Source: Brachypterus glaber
Lineage: Eukaryota; Arthropoda; Insecta; Coleoptera; Kateretidae
Reading direction: 5' to 3'
DNA: 64,000 bases
NCBI GenBank assembly: GCA_958510825.1
Contig: OY294051.1
Coordinates: 27,329,265 to 27,393,264 of the forward strand
Position numbers and translations under genes: made by a program. Of this stretch, positions 1 to 64,000 are shown piece after piece. The notes beneath the pieces were generated by a model. The model searched no databases, was not told the DNA's origin, and saw nothing but the letters and a program-made list of their open reading frames with translations. Numbering within the stretch: position 1 is the stretch's first letter; each line of letters begins with the position of its first letter.

Positions 1-1153
1 CAAAAATACCTGTGGTTTTATTTTGTACTATTTATTGGCTGCATCAAGTAGATTATAGCTATTACAGTGGATCTAAAGTGTTAAGAACAGCTTGATAAAA
101 AATCCTAAATACAGCAAATTAAATTACCGAAATAAAGCTAAATGCTGCTTTAAAATGCGAGGTACAGCCAATTTAAGCTGTAAAATCTAAGCGTGTTACT
201 TGGGCCATGTGGGTCTAACTAAATAGTCAGTAGAGTTAACCGCCTATAATCAATTCACTTTGATCTAACGCAATAAATTAGCAATAAATATTCACATGGC
301 TTCTATAATTATTCAGTAAGATATATCCTAATTTCAAAATCGGTTAAATTTACAGATAAAAGGTTCATCTCAAAAGTAGTTTTTCTAAGAATGCAACAAA
401 AAATATTAGGAGCTGAACTGCAAAAGAAGTTGAACTACAAAACTTAACATATAAAAAAAAGTTAAAAAATCGCTAACTCTATAAGTAGGGGAGACCGTTG
501 TACCTTGATCATAGTGTACCTTGGATCACCCTTCAGTTTCTTGACAGATGCTGCGACAAAACTGTACTAAGACAATGTTTAGTCAGTAGAGTGCAAGCAA
601 GCGGGAGAGTGGCTGTCCATATGCTGTCGTTTTCGAGTAAAATAGAAATAAAATTTTTCAGCTAAAAAATTAACAACTTTTGGTTTTACTGTTTATTTTT
701 TTACAAGTTGACGATTGTGTTTTGTGTTTTAAATAACATTCTATCCGAATCACTGCTTATTGGTGAGTAATTTGTTATGCCATATTTCAGTATTAAACAT
801 AACCTAGAATGTTGATAAGGTTACTTTTGGAAAAAACGCACCATCATGGACCAAATTTGCAAAACAATGTCCTGTACCACTGATCAATGATTATAGGTAG
901 ACTTTTCTAGCTTTAAAGTTAAATGATTTAGTTAACTAATCTTGCGTAAAATGTAATTTACATACCTAATTTTTCTATTGCCTATTTATTTATTTGTTTA
1001 TTTATTATATTTATTTATTTATTTTATTTTATAGTGAATACAGGGACCTTCATTTGAAGGTAGTTTATACCTAACACTGTTTCATGTTACAACAATTTTA
1101 GATGAAATAATTATTATTATAAATCCATTTGACATTTTCCCAGGACTTTTTTT
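1..1153. other. AT-rich intergenic DNA, no gene seen
   Basis: No convincing coding frame is seen. Short internal similarities include AGTCAGTAGAG at about 223 and 583. A degenerate TTTA-rich simple repeat runs over about 980-1035. The first 120 bases loosely resemble 54870-54950 (both contain TTGGCTGCATyAAGT), which suggests an old dispersed repeat. Confidence 0.4.
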
Positions 1154-1353
1154 NNNNNNNNNNNNNNNNNNNNNNNNNNNNNNNNNNNNNNNNNNNNNNN
1201 NNNNNNNNNNNNNNNNNNNNNNNNNNNNNNNNNNNNNNNNNNNNNNNNNNNNNNNNNNNNNNNNNNNNNNNNNNNNNNNNNNNNNNNNNNNNNNNNNNNN
1301 NNNNNNNNNNNNNNNNNNNNNNNNNNNNNNNNNNNNNNNNNNNNNNNNNNNNN
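1154..1353. other. Scaffold gap, 200 N
   Basis: Exactly 200 N. The other two gaps in the window have the same length, so this is a placeholder of unknown true size. Open frames spanning it are artefacts. Confidence 0.99.
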
Positions 1354-1602
1354 ATCTAAAAGAAAGTGTTCTGCGGTTGTAACGACAGTTACCATGGAAT
1401 TTAAGTCTATTTAAATCTTAATTCAAGAAATTTTATTATTTAAACCAAGCACTTTAAGTTTTAACCGCTTGCTTAGTAAGATACGAATTTCATTTCAATT
1501 AAGCAAAACATTTTATTCATCTACTTCGTGTACTTTTGAGCCACTTGATCTAAGTATTACGTACTTGTTTTTAGTAATAATTTTTTTATAACAGATTTAC
1601 CA

Positions 1603-2970
1603 CACTGAAAAAAATTACGTTCTTGGCTCAAAGTAGTCAACACTCTTGGTAGTTATTATTTTGGCTTAAAAGATGTGTATCTTTAAACAAAAGTATTTAT
1701 CTTGTCCCAAGAAATGTGTCGCTTTTGAAATATTTTTAAAATTCTCTTGGACCTGGCGCATTTGAGGCAGAAACATTTGTCTTGTTTTAAGATTGTTCAA
1801 TATTAAATAATTTTAAATACTTTGGCGCAAGATTTTTTCTTTTGAGACAAGACCACTTGCATTTCATAGAAGATCAAAGAATTTTAAGTTAAAGAATCAG
1901 AAAAATCTTGGCAAGTGAATTATATTTTCACGTTAAGAGAAGGCGCTTTTGGACGTATTCAAGAGTGCGAAGCATTTGGCCTAATTTCATATGCCATTAC
2001 TGCAAAGGATCTTTTTTTTCAGTGCATGGATTAGAGGGTATAACGTATGAGTGCTAGAATGAATATTATATACTTTTAAAAAAAATTACCTAGACATTCG
2101 ACCGTGTAGACCAGATCTGATATAGATCCGTATTAATGTGTGCAAAAATATGTAATTTTTACACCGTTTTTAGTAAAATTTACGCAATTTTACACATTTT
2201 AACATGTTTCCGTGTCAATTCAGTGTATTAACTAATTATATTAAATCGTATTCTCCCGAATTTGGAGGAAAATATATTTTAGGGAAACCCTTTCCTTTTA
2301 AGTAGTTTACACTATTTTTCCTACGATCAATAAATGCATTATAATTAGATTTCTTTAAATAGCATTACCTAAAAAAATATTAATATAAATAATAGAAATA
2401 TTAATTATTATCTTTTTAGAAGCAAAATTTACAAAAAAATAATACAAAAATATTATTCAAATTACGAAAAAAAAAAAATCGCAGTTTGGAAAAAAAATCG
2501 CACTAGTGAGTAACGAATTGTTTTTTAGGCCACTTGATTGTACATGATAAGTGATTTTTTGGTATGGTGTGAAAGAAAAATAGTTATTTAGTTGAGTTAA
2601 AATGTATGTTTTCCTACGACCTACAACCGGCTTCTCTTAACATGAAAATATAATTCAATTGCCAAGATCTTTCTGATTCTTTAACTTAAATTTTTTTGAT
2701 CTTGTGTGAAATGCAAGTAGGGTTGTCTCAAAAGAAAAATTCTTGGGCGAAAGTATTTAAAATTATTAAATTTTTGACAATCTTAAAACAAGATAAATGT
2801 TTTTTGCCTCAAATGCGCCAGGTCCAAGATAATTTTAAAAGTATTTCAAAAGCCACACTTTTCTTGGAACAATATAAATACTTTTGTTTGAAGATACATA
2901 TCTTTTAAACTAAAAGAATAATTGCCAAGAGTGTTGACTACTTTGAGCCAAGAACGTCATTTTTTCAGTG
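1603..2970. mobile_element. F1 DNA element with ~345-bp inverted arms
   Basis: The arm at 1603-1945 starts CACTGAAAAAA. It is matched in inverse orientation by 2625-2970, which ends TTTTTTCAGTG. Both arms contain the same ordered landmarks, such as CTTGGCTCAAAG near the tip and GCGCATTTGAGG in the middle. The core at about 1990-2620 has no transposase-like frame. The second copy at 7674-8137 is flanked by TA, so a TA-inserting non-autonomous DNA transposon (long-TIR MITE) is likely. Confidence 0.8.
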
Positions 2971-2989
2971 TAAGTGTTAGGTCTTAGGA

Positions 2990-3130
2990 AAAATAGTATA
3001 CGCACCTCGACGCAAACCATTTTCAGTGCACTTCGAATGTTTTATTTTACTCGGCTCCGCCTAGTAAAAAATAAACACTCTCGTGCACTGAAAACTAAGT
3101 TCGCGTACTCGGTGCGTAATATACTATTTT
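2990..3130. repeat. Foldback hairpin, ~140 bp
   Basis: AAAATAGTATACGCACC at the left pairs with GGTGCGTAATATACTATTTT at the right, and TTTTCAGTGCA pairs with TGCACTGAAAA. The loop is near 3050. The build resembles 4683-4803 and 46189-46303. Confidence 0.7.
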
Positions 3131-3608
3131 TTTTCAAGCGTACTAAAATGTTCAAATTTTATAACTGAACACACTAGTTAGAAGTGATCTACTTTTTCAC
3201 AGTAAAAAAATGAGTTCACAGTTGTACGCCGTAAAAAAAAGTTAGTTTGTAAAACCACCACTGGCGGCAGCACTCTTTGACTTTGATGACAGCCATACTT
3301 CAAACTTGTTTGTTTATTATGTAAACAGGTGGTTGACTCGAGATTCTGTGCAAAAACCCTTGTGTGAAATTGATTAAAAATGACTGAAGAAGAATATATG
3401 GTTTATACACCTACAAATCTCTCCAAAATTGCAAATTAGACAAATTACCATCGAAATCGCGAAAAGTGTACGTTTAGCCTACGAAAAAATATTAAAATAA
3501 GCTAAGGAAGGTTTATTTCGAAAGGGTTTTGTTGGCCTATTTTAATAAAAAAACATACTTTATTACTGAATAAATTAAATTCAAAAATTAATATTTAAAA
3601 AAAATATA

Positions 3609-4281
3609 TCGTCATCTAAAGGCTCTAACGGTCTAACTCCAAAACGTCATATTTTTCAGGAGACGTAAAAAACGATTTAAAACTTAATTATAGCAATTTA
3701 TAACTTTAAAACTAGCTTGTTCACAGGTAAAAATGTTTTAAATGTGTTAATGTATTTAAAACTTTCCATTGTTATCTATTTTATATAAATTATTTGAAAA
3801 TTAAATTTTAACCACAGAATCTAAATTCACTAATGGTCTAACTCCAAGGGAAGATAGAAGAGGATACCTATCGTATTATATCGCGTAATATTATTACAAA
3901 AAATTTATATTTTTATATTTAATATATAATATTACTACTAGGTAGGCATAATATATATATATATATACATTATTAATGGCAATAATTATAATTATCATCA
4001 AACAGTAAATTAACAAATATTTGAAACGGGATCCCTTGTTGTCGAGAAATAGTTTCACATTAGTGACAGTTCTCATTTAATTGTTTTCTCACAATCATAT
4101 GATGGAGTTAGACACTTAGCGACTTAAAATATTTACATTTTTGCATTTTTTGAGGCTGATATTGGTTTAATGCAACTTTTTTTTTTTGAAGTATGTTGGT
4201 AATCAGATAATGAAGCAAATTTGATAAAAATCTCATTTTTGAAAAATTTGGAGTTAGACAACTAGAGCCTTTAGTGGACGA
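3609..4281. mobile_element. TIR element with TATA target duplication
   Basis: The left end starts TCGTCATCTAAAGGCTCTAA and runs on with a GTCTAACTCCAAA motif. The right end is its inverse and ends CTTTAGTGGACGA. TATA directly abuts both ends (3605-3608 and 4282-4285). The 673-bp interior is AT-rich, has no recognisable protein, and includes a TA run at about 3948-3967. Confidence 0.75.
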
Positions 4282-4432
4282 TATATAGGATGCTTGAAGA
4301 AAAAAATAGTATGTTTCACTCAGAGGAAAAGTGCTTTTTTTACTAGTCTGTAGAATTTACGGACGACGCGAAGCGAAGCGATTACACATAGCATTCATTT
4401 TTACAAAAGTCATTTGACGCTTGGGCAGATTT

Positions 4433-4447
4433 GGGGGGGGGGGGGGG
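4433..4447. repeat. G15 homopolymer tract
   Basis: Fifteen consecutive G, followed by further G-rich sequence. Similar G or C runs recur inside several inverted-repeat elements of the window (6263, 6830, 18141, 28870, 31390, 45756, 57540). Confidence 0.9.
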
Positions 4448-4682
4448 ACATGGGGGGAAATGGCCCCCTCCCAGCGGGATATATTAGCATAGAAATACCT
4501 CCAAAATTATATTTTTGGTGAAACCGCAATTTTTTTCCTTATGGATGGCCCACCTTAAAATAAAATAAATCCGCCCCTGATTTGACGTTTATAAAATTTA
4601 AAAATGTCAAAATTAAACACAGGTAATTCTTTAAAATATACATTTTTAAAGAGTCTAGACTGTAGATCGAACGAAAAATGTT

Positions 4683-4803
4683 GTTCGCAACTCGTTCGCG
4701 ACATGTCCTTAGTACACTCGAATGATTTTTGACTTCGCTTCGCGTTGTCAAAAAAACTTCATTCTCGTGCACTAAGGACTAAAGTCGCTTACTCGTTACG
4801 AAA
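4683..4803. repeat. Foldback hairpin, ~120 bp
   Basis: GTTCGCAACTCG at the left pairs imperfectly with the CGCTTACTCGTTACGAA region at the right, and GTCCTTAGTACACTCGAATGA with TCATTCTCGTGCACTAAGGAC. The loop carries TTCGCTTCGCG. It is similar in layout to 2990-3130. Confidence 0.6.
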
Positions 4804-5133
4804 ACTACTAAAAATTTTATATCCACCATTTTAATATTCGTAAAGACTTATTATATAAAAAGTGCAGTTTTAGATACATATATTGTATACAATCGAATAA
4901 AAAATATCTTGAGGTAGTTACTTTCGCTGATCTCGGTTAGTCATAAATGAGAAAGTAGGCTACAAGATGATTATTTTGTGGCGAGTGGTACCTTACAGTG
5001 GCGTACTTCTTTCAATACACTTAAAAAAATATTGAACACCACCTCTCGGCCGGGGATCGAGATTTTTTTATTATGAGATTTGGTTTCAGCGCGCTCAAAT
5101 TTCTCTTACTTCAAAAATATATAAATCTTTAAA

Positions 5134-6027
5134 AATAAGACAGCCACACAAAACAAAAAAAGTCCGGAGTTCTAATGAAGACAATGGTAATCCTATGTAT
5201 TTTTTGACGCTGAAACCGAATCTGATATTTAAAAAATCTTAAACCCTCAAAATCTTGAGATAAAGCTCACAATGTTCATTTTTATATTCATTCGAGACCA
5301 AAAAAAAAAAGGGTTTAAAAAAAAATGTATGGAAATATTGCTTAATAAAAGTGATTCATGCCATTACTTGCAGATTTTAAATATCTACCCTAGTTAATTT
5401 TTTACAGGTCCACAAATCCGAACTTCGCACTTTTTTCGTGTTTTTTTCCGATATATTTTATTAAAAATTTTATATAAATAATAGGTTACAGATACAGCCA
5501 AAAATTTGTAAATACATATGCTTTATAAAAAATGTAGGTATATTCTTTTATCTTCAGGGGTGGATAGTCTGGGGGGGTTTAACGTTGCACATCTCATTTG
5601 AAAAATATCATGAACTTGTCTGTTATCTTTAACCAGAATATTTTCTCAAGTTTTTTTTAATGTGTTAATTTGTGAACAATTTTGACAATAAAAGACCTTC
5701 CTCATCCCCAATTTGTTTCAAAATCAAACGCACAGTGGCAAAATTTTATTACCAGCTTTATGATAAAGTTTTGCCACAGTGCGTGTGATTTTGTAGCATG
5801 AATCATTTTTATTTAGAAATATTTCCATAAACAATTTTTTTTTTGAAATCCTCTGTTTTTTTTTTGGGCTCGAGTGCATACAAAAAAAACCATAATGCTT
5901 TATATCTCAAGACTTTGAGGGTCCACGATCTTTTTAAATATGTCATATTGGGTTTCAGCGTCAAAAAATGCATAGGAATAGCATAGTCTTTATTAGAACC
6001 TTTTTTATTTTGTGGGGCTGTGTTATT
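5134..6027. mobile_element. F2 foldback element
   Basis: The left tip, with CAGCCACACAAAACAAAAAA, is the inverse of the right tip TTTTTTATTTTGTGGGGCTG followed by TGTTATT. Pairing continues inward through 'GACGCTGAAACC', 'AATCTTGAGATA' and 'GAATCATTTTTATT'-type segments. The centre is a tight palindrome at about 5719-5797 built on CACAGTGGCAAAA. No coding capacity is seen. Related tips recur near 39020, 39390, 44500, 51345 and in the array at 62024-62565. Confidence 0.75.
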
Positions 6028-6231
6028 GGTACGCCTCCAGGGGTGTAGTTAAATAAAACTGTTATCAGATTCAGTTTCTACGGCCTCAAAAACCACAATA
6101 CCAATTTTCACGAAAATATTGTAAACATTTATTTTTTTTAGTAAAATCACTACAAATAATTATAATTATTATTAATAATAATAATTATTATTAATGCAAT
6201 TGTATAATACAAAACTAAAATACAAGACTAT

Positions 6232-6394
6232 ACTATAGTCCAGAGGCGTAACCAGGTCCAAATTTTGGGGGGGGGGCTTGAGCCCCTAAAAAAATAGTCA
6301 AGTTTTTAAGTTTGTCTGTCTGTGAGACTTTTATAGTTTGATTTGGGGGGGCTAAGCCCCCCTAAGCCCCCCTCGTTACGCCTATGCTATAGTC
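6232..6394. mobile_element. Short TIR element (AGGCGTAAC tips)
   Basis: ACTATAGTCCAGAGGCGTAAC at the left is matched inversely by GTTACGCCTATGCTATAGT at the right. Inside, a G10 run and GGGGGGGCTAAGCCCCCC form further inverted pairs. The total length is about 163 bp. Confidence 0.65.
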
Positions 6395-6844
6395 AATATT
6401 ATAATCTATGATACATCATGAGATTAATCTTCTAATGTATTTAGATTATTTTTCTTTTAAAACTAATGGAAATAAATTAGACATAACACGTGCGGAAAAT
6501 ATCTTAATCGTGCTTGGTTTATCACGTTACTAACATTAAATTAGCACTTCTTTCATAATATACCACTATTGTATTCCAACAATTCAGAAGTTTATTTTAT
6601 ATCCATGCATAAGTTATGTGAATTTCAATATTTTTTACAGCCATTTAAAATAAATAAAATATTGTAATATTTTAGTATAGAAAATTACGAAAATTACGGA
6701 AAATTATTCTGCTGGTAAATACATATATGTATATACACAGGGTTTTTCAGAACTTTGCTTATTTAACCTCATAATATTCTACTTAAGCAGATAATCACCG
6801 GCTTTAACTCACTTTCGAATAAGATTTTTTTGGGGGGGGGGCAC

Positions 6845-6960
6845 TGTTTTTCTTTACTTCTTCGCCAATTTTTGTGAGAATCGAACTCACACAATCCGAC
6901 GCGTGGCGACGTGCTAAGTAAAGGTGTAATAATGAATTAGACGCCCTAACCCGTTCCAAC
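6845..6960 (-). mobile_element. SINE-like tRNA-derived fragment
   Basis: On the minus strand, GTGAGTTCGATTCTCAC resembles a pol III B box and is followed by AAAAATTGGCGAAG. The same order of B box and TTGGCGAAG is seen in the better SINE at 14808. No clear A box is seen, so this is a degraded fragment. Its similarity to a tRNA T-arm alone does not make it a tRNA gene. Confidence 0.4.
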
Positions 6961-7031
6961 CATATATTTTAAAATATGGAAGGGCATTGCAAAAAAACAT
7001 ATTGGAAGACAGATTTTCTACGTGGTAATAG

Positions 7032-7090
7032 TTATTTATGGTACTAGTGGGTAAAGTAGGATATTGCCCATGAGAAAATTGATCTGGTTA
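7032..7090. repeat. Dispersed repeat shared with 33010-33075
   Basis: AGTTATTTATGGTACTAGTG and the following 30 bases (GGTAAAGTA, CCATGAGAAAATT) occur in the same orientation at both places. The second copy runs into the scaffold gap at 33098. Confidence 0.7.
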
Positions 7091-7673
7091 ATTTTAGAGA
7101 GAGAAATATCGGTTTACCCATGAGTGCCATACAAAGTTTTGTCCAATACCCATATTAAACGTAGCTAGTAATTGTCTCATTATGTAGGTATTGGACAAAA
7201 TAACTTTTCTTTCAAACTTCAAACTCTATATCAATGCGTCCTTGAAATACCAAAGTATTTTTTTTGCAAAGAAATTGTTTCTTTAATCCGACTCTCGGTC
7301 CGACTGTAACTTTTGTTTGTAAGTTACAGATAAATTATAAATCCACAATATCATCAAATCAAGTTGGCTAAAGCATTATCATACTCTTCACAGCACGCCT
7401 AAGATGACTTTAAAATTACCGAAACTCTCAAAAATTACCCTAGATCCAGAATTATTGTACAAAAATGTTTTTATAAAATTCTGAACAAAAAAAAATCTGA
7501 CTTTCCGTCTGTTCGTGTATCACGTTATTGTGTACACGTTACGTCACGAACGAATTATCCGGTCGACTCACAATTTTCTGTTATTTTTTTTTCAATAAAT
7601 TATGCAACACGCAGGTGTATTAGTGGTTGCCTATTTCACAAATTCCCTTTTTATTTCAAAATACACTGAAAAA

Positions 7674-8137
7674 AAGGATTCTTTGCGATAATTGCGTAAA
7701 AGCGTCTCTCTTAACATGAATATATAATTCACTTGCACACAACCCGCCTTATGAAGCTTAAAGCGTAAAATTGAGAGTGCGCTGGTCTTTAGTGAAAATT
7801 ATTACTATACTATTTGCAGAGGTAAACAGAAACCTTCTTTCTGATTATTTAACTTAAAATTCTTTGATCTTGTGTGAAATTCAAGTGGTCTTGTCTCAAA
7901 AGAAAAATTCTTGGGCCAAAGTATTTAAAATTATTTAATTTTTAACAATCTTAAAACAAGATAAATGGTTTTTGCCTCAAATGCGCCAGGTTCACGAGAA
8001 TTTTAAAAATATTTCAAAAGCAACACTTCTTGGGACAAAATAAATACTTTAGTTTGAAGATACACATCTTTTAATCTAAAAGAATAACTGCCAAGAGTGA
8101 TTGAGTGATTGAGCCAATAACGTCATTTTTTTCAGTG
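7674..8137. mobile_element. F1 copy, rearranged, TA duplication
   Basis: The tips CACTGAAAAAA and TTTTTTCAGTG are each abutted by TA (7672-7673 and 8138-8139). The right half matches the right arm of the 1603-2970 copy almost base for base. The left arm is reduced to about 60 bp and is followed by a ~110-bp segment (7731-7840) that recurs at 8526-8637. Confidence 0.7.
7731..7840 (+). repeat. Direct repeat unit 1 (~110 bp)
   Basis: Shared with 8526-8637 in the same orientation: ACTTGCAC, a GCTTAAAGCGTAA segment, then GCAGAGGTAAACAGAAACC. Agreement is roughly 85 percent by eye. The unit sits inside the rearranged F1 copy, so it is probably foreign to F1. Confidence 0.7.
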
Positions 8138-8525
8138 TAGTGCCTATGTTTTGATGTTCATCTAGTTTCATATATTTTTTTGGCACACGATTGTCTTCAC
8201 TCTTAAGATATTATAATCTCTTGAAAGTTAAGATGCAATGCAGAATTTTACTACCAACACTTTTATTTTCGATTTTATTTTTTATTACTAAATGAAAGTA
8301 AAAACATAACAAAAAACCGACATAAAACCATTTACCACTCATCTAATATGACGAATTTTAATTAACACTGATTCTTTCTTATAACTTTCACATATTTTGG
8401 GATGCTTTTAAATCTTCCTTTTACTCTCATATAGGAAAGACGCCTAATTTCGGACGGTTTCCTATTTTCGGATAGTAGTGTATTGAAGATATAGCCATCG
8501 CAATTACTATAAGCTATTGTGCCTC

Positions 8526-8637
8526 TCACTTGCACGCCTCCTGCCTTATAAGGCTTAAAGCGTAACATTGAGAGCACGTTGGTCTATAGTAAAAATTATT
8601 ACTATAGTATCTGCAGAGGTAAACAGAAACCTTCTTT
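8526..8637 (+). repeat. Direct repeat unit 2 (~110 bp)
   Basis: Second copy of the 7731-7840 segment, about 690 bp downstream of the first. No gene is recognised in either unit. Confidence 0.7.
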
Positions 8638-9147
8638 TATGTGAAGCCAAAAATCAAACTCAATCCATCCTGTAATATTGCAGTACTCAATCCATGCCGT
8701 TAAATGGCAGCACAAATCGTTTAAATATAATTCTTGACGACAAAGACCGTCAAAATTAGTTCTAGTGCTATCTCTTTCTAACAGTTTTTAATAGTTTAGC
8801 CAACGTAAGAAAGACAAAGTAATCAGAGTAGCCAATATAAGCAATAAAAACTATTTATATTTACCTTATTTATTTTAACCCTAATTTAATTTTATATTAT
8901 GCAGTTAAACATATTAGGTAATAATATGTATTTAGTACTAAAATTGTTGCACTCAGATTACAGGCAAACTGTTTATTAAAAAAAACCATGTTCACAAAGG
9001 CTAGAACTTTTGCTTTTAATAGTAGTGACATCTGTTTGCTTGAAGGTGAACCTTTAGCACTGAATTTTACCTAGAACAGTTTGGGGAAGTTTCAATAATG
9101 GGCTCGCCCGGGAAAGTGTCCCATTGAAAATGGCAAAATTATGTATC

Positions 9148-9288
9148 CTATAGTGCCGTTAAAGTAAAGGGCAGTAAGTGACACTTGTCGCATAGCGGCG
9201 TTTTCACGTCAACCCTGATGTAATATTTTAAAAACGCTGCTATTAACCAATGTCACTTACTGGCCTTTACTTTAATAGGGCATATTCG
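9148..9288. repeat. Foldback element, ~140 bp
   Basis: GTTAAAGTAAAGGGCAGTAA followed by GTGACA pairs with TGTCACTTACTGGCC and TTTACTTTAATAGGGC. A second inner pair is AGCGGCGTTTT with AAAACGCTGCT. Confidence 0.7.
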
Positions 9289-9500
9289 TAAAAAATTGCT
9301 TAATGATTAAATAACTTTATATTTGCAGAAAAAAATGTCAAGGAATAACAAGAAACATAAGATCTAGATCTACTTTGAAAATTTTTTTCGGATATTTCCA
9401 AAATTATGAACCCTTTTTCAAATGCATAAAAATGCATGCTTAAAAAACTGTAATAAAATTGTTTTCATAATAAATCGTGGTTCGTTATAAGTTGTATGTT

Positions 9501-9701
9501 AATTTATTATTCCATCAATCTATTTTCTAATCATCGTACAGAGTGATATTGGTAGACTGACAGTTTCGGGCTGCTGGCCCTCTTCAGTACCAAGAGTCAA
9601 CTCAGCAATATCACTCTGTACGATGATTGGAAAATAGATTGATGGAATAATAAATTAATATTTTTATAATTTTGTTTAAAATTAAAAATTTCTGTCCTTA
9701 C
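9501..9701 (-). mobile_element. F9 hammerhead-bearing insertion with 13-bp TSD
   Basis: TAAGTTGTATGTT occurs exactly at 9488-9500 and 9702-9714, framing a 201-bp insertion. The insert has one AT-rich tail (9656-9701, beginning GTAAGGACAGAAA on the minus strand) and a long palindrome (about 9501-9656) whose outer arms contain AGTGATATT and TACGATGATT. A hammerhead core sits at its centre. The TSD length and lack of coding sequence fit a non-autonomous product of target-primed reverse transcription, possibly related to Penelope-like elements. A deletion derivative is at 27464-27543. Confidence 0.8.
9549..9593 (-). ncRNA. Type I hammerhead ribozyme (minimal)
   Basis: Read on the minus strand. 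Helix I is TTGGTA (9593-9588) with TACCAA (9554-9549). The conserved CUGANGA box is CTGAAGA (9587-9581). Helix II is GGGC (9580-9577) with GCCC (9571-9568) and a CAGCA loop. GAA follows at 9567-9565. Helix III is ACT (9564-9562) with AGT (9558-9556), giving the required A15.1-U16.1 pair and a GTC loop. C17 is at 9555, the expected cleavage position. Every core nucleotide of the hammerhead consensus is present. Helix I can extend past an asymmetric internal loop into the AGTGATATT arms. The three-pair helix III matches the compact type I form known from Penelope-like retroelements. Self-cleavage itself is inferred. Confidence 0.82.
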
Positions 9702-9720
9702 TAAGTTGTATGTTGTTATA

Positions 9721-10338
9721 CAGGGTGATCATTAACTGCCATGCCAAAAATTAAGAGGTGATTCTACGTCCAAAAATATGTAAAAAAGTTTCTATAAAGG
9801 TTGGTCCAAAAATGAGCCCTAAGGGAGCTACGGCCCTTCGAATATGACATACTGAATGGGAAACAAAAAAAGGAGTAACAGTTTTTTGAAAAGTAACGTT
9901 TTTGGTGGTACAAAATGTTACTTCCACTTAATTGCATTTTTTTTTGAAAACGGTTGCTCCTACAGTGTTATATTTTTTATGTATTTTTACTCAAGGAATC
10001 CATATTTTTTATAAAAAAATCCAAAAAAATTACACATAAAAAAGTTTGGGGCAAAAATGTGTTAAGCCTAATACATTTTTCCGTCTAGGGACGCTACTGG
10101 ATAAACTCAAAAAAATAAATTAACATAAACTTATTGCCCTTATACATGCAAAAGCTCGTTGCTCTAGCTTAAAGGGCACCAGAGTTATTAATTAAAAACC
10201 TTATTTTTATTACAATTTTAAAGGGTCGTAACTCCTTTAGGGCTAATTTGCGGACCAACTTATATAGGAACTTTTTTTGATATTTTTGGATGAAAAATCA
10301 CCTCTTTAATTTTGGTATGTCAGTTATTGATCACCCTG
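9721..10338. mobile_element. F4 TIR element, copy 1
   Basis: The element starts CAGGGTGATCATTAACTG and ends CAGTTATTGATCACCCTG. It is flanked by TATA on both sides (ends of 9720 and start of 10339). The inner arms share TTGGTCCaAAAATGAGCCCT and its inverse. The tip begins six bases after the F9 target duplication. No protein is seen. Copies are at 19628-20063 and 55185-55915. Confidence 0.8.
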
Positions 10339-10372
10339 TATAACAAATATATCAAAAAGTAATACCACCTAT

Positions 10373-11026
10373 TAAGGCCAGCTTACTCCAAAAAAAACAT
10401 TTTATTTATAGTACAAAACATGTTGAGTAATCAATTTTTTTACATATGAAAGCACATATATGAAATTACTTGAAAAAAAAATTATTTTTTTTTTCAAAAT
10501 GGCGGTCCTGAAAATGGCTGCTGAAACTCATCTGATTCGTAGATGGATGACACTCTCATTTCAAAACTATTGCACTTATCGATATGAACCAAACGGTATT
10601 TTACTCTTTAGATGTCTGGCTATGGCCTTAAGCAGAACCAGAAATATTCATTATTATTTAAAAAAGTTGTAAACAATTAAAAGTGAAAAAAAAGGTAAAA
10701 AAAAATCAAAGTCCGCCATTTTGTTTTTTTTCATTGAAAATGTTTCATTCTGCTTGAGGCCATAGCCAATTCGATACAGAACATGAAACCGTTTTGTTTT
10801 TTGCTTTCAGATAATTCTTTTCCAAGAAATGATGTCATCCATCTACGAATCAGATGAGTTTCAGCAGCCATTTTCAGGACCGCCAATTTGAAAAAAAAAA
10901 AAAAATTTTTTCAAGTAATTTCATATATGTGCTTTCATATGTAAAAAAATTGATTACTCAACATGTTTTGTACTATAAATAAAATGTATTGAAAAAAATT
11001 ACGTTTTTTGGAGTAAGCTGGCCTTA
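10373..11026. mobile_element. TIR element, tips TAAGGCCAGCTTACTCC
   Basis: Arms of about 185 bp are almost perfect inverse copies: GTACAAAACATGTTGAGTAA, AAAGCACATATATGAAATTA and CTCATCTGATTCGTAGATGG each recur inverted on the right. TTAA lies at both outer ends. It could be a TTAA duplication with GGCC tips, or part of the palindrome. The core (10600-10830) contains a second inverted pair around GGCCATAGCC. Confidence 0.8.
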
Positions 11027-11278
11027 AATACTGGATAGATTGTATCCGAAATTAGGTGACTTTATTATACATTTGCATTCACTTAATTACTAAAAGTCGA
11101 GTAAATTTTAATTAATTTAGTTATTAAGTGATAGGTAAGACGTTTTTGATCCATCTAGTGTATGGTACCATTAAACTGTATATACAGTTGCGGTCATAAG
11201 CTTAAAGTTAATGACACTGAACCAAAAATTAACGTGATATCAATAAAAATTAACGTCATATCAATAAAATTACATTGA

Positions 11279-11453
11279 TTTTGCACCGATGTACGTTTTA
11301 AATTGTGACAATAAATTTTTTATCATATCAATGCTTAAAATTGGTTGTCTTAATGTAAAATTTATTTAATAAAAAAAAATTCGTTGTTATAATGAATTTA
11401 TGCATAAAGGCAAGGAATTTTAAGCATTGATACAATAAAGTGTTCATCGGTGC
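11279..11453. repeat. Imperfect inverted repeat
   Basis: TTGCACCGATG at the left pairs with CATCGGTGCAA at the right, and ATCAATGCTTAAAATT with the inverse AATTTTAAGCATTGAT. It is preceded by ACAGTTGCGGTCATAAGCTT at about 11183, which could be a transposon tip. Confidence 0.55.
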
Positions 11454-11544
11454 AAAATAAAAAATTTTCACCATACATACGTATGCAATTAAACTTAAGT
11501 TAAGTAGGTTTGTATAATGTGCATGAATCAGTTTATCCGAACGG

Positions 11545-12771
11545 TTATTATACTCCTCACAGCTTCACAGCAGAGAATTATCCGAAGAAAATATTTGTCC
11601 AAAATCAAAAATTTTTGAACCAAAGTGCCTTATATACAATTCTAAACAACTTTTAAAAATGTCCGTTGTCACGTTTTCTCGTCCACACGATAACTCGAGA
11701 AAGAATAATCCGATCGACTTTACTATGACTATTTTTAGGAAAAATTAATCAGGTAACGGCCCGATGCCTATTGAAATTGAAAGAATCCCCCCACAAAAAA
11801 TTATGCGGGGTTAGACAATTAAAAAAAATGGAAAATAGTGGAAGAAAATTTTATCTAAGACAAATAGTTCCAGATTTGAAAAAAAAAAACATCAACCTGG
11901 GAAATTGCCAGTGGAAATTAACTTCCTAAAAAATTGAAAAATTTGGCTGACATACATCTCTACTCATCACATCTCTACACACACACACATCTCTACTCAA
12001 ACACATCTATACTCACACATATATCTACTCACACACATCTCTACTCATTGTCATATACATTTATTTGATTAAAACTAGGATACCATGGCAGAACAAAGTG
12101 CTCACTAAATTTTATTTAATATTTTTTTCGTAGATTAGCTTATAAGTTTATTTATTGGAAACAAATTTTTCCTAATTCCATGTTACTATTACTAGTAATT
12201 AACCTCATAATAAATTTTGGTTTCAATAAACAAATTTATAACAGAATAACAGAAAAAATATTAAATTAATTTAGATTAGTGCTTTGTTCCGCCATGGTAT
12301 CCTAGTTTTAATTAAATAAATGTCAAAGTATATGACAATGAGTAGAGATGTGTGTGAGTAGAGATATGTGCGAGTAGAAATGTGTTTGAGTAGAGTTGTG
12401 TGAGTAGAGATGTGTGTGAGTAGAAATTTGTGTGAGTAGAGATGTGCGTGAGTAGAGATGTGCTTGAGTAGAGATATGATGAGTAGAGATGTGTCACCCA
12501 AAAAAATAAGTAAATAGAAGAAAACGTGCTATTAGTGTGATATTTTCAGGAAAATTACCTTTATTAAAAGAGTCAATTGTACGAAATTTAATGAAAAAAA
12601 ATCAATTAAAAAACAAAATGGCTATAGGGGGCACCACTTAAAGATTAAAAATTGAGATATTTATTAGGTTTAACTTAAAATGTCACCATGAAAAAAAATA
12701 CCTGCAACTGCGAGGACTGTTCGCCGAGGAGTATAATATAGAATGCTAAGCATTATATATCTTCACGGCTG
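11545..12771. mobile_element. F6 element, copy A (split by insertion)
   Basis: It starts ACTCCTCACAGCTTCACAGC and ends with the hairpin and ATCTTCACGGCTGG. Landmarks in order are TTTTAAAAATGTCCGTTGTC, a GAATCCCCCCAC segment, AGGAAAATTACCTTTATTAA and GGCTATAGGGGGCACCACTT. The same order appears in the larger copy at 25866-29645. A minisatellite-armed TIR element (11947-12498) has inserted inside it. The family is non-coding as far as can be seen. Confidence 0.55.
11947..12498. mobile_element. TIR element with 14-bp minisatellite arms
   Basis: The left arm (about 11953-12048) consists of about seven ACACATCTCTACTC units. The right arm (about 12338-12492) has about eleven in inverse orientation. 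Inside them CATATACATTTATTTGATTA, AAACTAGGATACCATGGC and AAAGTGCTCACTAAAT pair with inverses at 12270-12335. The outer tip TGACACATCTCTACTCATCA is shared. The two Ser/Thr/His-rich minus-strand frames over the array are translated minisatellite, not genes. Confidence 0.7.
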
Positions 12772-13150
12772 GTTTCAACATTGTTCCTGTTCATCATCTT
12801 CCAAGATTTTTATTTTCATGCTACTTATAAGGAAAGCAAAAAATACAACTACGATTAATGTTTATTTATAAAATATTTTATAAATAAATATAAGTAATTT
12901 ATTTATTAATAAACATAATTTATTTATGTGTTAATTGTGATAATCAATAAATACAAGGTAAGTATGATTAACGATGGGCTTAGTTTTAATATTATAAATA
13001 TGCATATTCTTTTAATTTTCGTTAGTCGGGAACTAAACGGATTACAAACCATTAACTTTAAAATCAAGTTTTTCGTCACAATATTCTGCACTTTAAAAAT
13101 CGGGACGCCACTGGGCCTATCTTCGCGCGCGATCGCTCAGAATCTTTAAA
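12772..13150. other. AT-rich stretch, no gene seen
   Basis: Mostly A/T with an ATTTATTTAT-like palindromic patch at about 12850-12925. A small GC-richer patch (GGGACGCCACTGGGCCTATC) lies at about 13099, just before the pogo-like end. No protein signature is seen. Confidence 0.4.
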
Positions 13151-13159
13151 TTTCGTTGC

Positions 13160-13249
13160 GCCGTAAGTCGTTTTTTCTTTAACTCGAAATCTCTCTAACT
13201 CGAACTAATTTCGCGGTCCCTTGAGTTTCGAGTTTAGGAGTTTCCACTG
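13160..13249. mobile_element. Pogo/Tigger-like transposon end
   Basis: AACTCGAAATCTCTCTAACT, then TCGCGGTCCCTTGAGTTTCG, then a GAGTTTCCACTG tip followed by TA. Repeated 'ACTCGAA' motifs, a 'CGCGGTCCC' core and a terminal CACTG-TA are typical of pogo/Tigger terminal regions. Only one end is visible and no transposase is present. Confidence 0.5.
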
Positions 13250-13254
13250 TATAT

Positions 13255-14148
13255 GGAATTTTTGATTCAGGGTAAAGATTATGGAAATTTGAAAACCGTT
13301 GAGACGTATAAAAAATCCTAAAATAAATTTTTTTTAGTACTGTATAATATTTTCTTGACTATTTCACAAACAATATATAGGCCAATCAAAACCTTGCATT
13401 TTCTTGGCCAATCAGATCAAAATGAATCTGATAATGTTTGCACATGTGCAATTATCACTTGGTTACTATGGAAACAAGAAACTAACAGTTACTGACATCT
13501 TAATAAATGTTATATTTTTGCAAAATGTGTTTTTAACTTGTGAAGCTTACCTTTAGTTGATTTATTTTTATTGATAAGCAATATAAATGCTTACTTTATT
13601 ACCGAAACATCCTAGGTATAAACCCTAATTAATTTCAGATAATATATTATATTTTACGCACTTTCCATCTTAAAAGCTTTACATCACTGATATTCATAAA
13701 TTTTAATTTATTTAATTGAATCTTTGTATTAAAAACAGGCCACTCAAAACTAATTTAAAGACTTATTTTTTAAAAATATATTTACTTTAAAGAAGTAAAT
13801 AATTTACTTCTTTTAAATGACGGAAATCAAAACATAAAATGACTGCGCTGGTACCAGTACAGCGTTGCCAAACTTTATTATAAACCGGTCGCAAATTGTT
13901 TTTTTTACGGGTGGAAACAACCGTTATTTTATTTCTTTTCAGTTGAAAACTAAACTTTTTAAACAAAAACAGCAATGATTTTTATTTAAATGCTAAAATA
14001 TATGATAACAACTATTTTATTGGAATAATCTCAAGCATAAAATATCCCTCAAGCTAAGTTAGACTTGCCAACATTCGCGAACAAGTGAACATCATGGTTT
14101 TAAAAAACTTCCTTATTTTGTTTGTGAAATAGTCTTTCAAAATACCAT
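13255..14148. other. AT-rich stretch, no gene seen
   Basis: No recognisable protein or strong repeat. An isolated 'TACCAGTACAGCGTTGCCAA' patch lies at about 13851. AGAAGTAAATAATTTACTTCTTTTA at about 13790-13814 is a small perfect hairpin. Confidence 0.4.
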
Positions 14149-14348
14149 TCGTGAATGTTGAATTATACATAATTTTTTTACTGTATATAAAAAACATTTT
14201 GCTTAAGGAAATTGTTTTCGTGCATTTTTCGTCAAAATTCCTCGAACTGCTGTCTCGGAATTTTGTAACACGAAAAATGCACTCAAACAATTGCCAAGCA
14301 AAATATTTTTTTAATACAGTAAAAAAATTATCGATAATTCAACATGCA
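14149..14348. repeat. 200-bp near-perfect palindrome
   Basis: GTGAATGTTGAATTAT at the left pairs with ATAATTCAACATGCAC at the right, and TTTTTTTACTGTAT and TTTCGTGCATTTTTCG pair with their inverses. The centre is near 14248 (GAACTGCTGTC). The short frames on either strand here are mirror images of each other and are not genes. Confidence 0.75.
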
Positions 14349-14807
14349 CTTATGATATTACTACTGAAAACAACGAGTAATATTTTCACACCTACTACAA
14401 TGGAACAATAAAAGCTCATAATATGATTATAAGTAACATCAAAGATATGTAATTGGATTTAGGCCAAGATCTGACATACTTTAAGGTAGTTCAAAATACA
14501 AAAAGCCCATACATTACAAAATCTTACTTTATGGAAATATTTTTACCCCAATTTCAGCGACATTTTCATCATTATGGTCTTCGTCTCTTAAAAAACCGCC
14601 TGGACTCGTCCGGCGCTGTTATTTATAATTATACAACTATAGATTGCCTCTTAGGCAATGCCTAGTTTTGTAAGACCCTCGGCCAAAAGCCAAAAAAGAA
14701 GCTTCATTCAAAGGGTTATGCTTTTCATCTGTGCGTGAGTTTGTTTGCTTGTACGTTCCCCCTCGTATCTCTAAACTGAGTTAACTCATTTGAATGCTTT
14801 TTTTTAA

Positions 14808-15130
14808 TGGGATGATTGGTGTAGTGGTCTACCGCTTATGTACATGACAAGTCTACTAGCCAACTAGCGTGAGTTCGATTATCACTGGCGCCGATTTGCC
14901 TTTTTCAGTTAATTAATAATTAAAATTTGGCGAAGGCGATAAGTGAAGCGGGCACTCTCTAGAAACTGGTTCAAAAGTCAGTATAAGCTGGGTGTTCCCT
15001 CTACTACTAGCCCACACAAGTCCTGGACTTAGGGGATGCTTAATTAAGTAGAATAGTACGAGGTTAAACAAACATGTAATATGATGTAAACTAAGATGGT
15101 TATAGGTTACGATAAAATTTAAAGAATCCC
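14808..15130 (+). mobile_element. tRNA-derived SINE
   Basis: The tRNA-like head starts GGGATGATTGGTGTAGTGGT. TGGTGTAGTGG matches the pol III A box (TRGYnnAnnnG). About 50 bases later GTGAGTTCGATTATCAC is a B-box-like element. A body follows with TTTGGCGAAGGCGATAAGTG, AAGCTGGGTGTTCCCTCTAC and CACACAAGTCCTGGACTTAG. The 3' boundary is uncertain and I placed it where the AT-rich tail begins. No duplication is recognised. Confidence 0.6.
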
Positions 15131-16012
15131 CCTCCCTAAAATAAAAAAGTGTAACTTTCAAAATAACTATAGTTATTATGATACATAGAATTAACTCTTC
15201 CATACTACCTAATATCAGATTATATGCAAAAAATTGTATCTGTGTTATAGTATAATCCATATGGTTCCCGAGTTATTGAATAAGAATACAATTTTGGGCG
15301 CCGATTTTAGAGAATCGGAGCTTTCAGAGCCGTTGCCATGGAGGGGCTCAGAAGAACATCCCCCACGAGATCGAAAAAGTTGGTAAATTAAAGTAGAGGA
15401 AAATGTTTGATAATTTTTCACCTGAAAAGGTTGGTAATTTTTTAATCGAAAAGTTGGCAAAAGATGCTTTCACCCCCCAATAAATTGCCTTCGCTACGGC
15501 TCTGGTAGATTCTTTTACTTTAGTAGTCATTTTATCAGAAGAATTTTCAAATTTTTTAACCTGTTTTTGAAAATAAAAACTTGCCAGCTTGTTATCAAAA
15601 AAGATTAAATTTTGCAGTATTTAGGTACTCATTCATTTGGAAAACATATTAATTTGAAATATATAATCTCATTTTATAATAAGTTTTTTAGTTGTTTTTA
15701 AGTTAATATTCAATAGACCATGAATATTTGTAAAGATGCATATTCATTTAAAATACATAGGCACCGACTTTCCATAACTCCAGGGGGGCTCAAAATTTTT
15801 TGAAATAAAAAATATATTAAAGTTTTAAATTTATACTAAATAAAAAAGAAAACTAAAAATGTAATAAAAATACATAAAATTATGTATGTTATACAAAATG
15901 AACAAACTTAACCATGTACCGCATCGTGTTCCCATTTGGGAACATAACTTTATAGATGGCACTTGAAAGTTATGTTTCCAAAATGAGCGGTGGTTTTTGA
16001 CAAAAAAAGATA
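15131..16012. other. Repeat-like intergenic DNA, no gene
   Basis: Contains AAGTTGGTAAATT and GTTGGTAATTTTTTAATC variants (15378-15445) that recall 43690-43950. CCATAACTCCAGGGGGGCTC at 15773 is related to the AGGCGTAAC-tipped elements. TGTTCCCATTTGGGAACATAA at about 15928 is a short perfect hairpin. No coding signature is seen. Confidence 0.4.
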
Positions 16013-16147
16013 TAGGGCAACCCGGGTCGGAACGGGATGGTTAACGTTTATGGCAAGCTATTAGGATGAATTGAAGAAAACCTTAAAAAATTGTTAAATT
16101 ATTAAAAAATTGAGTTATCCCGTTCTGCCCCATACCCGGGGCATAAT
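16013..16147. repeat. GC-rich tipped inverted repeat
   Basis: CAACCCGGGTCGGAACGGGAT at the left pairs with ATCCCGTTCTGCCCCATACC and CGGGG at the right across an AT-rich loop. Its total length is about 135 bp. Confidence 0.6.
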
Positions 16148-16428
16148 GGGATATGTTATATAAATATCGAGATTCTTTAATTTTACGGTGATAGCTTTCG
16201 CATCACGTTAAATGTTCTCTGTGGACAAGGTTTGCCTGTCAGTTTTCCTTTTGTAGTGACGCACAGCAAATTTTTTTTTCTATTTTTTCGATTCTAGTTT
16301 CCATAGTACGGTCCATGTTCTCTGAGAAACAGTTTGGTTTGCAGTTTTTTTTACTTCTGTTAATTTTCGGCCTTTTTTAATTCAATGAATTAAAACTCAA
16401 GTTTTAAAAATTCAAATAAAAAAAAAAT

Positions 16429-18030
16429 AAGAAAGCCGTAGCACCGCAGGTAAAAAATTTTACAACTGTCTGGTCTATTTAAATTTGAAAACAGTGGTAT
16501 AAGTTCTAACGCCATAGGCGAAAATATTGACAAATTTCAAGCTTAGGTTTTATAAAGTCCAATAAAAAAGAACGTATAAAAGCTATAGCGCCGCAGGCGA
16601 TTTTTTTTAGTAATGTTATAGTCTATTTTAATTTTAAATGTGTATTTAAAGTTTAAATGCATTTTATAAATTTTATAAATTTTATAGTCTATTTGAATTT
16701 TAGAAGTATTACTATTTAAAGTTTAAATACAAGAAAACTGTAGCGCCGCAGGCGAAAATTTTTACGAATTTCAAGCTGTAGGGTCGACTTGGAAAAGAGC
16801 CTGTATATTTGCTTCGCTTTGTGCCCTTATCGTTCTGGGGGAGTAAAAAAGCTATAGCGCCGCAGGCGATTTTTTTTAGAAATGTTATAGTCTATTTTCA
16901 TTTTAAAAGAGTATTTAAAGTTTAAATGCAACAAAACTCTAGACCGGCAGGCGAAAATTTTTACGAATTTGAAGGTGTATGGTCGACTTGGAAAAGAGCC
17001 TGCATATTTGCTTCGCTTTGTGTCCTTATCGTTCTGGCGGAGTAAAAAAGCTATAGCGCCGCAGGCGAATTTGTTTAGAAATGTTATAGTCTATTTTAAT
17101 TTTATAAGCATATTTAAAGTTTAAATGCAAAAAAAAACTCTAGCGCCGCAGCCGAAATTTTTTACGAATTTGAAGGTGTATGGTCTACTTGGAAAACAGC
17201 ATGCATATTTGCTTCGTTTTGTGCCCTTATCGTTCTGGGGGAGTAAAAAAGTTATAGCGCCGTAGGCGAATTTTTTTTAGAAATTTTTCTAGTCTATTTT
17301 AATTTTAAAAGTGTTACTATTTAAAGTTTAAATGCAAGAAAACTTTAGCGCCATGGCGAAAATTTTTACGAATTTGAATCTGTATGGTCCACTTGGAAAA
17401 CAGCGTGCATATTTGCTTCGCTTTGTGCCCTTATCCTTCTGGGGGAGTAAAAAAGCTAGTTTTATAGTCTATTTTAATTTTAAAAGTGTATTTGAAGTTT
17501 AAATGTAAGAAAACTCTAGCGCCGCAGGCGAAAATTTTTACGAATTTGAATCTGTGTGGTGCACTTGGAAAAGAGCGTGCATATTTGCTTCGTTTTGTGC
17601 CTTTATCGTTCTGGGGGAGTAAAAAAGCTATAGCGCCGCAGGCGAATTTTTTTAGAAATGTTATAGTCTATTTTAATTTTAAAAGTGTATTTAAAGTTTA
17701 AATGCAAGAAAACTCTAGCGCCGCAGGCAATTTTTTTTACGAATTTGAAGGTGTAAAAAGTCCACTTGGAAAAGAGCATGCATATATGCTTCACTTTGTG
17801 CCCTTATCATTCTGGGGGAATAAAAAAGCTCTAGCGCCGCAGGCGATTTTTTTTATAAATGTTATAGTCTATTTTAATTTTAAAAGTGTATTTAGGGTTT
17901 AAATGCAAAAAGACTGTAGCGCCGCAGGCGAAAATTTTTACGAATTTGAAGGTGTATGGTCGACTTGGAAAAGAGCCTGCATATTTGCTTCGCTTTGTGT
18001 CCTTATCGTTCTGGGGGAGTAAAAATAAAG
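16429..18030 (+). repeat. F8 satellite array, ~200-bp period
   Basis: The landmark ATATTTGCTTCG starts at 16805, 17004, 17205, 17409, 17581, 17782 (one base changed) and 17981. Spacings are 199, 201, 204, 172, 201 and 199. Each unit has two halves that both contain GCGCCGCAGGCG. One is followed by TTTTTTAGAAATGTTATAG, the other by AAAATTTTTACGAATTTGAA. Before 16800 the units are shorter and more diverged. One unit is 30 bp short. Related monomers lie inside the element at 23868-24891. Open frames here are repeat-encoded and not genes. Confidence 0.9.
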
Positions 18031-18059
18031 TATAAACTATTTATTATAAACCAAAAGAA

Positions 18060-18195
18060 ACTATCAACGCCGTGCCTTGAACCGGGGCCCTGGAGAAGCT
18101 TTAAAATTTTTTAGATTTTCGTATAAAATTTTAGGATTTCGGGGGGGGGGGGGGCGAACCCCTCGCCCCCCCCCCCTGGATACGGCCTTGATAAT
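18060..18195. repeat. Inverted repeat with G14/C11 hairpin
   Basis: G14 at 18141-18154 and C11 at 18166-18176 face each other across an 11-base loop, inside CGAACCCCTCG. Outer sequences ATCAACGCCGTGCCTTGAAC and GGATACGGCCTTGAT are weak inverse matches. It directly follows the F8 array, which parallels the F8-bearing TIR element at 23868-24891. Confidence 0.55.
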
Positions 18196-19439
18196 ACAGA
18201 CCTCCATCAAATTTTCTTTTTGGAAGTTTATATTTTACCTCACATCACAATAAACCACATCGAAAATATTTAAATATTTTTATAGAGAAGTTTAAGACGA
18301 GATTGTGACCAGGTGTGGGTCCAGGCATAAAAAGTGACAAAATTTTGAATTTTTGCATTCGCCCATTTTTGACACTCCTGATTTTGAATATAATATTAAA
18401 AAATATTTTTAAAAAATCGGACACATTAGATTTAATATCTATAGAGTGGTTCATTTTTTTAAACATTTAACATATAGGCACTTTTTGAGAATCTTAATGT
18501 GGGTTAATACTTAAATTTCCTAATTTAAAATTACGAATGGCGGATCAAGTTAAATCCACCAATTTGAAATTTCAATTTTCAATAATGAATGCGGGTTCAA
18601 TCATCAAAAAAAAAATTTAAAGAAGAATGACAAATGAGAAAACAAACCAGACATTTTCTGCCCTCTTTTAGGATAAAAGTGTGTACAGTAATTCACCTGT
18701 TTTTTACCATATTTACATATTATTATAACTTTTTGATTTTTTTGTTTTTTTTTTCTAAATTACTTAAATTGTTTCCATTCTTTTTTTTAATAAGTTATAT
18801 AAGTATAAAGTTCAAAAAAAAATTAACCTTCATTGATATAATTTTAAGTGTTAATTTGTAACATCCTTGAATTGAAATATCCAGTGATAGGAAATTTTGC
18901 CAAAACCTATATTTTTTATAAAAAAAAAAATAATTATTATTTCTATTTATCTAAACACAGTGTTCTTGAATGAGGAACCGATGAACATGACAAACCAAAT
19001 TATGCTCAAATTGTGATAGTAAGGTATCTGAGGATAACAAGTCTGCATTACACAAACCATATTCTAAATGTAATTGAGTGAATTAGTTCTTGAGTTATAT
19101 TCTAAAAATGCCCCTTAAAAGAGCTCTAGCTTCCTTATAAGACAATGAAACAATTTTCTCACTTTTTGACTATAAATCAGCTGTCAAATTATTTTTTATT
19201 GACTCGTATTTTTTAATAAACATGAAAATCGTGCAAAGACTTGCATTAACGAATGCCTGAATTTCTGTAATGCAGATCTGTAATCATCAGACAGCTTTAA
19301 ATGAAGTTTAAGACCACCGTGTAACTGAATTATAATTAATTTTTTTATTGATATTTAATATTGAATACAATACTTAATTGTCAATTATTGTAATTTATTT
19401 TTATTGAATAAATAAACTAATAAACTAATTTATAATTTA
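18196..19439. other. AT-rich stretch, no gene seen
   Basis: Low-complexity T-rich frames (for example 18634-18861) have no protein signature. CAAGTCTGCATTACA at 19040 and its inverse TGTAATGCAGATCTG at 19266 form a loose inverted pair around a 210-bp loop. Poly-AT dominates 19320-19440. Confidence 0.4.
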
Positions 19440-19515
19440 TTTATAAAAAGTCGTAAAGGTATGGAATGCTACGCACTCTATAGTACACTCTTCAAAGCAG
19501 ATATTATATTGCGTT
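19440..19515 (-). repeat. F6 terminal segment (reverse)
   Basis: Reads AGTCGTAAAGGTATGGAATG, then a hairpin around GAATGCTACGCACTC, then ATAGTACACTCTTC. This is the inverse of the F6 end that carries TTCACGGCTTG, joined to the CTCCTC motif. It is a solo end with no element body beside it. Confidence 0.5.
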
Positions 19516-19627
19516 TTTCCAAATACTTATTAAACCCAGGTTAAAATTATTAAAAGATAAATAAAAATACACTGCACAGTGAAAAAACTTTCTCATTTTT
19601 CACCTTTGCTCATGAAATGGATTTTCT

Positions 19628-20063
19628 AACTACCCCCCGCCCCTTAGAGGCGTGCCTAGACGGACAAAATATGTGAGGCTTAACACATTTTTGCCCCAAA
19701 CTTTTTTATGTATATATATATATTTTATTTTTTGTAATATAGATTCCTTCAGTAAAAATACATAAAAAATGTCATATAGTGTAACACTGTAGGAATAACC
19801 GTTAAAAAAAAATCAATTAAGAGGAAGTAACATTTTGTGCCACTAAAAATTTTACTTTTTAAAAGGCTATATCTCCTTTAATATTAAATTTAGGTGTTTT
19901 GGTGAAGAATACTTTTTGTTTTTGTTCCCGATTCAATATTCAAAAGTCATCTTCGAAGGGGTCCCTTAGGGTTCATTTCCGGACCAACTTTTATTGAACT
20001 TTTTTTAATATTTAACGTAGAATCACCCCTTAAATTTATCGAACTTATTTCTAAATAACCCTG
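19628..20063 (-). mobile_element. F4 element, copy 2 (truncated, inverse)
   Basis: Matches the reverse complement of 55185-55670: GGACAAAATATGTGAGGCTT, TTTTTGCCCCAAACTTTTTT, GTAACATTTTGTGCCAC, then CATTTCCGGACCAAC and the terminal ACCCTG followed by TA. The opposite end is missing. Confidence 0.65.
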
Positions 20064-20633
20064 TATTTTTGACGATTTGGAAAAATTTGAAACTACCGTA
20101 TTTTACTCTTCTAGAGCTTGTGCGATGTGAATAGTATTAAAACAAAAAAAAAAGATTATTTGTAGAAGATTTGGATGAACTACTAAAATCAAGGCTTGTG
20201 CATAATTTAGGTCGCTTTTTTCGATAATTCAAGGATTTATATCCTTAACAAAAGTTAAACTTGGTCAACCACAAGAAAAAATTTCCTGTTTAAATTTTAT
20301 AATTATGTTTTTTTTATAAAAAAAATCAGGATAAGAAATGTATACATTTAGTAAGTTAATAGAATGATTTTAGTTTCTGTACCTTCTGCCATGTATACAT
20401 GTATCCGGCTAAAAAGCCAACATATGTCTATTTGCGAAATATATTTTGGAAAAGTTACAGAAATTTACGTTGGCAACTATTTTAAGATTAATTTACCCAT
20501 TTTAACCCTTAAACCGTACCCATGTTAAAATGCACTTATTTACTATATGCCATATTTACCCAAAAGTAGGAGTTAAAATATTAGTTAGGTAGAAATTAAA
20601 ACGAGGGTCTATTTTTTCCTAGCTTTATTTATT

Positions 20634-20675
20634 GAGGACGCGTTTCGGAGTCTAACACGACTCCATTTTCAGCTC
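20634..20675 (-). ncRNA. Degenerate hammerhead-like motif
   Basis: On the minus strand, CTGAAAA (20672-20666) replaces CUGANGA, losing the conserved G8. One unpaired U follows, then helix II GGAGTC with GACTCC, GAA (20646-20644), a two-pair helix III in ACGCGT, C17 at 20637 and a three-pair helix I (GAG with CTC). The layout matches 34762-34802. It is probably inactive. An AAT microsatellite lies 30 bases to the right. Confidence 0.45.
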
Positions 20676-20702
20676 GAAAGACTAAAATAAGAAAAACAAA
20701 AC

Positions 20703-20734
<32 letters not shown>
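20703..20734. repeat. AAT microsatellite
   Basis: About ten AAT units. It sits beside the hammerhead-like motif and could be the tail of a retroposed copy. Confidence 0.9.
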
Positions 20735-20735
<1 letters not shown>

Positions 20736-21469
20736 GACTAGTATAACGAGTCTAAAAGTGTAAATAACCTCTAATCTACTTGAAATAAGTCAACTTACAA
20801 TAGTTAATCAAGATTTGTCCCAAATAATATACATGAACAATCGTAAAATGTATAGGACACGAAAAAACGAAAAACAATTGCCAAAATGGCTTGTTAAAGG
20901 AATGTTAAATGTGCGAGTGGAAAGAAAGCCTTTTCCGCACGCACAAATATTGTATAATTTTTTAATTGCGTAGTATTACTCTTGTTCTATTTATTCATAA
21001 TATTATAAAAATGTTTAAATTTTTTACCTGTTAATTTATTTTCTTATTGAAAATTTTTAAAAATAATATGTATTTCGATTTATTTGATAAAATATAAAAG
21101 TATATTTTATTTTAACCCTGCGTTTAGGAAAAGTATTGTTCCTAAAGCATGCGTAAAGAGGCTTTTCCGCACTTGTTAGGAAAATAGCTATTTCAACACT
21201 TTAACTTAAATCAACTTTCTATAGTATCATATACCAGTAAAAAGCGGCAATAACTACGGAGAATGTGTACGCTATTAATATACAATACGTGTACGTCTTG
21301 TCGCTCCGATTAATTAATAACTGATACCTGAAAAAACAGTAACTGCTGCCTTTTGAATGCCCGGGACTAAAATTCTAACATAAGAAAAATTTACGCTAAA
21401 TAAAAAATGTAACCGCTTTTTTAAACTTTTAAGTGTATAAAAAATAGAAAAATTTAATCAATAGCTATT
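20735..21469. other. AT-rich stretch, no gene seen
   Basis: A 'GGCTTTTCCGCAC' motif occurs at about 21151 and, as GCCTTTTCCGCAC, at 20928, near small inverse partners. No coding signature is seen. Confidence 0.4.
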
Positions 21470-22311
21470 GACTATAGACAAAAAGCCTTGATTCTTAATT
21501 AAGAGCCCCGAGGAATATCTATGTTGAAATTGTAATAAATGCAATAAATGCACACGGGCTCATATATTTTAAAGGGTAGTAGTGGATGGCAACATCGGGT
21601 AATTTGCGTAAGGGGTTCCCGCTATCTTGAAAATTAGTGCGGTTATCTCGCTTAATATGCATCTTACGATAAAAATACGTATAACCAGTTTTTTTAAGGA
21701 GAAAATTTCCAAGAATTTCACATTTTTTTATTATAACAATCGATTTATAAATATTCAAAAATTATCATGTTGGGGGTGAAATTGTTTTTCAGCCAAATTA
21801 TTCATTGGAGAATATTAAATATTAAAAGTGGTTATTAGCAAACTTGTAGCTCTTGAAATTCTCTATAATTTTCATATATTATAAATATTGTTAGGTTACA
21901 GAAGGCGCTGAAACTCGAGCTGCCCCCTCTGTAACTGTATCAAAATAATTCATAATATATGAAACTTTCAAGAGCTGGACATTTGCTCATAAGCACTTTT
22001 ACCCTCCGATTAATAATTTGGCTGAAAAATCGAAAAAACTTCACCTCCAACATTTTTATTTTTGAATATAACTCGATTGATATAATAAAAAAATGATCTT
22101 TATAAAAATTGTTGGAAATTTGCTTCTTAACAAGATTGGTTAAATGCATTTTTATCGTAATTCAAGAAAGCGCACACTCCTTACGCAAATCACCCGGTGA
22201 AAAACTAACAGGATTGTTCTGTCACCATCCACTACTACCCTTTAAAATATCAGCCCCTTGTATTGCAATTTCAACATAGAAATTCCTCGTTACTTGAATG
22301 GACTATAATCT
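21470..22311. mobile_element. F3 long foldback element, copy 1
   Basis: Near-full palindrome. AGGGTAGTAGTGGATGG at the left pairs with CCATCCACTACTACCCTTTA at the right. TGTAGCTCTTGAAATTCTCT pairs with CAAGAGCT near the centre. The hinge lies around CTCGAGCTGCCCCCTCTGTA. The right tip reads TTGAATGGACTATA. Tip order follows the other F3 copies. No transposase frame is seen. Confidence 0.8.
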
Positions 22312-22950
22312 TACTCCTTATAATCAATTAAATATTTATAACCCAAAATTTATCGATATGCCTGATCTAGAACAATTAAGGTAGGTTGATATCACATAAT
22401 TATTCTGTAATTAATTAAAACTATAATAAATGTGGGAATTACATAAGTGAAAGTGCCTTGTTCCGTGCCGTTATGGGAACTTTCTCTGTTATGTGTATAT
22501 TTTTTTTTTAGCACTGCAAACCAACATTTTTACTTTTAGTGACATTTCTATGTTGCGTATATGGGTTTAATAAAATTATATGTCCAGATACTTTGTAAGA
22601 TATATTTCAAACTATGGTGAAGTTTGTTCAGGAATGGATCAAAAACATTTTTTCCAAGGTGATTTTCGAAAATAATTCTCCAAGATGCAAAAGATTCTAC
22701 AATCTTGTACAATCTCTTGAGAACATTAAAAATTAAATATAAAACTGAGTTCAGGCGTATAAAGTAATTCATTTTTTTTTAATTATAAACTTTTAGTCCC
22801 AGCATTATTAAAAAAAAAAAATAATAAAAATACGTTATTATATAGGTACTTTAAGAGCTTTCAAATGCTGATCACAAAAAATGCCCCATAAATTAAGGTC
22901 CCTAATACCGCCCTACCCTAGGTTGTTAGAGTGGGTATATTTATTTTAAC
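22312..22950. other. AT-rich stretch, no gene seen
   Basis: No recognisable protein or strong repeat before the hexanucleotide array. Confidence 0.4.
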
Positions 22951-23190
<240 letters not shown>

Positions 23191-23867
23191 TCACTCTATG
23201 AGAGAAAGAACACAATTATGTTTAAAAAATAATCCATTCATAAACAAAATAAGTTATAAGGGCGCAAGTTTTCATAAAATATAAAAAATAAGGGGAATTG
23301 TCCATATTTTTATAAAACATGTATATGATATAAATCAGAAAACATTATGTATATCAACTTGTACTGTAGTATTATCACGTTAATGTCGATTTCCCAGAAA
23401 TCAAATTGTCGCTTTGTGTTACATTTTTCTCACTATATCGTTAAACAAATATTTTAATGGCTATTACTGTTACATGGGCACACTTATTTAATTATGATAG
23501 TTTTTTGTTTACAATTAGCCTACATGATGTAGGTGACATAAATTCACTTTTTATCACACTTTCAAGTGTTTATGTTTTTGATAAATGCATTAGGAACAAT
23601 GTTTCAACTGGGTCAAAAAATTGTTAACAATTTTTAGTAAACTAATTGCTGATAAGTAGTTATGGATGGATGGTTTACCCAGTTACACTATACTCACTAA
23701 GCATTTTGTACAATAAAAATTTTACATTTAATGTTATTTTGTAAAATGAAATGTTATTTTTAACATTTCATTTAACTGGTTAAATTAAATGAATTTAATA
23801 TTAAAATTTTTAACAAATCATATTAACCCTTTCCACTTCAGCCGGTTAATCAAGGTATAGGGACTTA
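23191..23867. other. AT-rich stretch, no gene seen
   Basis: No coding signature. A short inverted pair, AAATGAAATGTTATTTTTAA with CATTTCATTT, lies at about 23745-23775. Confidence 0.4.
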
Positions 23868-24891
23868 CAGGCCCGGACTGGCTCCTTTGGGGGCCCTTGG
23901 CTATAGTGACTACTGTACCCCGGGCCCCCTAACCAAGAGGGTGCACAGTAGCCCAGAAAAAATTATTGACAAAATTCTGATTTTTTGCACCGTTGATTAT
24001 TAAAAAAATAATTTAAAATTTTACAAAAATGCAAGAAACTCTTGCACCGCAAGCGGAAATTTTTACTTTAATTTTTAAACACTTAAAATTCTAAATTGCA
24101 AAAAAAATGCAAGAACATTTTTACGAATTTCAAGTTTAAATTCTACAATTTTTTTACAAATTAAATTATATATTTTAACTTTAAACCAGTTTTTTTAATT
24201 TAAATTTAGTTCAGAAAAATGCAGGAAACTTGAGCGCCGTAGGCGAAATTTTTTACGACTTTTACGCTTAAGTTCTACAATGATAAATAGAGAAAAACGT
24301 AAGAAAGCTTAGTGCCACAGGCGATTTTTTTTTAAAACTTGTATTTTAATTTTTACAGTTTTATTATTCTAAATTTTACAAAAAAGGCAAGAAAGCTCCA
24401 GCGCCGCAGGCGAAAATTTTTACAAACTTTTATTTTAATATTTTAAAACAGTTTTATAATTCCAAATTACACCATAATGCAAGAAAGATCCAGCGCCGCA
24501 GGCCAAAATTTTTATGAATTTAAAGGTCTATGGTCCACTTGAGCACGCAATATAAAAATTACCTCACAATAACAAAATACAAAATTTAATAAATAAAATA
24601 AAAAAGTAATTAAACATTTTTAGCCAAAATTCCCCCTTTAATTGACTTGTTTATAAATTATAAATTATCAATAGGCTGTCAACAGCGTTGCCGGTTTGTG
24701 GCTCCTTATACCCTCAAGACACGTACAGATTATACATTGTATAAAACTCAAATGCAGTAATTATAGAGTAGTTAAAAAAATACCTGAGTAATAGAAAATA
24801 TAAACCACTTTTTTTGGGGACCCTTCGGGGCCCCTTTGAGCCGGGGGCCCTCGGCGATCGCGGATTAGCCGACCTGGCCAGTCCGGGCCTG
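23868..24891. mobile_element. TIR element carrying F8 monomers
   Basis: The tips CAGGCCCGGACTGG and CCAGTCCGGGCCTG are exact inverses. The adjacent subtermini are also GC-rich and inverse-like (GGGGGCCC). The interior (24030-24540) has about five diverged repeats with GCGCCGCAGGCG or close variants followed by AAAATTTTTACRAA, the unit expanded at 16429-18030. No coding sequence is recognised. Confidence 0.75.
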
Positions 24892-25045
24892 GTATATATA
24901 TACCTAAAAATATCCATACGTGGATACAATGGAGCGGAAGGGGTTAAAGTTAAAGATATTGATGTTTTATATGTTTTTAACAAAATAACGACATCTTTGC
25001 TTTCAAGATCTTTTATAAATTTTTACCATAAAATAATTGTTAAAA

Positions 25046-25084
25046 TTTTTTATACTTTCCCATGTTTTTTTATACTTTCCCATG
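25046..25084 (+). repeat. Short tandem duplication (~19 bp x2)
   Basis: TTTTTATACTTTCCCATG occurs twice in succession. Confidence 0.85.
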
Positions 25085-25179
25085 TAGGTAGGTCTAGGTT
25101 CATTAAAACAAATTTTTTAAACCATTTATATAACAATGAAAACATTTTGGGAAAATAATAAAAAATAGAACTTTTGATA

Positions 25180-25500
25180 AGCAACCTATGGTCTAGATTT
25201 GAAGTCTTTAGCACAAAGCGTTCTCAAGTTATCGAGGCCACAAATTTTTCGGAAAGACAGACAGACCGACCGAAAGAGATTTTTTTTGACGGAAATGATA
25301 TTTTTTGAAAATTTGGTGTGTGTTGATGGCGAGGGGCAATAATTTTTCAATATATAAAATATTTTGATGAAAACCGGTAGGACTTTTGGGGTCGCTGAAA
25401 CTAAACCTAATAATATTTTTTTTTTGGAGCAATAATTTTCAAATGTTTTTAATATTTTTTTGAAAATCTGCAGGTTTTTGAGCTTGATAAAACTCAATAT
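25180..25500. repeat. F7-related segment
   Basis: Contains AAGTCTTTAGCACAAAGCG, TTCTCAAGTTATCGAGGCC, GACAGACAGACCGACCGA and GACTTTTGGGGTCGCTGAAA, in the order seen at the right end of the F7 element (38245-38352). The frames over it are not recognised proteins. Confidence 0.55.
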
Positions 25501-25942
25501 AATAAAAATACCTAACTAAAACTCCGCGGAACTCCGTGTAGCCAAGGGAAATAATTTTTAAAATTAAATGTTTAGAATTAATATTTCCTTGTGGGGATGT
25601 CAAAAAATTAGATTAGCCCACTACAATATTTTTTAAAATATATAATTACAATTTAGAGCTTCTAAGGGGCAGAAAAAAGTCAATTTTTTTTATACAGTAT
25701 CAAAGACATTGTGTATTAGACAACTGTAAATTGTAGAGGTTAGTCGGTTTCATGACTAACTTGATTTTTTTATCCGTTCACGGTCCAACGCATCGGGTCA
25801 TTGGCAAATGTTCATTAATTAACACCATTTTTATTTTAAATCGCTAATTACTCAGGTACCTTCTTGATATACTCCTCGCAGCCTCACAGCAGACAAGTAG
25901 GTATTAGGTATACTTTGGTCGCCAAAAATAGTTGTTTTCTTA

Positions 25943-26832
25943 ATATTCCAGTCAAATAATAAATGTAAATTGCAGTAAATGTACACGGGCTGATATTTAT
26001 AGGGTAGTAGTGGATAGTAACAGAACACTCCAGTTAGTTTTTCACCGGGTGATTTGCCTAAGGGGTGTCCGCTATCTTGAATTTTAGGGTGAGTTGCTTA
26101 ATATGCATCTTACGATAAAAATGCATATAACCAATTTTGTTAAGGAGGAAATTTCCAACAATTTTTGTTTGAATGATTTTTTTAATATATTAATAACAAT
26201 CGAGTTAATTTAAAAATAGCCATGTTGGAGGTGAAATTGGTTTTATCCATTTTTCGACCAAATTATTCATCGAACGATATGAGCACAACTTGTAGCACTT
26301 GAAATTCTCTATGTTTCATATATTATAAATTTTTATAGATACTTTGGTACGGTTACAGAGGGCGCAACTCGAATTTCACCGCAGTGTGTAACCGTAACAA
26401 AATACTTATGAAAATTCATAATATATAAAACTTATAGAGCATTTCAAGAGCTACAAGTCTGTACATAACTTTTATCCTCTGATGAATAATATGGATGAAA
26501 AATCGAATAAACCAATTTTACCCCCAACATGGCCATATTTGAATATTAATAACTCGATTGTTATTAATATAATAAAAAAATAATCCAAACAAAACTTGTT
26601 GGAAATTTTTAACAAAATTGCTTATATACATTTTTATCGTAAGACGCGTATTTAGCGAGATAACCGCACTCATCCCTAAAATTTAAGATAGCGGACAACC
26701 CTTACGCATATCACCCGGTGACAAACTAACAGGAGTGTTCTGTTACTATTCACTACTGCTCTTTAAAATATCAGCCCGAGTACATTTATTGCAATTTAAC
26801 AACGGAATTTTTCGTTATTTGACTGGACTATA
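25943..26832. mobile_element. F3 long foldback element, copy 2
   Basis: Begins TATTCCAGTCAAATAATAAA and ends TTATTTGACTGGACTATA, inverse tips with a few changes. The arms share AGGGTAGTAGTGGATAGTAA, the ATGCATCTTACGATAAAAAT region and GCTACAAG with their inverses. The hinge is around ACAGAGGGCGCAACTCG. No coding sequence. Confidence 0.8.
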
Positions 26833-27463
26833 ACTAGTGAGAATTAAATTTTATCTATAACTTAGCAAACAATTATGACAAAAAAGATTAACTTTTCTTA
26901 ATACGCAAAAGAGTGAGAAAAACATTTTCAGTCTCTAGAGGAAAAAACAACTTTTTATATTTAAAATAGTGCTCTTCTATGCAAAAGAGTGAGCAAAACA
27001 TTTTTTAGTCACTAGTGGAAAAAACTAACCTTTTGATATTTAAAATAGTGTTAATTAGCTAAAAACAAGTGTTTCTATGAAGGTGTTGGATAATTTTTTT
27101 TCCAAAATCAAAAGTACCAAAGTGCATTATACATATTTAAACAACTTTTAAAAATGACCGTCTATCTGTCTGTATGTCACGTTTTCTTGCCGGCGCGATG
27201 AATCAAGAAAAAATAATCCTGTCGACATCAAATATCGTTTTAAATGGGTGTTTTGGGCTAAATAAGAAAAATATGTTTTTGTTTAAAAAAGTGCAAAATG
27301 ATGAAAAGAAATGATAAAAAACAGTGTACCAAGTTTATTTTTAGTAAAGGACAAAATAATAAAAACTCGTAGGGAATTATTTGTTATCGTAAACCCGACA
27401 ACAACGCCTTATTCTTAAGCTAAATTTGACTCTTTATCATACTGAAAAAAAGTAATATTTTTT

Positions 27464-27543
27464 AAGGACAGAAATTTTTAATTTTAAACAAAATTATAAA
27501 AATATTAATTTATTATTCCATGATTAGAAAATAGATTGATGGA
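27464..27543 (+). mobile_element. F9 deletion derivative with 12-bp TSD
   Basis: GTAATATTTTTT is exact at 27452-27463 and 27544-27555. The 80-bp insert starts AAGGACAGAAATTTTTAATT. It follows the minus strand of the 9501-9701 element through ATTTATTATTCCA, then jumps to TGATTAGAAAATAGATTGATGG. About 121 bp, including the hammerhead, is absent. Confidence 0.75.
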
Positions 27544-28789
27544 GTAATATTTTTTGTTTATCTAAAAACCAACATAATAACATTTATGTAGAATGTATAA
27601 TAAAAACACTGTACAATATTAATTAAATATGCTTATTTAAGTTAAAAGTCTATGTGTAACTTTTTTATAACCTAGTTTTAAATCATATCATGGAAATAAA
27701 CTTATTAACACGTTGAAAGCTACATAAAATTATGTTGTCTGGGGCAACACTATCCCATGGAACGACATTCTTTGGTTTATTGTTGAAGCTCATGCTTACA
27801 ATGTTATTATAGTATAAATACCTTAAAAATAACTTCATAATTATGAAGTTATAATCGTACTGAAACTTAAGAAACTAGTCACATAAGTCCAGCCTAATTA
27901 CACATTGGGTTACAGCATGTTAAATCCGTAAAAACTGATAAAACACGACAAAATATTTTAATTTTAAGTCAAGAGCAGTGAACACAACACAGACCATTTT
28001 CTTTGATCCCACTTTTACAGTTACAGTTACTACAGTAGTAGTCAATGTGCAAACTTATTTTTATTTTGACGTCATGATGTAAAAAGGGCTGACATTTTAG
28101 CTAAGTTTATTTTTTATGTATCTATAATCATGTAAAGTCTTATCGTTGCAGGCGATTTAGCCCAAAATACGATACCCTCCTTTTAGAAAAAATTTATCTT
28201 GGTAAGGACATGAAGCATATTGAAATTAAAAGAAATCCATCTAAAAATAAGAAAGTTATAGGGAGCTAAACATAAAAAAAATCGAAAATAGTTGAATAAA
28301 ATCACCGATCAACTTATTTTTTTCAGGAAAAATTACGTTTATTAAAAAAATAAATCATACCAAATTTAAAAAAGTCTTACAAAAAATAAAAAATTATAGC
28401 TTAACTCAAAAGAAAAAAATAAATAAATAAATAAAAAAGAAGAAAAAGTGCGATTAAAGTTATTTTCCCAAGGGAAAAATACTTTTATCAAACGGATCAA
28501 GAAAATCTGTGATCAACTTCATTATTTTAGGAAAAATGACGCGTATTAAAATTTTAAAAATATCAATCTTATAAGATTGGTATACCAAATTTAAAGAAAG
28601 GACCAAAAACAAAAAAGTTATATACATTGATTGAAGGTAAACAAAACGTATGAAACAACCCAGCGTCTTATTAACTTCTCTGGGATGCAACATTCTAATT
28701 TAAAAATACACGGGAGTCTCCCGCAAAACGTCTTGTTGAACGCTCGTGGGTCGCCCATACATTGCGAAATATCCGGTTTATTTGCATAA

Positions 28790-28917
28790 GGGAACGTTCA
28801 AGTATTACGTAACACAAATTTTGATCATTTTGGACCCCCCTGTAACGCTATTTTCCTAACATGAGCGTAACACCCCCCCCCCCCCCTAAGAGCGTTACGT
28901 AATATTTGAACGTTCCC
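28790..28917. mobile_element. F5 short palindromic element
   Basis: GGGAACGTTCAAGTATTACG at the left pairs with CGTAATATTTGAACGTTCCC at the right. The centre carries TGTAACGC, GAGCGTAAC and a C14 run. Copies are at 45728, 46818 and 57509. Confidence 0.8.
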
Positions 28918-29645
28918 TAATGGGGTTTTTAAGGTCGCTAAAACTGAATATTAAAATATTTTTTTTCTAAATCCACCCCCTGAAGACGCCGTTTTTTTTA
29001 TTACAAAAGAGAGGTTATGTCACTGTATAATTTCTATTATTACACGAAAAACAAAGTATTTTGTCATAAAAACTAATAAAAACTATTAAAAAACTCCTGT
29101 AGTTAAACCTAAAATACAAAATTTGGTCAGGACTAGTAATACTCCCACCAGGCAGCGTATATGACATATATGGGAGTCTCCCACAAGCGTGCGAGTATCA
29201 CCGAAAAATGTGAGAATTTCAAGGTTTATTGGGAAAGATCAAATCTGACGTGTTTTTTTAATAAAACACAGAGCGTCGGACGGACCGTCTCCACACTACA
29301 ATCACGTCAGCCTTGATCTCATCGTTCTATCTTCATTTTCTCTGTTTTGTATAATCTGAAATGCACTGTATAGGTACTTCCAAAAAAGTAAAAAAAAAAT
29401 CTAGAAGGAAATGTATTATCAACGTCATTCTTTCAGAAAAAAAAATCTTTATTATTTAAAAGTGAATTGTACTAAATAAAAAAAAATATTTAAAAACAAA
29501 CAAGTTATAGGGGGCGCCACTTAAAAATTAAAAATATACCAATACAATTTAATTAATTATAAACTTCACCAGGAAAAAAAATACTTGCAACAGCGAGGAG
29601 TATACTATAGATTGCAGAGCATTATATATCTTCACGGCTTGTTAT

Positions 29646-29863
29646 ATGTTTAAAAGTGGTAATTTATCTTTTCATTCTATCTTACCAGGAACTTGAATAT
29701 TTAATTTTCTATAAATTTACATAGTTTGAAACGGTTCTCTTGTTATAGTACAACATCATTATCTTTACCAGATAATTTTTTGTATTTATAAATTTAAAAA
29801 AAAAATAATATTCTTTTATTAGGTAATTAAATTATTTTTATACACAAAATTTTCCATATTTTT
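29646..29863. other. AT-rich stretch, no gene seen
   Basis: No coding signature or strong repeat. Confidence 0.4.
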
Positions 29864-29919
29864 TTTGTTTCCTAGGCATTTAGGTAATTATTTAATCCAT
29901 TGTTTTATGTCTTCTTTTC

Positions 29920-30090
29920 CTCCTCCTACTCCTCCTCCCACTTTCCCTCCCTTCTTTAAATCAGATGAATTGGATAAAAAGAAACATCAGGACGACCACC
30001 CTGGAAATATGCTGTTCTGGCCACCCCGGCTACCTGATTTAACTCTACTGTTCTATAATTTTATGCAAACTAGAAATATAATCAGTTTTT
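29920..30090 (+). pseudogene. Possible transposase scrap (FWPPRLPDLT)
   Basis: The frame reads GNMLFWPPRLPDLTLLFYNF. A W-P-x-R-S-P-D-L-x-P motif marks the C-terminal catalytic region of Tc1/mariner-type DDE transposases in insects. Here the usual S and final P are replaced and the downstream sequence is unrelated. Upstream codons are proline-rich from a pyrimidine tract. If real, it is a short, long-dead remnant. Chance similarity cannot be excluded. Confidence 0.3.
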
Positions 30091-30455
30091 GTTTTATACA
30101 ATTAAATTTATTATGTTATTAAATATAATATTAAATGTAACATGCTAAAAAGCTATCTCGATTTACTATTTTTTCCTAAATTTAATACAAATTCGTTTAG
30201 AAACATAATCAGTTTTTGTTTTTGCACAATATAATACGCTGAAAAGCTATCATTTTTGTTGTTACTGACCTAACTTATCCTTCAAAAATATAATTTAAAT
30301 ATATCGACACGAGCAATGTAACAATTCAATGACATGCATCTATTTTCATATGGTCCAGACGTTATAAATAATATTTCAAGAGTCATAAATTAATTTTTAT
30401 AAGAGTAATGTATCATATATTTATCAAATACAGGGTGTTTTGGAAATAGTTATTT

Positions 30456-30570
30456 TTGTATGATAATAAGAGCGCAAAATGACTGAGCGTGGAATTTGCT
30501 GATCGAGGCGTCTAGACGAGATCAGCGATCACGCGAAAGCAGAAATCACATTTTGCGCTCGTAATACAAA
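30456..30570. repeat. Foldback hairpin, ~115 bp
   Basis: TAAGAGCGCAAAATG pairs with CATTTTGCGCTCGTAA, and TTTGTAT with ATACAAA at the base. The inner pair is GCTGATC with GATCAGC around a TCTAGA loop. It lies beside CAGGGTGTTTTGG (30431). Confidence 0.7.
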
Positions 30571-30589
30571 CATTATTTTTTCTATGATC

Positions 30590-30594
30590 TAAAA

Positions 30595-30629
<35 letters not shown>

Positions 30630-30631
30630 AT
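30590..30631. repeat. AAAT microsatellite
   Basis: About ten tetranucleotide units. A second, impure TTTA tract lies at 30798-30825. Confidence 0.95.
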
Positions 30632-30953
30632 TTCAGATAGTAAGTTACCTTACAAGGTAGCAGCACTTGAGTACAATTTTCTGCAAATCTGTTGGTGTAA
30701 AAGTTTAATTACAGTAACACTCCATAATTCCTTCGTAACAAAAAATATATTGCACACAAATATTTAGTACACGAAATTGAGATTTGATTCAAAATTATTT
30801 ATTTATTTTATTTATTTATTTAAATAATTACGGAGTCATGGAGAGCCCCAAATAAGCTTTTGGCTTATAACTATTTCCAAAAATGAATAATAATTTTGAC
30901 TTTTTCCTTTCGAAAGTCCAAACCAAGACCAATCCCTTATTTTTTCGAAGTTG

Positions 30954-32258
30954 CTGCCGTCAACGGGGGTGAAACCGGTCAAAATTTTCTGTTTTTTGGG
31001 TTTTTTCGATTTTCTTACAAAAATAAAAATCCAAAAAAAATATACAAAAAATATACAGAGTGGTCCAAAAGTCACCCCCCCCCTTTAACTTTTGAACCAG
31101 TTGAGATATTGACTTCAAATTTGGAACTTTTAAATAAGACAACTTAAACTATCTTTTAGCATATATTTAATACTTTCAGCTCTTAAAATGTGGGCGTAAA
31201 ATATGGAGTTAAATGGAGAATTTAGCTTTAAAATGATCACACGACCCCCCTTTCCATTTAAAAAAATGTCCCCCATGCCCCCCTGCCCACATTTTAAGAG
31301 CTGAAAATATCAAATATATGCTAAAAGATAGTTTAAGTTGTAATAATTCTAAATTTGAAGTCAATATCTCAACTTGTTCAAAAGTTAAAGGGGGGGGGGG
31401 TGACTTTTGGACCGCACTGTATAATGTATGTTAAAACTTGAAGTATCGAGCATTTATAACTTTCAACGCTGTCAAAATAACCACAGTAGTTTTTTTATAT
31501 ATATTTTTAAAGGTTGATCGGTTTTACCCCGTACTAGGAGGGTGAAACCGATCACCTCTTTTATTTCACGTATATTTGACCTTAGCAACTTCGAGAGTGA
31601 AACCGATAATTTATCCTCGTTTTAAAAAACTTTTTTATTTTTAAATCAAGAAAAAATAGTTAAAAAACGTGTATTTGTTATCAAAGGGACATATTATCTA
31701 CTACTTAAAAATTATATCTTAACTGGCTTGGGAGAGGGTGAGGGGGTTAGTGTAAAGGGCTTACTAAAAGTACTTGGATTTCCTACAAAAGAAACTCACA
31801 AAAAAACTTTAATGACAAAGAAAGCCTTATTTATACCAATTAGTTAGTGATCGATTTCTCCCCACCATTTTCCCACTTTTTATAAAAATGTAAATAAAAA
31901 ATTGCTCAATGTTGATAAAAAACTAAAAACTTTTTACTACTAGGGTCAGTTAAACTCAAATTAACTCAACACGTTCTCTCAGCTTTTTTCTGTGACTCTG
32001 CATAACCAAACGTTTCCACAAGTTTCCAAAAACTATCATACTTTTTTTACACCTTTAAAACAACCTACTTATCTCGACAGACAGACAAAATAAACCATCT
32101 TCGTGCCCGTTCTCATAAAGACTGATATTTCTTGCTGTAACTTATCGACTTTCGCCGCGTGCTGACTGCTGTATACTACCAGTACTAAAAACATTAGCCA
32201 AAATAAACCTGATGATTGGTTTCACCCCTGCTGATCGGTTTCACCCCGGTTGACGGTA
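30954..32258. mobile_element. TIR element (GTCAACGGGGGTGAAACCG tips)
   Basis: GCCGTCAACGGGGGTGAAAC at the left pairs with GTTTCACCCCGGTTGACGGTA at the right. GGGTGAAACCGATCA-type motifs recur internally (31540, 31597, 32217). No transposase frame is seen. It carries a nested 364-bp element at 31056-31419. Confidence 0.65.
31056..31419. mobile_element. Nested TIR element with TATA duplication
   Basis: It starts CAGAGTGGTCCAAAAGTCAC and ends with the inverse GTGACTTTTGGACCGCACTG. TATA lies at 31052-31055 and 31420-31423. The arms run about 170 bp each, including TTTAACTTTTGAAC, TATCTTTTAGCATATAT and CAGCTCTTAAAATGTGGGC. C-rich and G-rich runs sit at mirrored positions. Confidence 0.85.
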
Positions 32259-33009
32259 CCTTATGTAAAGTAAAAAATGGCAAATTCAATCTTCTTTGAT
32301 ATCTTTTTGTTTCAAGACTTATAAATATTTTTTCAAAATACATATAACAATTGGTCTCAGTTTAGTACTTTTCTATTTTTCTGTCTTCTATTGTTAATTT
32401 TTCTTTCTTTTTTTTTATCTTCTAACATTCCTCTTTCCTAATTTTACGAATGCGGTTAGTTATTTGTTGTTAACAGTTTTACACCCAAACTCGTTTGACA
32501 TACCCCCAATCATCCTTTATTCTTTTTATTCCATCTGTTGTGTAGGTAAGAAAAGTTTAAACGGAATAAAGATTTGCACCAAAAAAAATGATACATTGTT
32601 TTATTTCCCAAACGTTTCACACCGAATGAAAAGAATTACAAATCCCATTGGTTCATGTTTGTCACATGACAAAATTCACCCATTTAAATCGAGAATTCGC
32701 TTTAATCGGAATAAAATGTTTGAGGAAAACCAGTAGCAGAAGTTTGAGGAATACAACGTTGCAATAACTAGATCTTGTTTTGCATGATTGGAGGTCATTT
32801 TTTCAAAATACGTCAGAAGTATAATGTGTGATGATAAAATTATTATGATCATTAACAAGTATAATTAATGATACCATGATCAAAATATTATGCCTTTTAT
32901 GTTATTAGTTTTGTTGCAATAATGTACACAAAACAAGTATTGCATTATATTTATATAGTTCGAGCAGTTTAGAAGTGATCACGTCTTTTCTAAGAAAGCA
33001 AAAGGGCTA
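32259..33009. other. No gene or strong repeat seen
   Basis: AT-rich DNA. Frames of 60-90 codons lack any protein signature. Confidence 0.4.
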
Positions 33010-33097
33010 TTAAGAATAGTTATTTATGGTACTAGTGGGTAAAGTAAGATATAGTCCATGAGAAAATTAACCTGCGAGGCGTGAGCCAAGCAGGTTT
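33010..33097. repeat. Dispersed repeat shared with 7032-7090, cut by gap
   Basis: Carries AGTTATTTATGGTACTAGTG and continues to CGAGGCGTGAGCCAAGCAGG before the N run. Confidence 0.7.
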
Positions 33098-33297
33098 NNN
33101 NNNNNNNNNNNNNNNNNNNNNNNNNNNNNNNNNNNNNNNNNNNNNNNNNNNNNNNNNNNNNNNNNNNNNNNNNNNNNNNNNNNNNNNNNNNNNNNNNNNN
33201 NNNNNNNNNNNNNNNNNNNNNNNNNNNNNNNNNNNNNNNNNNNNNNNNNNNNNNNNNNNNNNNNNNNNNNNNNNNNNNNNNNNNNNNNNNNNNNNNN
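33098..33297. other. Scaffold gap, 200 N
   Basis: Exactly 200 N, a placeholder length. Confidence 0.99.
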
Positions 33298-33557
33298 GAT
33301 GCACAGAACACAAATAAAACAAATTAAAGCCGTTTCAGTAAATATTTACTGCTGCAAATGCCTTGTGGGTGTGGCTAAACCTTTTGTGAAATATGATTGG
33401 ATAGGGTCGAACGTTAACTAGCTAGAATCAGTCCACGTGGACTAGATAAAAATACTTTAGTTTAAATGAGTTTAACATAATGCAACGTCCACAGTTTAAC
33501 ACGCGCCAGATAAAAATAATCACTGTTAAAAAAAACTCGTACAACTCTGGCAGCGAC

Positions 33558-33640
33558 CATAACATCCCTACTTCATAAGAAACCTACTCTACAACAACCC
33601 TACTTCCCAATAACCCTACTCCCCAACATCTGTACTCCGC
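33558..33640. repeat. Imperfect CCTACT-rich minisatellite
   Basis: Degenerate units around AACAACCCTACTTCCC and TAACCCTACTCCCC, about 11-15 bp each. The flanks (33298-33557 and 33641-34001) show no recognised gene. Confidence 0.5.
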
Positions 33641-34253
33641 ACTACGTGCACTTCATTACCCACTTAATATTAAATGAGTGGCTCTTCGAACACAACATTT
33701 CTTCTTCTGGGTAATTTTTATATTCAACTTCAAAATGAAGTAAGTGTAAACAAACGCACGTGACAACAACGGATTTAGTGACAGGGTAGGACTCAAAACA
33801 AAATATTTCTATATAACGGTCCATTGCAAATGCATTGTACGCTTCATTGCAAGTGCTCACGCACTGACCTGTTTTATTTTCTACATCCCTACTCTCGCAA
33901 TATGCGAGTGTTTTAATCAATGAAACCTCGCGTCAGCTGCAGCGTGCACGATTCTTTTATTTACTTCTCCTTCATCTTGAAGTTGAATATACTATAGTCT
34001 ACTAGGGAGCATGTGGCGCAATATGTTGGCGAAAGGAGTTGTCGTCAACAAGTTGCCAAATGTGTGTGTTGGTTCGTCAACATGCTGCTATGTTGCAGGC
34101 TGCTAGGGCGAGACCCAAAAGCCATTATTTTACACATACGCTTCTTATCTTTCTCTTATTTTCTGTGGCTATTGTCAAGCCTATTGCAATTGCCACTTTT
34201 TCTTGCTTTGACAGCACTTTCATATTAACCCACTCGTTTAAGTAGCGTTTTGT

Positions 34254-34580
34254 CAATGGACTGCCGTCTATTTAAATTATATAAAGAGAGAAGTTCTACA
34301 GAAAGAGATAAAAGTATAATTATTATTGTTTTAAAATAAAATTATGCATATTTTAGGTAAAAATAACATTTTAGATTATATTTTAAATTACATTAAGGTA
34401 AGATATTTGTTTTTTTTTTAAGTAAAAAACTATTTTTTTTTTTAAACTTTTACACAGCTATGTGTACAGAAGGTCTAAAGTTTTCTAGGGAACTTATGAC
34501 CTACTCCTTAATTTGACAGTCATTGATAAAAAATACCCCGTTGTGTGTAAAGATTTTGTACTTGTCTTTGTGTTTAATAA
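34254..34580 (+). repeat. Segment duplicated at 44727-45046
   Basis: Shares CAATGGACTGCC, AGAGAGAAGTTCTACAGAAA, GATTATATTTTAAATTACAT and ATGACCTACTCCTTAATTTG in the same order and orientation as 44727-45046, with few differences. No protein is recognised, so it is probably a dispersed element body. Confidence 0.85.
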
Positions 34581-34608
34581 GCTGTTTTATGTATCCTTTA
34601 ATAATTTT

Positions 34609-34851
34609 AGATTTTAAGCTTTCACGGCCATTAAGATATAAAGAACTTTCACTTTCGGGTTTAGACCGTGTTAATGGATTTTCACTTTCCGACGTTTCGT
34701 CTCTTACTACTAGAGACATCTTCAGGGATTAATCTGAAACTGAAACTCAGTTTCAGATTAATCCCTGAAGATGTCTCTAGTAGTAAGAGACGAAACGTCG
34801 GAAAGTGAAAATCCATTAACACGGTCTAAACCCGAAAGTGAAAGTTCTTTA
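34609..34851. mobile_element. F9-like palindrome with 17-bp TSD
   Basis: TATCCTTTAATAATTTT is exact at 34592-34608 and 34852-34868. The insert is a near-perfect palindrome (arms 34637-34745 and 34746-34854) plus 28 extra bases on the left. The arms contain CTTTCACTTTCGGGTTTAGA and GGATTTTCACTTTCCGACG. The short plus and minus frames are mirror images and not genes. The homologous segment at 44727 lacks the insertion. Confidence 0.8.
34762..34802 (+). ncRNA. Hammerhead-like motif with U bulge
   Basis: CTGAAGA (34765-34771), one extra T (34772), helix II GTCTCT (34773-34778) with AGAGAC (34786-34791), GAA (34792-34794), a one-pair helix III in ACGT (34795-34798), C17 at 34799, and helix I TCC (34762-34764) with GGA (34800-34802). 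The mirrored copy lies on the minus strand at about 34689-34729. The bulge and weak helices make activity doubtful, but two head-to-head copies could pair as a dimer. Confidence 0.5.
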
Positions 34852-35233
34852 TATCCTTTAATAATTTTGCATATCATACACATTTTTTGTTGCTCTGTGA
34901 TAAAATCCAAATATAATATTATTAGGGAGTTTTCTTTTTGGTTTGGTATTGAAGACCTAAATTTATGTTGCCTAACGTATTGGACTCAACGAACTAATAA
35001 CTCTTCTTTCTAGAATACGCATACCGTTAAAATAAAGTATCGCCAACATCTCGGTTTGTTTGTAAACAAATAGTATGTATATTCAGGCCTGAACAATAAC
35101 AGTTACCAGTAACTGCAGTTACCATGGTATTGTTGTCTCTGTTAGAATAAAGATGTGCGAGTAAGACAAACGAATGTTTATGTTGCCGACGTTTTTGTCA
35201 GTTTTAAGGAATGAAATGCCTATTCTAGAGCAT

Positions 35234-35499
35234 AGAAAAAACGGATTCCTTGAACCAAGGACACGTGTCTTTGTATATGTTCAAAGCCATATTCTCTTGT
35301 TTCAAGGCTGGCATTTTCTTGAACTGAACCAAAGTCAATGTCCTTGAATAAAGAGAACGGGTTTTGGACTAAAAATCCGCACTCTTTATTCAAAGACATT
35401 GACTTTGGTTCAAGAAAATGCCAGCCTTGAAACAATAGAGTATGGCTTTGAACATATCCAAAGACACGTGTCCTTGGGTAAAGGAATCCGTTTTTTCTG
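35234..35499. repeat. 266-bp palindrome
   Basis: AGAAAAAACGGATTCCTTGA pairs with GGAATCCGTTTTTTCT. GGACACGTGTC and TTTCAAGGCTGGCATTTTC pair with their inverses. The centre is near 35366. An outer pair AACTAATAACTCTTCT (34991) with AGAAGAGTTATTAGTT (35506) shows the element was larger and that about 215 bp was inserted in the left arm, bounded by CTAGAATA and TATTCTAG. Confidence 0.8.
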
Positions 35500-35650
35500 T
35501 GAGAGAAGAGTTATTAGTTCGATGATTGGACTGCTGTCCATTGAAGTTGCCCAACATGTTTCCAGATCTGTGAGCTCGCTGGGTTCTGTTAAGAAGCATG
35601 TTGCCCAACATGCTTCCTAGTGAGTGGCCTGCTTTAAAATATATGAACAT

Positions 35651-36183
35651 TTCAAAGAACTTTTACCTCAAGAAGTAATGTCAGACCAATGTTTATGAAT
35701 GTGCCATCTTTTTATTTGTTTATTTACTAACAGAAACGCGATCAGCTTTGTGGTGTAAAATATAGATGTCGCTAGTCGACTTTCAGGCTACCTAGTAGCG
35801 ATGTTGCGTAGTTTTATCATGAATTCAAATCATTATACTTAAATTAAAAATGTAAAAAACTTTATTGTGTATACTATAATAATGTTTAATAATATAGTAT
35901 ATTTAAATCCATTAAAATTAAACTACTAGTTCATATAAAACTCATACAGAACTAATGTTTCTTAAAATTTACAATAAAATATCCAAAGTATATGTTTCCA
36001 ATCGGCAACACTGTACCCCTGTCAGTCATTTTACGACATTAGACTGTAAGTTTACACATTCTTTCTCTCTCTTTACGCGTACTAAGTGTAAACAATAGTC
36101 ACTCCCCACCAGCCCCTCACGCTTCAAACAAAGCATACGGTAGATTTCATCATGCTCCTTCTTGAGGTAAAAGTTCTTTGGAA
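35651..36183. mobile_element. TIR element with 25-bp inverted ends
   Basis: TTCAAAGAACTTTTACCTCA and AGAAG at 35651-35675 are matched inversely by 36158-36183. The interior has no recognised gene. Confidence 0.55.
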
Positions 36184-36679
36184 AATTTTAAAAAATAATG
36201 AAGGCGCTGCCTGTTACATCCCCAGGCCGTAGGGGGGAGTGAGCAGAAAAAAGTCTGGCTACGTATTTGCGTGTTTATTTATTATTTAAATACCATTTAA
36301 GCAGGAAATTTTCACACTAATTAGTATAGTATTTTTGTATTGATAGTACATTATTAACATAGGATTATATGCATGAATGAAGCCTAATTAACCGTTTTAA
36401 ATGCTATTTTTAAAACTTTATTTTTTAAAAATATATTTTTAAAAATATTTTTATTGTTTCAATTTAGACTACATATGTAATTTTTTTTTAAACAACAAAA
36501 AAAAACTGATAAAATACCCGTACAAATTTGCAAGTGTCACATAGTATATGAGGTAAGGTGTTGTTGCTAATTGCAGGTTACATGAAATCATTTTACAGGG
36601 TTTAACTTTTTACTGTTTAAAAATTTCATAAAACATATTCTTAGGGGGTTAGGTAACGTTCAAGTTTTGTTATTATTAC

Positions 36680-36713
36680 AAATGTGCACTATATATAATA
36701 TATAGCGCACATT
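36680..36713. repeat. Short near-perfect hairpin
   Basis: AATGTGCACTATATA faces TATATAGCGCACATT around a short AT loop. Confidence 0.8.
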
Positions 36714-36869
36714 CATTTCCAGTTCTAATTAGATAAATAATTAATGACATTAATTTGTCTTATTACCGGCAATTTCATAGTTCAGTTAACGCATTTACGA
36801 GCAATACCTAATTATAGAAAGTGTGAAAATTGGCAATGCACTTGGCCTGAGCCACGCGCCTATTATATA

Positions 36870-38352
36870 GGGTGTTTCTGTTTAAATGACCCCTCTTTAG
36901 AACGGATTTACTAAACGCTTTAAGCTAGACTTGAAATTTGGTATACAGGATTTTACCAAAAGTTCTCGCTCGGGATGGTTTTTGGTAAACAATGGGGTAA
37001 ATACAATAATTTTTCACAAAAATTTGAAAATTGCTATATAGCTGAAATTGAATATGATAATAAAAAATCCATCCCCATGGGGGTGAGGGGGTAAATATTT
37101 TTTAAATATTTTCAATATTTTCGTCAAAATTGGTATATAGAGGTTTTTGGGGACGACGAAACTGAATTCGATAATAAAATTTTTCCAGTTCCCCCTAAGG
37201 GGTGGGGGTAGTTTGCGTGAAAAATGGTATATAGGGGTTTTTGAGGTTGCTGAAAGTAAATCTGATAATAAAAAAAATTTAAACGAAAATTGGTATATAG
37301 GGGTTTTTGAGGTTGCTGAAAAAAGTTTTTTTTGACATCACTATTTTTTAAATTCAAATATATTAAAAATCGAAAAAAGGACGAGGTTAGGTTCTCAGAG
37401 TATTTTTTTTTTTTGAAAAAAAAAAGTAGATATTTTTTTATTCTTTAAAGAAAGTAATACTTTCAAAGTATAGTTGTTGGCAGTAGTATTTTTACCTCTA
37501 ATCAATAAAGAAATTATGCGTATTATCTACCGCTAATTAAGCAGAGAAGGTTAGATACTTCAATTGCAATAGGTAGATTTATAAATAAAATTTATGGTTC
37601 TGCCATTTTAATAAATGTCAATGTTTAAAATATAAACATAATTTCATTATTCTTCTGCGTTTCAGAGAAATAAAGTTTGTGTTATGCTATATCTAAGGAA
37701 TTTTAATATATGTATTAAATTATTTTAAATTCGAGCTAAAATGTATGTCTAGGTAAACATAATATGCATTCCATATTAAGAGGCTGCACCCCTATAAAAC
37801 TCGGTAAGCACAATTAAAATACACTGCCCAGTAAAAGAGCTTTCCCATTTTTCACCCCCGCCCGTAAAATGGATTTTTTATTATCAGATTCACTTTCAGC
37901 AATCATAAAAACCTTAATATACCAATTTTCACGAAAACTACCCTCTGCTCCTCAGGGGGTGAAATTAGAAAAAAAGTATTATCATGATAATAATCTACAA
38001 ATTCATATTAGTCGACCACAAAAAACCCTATATACCAATTTTGGAGAAAATATTAATAATATTGAAAAATATTTACCCCCTCACCCCCTCGGGGGTGGAA
38101 TAAGAAAAGTTTTTTTATCAGATTCAATTTTAGCAACCTCAAAAACCCATATATATAAATTTTCAAATTTTTCTAAAAAAATGTATTTTTCCCCCCTTGC
38201 CCCCAATGTTTACCAAAAATCTCGAGCGAGAACTTTTGGTAAAATACCTGTATGCCAAATTTCAAGTCTCTAGCTTAAAGCGTTCTTAAGTTATCGTGTC
38301 CACAAGATTTCCCGGACAGACCGATCGACCGACCGACTGATCGACCGACAAT
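36870..38352. mobile_element. F7 long palindromic element
   Basis: Left landmarks CTTTAAGCTAGACTTGAAAT, ACCAAAAGTTCTCGCTCGGG and GGTGAGGGGGTAAATA recur inverted at 38030-38290. Within the left arm, AAAATTGGTATATAGGGGTT and GAGGTTGCTGAAA form short tandem units (37120-37320), mirrored at 37880-38150. The right end has GACAGACCGATCGACCGACC. No coding sequence; open frames on the arms are mirror translations. Confidence 0.7.
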
Positions 38353-38388
38353 TTTTTTTTTGCTCGAAATTGATTTATATCGAGATAC

Positions 38389-38586
38389 CTAAATAAATTG
38401 AAATATAAAGTCATTATATATTATATTAAGATTATTTGATAAAAACTCCTCGAAGCTGTAGAACGTCTTGTTTGCAAGATAACGTTTGATTTTAGTTTTA
38501 AAAAATTCTAGTTTTAGTTGTCTTACTTTAAGTGGTAAAATATTAAAAAATACATCAAAATCATTTATCACTCTTAAAATCTTCAA
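38389..38586 (-). pseudogene. Non-LTR RT C-terminal tail remnant
   Basis: The frame reads VFFNILPLKVRQLKLEFFKT and then LANKTFYSFEEFLSN. The order F-N-x-LP, FK-x-K-x-K-x-YL and FYS-x-EFL is the conserved end of the polymerase ORF in CR1/Jockey-like LINEs. Only about 65 codons are left and nothing upstream of the tail is preserved. It abuts F2-type repeat units on its 5' side, so the retroelement scrap has been joined to another repeat. Confidence 0.55.
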
Positions 38587-38659
38587 TTTTCTTTTTAAAC
38601 CCTATTCTGGCCGGTTTTCACGTGTTTTTTTGCCTTGCGTTCAAAATCCTAGGTTGATT

Positions 38660-39415
38660 AGCCGATTCCGACTTCGGATTTGGCTTTTTGAGAGCTCCAA
38701 AATACGTATAAATAGCATGATTTCGATTTATAATAAACTCTTTTATTTCTAATTAGGTCATTTTGAGGTAATGTCGATACCTTGAGGTGTTTGGTCAATT
38801 TGAGTGCAGATTCGTTTTCAGCTCCCCTAAATACGTATAAGTAGCATAGTTTGCTCGTTTCAATCCTTAATAAACTCTTTTATCAAAAATAAGGTGAATT
38901 TTAGTAATTTTTGAGGTTATGTCGAAATGCTTGGGCGATGGGCCATTTCTGACCTCGGATTCGGATTCAGCGAAAAAAAAATACATACATATATGTTGTT
39001 GTTAAAGTACAGACCACTTTTTTATTTTGTGTGGCTGTGTAATTAATAGTTTAAAGCGACAATTAGCATCAATCACATTCCTTTCCACAATCCCTCTCTA
39101 AAAACACAGTGCAGTGCTACACAATTCATGTTGGGACCCATGGCTGCAGCCAGAGAAGACTTTGCACGAATTAACGTAAGTCCTGAAACCAACACCAAAA
39201 TCAGTTCACTAGCCCCCCGAGTTGTATTTGGTAACATCAGTAAAAGCAACATATTGCGAAAAGTATGTTTTTTGAGGTTATGTTGAAAACGGGGTCTAAC
39301 TTTAAAATTCCGATTTCAGATTCGGGTTCAGCGGCTCAAAATACACAGGAATTGAATAGTCGAGTCCGTCGGAGATCCAACTTTTTTAATGTTGTGTGGC
39401 TGTGTTATCTATGCA
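38660..39415 (+). repeat. F2-related diverged tandem units
   Basis: Units near 38670, 38803 and 38951 share a TTCGGATT-type core followed by AAATACGTATAAATAGCAT and AATAAACTCTTTTAT. Another copy of the core is at 39330. Tips TTTTATTTTGTGTGGCTGTG (39022) and GTTGTGTGGCTGTGTTAT (39391) are F2 ends. No gene is recognised. Confidence 0.55.
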
Positions 39416-39417
39416 AC

Positions 39418-39769
39418 TAAAAGTCCGATCAAAAAAAGGTTTAACATTTTTTTTTTTATTTTTTTAAGGAGATTTAAATAGAAGTAAAAAAATATATGTT
39501 TCTATTTAAAAAAAAAAGTTGACCTTGAAATGACCTTGAAAGCGTAAATATCCGTAAAAAAAATATGCCATTTTGTTTTCCCGATTAAAATAAACAACTT
39601 CTGTCTTACTTTTTTTTTCTAAAATGCATTCGAGATATTTAAAAGTTTCAAGTTTAAAAAAACACCCGGTATATCACCCAACTGCTACATGTTATAGCAA
39701 CTACTGCAACAGCAACAGCATGCTGTTGGACTCTTCGTTATGACTGTTCTTAATCTGTTCACTCTGGAA
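39418..39769. other. Repeat-like, no gene seen
   Basis: Contains a tandem heptamer-like GACCTTGAAATGACCTTGAA at about 39520 and a CACCCGGTATA motif (39662) resembling a TIR tip. No coding signature. Confidence 0.4.
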
Positions 39770-40012
39770 TCCAGAGTCCAGAGTCCAATTTCAGCAACCT
39801 CAAAAACCCCTATATGGCAATTTCAAATTTTTCTAAAAAAATGTATTTTTCCATTTGCCCCCCTTGCCGCTCCCCAATGTTTACCAAAAACAATCCCGAG
39901 TTAGAACTTTTGGTAACATACCCGTATGTCAAATTTCAAGTCTCTAGCTTAAAGCATTCTTAAGTTACAAGATTTCCCGGACAGACCGATCGACCGACCA
40001 GCCGATTTTTTT
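39770..40012 (+). repeat. F7 partial copy
   Basis: Matches the right arm of 36870-38352 in order: TTTCAGCAACCTCAAAAACC, CCCCAATGTTTACCAAAAA, AAATTTCAAGTCTCTAGCTT, then GACAGACCGATCGACCGACC. Within the shared stretch, the bases GTTATCGTGTCCAC are shortened. Confidence 0.75.
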
Positions 40013-40704
40013 GCCTGAAATTGATTTATATCGACATAAAACGTCATAATACGAAAAAAAAAATTATTTTTTTTGCACGAACACAAGGCTTTCCGAAATG
40101 TTGAAAATTTTTAAAATGGGAAAGCAATGGAATACAATTTAAAAGAATAAACCTGTACTATAGATTGTATTTTTTAAATTTGCATGTCAGCTTTCACTTC
40201 TTAAACGCCATCACAAACTATTACAAAATTCTTGTCCAACTTGCAGTCTATCACGAAAATGCGTGTCAATGTACAGTCTCGCTTGTATTATTAATTATTA
40301 TTATTGCTAGCATGCAATTGTTATTTCATTTATTTTATGTAATTATTATTATTAGAATAAAAATATTAGAAAATATGAATAGATAAATAAGAATATGCAA
40401 AGCTATAAACGCTTGGATTTTCGACAGCGGCGGACTAGTTGGAAAGTGGAAAGCTGACTCTCCCCTATTAGTAGCTTCGGTCCTCTAAATTGCATAAAAA
40501 ATATCTATTTATCGGTAAAATCGAATGGACAGTAAACAGTACCATTTCATCGTTTTTGAGAACCCTTAACACTAAAAAATTGGGTATACAATTTTACATT
40601 TGCTTTATACTCAACTTGGTACGTATTTAGACTCACAAGAGTGTAAAAATTATTTCCGCAGTAGGTGTTTAAAAATGTGGTGAATTTACCATACATCCAA
40701 ATCA

Positions 40705-42108
40705 GTAGTAGTAGTAGTAAATTTTTGGGTTGGCCAAAGCCGGACAACTAGGCCATTTCTGGCCCTTTTTGTCACCCCAGGCAATCTCAGCCATTTACTA
40801 ATTTGAGTCCTCCTTGAACCTGTCCGTCCTTTCAATAAAGGTCAGGATATTGGCCCAGGGGAGATCTCTTAGTTCCTCTTGGTTAAGTCTTTGAGTTTCA
40901 AAGACTTGCAACCTGATCCTGTCGTATCTGACACACTCGGCTAAGTAATGAGAGGATGTTTCATCCTCTCCGCACTCTGGACATAGCGGACTCTCTAGAA
41001 TCCGCATTGTCGCCAGGTGCTTCCTTAGCTTGCAGTGGCCCGTGAGGATCCCTACAAGTTGTCTAAGTGCAGTTCTTCCTTTTTCCAGCAACTCTTTCGT
41101 TTGCTTGGGCCAGCCAGGAAGTCCCTAGCTTGCCGGCAACCGTCGACCGCCCTCCATTGCTCCTTTAGCTTGGTATAAGCCCACTCATCGAGAGCGGTCT
41201 TTACTTGCTTCCTTGTAACACCTAATATAGGTTGCGGCCCCGTGCAGGCCATCCCTGATCCGAGTCTTGCAAGTTCATCTGCCTTCTCGTTTCCGGGAAT
41301 TCCACTATGACCCGGTACCCATACCAGTTGAACGTTTTTGGTCCTTGCTAACTCTTCCAAGGCTTCTGCACACTCCCTGACTAGGAGTGACCTAGTGCTG
41401 GGATTGCACAATGCCTTTAGAGCGGCTTGACTGTCCGAGCAGATGTATATATCGTTCCCCCAATGCTGCCTTATTTCCCTGCAATTTGCCGCTTCCTGTA
41501 TGGCATAGACCTCAGCTTGGAAGACAGTGGAAAAGCGGCCAAGTGGAAAACTCTTTTGCAAGTCCAGGTCCCCCACGAAGAGTCCTGCCCCAGAGCTTTG
41601 GATGCCTTCCATACGCGAGCCGTCTGTATAGCACACCAAAGCGTTTGGCGCAAATTGTATTTCTTTCTTTTCCCATTCCTCCTTTGTCGGAATCCTGAGA
41701 GAGAAACTTCTATCGAACTTTAATCGGTCCTCTGCTTCAATCACTCTGATACTACTAATTGGGATATCCCTTTCAGAAATATCAGCGATTTTGCCGACCG
41801 TAGTTCGCCTTCCCGGCCATCCAACTACCAGAGTCCCTAAGTCTGAGAAGCTAGCCATTGCCTTCTTCTGGATCCAGATGGAGAGTGACGGCAGTCCCAG
41901 TAGGACCTCTAGAGCAGCTTGGGGTGTTGTCCTTATTACTCCGGTGATTCCAAGACTAGCTAGTCTTTGGATTTTTCCCAGGTTCTGAGAAATTGTGGTT
42001 TTCCTAACACTAGGCCACCAGACCACTGAGCCATACTGGACTCTTGGCCTTATGACCGCTGTGTAGATCCATCTAAGGACCTTGGGTGTAACACCCCAGG
42101 TTTTTCCC
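40705..42108 (-). mobile_element. 5'-truncated LINE with 12-bp TSD
   Basis: ACATCCAAATCA is exact at 40693-40704 and 42109-42120. On the minus strand the insert starts within the RT thumb (GGGAAAAACCTGGGG) and ends with a TAC-repeat tail (about five units, 40705-40720 on the plus strand). A 3' end in a short tandem repeat and a 12-bp duplication fit target-primed insertion. RNase H plus a C-terminal zinc knuckle points to the I/LOA/R1-like group of LINEs. Confidence 0.9.
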
Positions 42109-42117
42109 ACATCCAAA
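40798..42117 (-). pseudogene. LINE ORF2 C-terminus: RT thumb, RNase H, CCHC
   Basis: The first frame (ending 41052) has an RT thumb with KVLRWIYTAVIRPRVQYGSV and WWPSV, then IQRLASLGITGVIRTTP. RNase H follows with YTDGS, FQAEVYAIQEA, ICSDSQAA, WVPGHSGIPGNEKADELA. Counting from the frame's first Met at 42143, the catalytic D174, E211, D237 and D289 and H279 are all present. A frameshift near 41060-41090 moves the rest to another frame. There LVGILTGHCKLRKHL leads to a C-x2-C-x7-H-x4-C zinc knuckle (CPECGEDE to HYLAEC) and a stop at 40798. The first 8-9 residues of the open frame (to 42120) are target DNA, not LINE. Endonuclease, fingers and palm are missing, so the copy is dead despite an intact RNase H site. 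Confidence 0.9.
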
Positions 42118-42120
42118 TCA

Positions 42121-42408
42121 AGTTTCAGTGTAAAATTTATCATTCAGAGTACAAATTTTACACCCAAGAAATCATTTACAGGTATGCAGCTCGCTCAAAT
42201 CTCAGTAAATTAAATTTTTAAAGTTAGCTCATAAAAATCTAAGGTTTTTTTTGTACGAAACTATGAAATTTGTTTAAAAACAAACACCATCAATTTTTAC
42301 CCTTTTTGGCCGAGACCTCTCAAGGTCATCCCACTGTGCATTCCTTTGACGTGGTTATTTGAATTCATGTTTTAAGGAAAACCCAAGGTTTTAAAATAGT
42401 TATTGATA
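42121..42408. other. No gene seen
   Basis: Target-side DNA of the LINE insertion. TAAAATTTATCATTCAGAGT and ACAAATTTTACACCCAAGAA may be an inverse relative of 40575-40610, so the LINE may have hit an older TIR element. Confidence 0.35.
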
Positions 42409-42537
42409 AGACAAGGGCGAAAAGTTAAGTTTTTCGATAGAGTAGGTTTTTAGAAGCCGAGGGCCGGCTGATGGGGCCGGCCCGAGGGTAATAACCCTAC
42501 AAAATCGACATTTTACTTTTTGCCCGTTTTATTCGAT
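42409..42537. repeat. Foldback with GC-rich apex
   Basis: ACAAGGGCGAAAAGTTAA pairs imperfectly with TTTACTTTTTGCCCGTTT, and GAGGGCCGGC at the apex pairs with GCCGGCCCGAGG. The arms are about 62 bp. A smaller related structure (GGGCGAAAAAAAC with AAACTTCTCGCC) lies at 43002-43053. Confidence 0.7.
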
Positions 42538-43518
42538 TGTTACTAATTATAATAAATTATTATAATATACTTAATTTTAAATTGCAAAAAATATTTCTTT
42601 TTATTGTCTTATTACTTATCTAGTTATCCATGACAAATTGCTATCCAATCAAATCGCTTTAAAAACAATTGAATTGTTTCTTTGGTGTGCGGTTTCATTT
42701 TTAAATTAAAAAAGCTTGGTGATTAATTTTTGTTAAAATGTTTCTGTTATGAAAATAATAATACTTCTGAAACCGTTCTATGAATATTATAAATATTGAA
42801 ATTTTGTGTTTTTATTTTATTTTAGTTATAGAAGATTTTTTTTGTATGAAATGATTATAATAACTGTATCTGGTCAAAAAGAACAGTTCAAGACCAAAAG
42901 TGACCAAAAGTGACCAAAAGTTCATATTTCTTTATAAATATTACAGTAAAGGTAAAGCGTCTTCTTTTAAAAAGCTTAAAAATAACAAGTTATAATTAGC
43001 GGGCGAAAAAAACTTTTTGGCCCTAGGTCCACAAAGTTAAACTTCTCGCCTGAAAAACAAAAAGTGTCGCTTTTAGAATCAATCTAATAAAACATTTTAT
43101 AAATCCAGGCGCATGATTATGTCCTGGAAAAAATGGCCAGGTAAATCATGTGGGTCACTTTTTGAGTAGGCGGGTTATCTAGGTAGTTATTAGCTTCTAA
43201 ATAGACTAGACGTTTTATATTAAAAATTAATTAGAAGTATTTATAACCCGAGATAAGTGTATTTTTTTAAATGATAGTTCTATTCTTACTTTTTAACTAT
43301 ATTTATATTGATTAAACAGGCCCACAACGAATGTACGAGATATGTGGCTATGATATTTCTTTGTATTTAGTTAGGCTGCTGGAATATGGTGTAAGAATAC
43401 CCATTCGGCTTTCGTTTTTTATAAAAATAAAAAAAGGCCCAAAAACTCTAAAATTTGCAACAAATTGTAAGAGGAAATTTAATCCAAAATAAAGCCCCTT
43501 TAATTCTTCTTAAAAGAG
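42538..43518. other. AT-rich stretch, no gene seen
   Basis: Apart from the small 43002-43053 foldback and a tandem GTGACCAAAA at about 42899-42918, no repeat or coding signature is seen. Confidence 0.4.
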
Positions 43519-43524
43519 GTTAAT

Positions 43525-44092
43525 CCAGGCCCGTAACTGGGGGGTACTAAGTAAGTAAGTAAGTAATATTTATTGTTCATCAGAATAAAGATTCTATAAC
43601 AATTGGGGGGTACTAGGGGGTGCTCAGCACCCCCTGGCATGATTTTGAGCACCCCTGGCAAAATAAGGTCTAAGCACCCTCACAGGGGGAGCTCAAGTCC
43701 AGTTGGTAAAATTCAGTGGAAGATTTCGTAAAATGTATGTTGGAAAAATTGAGGGGTAAAGGGAAATTGTTTACTTGGAAAAGTTTGGAAAGGTTGGGAA
43801 TTCTTCAGAGGTGAGGACCTTTTTTTTTAAGTCATCAAAATTTTACGTTCGGGGGTAGTACAGCCTTTTTTTGAGTTGGTAATTTTTCAGATGTAAGGAC
43901 CTTTTTTTTAGTCAGGGTCAGGGGTAAAACTGTTTTTTTGATTTGGGAAATTTCTCAATTTTTAAATTTTCAGTTGGGATATATTTGCTCTGCCCCCTCC
44001 CAAAAAATACTTCGTAGCACTGAAAATATTATAAAAATTTTCTGTCAGGGGATGCTCAGCACCCCCTGGATTTTTTTGAATTACGGGCCTGG
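43525..44092. mobile_element. TIR element with GTTAAT duplication
   Basis: It starts CCAGGCCCGTAACTGG and ends TTACGGGCCTGG. GTTAAT is exact at 43519-43524 and 44093-44098. GGTGCTCAGCACCCCCTGG near 43620 and GATGCTCAGCACCCCCTGGA near 44051 are repeated inside. A GTAA microsatellite (about four units) lies at 43549-43566. The ends relate to the AGGCGTAAC-tipped element at 6232-6394. Confidence 0.75.
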
Positions 44093-44098
44093 GTTAAT

Positions 44099-44726
44099 CA
44101 GTTCCTTTTCGTAACTCAAGTACTTTCTGAGATATAGAGCTTTTTTACAAAAAAGAAGGGTTATTAATTAATCTTACAGCCCAAATACAAAGTCTGCGGC
44201 TCAAAGAGCACACTTTTATGATCTAGTGTAGATTTTGCAATTTTAAGAATTTCCTCAAAATACTTAAAATTTTGATTTTTATCAAACTTAAGGGTTGTGG
44301 GGCAAGTTGATTAAAATCAAATGGCTTAAAATACAAAAAATAAAGGGAGCGGATATTTTTCAGTCACAGACTCCAATGGAGTGAAACTTTTGAGGTTTTC
44401 AGGGGTTTTAGGCCAGTTGATAATTCTCATATCATATTCGGATTCAGTAGCTCAAAATACATAGGAATATCATAGCCACGTGTCTAGTACATTACTTTTT
44501 CTTGTGGGCCTGTGTTATTGGAAAAAATACAGTTACATTGAAATGATTGAAATGAAAGAATTAATTCTCGTGAGAGAAAGATTGTTATTAAAATCTTATA
44601 AAAAAAGAAACTGTAAATTTTTCGAATTTCATTTCATAACCGTTGATTTGAATAATTATTATAATAATCTGTTGGCATTTTTATAAAAATTTTAATTTTA
44701 TCAATCCTATAAAATATTCTTCTTTG
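44099..44726. other. Repeat-like, includes an F2 end; no gene
   Basis: ATATTCGGATTCAGTAGCTC, ATACATAGGAATATCATAG and CTTGTGGGCCTGTGTTATT at 44430-44516 form an F2 end. The rest shows no coding signature. Confidence 0.5.
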
Positions 44727-45046
44727 CAATGGACTGCCGGCTATTTAGATTAGATAAAGAGAGAAGTTCTACAGAAAGAGATAAAAGTATAATTATTATT
44801 GTTTTAAAATAAAATTATGAATATTTTAGGTAAAAATAACATTTTAGATTATATTTTAAATTACATGAAGGTAAGATATTTGTTTTTTTAAGTAAAAAAC
44901 TATTTTTTTTTTATTTTTATAACACAGCTATGTGTGCAGTAGGTCTAAAGTTTCCTAGGGAACGTATGACCTACTCCTTAATTTGACAGTCATTGATAAT
45001 ACCCCGTTGTGTGTGAAGATTTTGTACTTGTTTTTGTGTTTAATAA
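44727..45046 (+). repeat. Second copy of the 34254-34580 segment
   Basis: Collinear with 34254-34580. Its right edge reads TTTAATAATTTTGC, directly continuing where the copy at 34592 is interrupted by the F9-like palindrome, so it is close to an empty site. Confidence 0.85.
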
Positions 45047-45727
45047 TTTTGCAACTTAAATTAACTTAAAAATTACATATTACGTTATGTGAAGATACAT
45101 TATATATTATGTAATATTTAAAAATATAGCAATAAGTTATGTGAAATTTTACATAGCTTATTGTGTGATTTTTATCTGTGTAAATATTGATCCGGTTTTT
45201 TATTGACCAGAAAGCTTCTTCGGGTAGTTATTTGAGGTTATGTTACTTTTTCTGGATACACTGATTTCAGAATGTAAAAACAAAAGATTGCCCACATGGC
45301 GGTAACGCGCAAGAGACCTACTAGTTCCCGTGATATAACCATTTAAAAATAATGCCACCCGTCTAGAAAGGGTACCCATTTAATCTCGTTTTATTTTTCT
45401 GTGTATTTAAAGAAATTGTGTGACACTCGCTATACTTACAGTAACTCTAGGTATATGGTACCCATATGGTATTTGTACCAGCAACATTGGTCAGATTTCT
45501 CCTGCAGACGGCACCAGCCTTCTTCTGCGGGTATACACACATAAAAATAATATCTTAAATTAAGATATTAAGATTCTTAATTCAAATGAATATAATTTAA
45601 TCCAAGTAAACACTGTAAAAAGTAAACTGAATGTTCAGTTACAAATGGATAGGAAATCGGATTAATAATCATAATCATAATCACACGAATTTTGCGTGTT
45701 TTTATAGGCCTATAAGAGGTTTGGACT
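45047..45727. other. No gene seen
   Basis: AT-rich with ATTACATATTACGTTATGTG and related short repeats at 45070-45180. No coding signature. Confidence 0.4.
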
Positions 45728-46012
45728 CGAAAACGTTACGCCCCGTTACAGAGGGGGGGGGGGGGGTGGGTGTCAGTAAAAATGTTACGTAACACTTAAA
45801 AAATTATAAACTTATAAAATGTTTATTGGATCACGTTTTTAACAATGATCTAGGCTTAAAGAGACGGATTCCTTGCAAAATTTATTGCACACGGCGTGGT
45901 TAACAGTTAACTAAATCCTCTAAACAAAAACAATTAGAGGTGGAAAACCATAGTCAATAACCATTAAAAAATGGCCAAATTTTGCGTTACGTAATACTTG
46001 AACGCTCCCTTA
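45728..46012. mobile_element. F5 element, longer copy
   Basis: AACGTTACGCCCCGTTACAG and a G14 run lie on the left, with ATGTTACGTAACACTT. The right arm has TTTTGCGTTACGTAATACTT then GAACGCTCCCTTA. The left terminus is less clear than in the other copies. Confidence 0.55.
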
Positions 46013-46188
46013 GTCACTTGCAGTGAAAAAGAGAAGAGCTGACTATAAAAGATATCAAAATATCGTTTGTTCTATGAATTTCAAACAGCGAAAATTGTAA
46101 TGCCAACCCAAAACAAAAATCCCTAAATCGGTCATCAATTTAAATGTAAGTTTTTTTTTTAATTTTAGACCAAGAAAAGATAGGATAA

Positions 46189-46303
46189 GTACTCGTTTCA
46201 TAACACGTTTTTAGCGCACTAGTACTTTAGAAAACTCGTCGCAAGCGGCTTGTTTGGACTTTTGTACTTTTGCGCTAAAAACGGCTGTTATGAAACTAGT
46301 ACT
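46189..46303. repeat. Foldback hairpin, ~115 bp
   Basis: AGTACTCGTTTCATAACACG and TTTTTAGCGCA pair with TGCGCTAAAAACGGCTGTTA and TGAAACTAGTACT. The loop is near CTCGTCGCAAGCGGC. Confidence 0.8.
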
Positions 46304-46817
46304 TTAATATACTATTTAACCTATGAAATTTACAACTTTTTCGAATTTCAAAGTAGGTGGGGGAGATGCTACCCCCATCCCCCATAGCTATGGCCCTGAG
46401 GACTAGGCAAACCATTCAAAAAGTCCAAACCTGAGGTAAATCAAGAACTTGATGGGTGAAGATATAATTTTTATGCGTGTATTTCGAATTCCTTGAGTTC
46501 GATTTGCCGACTAACAGTTAAATCAGGTGCGTGACCTTGCTTAACGGAAATTCAGAATTTATCTTATCAGGATTCTCTTTCCGAGAAGTTTTAATTTATG
46601 CATATTTGTCTGGCAAGAAATTGAAATTCTTATGCACCTAAACGGAGAGAGAAATTTTTATTTTGGGTCGGATTTTCCATTTCAAATTGCTTAGGGTGAC
46701 AAATTTTGGAGGTCGACAAATTTTTAGATGACATATTTTCCGGAAAAAGACTTGTCCTGGGGATGTTCAAGTATTACGTAAGCAAAATTCATACACGTTA
46801 TATTCCGTTTCTTGCTT

Positions 46818-47055
46818 AGGGAACATTCAAGTATTACGTAACGCAAATTGTACCAAAATTCATACACTTCATACCCCGGTTCCCACGTTATTAAACGCTG
46901 TAGAGATTTTATATTTTTGCTACCCCCTTAAGACACCCCTTATTTGAGGGGTAGCCAAAACATGAAATCTCTACAGCCTTTAATAACGCGAAAGACGGGG
47001 TATGAAATGTATGAATTTTGGTACAATTTGCGTTACGCAACACTTGAACGTTCCC
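46818..47055. mobile_element. F5 palindromic element
   Basis: AGGGAACATTCAAGTATTAC pairs with ACACTTGAACGTTCCCT. The arms continue through TTTGGTACAATTTGCGTTAC and its inverse to a centre near ACACCCCTTATTTGAGGGGT. A partial third arm lies immediately left (46765-46810), suggesting insertion into or beside an older copy. Confidence 0.8.
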
Positions 47056-47070
47056 TTATTTAAAGCTATG

Positions 47071-47325
47071 TCGTCGGCTTACAAGTAAAGAGCACTAAGT
47101 CCAAAAACATAGTTTTGAGATATTGACAAATTTAATTTTCATTGTTGTTTTTTAATTTTTGTAATAATTGTTTTTGGAAAAAAACTACCGCAAATTGCAA
47201 TGACATGTTTGGACATAATGATGTCCCATTTGCTTTAACTGCAGAAAAAGAAAAATTGAAGTAGTTTAATTCAACTAGATTTGAAAAAAGACATGGACTT
47301 AGTGCCTTTTACTTGTAGGCCCACG
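47071..47325. mobile_element. TIR element, first of a back-to-back pair
   Basis: TCGTCGGCTTACAAGTAAAG and AGCACTAAGTC at the left pair with GACTTAGTGCC and TTTTACTTGTAGGCCCACGA at the right. No coding sequence. Confidence 0.75.
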
Positions 47326-48111
47326 ACGTCGGCTTACAAGTAAAGAGCACTAAGTCAATAAAATAATATAAAAAACAACTATTTAAAATTAAAACCCTTC
47401 TATTAATTAAACGTAATGTATAACTATAAAGTAGAAAACAAGATGTTTACATACATTTTCAAAAAACTAGATTTTTAAAAGAAGGGTTTGGACTTTTTGA
47501 TTGTTTAAAAAACGTTTCCAAAATTAATAAAATTAATTAGTATTAATTATATGAAACTGCTTACTATGCCAGAACTAAGACAGTTTTCAGAGGCCATCGG
47601 CTGTGCCGGCAAAGAAGCATCTCCTAAAGTCAATAATTATAATGAATCATTATTAATGATAAAACACTTCACGGTGCAATTCTAAGGGCTCTTTTCCGAA
47701 CTTGCCGCGAACTTTAGTTTTTTTCTTATATTCGTGTTATTTATGTAGTAACCAAGGATTTAAGAGCAAAATTAAAATAATCTATCAGCTAAAATTTGAA
47801 TGCGTTTGTCAGTACAATAAATAACGCGTTATTGTATCATATATTGATTCGAGCAATCATATTTTTATAAATTAACTCTTTTTAGAAAGTCGCTTAGTGC
47901 AGAAGTAAAGTGACTTAGTGCCTATTGCTAGATAAAATTTTAATCACAATCAAATTGGTGCGTTTTGTATAGTGGGTAAACTCCCTTGGCAGTCCACCTA
48001 GAAGTTAGTTCGGTTTACCTATACATAGATCATCAAAAATTAACTACAGTGCTATTAAAATCCCATTTTTGCAAAAAAGTGACTTAGTGCCTTTTACTTG
48101 TAAGCCGACGA
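47326..48111. mobile_element. TIR element, second of the pair
   Basis: Same TIR: ACGTCGGCTTACAAGTAAAG at the left and GACTTAGTGCCTTTTACTTG then TAAGCCGACGA at the right. It begins where the first ends. About 530 bp longer inside, with no recognised protein. Confidence 0.75.
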
Positions 48112-48265
48112 TATAGACTTCATATTTTGGCTACACAGTAAAAAAAATGTGTAAATTTACATGCTAAATCAAAGGTAATATGTTGCCAAGCAGGTGCACG
48201 TAAAATTTACGAGATTTAACTTGTAATTTTACAATTTTTTAGGAATTTTACCTACATGTACATTA

Positions 48266-49302
48266 GGGTGCCCAGTCAAAATTAAAAAATTAAAAAATAT
48301 TTTTTTTTAGGGTCCCACCCTGTATAAATATTCATTTAGGTCAAAAACCAACCCTTAATTTTTTTCAGATTTTTAAAAAAATATTTAGAGGTGGCGCCCG
48401 GCGGTTTTTTGAGAGAGAAAACATGTTAAGCCTTTTTATTTTTTAAATATAAAAACGTTGAAATCAGGCGATTTTAGGAAGGGAAATTATTTTTAAATAA
48501 TAGGGGAATATTAAAAAAAAAATACCCTTTTACATGAAAAAATAGCTTTACCGGGGTAAAAAACATTGTAAAAATTGACGTATGAAGCTTATTTATGCTA
48601 CAAATTCATTGATAAGTACCAAATAACGCCTCATATTATTTTTTTTAATAAAAAGAACAGGATGTCCAAAAAAATTACAAATCCCATAAATGTAAAAAAA
48701 TCACTTTATTTCGATAAAAGAGATGATATTTGGCCAAAAAACATAATAATATGTACAAATTGCATACTACAAGGCATTTTAAAAACATTTTTTATTTATT
48801 TGCTACAGAATTAATATTTTATTGCAATTTAATGCATTTTTTTTAACTTTTATTGAGATATTTAATTATTTTTTTGGACACCCTGTACTTTTTTTGAAAA
48901 AAGTAATTATAAACCCTGAATTCGGACAAATTGAAGAATACCGTGGAAAAAAAGAACTCTGTAAAAAATTCTAAATGCATTTTTTTCTAGCCTTTATTAA
49001 GCTCATGTGTCAATTTTTAGCATTTTTACCCCATAAAAAAAATCGGTTTTATTTTTGTAGAGAGGCAGGAAATTGAGAATATTCCTTTATTATTCAGAAA
49101 CACTTTTTTGTTCCATAAACGCCCAATATCAAAGTTTGTATATCCTTAAAAAATAAAAACCCTTCACATGATTTTCTATTTAAAAAAGCGCTGGGCGGAA
49201 CCTCTAAATTTTTTTAAAAATCTAAAATCACGGTTGTTTTTTCACCTAAAAGAACAATTTTAAGGGGTGGGACCTATACAATTACGTAGGTCCTGGGCAC
49301 CC
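48266..49302. mobile_element. Middle TIR element, TA duplication
   Basis: It starts GGGTGCCCAG and ends CTGGGCACCC. TA lies at 48264-48265 and 49303-49304, at the centre of the outer palindrome. Diverged arms of about 330 bp share GGTCCCACCC, TTTAGAGGTGGCGCCCGGCG with its inverse, and AAAATTGACRYATGA-type blocks. No transposase. Confidence 0.8.
48658..48885. mobile_element. Innermost TIR element (CAGGRTGTCCAAAAAAATTA)
   Basis: CAGGATGTCCAAAAAAATTA at the left and TAATTATTTTTTTGGACACCCTG at the right. About 228 bp, lying near the centre of the middle element. Confidence 0.7.
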
Positions 49303-49421
49303 TAATGTACATGTAACATTGTTAAAAAATTGTAAAATTACAAATTAAATCTTGTAAATTTTACGTGCACATGCTTGGCAACATATTACCTCTGATTTAG
49401 CATATTATTTTTTGTAGTGTA

Positions 49422-50084
49422 CCCCTAACACCCCCCTATCACTCCCCCTATCACCCCCTATTAGAGGGCTAGCCAAATTATGACATCTCTACACTCACGG
49501 CGTATCCAAACTGGATTTATCTAAAATTTTCACCTCCATCAAAAATTCTTATTAATTCTTGTTAAGTAATCAAATACAAACAAATAAAGCCAAAAAGTAA
49601 AATAATATTGTGGGATTTTTTTTTGTTTTATTACAAAAAACGTATAAAATAGAGGCGTACAATAAGGCCTCATTTTAAAATTTATTTCAAATGAGTTGAA
49701 TTTTTTATAAAACCTTACAAGATACTTTTTATTCAATATGAAAATTAACCAAATCCTATTATTCTAAGACCTTCAAAATGGGCCCAAACGCCAAAAAATG
49801 GCACTTTTTCTAGTTTTTCGATAATACTGGCTCTTTTTTGAAAAAGTTTAATTCTATTAACTATTTTACTGGCTATAAAATGTTTTTTTAATTTTCAAAA
49901 GTAAATAAAAAAGTTTTGGGCCTTAAAATGCGATAAAAAGTCAAGAAAACATGCATAAATCCTCTCATATTGCCTCTATGGTAAATTTTATCAAAATGTT
50001 CTTTCAGACAAACTTATTAAAGATTACTTACGCTACAAAATCACGTCTCTTTTTTAATCGGTTTCAAAATAAAAAAGTTTTATA
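49422..50084. other. No gene seen
   Basis: CACCCCCCTATCACTCCC and AGAGGGCTAGCCAAATTATG (49429-49480) recall the centre of the F5 element at 46818. The rest is AT-rich without coding signature. Confidence 0.4.
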
Positions 50085-50550
50085 CTTGGGTCGGATAGAA
50101 GTAGCCATTACCGGGGGCATGCAAAAATTAGAATTTTAAAAAACTCTTTTTTCAAGTAGACACTTTAAACTATTGTTCACCAAGCGGAATGTCATGTCGA
50201 CGCTGTTAATACTCAGTGTCATGGTCCATGACTCATGGAGAAGGATTTAATTTTTTTATTTGCAAATTGTTTCTCTTTTCAAAAAACGAATAGTTAATAC
50301 AAAAATATTGTTTTTTTTTAATTAATTATTCGTTTTTTGAAAAGGGAAACAATTTTCAAAAAAAAAATTTAAGTCTTTCTCTATGAGTCATGGACCATGA
50401 CCAAGTGACTCACTGAGTATTAACAGCGTCGACATGACATTCTGCTAGGTGAAAAATAGTTTAAAGTGTCTATTTACTTGAAAAAAGAGTTTTTTTATCA
50501 TATTAATTTTTGCATGCCCCCGGTAATGGCTACTTCGATCCGACCCGTGC
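50085..50550. mobile_element. 466-bp near-perfect palindrome
   Basis: CTTGGGTCGGATAGAAGTAG pairs with CTACTTCGATCCGACCC. CCATTACCGGGGGCATGCA, TGTCATGTCGACGCTGTTAA and AAAAAACGAATA all pair with near-identical inverses. The centre is near 50315. TATA precedes the left tip and TTATA follows the right tip. Confidence 0.8.
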
Positions 50551-51126
50551 TTATAAATGACACTTAATTATCTTTACAATATTAGAAAAAGAAAAAAGCG
50601 CAAATTTTTCTCAAAATTACGTAATGTTATATGCGTAACAAGTAGTTCGATGACGTATCAAGTTGTTCTAAATATAAAACATATTTTAACTTTTTTTTAT
50701 TGTTCATTTATGGTATGTCAAACACGTAGTAGTAGATAGTCCCATTGCCGGTCAGTGAAATAACCGATTGAACCAGTTTCAGTACAAATAGTACTGCCAA
50801 TAAAACAAAACATTCTCCTATAGTTCAATATTAACAAAAAAAATAAAAAAAAACTAAAAATGGAACGGTTTGGACTTACATTCTTGCGAAAAAGTTTTAA
50901 CATTTTGTTTCTTTATCAGTATCCATTTATTTTGGGTGATTATGAAAATCAAATGTAAAGAGGGGTTCTGATTTTTTAATGTATGTACAAAACTTTTTAC
51001 AAAGTATTACGCAACTCTTAAAGTTCACATTTTTTATGGCCATCATAAATAAATGTGTAGCACGCGCTGAAGTTGACACCTCAAAAATACGGTTCCAGCG
51101 ATAGCTCCGCTTGGACGAGACAAACA
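50551..51126. other. No gene seen
   Basis: AT-rich. Short frames lack a recognisable protein signature. The last 200 bases are the outer, diverged part of the F2-related palindrome that follows. Confidence 0.4.
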
Positions 51127-51365
51127 TTTCTATACGTTTTTGGGGTCGCTGAATCCGAATCTGGGATTGGTTTGGCTCGGTCAGGTCGCATTTAGTTGCT
51201 AACCTCAAAAAAGTGATGAAAGTTGAAACATTTCATCACTTTTTTGAGGTAAGCAAGGAAATGCGACCTGACGGAGTCAAACCCAGATTCGGATTCAGCG
51301 ACACCAAAAACGTATAAAAATGTTTCTCCTCTGGAAAAACAGACCGGTTTTTGGTGTGCCTGTGC
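51127..51365. mobile_element. F2-related palindrome
   Basis: TTCTATACGTTTTTGGGGTC and GCTGAATCCGAATCTGGG at the left pair with inverses at 51280-51322. GGTCAGGTCGCATTT pairs with AAATGCGACCTGAC. The centre is near 51225 (AAAGTTGAAAC). It ends near the F2-like tip GGTTTTTGGTGTGCCTGTG. A smaller inverted pair, TGGTTTGACCCGGT with ACCGAGTCAAACCA, lies at 51446-51492. Confidence 0.7.
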
Positions 51366-51724
51366 GGAAGTACCTGTACGAAAATTAAAAAAATGAACGA
51401 CTTGTTCACCAGATCTGCAGACGAGACAAATTTCTATACGTTTTTGGTTTGACCCGGTCAGGTCACATTTCGTTCCTAACCGAGTCAAACCAACTCCAGA
51501 TTCGGATTCTGGGGAAACAGACTTTTTTTCTTGTGTGTTTAGTTAACTAATTGGAGTTTCTATAAGTAATAAATCATCATCAGTCATCGGCGAATTTCCC
51601 ATACTCGCATAGGCGTCGATTCTATCGTTGACGCGAGGTTTTAAATATTTACATTTTTATTTTCTTCGAAAAACACCGATATATTTACATATTTATAGTT
51701 AATATGTATATTCAATATTGTTGT

Positions 51725-51775
51725 GTGAAACAAATTATTCGTCAAACGTTTCGATTTAGTGACCTTTATAAAAAT
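51725..51775 (-). repeat. Penelope-like end motif, degraded
   Basis: On the minus strand, AAGGTCACTAAATCGAAACG then TTTGACGAATAA. The CGAAACG context resembles the other hammerhead-like motifs, but no CUGANGA box is present. A weak lead only. Confidence 0.25.
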
Positions 51776-51876
51776 TTCCCTCATAATTCGGCAAAATTAT
51801 TCCGTAAGCCTATGTTTCTGTTTATTTTCAACGTTGATGAGTCATAACTGAATTTATTCCGATTAATGATCATCAT

Positions 51877-52729
51877 TAGTCCAGTCAAATAACGAGAAAT
51901 TCCTTTGTTAAATTGCAATAAATGTACACAGGCTGATATTTTAAAGGGTAGTAGATGGTAACACAAAACTCCTGTTAGTTTTTCACTGAGTGATTTGCGT
52001 AAGGGGTGTCCGCCATCTTGAATTTTATGGGTTAGTGCGGTTATCTTGATAAATATGCATCTTACGATAAAAATGCATACAACCAATTTTGTTAAGGAGA
52101 ATATTTTCAATAATTTTTTAAATATATTAATAACAATCGAGTTATAAATATTCAAGAATGGCCATTTGGGGGTGAAATTGGATATTTCGATTTTTCAACC
52201 AAATATAAAAAGATATAAGCGAACTTGTAGCTCCTGAAATTCTCTATAAGTTTTCTACATTTTCATAAGTATTTTGTGGGCGAGGAAAGTCGAGTTGCGC
52301 CCTCTGTAACCGTACCAAAGTATCTATGAAAATTTATAATATATGAAACTTATAGAGAATTTCAAGAGCTACAAGTTTGCTCATAACCACTTTTATCGTC
52401 CGATGAATAATTTGGTTGAAAAATGGAAAAAACCAATTTCACCTCCAACATGGCTATTTTTAAATTTACTCGATTGTTATTAATATATTAAAAAAAAACG
52501 ATCCAAACAAAAATTGTTGTAAATTTCCTCCTTAACAAAATTGGTTATATGAATTGTTATCGTAAGATGCATATTAGGCACCCCACCCCTAAAATTCAAG
52601 ATAGCGGACACCCCTTACGCAAATCACCCGGTGAAAAACTAATAGTAGTGTTCTGTTACCATCCACTACTACCCTTTAAAATATTAGCCCGTGCACATTT
52701 ATTGCAATTTGCATTTATTATTTAACTAC
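51877..52729. mobile_element. F3 long foldback element, copy 3
   Basis: Starts TAGTCCAGTCAAATAACGAG. The arms share AATGCATACAACCAATTTTG, GCGTAAGGGGTGTCCGCCAT and CTACAAGTTTGC with inverses. The hinge lies near GAGTTGCGCCCTCTGTAACC. The right tip is degraded (TTATTTAACTACA). Confidence 0.8.
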
Positions 52730-52864
52730 ACGTACAGAATTTATTAGTGCAAAGAACCGAAAATCCATTTTTTTTTGGTTGAGATACCTACGAGGTTGAG
52801 GAAGTAACACGACGATATGTGATTTTTCACAAACTTAATAGTCCATTTTAAAACAGTGTTATCA

Positions 52865-53340
52865 AAAAATTAATAATCGTCTGTGATTTGTCAAAATAAA
52901 TGATACGAGTATTTCTTAAAAATTTAAATAAAAATTAGCGTAAACGCAGCTTAAATTTAAATTTAAAAAAAAATTCTGTCGTATTTAAAATACTATATAT
53001 TTAAAAAAAACTGGTGGGCGATGCTATAACATAGTAACAAAAATGTATTAAATATTGATATGATCATATTATGAATATTATGAATAATACATTTTTAAGA
53101 AAAAATCTATTTTATTACCAAAAATTAATAATTGTCTGTGATTTTTTGAAACAATTTATATTTCTTGAAAATTTAAATAAAAATTTGCGTAAATTTAGCT
53201 TAAATTTAACTAGAAAAAAATATTCTGTATTATTTAAAATACTATTTATTATAAAAAAACTGGCTGGCCATGTTATAATATGGTAATATATATGTATATT
53301 AGCAAAAATTTATTAAAATATTAATATGATCATAATAATA
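52865..53340 (+). repeat. Diverged tandem duplication (~245 bp x2)
   Basis: Unit 1 from about 52865 and unit 2 from about 53112 share AAAAATTAATAATCGTCTGTG or its variant, then TTTCTTRAAAATTTAAATAA, then TATTTAAAATACTAT and AAAAAACTGGYKGGC. Roughly three quarters of positions agree by eye. No coding sequence recognised. Confidence 0.7.
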
Positions 53341-53344
53341 CATA

Positions 53345-53436
53345 AAAAAAATAAAGCTTTTAATAACGCGAGAACCGGGATGTGAATTGTATGATTTTTG
53401 GTACAATTTGCGTTACGTAATATATAGACAGCCCCT
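53345..53436. repeat. F5 partial copy
   Basis: TTTAATAACGCGAGAACCGG, then TTGGTACAATTTGCGTTACG and TAATA, matching the right half of 46818-47055. Left end missing. Confidence 0.65.
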
Positions 53437-53588
53437 AAGATTGACTATCTCGTGTTTAAAATTTTTAGAAAAATCCAAATAATTTTTGAAAAGCGAGAAG
53501 AAAATGGTACAACAACCAGGAAAGTTTTGAATAAAAAAGAAAACTAAAGCATTAATCTGCATATATTTTGTTATAATGAAGCAATATA

Positions 53589-54205
53589 CAGGGTGTCTCA
53601 ACGAAGACGACTCGGTCGATATATAGTAAAGTATCCACTTTAGAGAAAAACTTAAATGGGAAAAGTTGTATGGTTTTAAAAAAGGCACATTCTAAAAATA
53701 TTTTGTTTTTTTTTCAATTTCAATTTACAATTTTATAAAACCAAGAAACCTACATTTCATGCGGTCCATCCTCTTAAGACTATTACAATTTATTGTTTTT
53801 ATAACTATTTTCTTAAATATTTCAAATTAATCTATTAAATAAATATTTTAACTTAAGTTATTTTACATAATTACACATTTGTTTTTCTTAAGTACAAATA
53901 AATCACAAGTAATACATATCACAAATACAATAATACTTATTTATATTAATAAGTTATAGAAGGTTTAAGCTTAAAGTGTGTTTTTTTAAACTATTTTTAA
54001 AAGAAATAAGTGGTAAAGATTTAAGATAATTTGGGAGAGAATTAAAACATGATACCCCACTACCCACCCTAGGAGGACCACCATATTTCAAAATATTTTT
54101 AGAATGTGCCTTTTTTAAAACCATACAACTTTTCCCTTCAAATTTTTTCTCTAAAGTGGATACTTTACTATATATTGTCCGAGTCGGCTTCATTGAGACA
54201 CCCTG
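53589..54205. mobile_element. TIR element (CAGGGTGTCTC) carrying an RT tail
   Basis: Tips CAGGGTGTCTCAACGAAGAC and its inverse ending TTGAGACACCCTG, with TATA at both outer edges. The arms (about 110 bp) share AAAGTATCCACTTTAGAGAA and AAAAGTTGTATGGTTTTAAA. The interior includes a LINE-type RT C-terminal remnant on the minus strand. Confidence 0.8.
53954..54055 (-). pseudogene. LINE RT C-terminal tail inside TIR element
   Basis: The frame reads KYGGPPRVGSGVSCFNSLPN and YLKSLPLISFKNSLKKHTLS to a stop at 53954. FN-x-LP, LKS and FK-x-x-LK are the spacing pattern of the C-terminal tail of CR1/Jockey-like ORF2. Residues nearer the frame's Met come from the TIR arm. Only about 35 residues are informative, so the family is not assigned. 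Confidence 0.5.
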
Positions 54206-54280
54206 TATATAACACGGCACTCAATAAGTTTCATAAAACGATGTGGCAGAAATCTTTTAACCTGTTTAAAGATTACTGGC

Positions 54281-54468
54281 CTATAATATGTCAAACTACA
54301 ATAAATGTACACGGGCTCATATTTTAAAGGGTAGTAGTGGATAGTAACAGAAGACTCCTGTTAGTTTTTCACCGAGTGACTTGCGTAAGGAGTGTTCTGT
54401 TAACATCCACTACTACCCTTTAAAATATCATTTATTGCAATTTACATTTATTATTTGACTGGACTATA
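54281..54468. mobile_element. F3 miniature (188 bp)
   Basis: Keeps only the outer F3 sequence: AATAAATGTACACGGGCTCA, AAAGGGTAGTAGTGGATAGT, then the inverse half TCCACTACTACCCTTTAAAA and TTATTTGACTGGACTATA. About 700 bp of the full-length interior is gone. Confidence 0.85.
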
Positions 54469-55184
54469 AACAAGTTTTGACAACGGTAGATAATATGTAA
54501 GCTAGCACTTAATTAGGTAGTAAAAAAAGTTTTTAGCGATTTAGTCACTCATTAGATATAATTCGAATCGATGTATAATAGGTTTTCACAAACAATAATA
54601 TTTTTAAAAACCTATTTATTATAGGTATTCTTCACAGCACTAAGCGTTAGAAAAGTATAATACCTACGATACACGGTGGGGATGATTTCAAATCTAGCAG
54701 GACAAAAATAGCAAAACCAACTTTTAAATAAACGGATTAAAGTATTATTACCTGAAAACGAACTGTTTAAAGTTTAATAAAATGACTAAAAAAAGCCCTT
54801 GGATATTACATGTTTATATTTTTATAGAGCCTAAAGTCGACATATAAGCAAGTAAAAAAAAACTGTTTTTGTTGGCTGCATTAAGTGGTACAGAACGGAT
54901 GTTTTAAAGTACTATTAAGTTTTGTGTTTTATACATTATTAAGATCAACGTATGTACTTTAAATCGCTAGCTTTATTTTTTTTTTAACGAAATTATTTTA
55001 AATTTGATATTAACTTTTATTTTACTTGACAAATGTATCAATTTATTTTATTTTGTTTGGTCTAAAATTTGATTCATCTTGATTCTGGTAATAAATTTTT
55101 AACTCTCGAATAGCTTATTTTTAACTGTATAAAACCATAGTAAATTTGGCCGCATAAAGCTGCATATTTTTTTACATGCTTATA
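54469..55184. other. AT-rich stretch, no gene seen
   Basis: TTGGCTGCATTAAGTGGTAC at 54873 recalls the first bases of the window. No coding signature. Confidence 0.4.
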
Positions 55185-55915
55185 CAGCCTGTTCCAGAAC
55201 TCGCGTACCGAAATTTAAGAGGTGATTCTACATCCAAAAATATGAAAAAAAGTTTCTATAAAGGTTGGTCCGGAAATGAGCCCTAAGGGAGCTACGGTCC
55301 TTCGAAGATGACGTATTGAATGGGGAACAAAAAAAAGCACCAATAAAATTTTAATGCTGCAGGGTGATTCTTCATTTAAAACAGACCAAAAAAGTATTAT
55401 ACACCAAAACACCTAAATTTAATATTAAAGGAGTAATAGCCTTTTAAAAAGTAACGTTTTTGGTGGCACAAAATGTTACTTCCTCTTAATTGCATTTTTT
55501 TTGATAACGGTTGCTCCTACAGTGTTACACTATATGATATATTATATGTATTTTTACTCTAGAAATCTATATTTTTTACAACAAATCCAAAAAACATACA
55601 CATAGAAAAGTTTGGGGCAAAAATGTTTTAAGCCTCATATATTTTGTCCGTCTGGGCACGCCTCTGGATAAATTAAAAAAATAAATTAACATAAACTTAT
55701 TGCCCTTATTAATACTAGTATACATGCAAAAGCTCGCCGCTCTAGCTTAAACGGTACCCGAGTTATTAATTAAAAACCTTATTTTTATTAAAATTTTAAA
55801 GGGCCCTAGATCCCTTAGGGCTCATTTCCGGACCAACCTTTATAGGAACTTTTTTTATATTTTTGGATCTAGAATCACCTCTTAAATTTTGGCATGCCAG
55901 TTATGGATCACCCTG
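55185..55915. mobile_element. F4 TIR element, copy 3
   Basis: Left CAGCCTGTTCC (decayed tip), then TTTAAGAGGTGATTCTACAT, TTTCTATAAAGGTTGGTCCG and ATGAGCCCTAAGGGAGCTAC. The right half has the inverse of these and ends ATGGATCACCCTG before TA. It is longer than copy 1 because of an extra central block that is also present in copy 2. Confidence 0.8.
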
Positions 55916-55984
55916 TATTATATATGTGTGTTCGAGCAAAAACATTTGTGTTGATATATATTTTAAATTTATGCTTTAACATCG

Positions 55985-56170
55985 GCCCAAAATCGGTATT
56001 GGGGGTTTTCGGGGTCAAAGATTACAAATTTTTGGTCAAAATTAAAAAATTTAAAATGGCGGGGCGCCAATATGGCGAATTTTAGCATTTATAAGCTATG
56101 CCGACTCAAAATCGGAATATAGGGATTTTTGGGGTTGTAAATTACGAATTTTCGGTCAAAATTTAAAAAT
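55985..56170 (+). repeat. F7-like tandem units (2)
   Basis: CCCAAAATCGGTATTGGGGG with GATTACAAATTTTTGGTCAA, then CTCAAAATCGGAATATAGGG with AATTACGAATTTTCGGTCAA, spaced about 120 bp. Similar units are at 63119-63545. Confidence 0.7.
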
Positions 56171-56685
56171 TTATATTTTTTGGTTTTTTTTTTTATTGAA
56201 ATTTACAATATTTAACCCCCCAAAATTGACCCTTAAGCTTTAGATTCTTAAAATTATTTTTTCCGTTATCAACAGTTATTTAGAGTTGGTTTTATTTTTT
56301 TTTTTTAGATTTTCCCTCTCAAGCTTTAGATTTTTAAACTATTTTTCTCGTTATCAACAGATTATTTTAAGCTAATACTGAAAATTTTAGAATATTGTAC
56401 ATCTAGAAATTCGATTTGCCCCACTGTGCGATGGTTTTTAAATTTACAAAATAGTCTTAAGTTATCAAAAAAAATATACAAATTTTTTTTTTTTCAGTTG
56501 TATCTAAAAGCGTCAAAAAGCTTGGAGATCAACCCTAAAAAACAATACTATTCAAAAATAAAAAAAATACAATTTTTTTTCAATTCTTTTTTTCAACTTT
56601 TTTTCGTTTTTCAAAAAAAGATTTTTTTTTGAAGTTGCGTTATTTGGGAAAATGCAATATACCATCCACTGTTAATAGTATATAA
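56171..56685. other. Low-complexity T/A-rich DNA, no gene
   Basis: AGATTCTTAAAATTATTTTT and AGATTTTTAAACTATTTTTC with GTTATCAACAG form a diverged tandem pair (56240-56370). No coding signature. Confidence 0.45.
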
Positions 56686-56735
56686 TGGAATGCGTAGCAT
56701 ATAGCACATATGTTCACGGCTTGTTTTGTCTTTAA
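56686..56735 (+). repeat. F6 terminal hairpin (solo)
   Basis: AGTATATAATGGAATGCGTA, GCATATAGC, then GTTCACGGCTTG. Same order as the F6 ends at 12738 and 29600. Confidence 0.6.
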
Positions 56736-57222
56736 AACTGTAACAATGTAAGAAATTAAACAATACAAATACCTCATTATTATAACTGAGTTGGGCGGGG
56801 TCAAAAAATGTTCAAGTAACCTGAAATTTGGTATGCAAGCATAGTTTTTCAATCAAATCAACATAGAAGGGACACATATGAAAAATTAGAAAAAAGTGTT
56901 TTTTTGCAATGCCCTAGCGGACACGTGAGTGCCCGATAACTCGAGAACTAAATATCCGATCCTTATGAAAATTTTACAAGGGGAAAACCCTATGTATCGC
57001 TCTGTATGTTGAAAAAAAAATCCCTTAAAAAAATAAAATAAACATTACTTTGAAGGGGGCATCAATTTTTAGATGCCCCCCATAACTTTATGTTTATACA
57101 TCCCTTTTTTTAAGTGACGTGAGTATTCATGCCAACATATAAGTTATGGGGGCAAAAAGTGATGTACAGTTACAGATACAACAGCATTGAACCTTGATGC
57201 ACACCAAATTTTAATTTATGGC
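56736..57222. other. Repeat-like, no gene seen
   Basis: AAGGGGGCATCAATTTTTAG and ATGCCCCCC form a hairpin at about 57052. No coding signature. Confidence 0.4.
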
Positions 57223-57423
57223 TCCCCTACAAAAAAATACTTAAAAAAAATTGGCGCCCAAAAAAATACGCTCCAGAAAAAAAGGCTTTTGTTCCTCACG
57301 GTTTCTACCAAACTTGTCACCCCTGCAAAAAAAAAATTGGCGCCCAAAAAATCTCTCAAGAAAAAAGCTTTGTCCCTGACGGTTTCTACCAAACTTGGCG
57401 CCCCAGCAAAAAAATAGCGCCCA
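57223..57423 (+). repeat. Tandem repeat, ~85-bp period, about 2.5 units
   Basis: AATTGGCGCCCAAAAAA recurs at 57249 and 57334, each followed by an AAAAAGGCTTTTGTTCCTCA or AAAAAGCTTTGTCCCTGA block and CGGTTTCTACCAAACTTG. A lysine-rich open frame runs through it but has no protein signature. Confidence 0.8.
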
Positions 57424-57508
57424 ACCCTATGGGGGGTAATTACCCCCCTTACTCCCCTCTACACCCTTGCTATAGTTATTTTTCGTACGACCACTAAGCC
57501 GTATATTT

Positions 57509-57658
57509 GGGAACGTTTAAGTATTACGTATCGCTCCTAGGGGGGGGGGTAATTTTGGAGTGTTACGCCCATGTTAATGGTACAGGAAAATAGCGTTACA
57601 GGGGGGTGGGGGTCCAAAATGATCAACATTTGCGTTACGTAATACTTGAACGTTCCCT
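57509..57658. mobile_element. F5 palindromic element
   Basis: GGGAACGTTTAAGTATTACG pairs with CGTAATACTTGAACGTTCCC. The centre has a G9 run, AGTGTTACGCCC and AGCGTTACAGGGGGG. Followed at once by an F6 terminal hairpin (57666-57712). Confidence 0.8.
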
Positions 57659-57665
57659 TTTGTGA

Positions 57666-57712
57666 AAAGTAAACTATGGAATGTAAAGCATTACATACCT
57701 TCACGGCTTATT
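57666..57712 (+). repeat. F6 terminal hairpin (solo)
   Basis: AAACTATGGAATGTAAAGCA, TTACATACC, then TTCACGGCTT. Confidence 0.6.
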
Positions 57713-57765
57713 TATTGATTTACATTTATAGATAAATAGGTAAAACCTATTATATAGTAGACACT

Positions 57766-58819
57766 GTTCCATATAAAATTATACGTAATTCATTAACATA
57801 AAAATTGTTGCATTATTCATATTTATTTATTATTGTTTTGCAGGGAAAAAATAAAAATAAGTTTTAAGATAAAAGAATTGTCGTTAAACGTATTTTGTAA
57901 AGTAGTATTAATGGCGCAGGTCGTTTGCAAAACAACTTTATACTACGTAGCTTTTTTTCCTGGTGAAATTTTATTTAGGTTAAATTTAATTACGTTTTAT
58001 TGGGATATTTCGAAGTGGTGTTTTCTTATTAAAGGATTTCATGATTTCATTGTAGCCCCCACCCCAAAGAAATTCAATTTTATTATTTTTTATATTATAT
58101 TTAAAAAAATGCTTAAAAAATAAATAATCTATTAAATTTTTTGTTTTTGTATGGATTTAGCCCCCAAAAAAAGTCCTTGTCGAGCAGATTATTCCTTTTT
58201 GAGTAAAAGTTAACGCAAGCAAGAACACGCGACATACGGATCCAGCAATAGTAGATTACAGGTCGACTCGGAAAATAGTACTTTTCCGGGAGACTTGTAT
58301 ACTATTTTATTCGCAACTGTTTTTATTTAAAAATAAAGTACCTTACTAACTTTTTTGAAACTTACCTAGATGTTTGAATTTAAATGAAGAAAATAATACT
58401 ATAATAGGTACTTTATTTTTTTAGTTCTTTTCATCTTTACCACAAATCAGTTTTCCTGCATTTTACAAGAAAATCACAATCATATAAAACTAAAGTTTCA
58501 CTTACGCGTAACTCAAAAAATATTTGTTGATAGCTTTTCAAGGCACCGTTTATAACACCCAGAAAAACAACCACAAAAAAACCTTTGTTGATAGCTCACA
58601 TGGCACCGTTTATAACATTTATTATTTTTCTCGGACTCAAAAGTAAAAAACATTGATTAAAACTGTACAATTTTAGTCTTTTAAACAAAACGTATTAGAT
58701 TAAATTCGTGTTTATCATGAAAAACGCAGTTCAGCCATCTTGCTTCACGGTGGCGCCATCTAGCGAAAATTATTGATTTATGGTGCAGACCAGTAATATT
58801 TAGTTTACAAGTCTAGACC
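57766..58819 (+). repeat. 1-kb tandem duplication, unit 1
   Basis: Starts GTTCCATATAAAATTATACG and ends GTCTAGACC. Very similar to unit 2 along its full length. It includes TTGTTTTGCAGGG (splice-acceptor-like), a 96-codon frame that is broken in unit 2, an inner repeat TTTGTTGATAGCT-CAAGGCACCGTTTATAACA used twice, and GGTGGCGCCATCTAGCG near the end. The broken frame in unit 2 argues against a gene. Confidence 0.9.
58749..58765. promoter_or_regulatory. CTCF-like motif, unit 1
   Basis: GGTGGCGCCATCTAGCG. Its inverse CGCTAGATGGCGCC fits the CTCF core (CCASYAGRKGGCRSY) except for the first positions. Binding is inferred. Confidence 0.4.
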
Positions 58820-59843
58820 GTTCCATATAAAATTATACGTAATTAATTAATATAAAAATTGTTGTATTATTTATATTTATTTATTATTTATTATTGTTTT
58901 GCAGGGCAAAAATAAAAATAAGTTTTAAGATAAAAGAATTGTCGTTAAACGTATTTTGTAAAGTAGTATTAATGGCGCAGGTCGCTTGCAAAACAACTTT
59001 ATACTACGTAGCTTTTTTCCCTGGTGAAGTTTTAGGTTAAATTTAATTACGTTTTATTGGGATATTTCGAAGTGGCGTTTTCTTATTAAAGGATTTCATT
59101 ATAGCCCCCACCCCAAAGAACTTCAATTTTATTATTTTTTACACTTATTTAAAAACATGCTTAACAAATAAATAATTTAATTAAATTTTTTGTTTTTGTA
59201 TGGATTTTGCCCCAAAAAAAGTCCTTGTCGAGCAATTATTCCTTTTTGAGTAAAAGTTAACGCAAGCAAGAACACGCGACATACGGATCTAGCAATAGTA
59301 GATTACAGGTCGACTCGGAAAATAGTACTTTTCCGGGAGACTTGTATACTATTTTATTCGCAACTGTTTTTATTTAAAAATAAAGTAGTAATTTTTTTGA
59401 AAATTACCTAGATATTTGAATTCAAATGAAGAAAATAATACTATAATAGCTACTTTGTTTTTTAGTTCTTTTCATATTTACCACAAATCATTTTTCCTGC
59501 ATTTTACAAGAAAATCACAATCATATAAAACTAAAGTTTCACTTACGCGTAACCCAAAAAATATTTGTTGATAGCTTACAAGGCACCGTTTATAACACCC
59601 AGAAAAACAACCACAAAAAAACCTTTGTTGATGGCTCACAAGGCACCGTTTATAACATTTATTATTCTTCTCGGTCTCAAAAGTAAAAAACATTGATTAA
59701 AACTGTACAATTTTAGTCTCTCAAACAAAATGTATTAGATTATATTCGTGTTTATCATGACAAACGCTTCTAGGTGGCGCCATCTAGCGGAAATTATTGA
59801 TTTATGGTGCAGACCAGTAATATTTAGTTTACAGGTCTAGACC
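58820..59843 (+). repeat. 1-kb tandem duplication, unit 2
   Basis: Directly follows unit 1 and ends with the same GTCTAGACC. Small deletions relative to unit 1 include about 9 bp after TTCCCTGGTGAAGTTTT, which disrupt the frame, and about 20 bp before the CTCF-like site. Confidence 0.9.
59771..59790. promoter_or_regulatory. CTCF-like motif, unit 2
   Basis: TAGGTGGCGCCATCTAGCGG. The inverse CCGCTAGATGGCGCC matches the CTCF core at all but one position and also contains the AGGTGGCGC form reported for insect CTCF. Binding is inferred. Confidence 0.45.
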
Positions 59844-60085
59844 TGAGCTTTATTAATACATGAGCAAGAATGTGATTTCTTCATTAATATGATTTTAAAA
59901 GTTTTAACTTGTAATATCATGAAAAAATCTAAAATTATTGGGCTAACGGCCCCGGGCGATTTTTACTCAACGAGTCTCTATGGTCTTAGGTTCTTTGTTC
60001 TAAACCTTTATGATATGTATTTAATAAGTGGACTTGGCGGGCCGGAGGGCTTAGGTGAAGCTGCATAATGTCACAATAAAAAATT

Positions 60086-60334
60086 CTCTGTCCTAAGGTT
60101 CTAAAACATAATTTCCCCGGTTTTTTGATGCGCCGAAACCGATTTCACTTTAAAAAAAGATTCATCGCTCAGTTTTTCCACAGATCGTATAAAAAGTGTA
60201 TAATTTTCAATAATTATAGTCTTTATATACAATCTGTGGAAAAACTGCGTGATGAATCTTTTTTTTTTATGGTGAAATCGGTTTCAATGCACCAAAAAAC
60301 ATATAAAATATTGGGTTAGAACCTTAGGACAGAG
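60086..60334. mobile_element. 249-bp palindromic element
   Basis: TCTCTGTCCTAAGGTTCTAA pairs with TTAGAACCTTAGGACAGAGA. GCCGAAACCGATTTCAC and GATTCATCGCTCAGTTTTTC pair with their inverses, and CCACAGAT with ATCTGTGG. The centre is near 60210. Confidence 0.85.
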
Positions 60335-60914
60335 ATTTTTTTTGTAGACTTCTGTAATTTTAGATTTATAAATCGTTCCTAAACCATGTAACATACATCG
60401 AATACGCTTCTTTCTGGCGTTAATATACAAATTTTCATCGTTAATTAAAATCAATATTTCATTGGAACTGTCACTGCCAATTTGATTCTTTATAGTGAAT
60501 GTAGAATGAAAAATAATTAAAAAAAAAAACGGAAACTGGATTAATTGGGCTTATGGAAAAGGAATCAATTCTCTAAAAAAATCAGGGGCGGACTGGGCTG
60601 CCAAAAAACCCAATCGAAACAACCATAAAATAATCTTTTCCTAATTACCATTTGCGATAAATACTTATTGAACAATAACTTTTGAAAATAAAAATAAACA
60701 AATAAAAAGCGATTAGACGAAATAATAGTTTTTCTGTTTACTAGTAGGTAATAAATATAATTTACAAACTTAATTGCAGCTTTATTTGTTTTGAACTATT
60801 TTAGATAAGTTTTAATGGAACTATATATACCTAGTTCCATTTATAAATATCTTAGATAAAGGCTAAATATTTGGTTTATAAATAAAAAAATTCCTTTTTA
60901 TAATATTTTTAAGA
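60335..60914. other. AT-rich stretch, no gene seen
   Basis: CAGGGGCGGACTGGGCTGCC at 60583 resembles the tip of the element at 23868, suggesting a solo end. No coding signature. Confidence 0.45.
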
Positions 60915-61129
60915 AACGGGCTATTTGTACGTCCGACGTACACGAAGCTAAGTGTGCGTCCTGTATTCTTATTGGCTGATTTTTGAGTTTTTAAAGCTTT
61001 TAAGGTATATTATTATCGAATTGTATTCTTTCTGTTTAAATGACATTAGCAGCAAAAACACCAAACAAGCGAAAAAACTGACCTTAACCAAAGAGTTAGG
61101 TTATGTTACGTCGGACGTTTAAATAGCCA
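60915..61129. mobile_element. TIR element, ~215 bp
   Basis: ACGGGCTATTTGTACGTCCG and ACGTA at the left pair with TTACGTCGGACGTTTAAATA and GCCAGT at the right. No coding sequence. Confidence 0.65.
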
Positions 61130-61274
61130 GTTCGTATATTGTGAAGAAAAGAGCTTAATATCGCACTATGAGTAGAAGACCACCATAACTCAAAATTTAT
61201 CGATATATCAACATAAGCAGTAGCCGGCGTATTTCTAGTTATAGTGCAGTCTTCAGGTTTTAGAGGCATTTTTT

Positions 61275-61823
61275 TAACGTATTTTTTCACAAAAAAACGA
61301 ATTTTTCAAAATATCTCAAGATCGGTTCATTTTAGGACAAAAAACGTTCTATATGAAAATAAAGAGGAACAAATTTACAACATTTTTGTTCCATGTATTT
61401 TTTTTGTACGACTAATAGCCAATTCACGGCACCGCGGTAAACGTCAGTTACACTGTAGGTTTTTAGATTTATAATTTTGTTTTTCAAAAAACCAGTTTTT
61501 TTTATGTATATAATAACGGTGATTTTCGATCGAAAATCGGTTTACTCGAGATAATGTGGCACAAATGTGAATTATTTTAAAATTTGTAATTTTACGTAAT
61601 TTAAAAAGAAAGCGCCGGAATGGTTTTTAAATGTTTTAAGAGGAATGCATAAAAATTTTTTTTTATTTTTTCGAAAAAAAAAAAAATCTAAAAACTTATA
61701 ATGTAACGTTTGGTGGTGCAGTGAATTAACTATAAGTCGCATAAAAAAACACATGGATAAAAAAATTTTGGAAATTTGGTCCTCTTTATTTTCATTTAGA
61801 ACGTTTTTGTGAAAAATATGTTA
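61275..61823. mobile_element. Palindromic element ending at a gap
   Basis: TAACGTATTTTTTCAC at the left pairs with GTGAAAAATATGTTA, the last bases before the gap. AACGTTCTATATGAAAATAA and AGAGGAACAAATTT pair with inverses at 61770-61815. The apex GATTTTCGATCGAAAATC is an 18-bp perfect palindrome at about 61531. Confidence 0.75.
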
Positions 61824-62023
61824 NNNNNNNNNNNNNNNNNNNNNNNNNNNNNNNNNNNNNNNNNNNNNNNNNNNNNNNNNNNNNNNNNNNNNNNNNNNNN
61901 NNNNNNNNNNNNNNNNNNNNNNNNNNNNNNNNNNNNNNNNNNNNNNNNNNNNNNNNNNNNNNNNNNNNNNNNNNNNNNNNNNNNNNNNNNNNNNNNNNNN
62001 NNNNNNNNNNNNNNNNNNNNNNN
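61824..62023. other. Scaffold gap, 200 N
   Basis: Exactly 200 N, between a foldback arm and a tandem array. Both are structures that break assemblies. Confidence 0.99.
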
Positions 62024-62565
62024 GGGGTACAAGCTAGGGTCACTACATATGGGCGTATTTCGTTCCTTGGTTTGGACTATCATGGTCCTATCCATGGCGC
62101 AGACCACTTTTATTTTTTGTGGGCCTGTGTTATTAGTAGGTAATTATAAAATAAATATTATGTTTACTGGAGACCGGTAAGATTAGCGGTACAAACTAGG
62201 GTCACTACATCTGGGCGTATTTCGTTCCTTGGTTCGGATTATCATGGTCCTATCCATGGCGCAGCCAACGTTTATTTTTTGTGGCCTGTGTTATTAGTAG
62301 GTAATTATAAAATAAATACTATGTTTACTGGAGACCGGTAAGATTAGGGGTATAAACTAGGGTCACTACATATGGGCGTATTTCGTTCCTTGGTTTGGAC
62401 TATCATGGTCCTATCCATGGCGCAGACCACTTTTATTTTTTGTGGGCCTGTGTTATTAGTAGGTAATTATAAATAAATAAATATTATGTTTACTGGAGAC
62501 CGGTAAGATTAGGGGTCCAAACTAAGGTCACTACATATGGGCGTATTTCGTTCCTTGGTTCTTGC
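62024..62565 (+). repeat. F2-derived tandem array, ~162-bp period
   Basis: GGGTCACTACAT starts at 62037, 62199 and 62360, with a fourth variant at about 62525 (spacings 162, 161, 165). Each full unit holds CGTATTTCGTTCCTTGGTT, a GGTCCTATCCATGGCGCAG block, TTTATTTTTTGTGGGCCTGT with GTTATTAGTAGG, and GTTTACTGGAGACCGGTAAG. The TTTTTGTGGGCCTGTGTTAT stretch is the F2 tip. The array starts at the gap, so its true length is unknown. Confidence 0.9.
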
Positions 62566-63118
62566 TTTCTTTTTGCTCTCCGTTGGTGTGGGAAAGGAAT
62601 CCAAAAAATCGAAAACAGATGTCCAAGAACAAAAGAATAAAGTACGCTTAGATGAAGTGACCCACAAACATACAGTCTCTATTTTATCATCCTCATTTTT
62701 GTAAGCTTGTCATCCTTATTGCAGGAATATAAGAGACGAGTTTTTTTAGCGGGTAAGTATTAGAAATATTTAATAAATAAATATTATTTATGCAAAAGAA
62801 CAAGCTATTAAAAGACAATAATGAATTAAAGCATAATAAGCTATTAATAAATAATTAACTTGGATGCCAAGTCTTGGTAAGTATCTTTTACCCTTTCTAT
62901 AAGGACACTTGTTATTAAATAATAAATGTAAATTACCCACAATATAGGGTTGCTAAAACCGTACTTTCAGAAAGGACGAGATTGTCTGCAATAATTGCGA
63001 TGAAACTAAACTTGTTACGAATCTAAAGATGAAATTATACAAGACTTGAACTTAAGAATTTAGCATTTAAAAAAAGCTGAGGCACAGTGGGGGAATTTTC
63101 GAAAAAGCTGGCCAAAAT
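62566..63118. other. No gene seen
   Basis: A 'AATAAGCTATTAATAAATAA' patch and other A/T-rich sequence. No protein signature or strong repeat. Confidence 0.4.
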
Positions 63119-63545
63119 TTAATTTAGTTCTATATAGGGATTTTTGAGGTAGTGGAATACGAAAATGATATATATTTTTTTTTTTGAGAAAATGGCGGAT
63201 CCAATATGGCGGACATAAATGTAAAAAGTATTAAAAAAGTTGTTTAAAATTAAGAATATGCAATTTTTGAGGTCGCTGATTACGAAAATGATATTATTTT
63301 TTTTTAAGAAAATGGTGGATCCAATATGGCGGACATAAATGTCAAAAGTTTCAAAATTTTTGTTTAAAATTATGAATATTGGGTTTTTGAGGCCGGTGGT
63401 TCCTAAAATATTATTATTATTTTTTAAGAAATTGGTGGTCATAAATGTGAAAGTTGGAAAAATTTTGTTTAAAATTGTGAATATGGGATTTTTGAGGTCG
63501 CTGATTACGAAAATAATATATTTTTTTTTAAGAAAATGGCGGAAA
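63119..63545 (-). repeat. F7-like tandem array, 4 units
   Basis: Units starting near 63131, 63257, 63375 and 63480 share GGATTTTTGAGGTCGCTGAT or variants, TACGAAAATGAT, a T8-10 run, GAAAATGGCGGATCC and AATATGGCGGACATAAATG. Spacing is 126, 118 and 105. The 143-codon minus-strand frame is the translation of this repeat. Confidence 0.85.
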
Positions 63546-63547
63546 CA

Positions 63548-63571
63548 CATATATATATATATATATATATA
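63548..63571. repeat. AT microsatellite
   Basis: About eleven AT units directly after the F7-like array. Confidence 0.95.
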
Positions 63572-64000
63572 ACTAAAAAAACCGTATTATACTATTCTGG
63601 CTCTACGCGGTGTGAATAGTATAATAAATGCATTACTTACTTACCTTTAAGTTAATACACTGATTATTTATTTGTTTTAAAACACTTTTTTTCACCAAAA
63701 TACTCGCAAGACTAATATTGAAAATAATAAAACGAATTAATAACAGCGACATGGTACTAATTAGTGTTTGTTTGTTTGCCGAGACGTGCATTCTTGTAGT
63801 TTTTTTTTCGCGTCCTTTTTTTATTCCACTAAACAATTTTTTATTTGTTTTTTCAATTTTATTTTTCGTTTTACAAAAAAGAGACATTTTTACAAAAAAA
63901 GCATTTTTTTTTAAATTGTTTTTTTATGTTTTTTTATTATTTTTATTTTTTTTATCGCTTATGGCTTTAACGAACCTAGGCCTATAGGGAAAGTATTCTT
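63572..64000. other. T-rich stretch, no gene seen
   Basis: Overlapping frames on both strands are hydrophobic or lysine-rich only because of T and A runs. No protein signature. Confidence 0.4.

Follow-up and report, generated by a model that had tools for sequence, protein, structure and literature searches.

Probable Penelope-Type Insertion of a Short Hammerhead Retrozyme in the Beetle Brachypterus glaber

Introduction

Penelope elements or LINEs are named in the literature as candidates for moving the retrozymes of animals. In the available parts of three papers (PMC7229834, PMC7761336, PMC11722881), Penelope elements are proposed as retrozyme helpers, while Cervera and de la Pena 2020 (PMC7229834) names LINEs or Penelope elements merely as candidates. 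According to the accessible text of a lizard study (PMC11167929), the Penelope protein acts in vitro on both strands, which it cuts and extends, and uses two internal start sites; the main start lies 111–118 nt into the ORF, and the hammerhead cut at ORF +26. Subtraction of these published figures, made here, gives a cut-to-start distance of approximately 85–92 nt. The same text describes start sites that are alike on both strands and ribozyme mutants without effect on insertion (PMC11167929), and we count both against the Penelope route proposed below. For a rotifer Penelope element, the available text of PMC3846280 describes an inverted leader to which a 31-bp tail may be attached, and gives 8–10 bp as the length of the duplications at several insertions. 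We compare with these systems an insert that was detected in a window of Brachypterus glaber DNA, by which we mean the whole stretch of 64,000 nucleotides that was analysed, and the family of repeats to which this insert belongs.

Results

Structure of the Window Insert

The insert consists of two retrozyme pieces joined head to head and lies between exact 13-bp direct repeats (Table 1). Unit positions are numbered from the first nucleotide 3' of the cleavage site on the hammerhead strand (+1). The left part of the insert covers approximately −51 to +54; its right part has the opposite orientation and covers +4 to +97/+99. The two parts differ over +4 to +54 by a single mismatch, at +27, and the arms (9496–9551/9606–9661) are 96% complementary. 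The palindrome and the one-sided tail of the insert are explained by its origin as the 5'-truncated product of joining two cDNAs head to head. The insert is a truncated copy of a 354-nt tandem retrozyme unit and no free-standing element. The first-pass annotation had described a palindromic body with one AT tail between 13-bp target-site duplications, which agrees with the structure found here; its proposal that the 201-bp insert is itself the mobile unit is superseded by the 354-nt unit of the family, which often stands in tandem.

A second, ribozyme-less copy in the window shares its +27 base in the left arm with the first one. Palindromy inherited through this common base was considered and rejected; the simpler reading is that the +27 mismatch of the first copy is a later change in its right arm. 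A stop of the right-hand cDNA just past the cleavage site (+4 in the first copy) was also rejected as a general rule, since inner ends scatter among the inserts.

Table 1. Positions of the retrozyme features in the window.
Feature	Position	Strand	Remarks
Type I hammerhead motif	9549..9593	-	predicted cleavage between 9555 and 9554; descriptor, Rfam, phage model, Markov control
Left 13-bp target-site duplication TAAGTTGTATGTT	9488..9500	.	exact repeat
Right 13-bp target-site duplication TAAGTTGTATGTT	9702..9714	.	exact repeat
Insert, two retrozyme pieces head to head	9501..9701	.	201 bp
No-tail piece	9501..9605	-	approximately unit position 302 via 354 to +54; outer end approximately +54..+56
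Tail-bearing piece	9606..9701	+	unit +4..+99; outer end approximately +97..+99
AT-rich tail, 43 nt (+55..+97)	9657..9699	+	at one end only
Second copy, 79 bp, ribozyme-less	27464..27542	-	pieces +22..+43 (inverted) and +41..+97 (tail)
13-bp target-site duplication AAAAAATATTACT of second copy	27543..27555	-	exact repeat
Other 13-bp duplication AAAAAATATTACT of second copy	27451..27463	-	exact repeat

Other repeats were seen in the window. A repeat beside the insert (9717–10400) has inverted arms at 9759–9851/10208–10300 (78%) and further copies at 55181–55918 and 19650–20037 (approximately 85% and 70% identity); it looks like a short inverted-repeat element. Another small element is perhaps represented by a 30-nt inverted repeat at 9159–9275, with 90% complementarity and a loop of 57 nt. 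At 22950–23192, the hexamer of a (CTCCGT)n array is repeated approximately 40 times with 99% matches, and tandem repeats are located at 16671–18025 (approximately 199 bp) and 62024–62561 (approximately 161 bp). A stop-free frame of 363 aa at 41055–42143 contains an RNase H domain, to which beetle retroelement proteins are nearest; the best matches among named proteins are from the beetles Callosobruchus, Exocentrus, and Molorchus.

The Hammerhead Motif

The type I hammerhead core is complete in the motif of the insert (CTGAAGA, GAA, the A15.1–U16.1 pair, and C17), which has 6, 4, and 3 pairs in helices I, II, and III, of which II and III are closed by loops. Its minus-strand letters are TTGGTA CTGAAGA GGGC-CAGCA-GCCC GAA ACT-GTC-AGT C TACCAA. 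With minima of 4, 3, and 3 pairs, a search of both strands of the window with the hammerhead descriptor matched at this site alone; the complete type I motif that the first-pass annotation had claimed is borne out. Markov sequence of the same composition as the window (192 Mb) contained no motif this strong and two looser ones. We also built a covariance model from 32 natural phage type I hammerheads, hand-picked from 77 distinct listed motifs (one blank), most of which have a short helix III. The motif was the top match of this model in the window (18.6 bits, rough E of 6.5e-4), followed by a site without helices II and III (16.5 bits, rough E of 0.0038).

A covariance-model match above threshold, to which the first-pass annotation had looked, was not obtained from Rfam, as no family reached its gathering score anywhere in the window. 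For positions 9400–9800, 14 weak matches with E up to 10 included no hammerhead; the lowest E (0.058) belonged to RT-3 RNA on the plus strand, below gathering. A 63-nt stretch gave a single match, RAGATH-1-hammerhead, at the same place and on the same strand as the motif (17.3 bits, E of 0.37); the gathering score of this family is 56.3. A phage hammerhead sharing the CUGAAGA core likewise remained below this gathering score, with 27.4 bits against 56.3, and was also left unreported by the phage-built covariance model. Since a phage hammerhead with the same core fails as well, the failure of the window motif is weak counter-evidence, and we treat it as a limit of the model and not as a defining failure.

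Fold energies, which exclude tertiary contacts, were less favourable for the hammerhead fold than for the favoured fold: −8.2 versus −14.6 kcal/mol for the 45-mer (6.4 worse), −77.2 versus −85.6 kcal/mol for the full insert (8.4 worse), and −86.2 versus −92.5 kcal/mol for a circle of the 354-nt unit (6.3 worse). Helix I goes on past an internal bulge in the constrained folds. As far as sequence can tell, the hammerhead motif of the window is confirmed as real. The pattern of core plus helix III had no match in the viral_contigs collection, nor did the exact tail and arm patterns in the viral_contigs and genome_contigs collections. Three hammerhead matches were seen on a 5-kb viral contig, L001 (460–521, 1853–1908, and 2319–2379), one of them with a CUGAAGA core.

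The Retrozyme Family in the Genome

The exact 32-nt core occurs 2835 times (1461 + 1374) in the genome of 648,179,424 bases in 842 contigs, in keeping with the first-pass expectation of further copies with a conserved core; the same pattern read backwards occurs 0 times. Measured from cut to cut, the unit has 354 nt and a GC content of 0.362. The longest stop-free run over three concatenated units is 65 aa, and no ORF for a reverse transcriptase or a GIY-YIG protein was found in the unit, consistent with the lack of coding capacity noted earlier. Two queries of the genome were used, one with the element (98 matches; 40 of 493 candidates scored) and one with the 354-nt unit (157 matches; 40 of 667 candidates scored), of which the latter revealed exact 354-bp unit steps at many places. 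The family thus combines the properties of metazoan non-LTR retrozymes, namely non-coding tandem repeats of 150–450 bp that each carry a type I hammerhead, low GC (0.362), and duplications of more than 4 bp (modes of 12–13 bp). By its unit, the window family is a non-autonomous, animal-type (non-LTR) retrozyme.

The first sample contained 64 hammerhead motifs across 37 of 41 inserts. Sixty-one of these motifs are 45 nt long; the core is intact in 52 of them, and 39 retain both the core and all 13 pairs. Divergence was 2.4% in the core versus 3.6% in the rest, a difference too small for a selection argument.

Continuous arrays were also found. At C2:9911515–9914801, nine full units alternate strictly between two haplotypes (A B A B A B A B A), where B differs at positions 157 and 254 and no unit carries a private change; around this single-oriented array, a flanking duplication of at least 9 bp was sought and not found. 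Such alternation would follow from one-step rolling of a dimeric RNA circle, or from expansion of a DNA dimer. In another array of approximately five units (L172, 756–2626), two haplotypes are mixed in a loose order, which suggests template switching. An insert at L161 contains a 351-nt piece that leads from +56 through one full turn of the unit to +61, next to an opposed piece of 45 nt, and has a 12-bp repeat. At L132 (1557–2289), direct units of approximately 274 nt (step of 281) are joined such that unit position 137 follows +56 after a gap of 7 nt, which looks like a restart of reverse transcription at the no-tail site inside the array.

Ends and Junctions of the Inserts

We classified 61 inserts. 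The element query supplied 41 of them, namely 40 places in the genome, with the window insert included, and the second copy in the window; the 30 loci of the unit query added 20 more. The inserts were chosen by similarity, and further arrays from the unit query lie outside this set. Forty-three of the 61 are head to head with one tail-site end and one no-tail-site end (31 of the 41 element-query and 12 of the 20 unit-query inserts). The exceptions comprise two tail/tail inserts, two no-tail/no-tail inserts (L175 and L183), four head-to-head inserts that end elsewhere, and ten single-oriented ones; of the tail/tail pair, L130 has flanks that look inverted by eye and L131 is a diverged copy. L126 and L127 have common flanks and represent one event. 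When L127 is left out, 42 of 46 classified inserts with two ends are discordant, giving p = 2.6e-9 against an independent choice at 0.5. Tail ends fall at +96 to +100 in 41 of 50 cases, with a mode of +98, and no-tail ends at +50 to +57 in 47 of 55, positions that spread somewhat as AT-rich flanks match by chance.

The first-pass annotation had envisaged flanking duplications at other copies. Exact flanking repeats of at least 11 bp were found for 28 of the 42 tail/no-tail inserts, versus 8 of 1722 mismatched flank pairs, and for 2 of the 18 inserts outside this class; the length modes of the direct repeats are 12 and 13 bp. The pieces range from tens of nt to more than 3 kb of one 354-nt unit, and the two pieces of an insert overlap in unit sequence in many inserts. 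Among 50 opposed inner junctions, 10 share at least 10 nt and 21 share at least 3, where random joining would give 0.035% and 6.3%, respectively, the observed overlaps being BLAST matches with possible mismatches and the random ones exact. Seven of the 10 long overlaps pair unit positions of approximately 287–303 with the complementary stretch at approximately +11 to +27, which form the outer helix I stem in the constrained circular fold. From this structure, two cDNAs of the same polarity often appear to be joined at self-complementary sequence of the element.

The Co-Resident Penelope Element

A GIY-YIG search of the genome gave 31 matches (150 of 419 candidates scored). One locus, L204, is a Penelope tandem repeat with a step of 3,000 bp and an ORF that is seemingly broken by a frame change; its long frame matches RVT_1 (7.7e-10) and GIY-YIG (1.3e-5). 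The leader/ORF junction of this repeat contains a hammerhead-like motif, GCC-TTGAAGA-stem-loop-GAAACTAGTC-GGC, in which C3 is replaced by U and helix III is minimal. The phage-hammerhead model gave no full match on L204 (lowest E of 0.5), and the descriptor found no hammerhead in 1.3–1.5 kb stretches that include and follow five other GIY-YIG copies (L205–L208 and L210).

A search with the Penelope leader yielded 44 matches (40 of 165 candidates scored). Among those listed, 35 end at +85 to +97, and +88 is the exact end of 19 of these; no-tail ends were seen twice each at +56 and +60, a count that is too low since the ranking favours long, tail-bearing matches. The remaining ones listed comprise two that run through, one that ends at +68, and two internal pieces. 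All four opposed neighbouring pairs in this listing combine one tail end with one no-tail end. Three Penelope inserts were fetched, two of which have an exact 13-bp duplication. For the third, the script found an 8-bp repeat only (its boundary was misplaced by a third match), and its flanks contain a longer common AT-rich repeat when inspected by eye.

Between retrozyme and Penelope leader, no homology was found past AT-rich stretches, and the alignment score was below the shuffle means. An 8-mer that both share at the no-tail site was also present in 227 of 5000 block shuffles. Common to the two are the no-tail distance of approximately +55, the 13-bp stagger, and the head-to-head form; their tail distances are similar (+97 for the retrozyme versus +88 for Penelope, approximately 9 nt apart). 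The retrozyme inserts hence exhibit the features of a Penelope-type insertion, that is, two fixed ends separated by the tail, the head-to-head form, and a duplication.

Discussion

The similar ends, stagger, and head-to-head form, taken together with the Penelope biology and helper proposals cited above, lead us to conclude that, very probably, the window insert is a short copy of a retrozyme of the non-autonomous animal type, whose unit has 354 nt and which is inserted by Penelope-type machinery. The first-pass suggestion of a Penelope relative therefore stands for the insertion mode (ends, stagger, and head-to-head form) and fails for the sequence, with no homology beyond AT-rich stretches; its overall interpretation is partly supported. 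The route would begin with transcription of tandem retrozyme units, whose hammerheads may cut the transcripts to 354-nt monomers, some or all of which may be circularised. A Penelope GIY-YIG/RT protein, which we infer to be the acting enzyme, would cut both target strands approximately 13 bp apart, leaving the duplications that are observed. Each target end would then prime reverse transcription at approximately +55 or +97, where the ends are observed, normally with one priming of each site per insertion and presumably one site per target strand. The two cDNAs would stop at variable inner points and then join, partly via self-complementary stretches, for example the helix I stem; the product would be the head-to-head palindrome with one tail that is seen as structure. 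Continuous multi-unit runs would be made either on an RNA circle that is copied for several turns or on tandem transcripts. Counted against this route are the 18 of 61 inserts without the full pattern, of which 2 have a repeat of at least 11 bp, the 14 of 42 patterned ones without such a repeat, the lack of homology to the Penelope leader, the offset of approximately 9 nt between the tail ends, and the choice of the inserts by similarity.

Other explanations were weighed against Penelope-type insertion. A chance resemblance to a hammerhead within a palindrome would suit a motif that lies under every Rfam gathering score and for which the alternative fold is favoured over the hammerhead by 6 to 8 kcal/mol, but such motifs numbered 0 per 192 Mb of matched random sequence, the independent phage-built model places this one at the top, and the core is intact in 52 of 61 full-length motifs, so that we give this explanation practically no weight. 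Scarcely more credible is the reading that the 201-bp palindrome moves in its own right, as a SINE- or MITE-like fold-back family. In its favour, the two window copies have the tail end in common and are both head to head; against it, the inner junctions vary between inserts, the pieces extend from tens of nt to more than 3 kb, and a 13-bp duplication with unlike ends misfits a DNA transposon. A DNA transposon as such was ruled out on the same two features, and a plain tandem retrozyme insertion was rejected since it leaves the inverted arm unexplained.

Insertion by a LINE through target-primed reverse transcription, with the head-to-head form produced by twin priming (5' inversion), appears improbable, though less so than the preceding two. 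LINE insertions too have direct repeats that differ in length and inner ends that vary, and a retroelement RNase H fragment is present in the window (41055–42143). Twin priming would, however, make the outer end of the inverted piece variable, whereas the second outer end is fixed here (+50 to +57 in 47 of 55); moreover, the two pieces of an insert often overlap in unit sequence, and the Penelope of the same genome shows similar ends, the head-to-head form, and 13-bp duplications in two of three inserts. A circle-free variant is compatible with Penelope-type insertion and comes close to an even chance, falling slightly short of it: a Penelope-moved retrozyme would form its long arrays from linear multimeric transcripts or by DNA expansion. 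Tandem transcripts can template continuous multi-unit pieces, and an ABAB array can come from dimer expansion; against this, the once-round piece of 351 nt (+56 to +61) at L161 is the expected copy of one turn of a circle, and the nine-unit array alternates two haplotypes strictly without a private change.

Within the preferred Penelope-type route, we tentatively propose, leaning somewhat against it ourselves, that one Penelope complex performs two obligatorily different primings per insertion, at the tail site on one strand and at the no-tail site on the other, both at set distances from the hammerhead. Since the foreign RNA has no sequence homology to the helper, its recognition would rest on the position and shape of the hammerhead. 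The template may be an RNA circle, even a dimeric one, rolled repeatedly; the nine-unit alternating array suggests a dimeric circle that was rolled several times. Thousands of exact cores beside a similarly inserting Penelope make the helper question testable in one species, and the paired tail/no-tail rule is a constraint on the unsettled insertion mechanism of Penelope.

Compared with known systems, the plant LTR retrozymes (PMC4918200), as described in the available text of PMC7229834, are likewise non-autonomous, hammerhead-bearing, and spread through RNA circles, but they have type III hammerheads, LTRs, and 4-bp duplications. The W-elements/SM-alpha of Schistosoma also consist of repetitive hammerhead units with a possible target-site duplication, but are satellite-like and mostly linked to the W chromosome, and head-to-head tail/no-tail inserts are not described in the accessible part of PMC8490949. 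No report of paired tail/no-tail ends for retrozymes was found in the accessible open-licence PMC literature. As far as the available texts on Penelope/Poseidon go (PMC11167929, PMC3846280), these elements share with our family a hammerhead near the start of reverse transcription, two start sites split by the tail, and head-to-head leaders with the tail on one, whereas the retrozyme has no reverse transcriptase, endonuclease, or detected homology and possesses a helix III of 3 pairs with a complete core. The metazoan non-LTR retrozymes, in the accessible description of PMC7229834, are alike in their short tandem units, each copy of which has a type I hammerhead, and in low GC, many copies, and duplications of more than 4 bp, and the present family differs from them in its mostly head-to-head tail/no-tail pairs with a stagger of approximately 13 bp.
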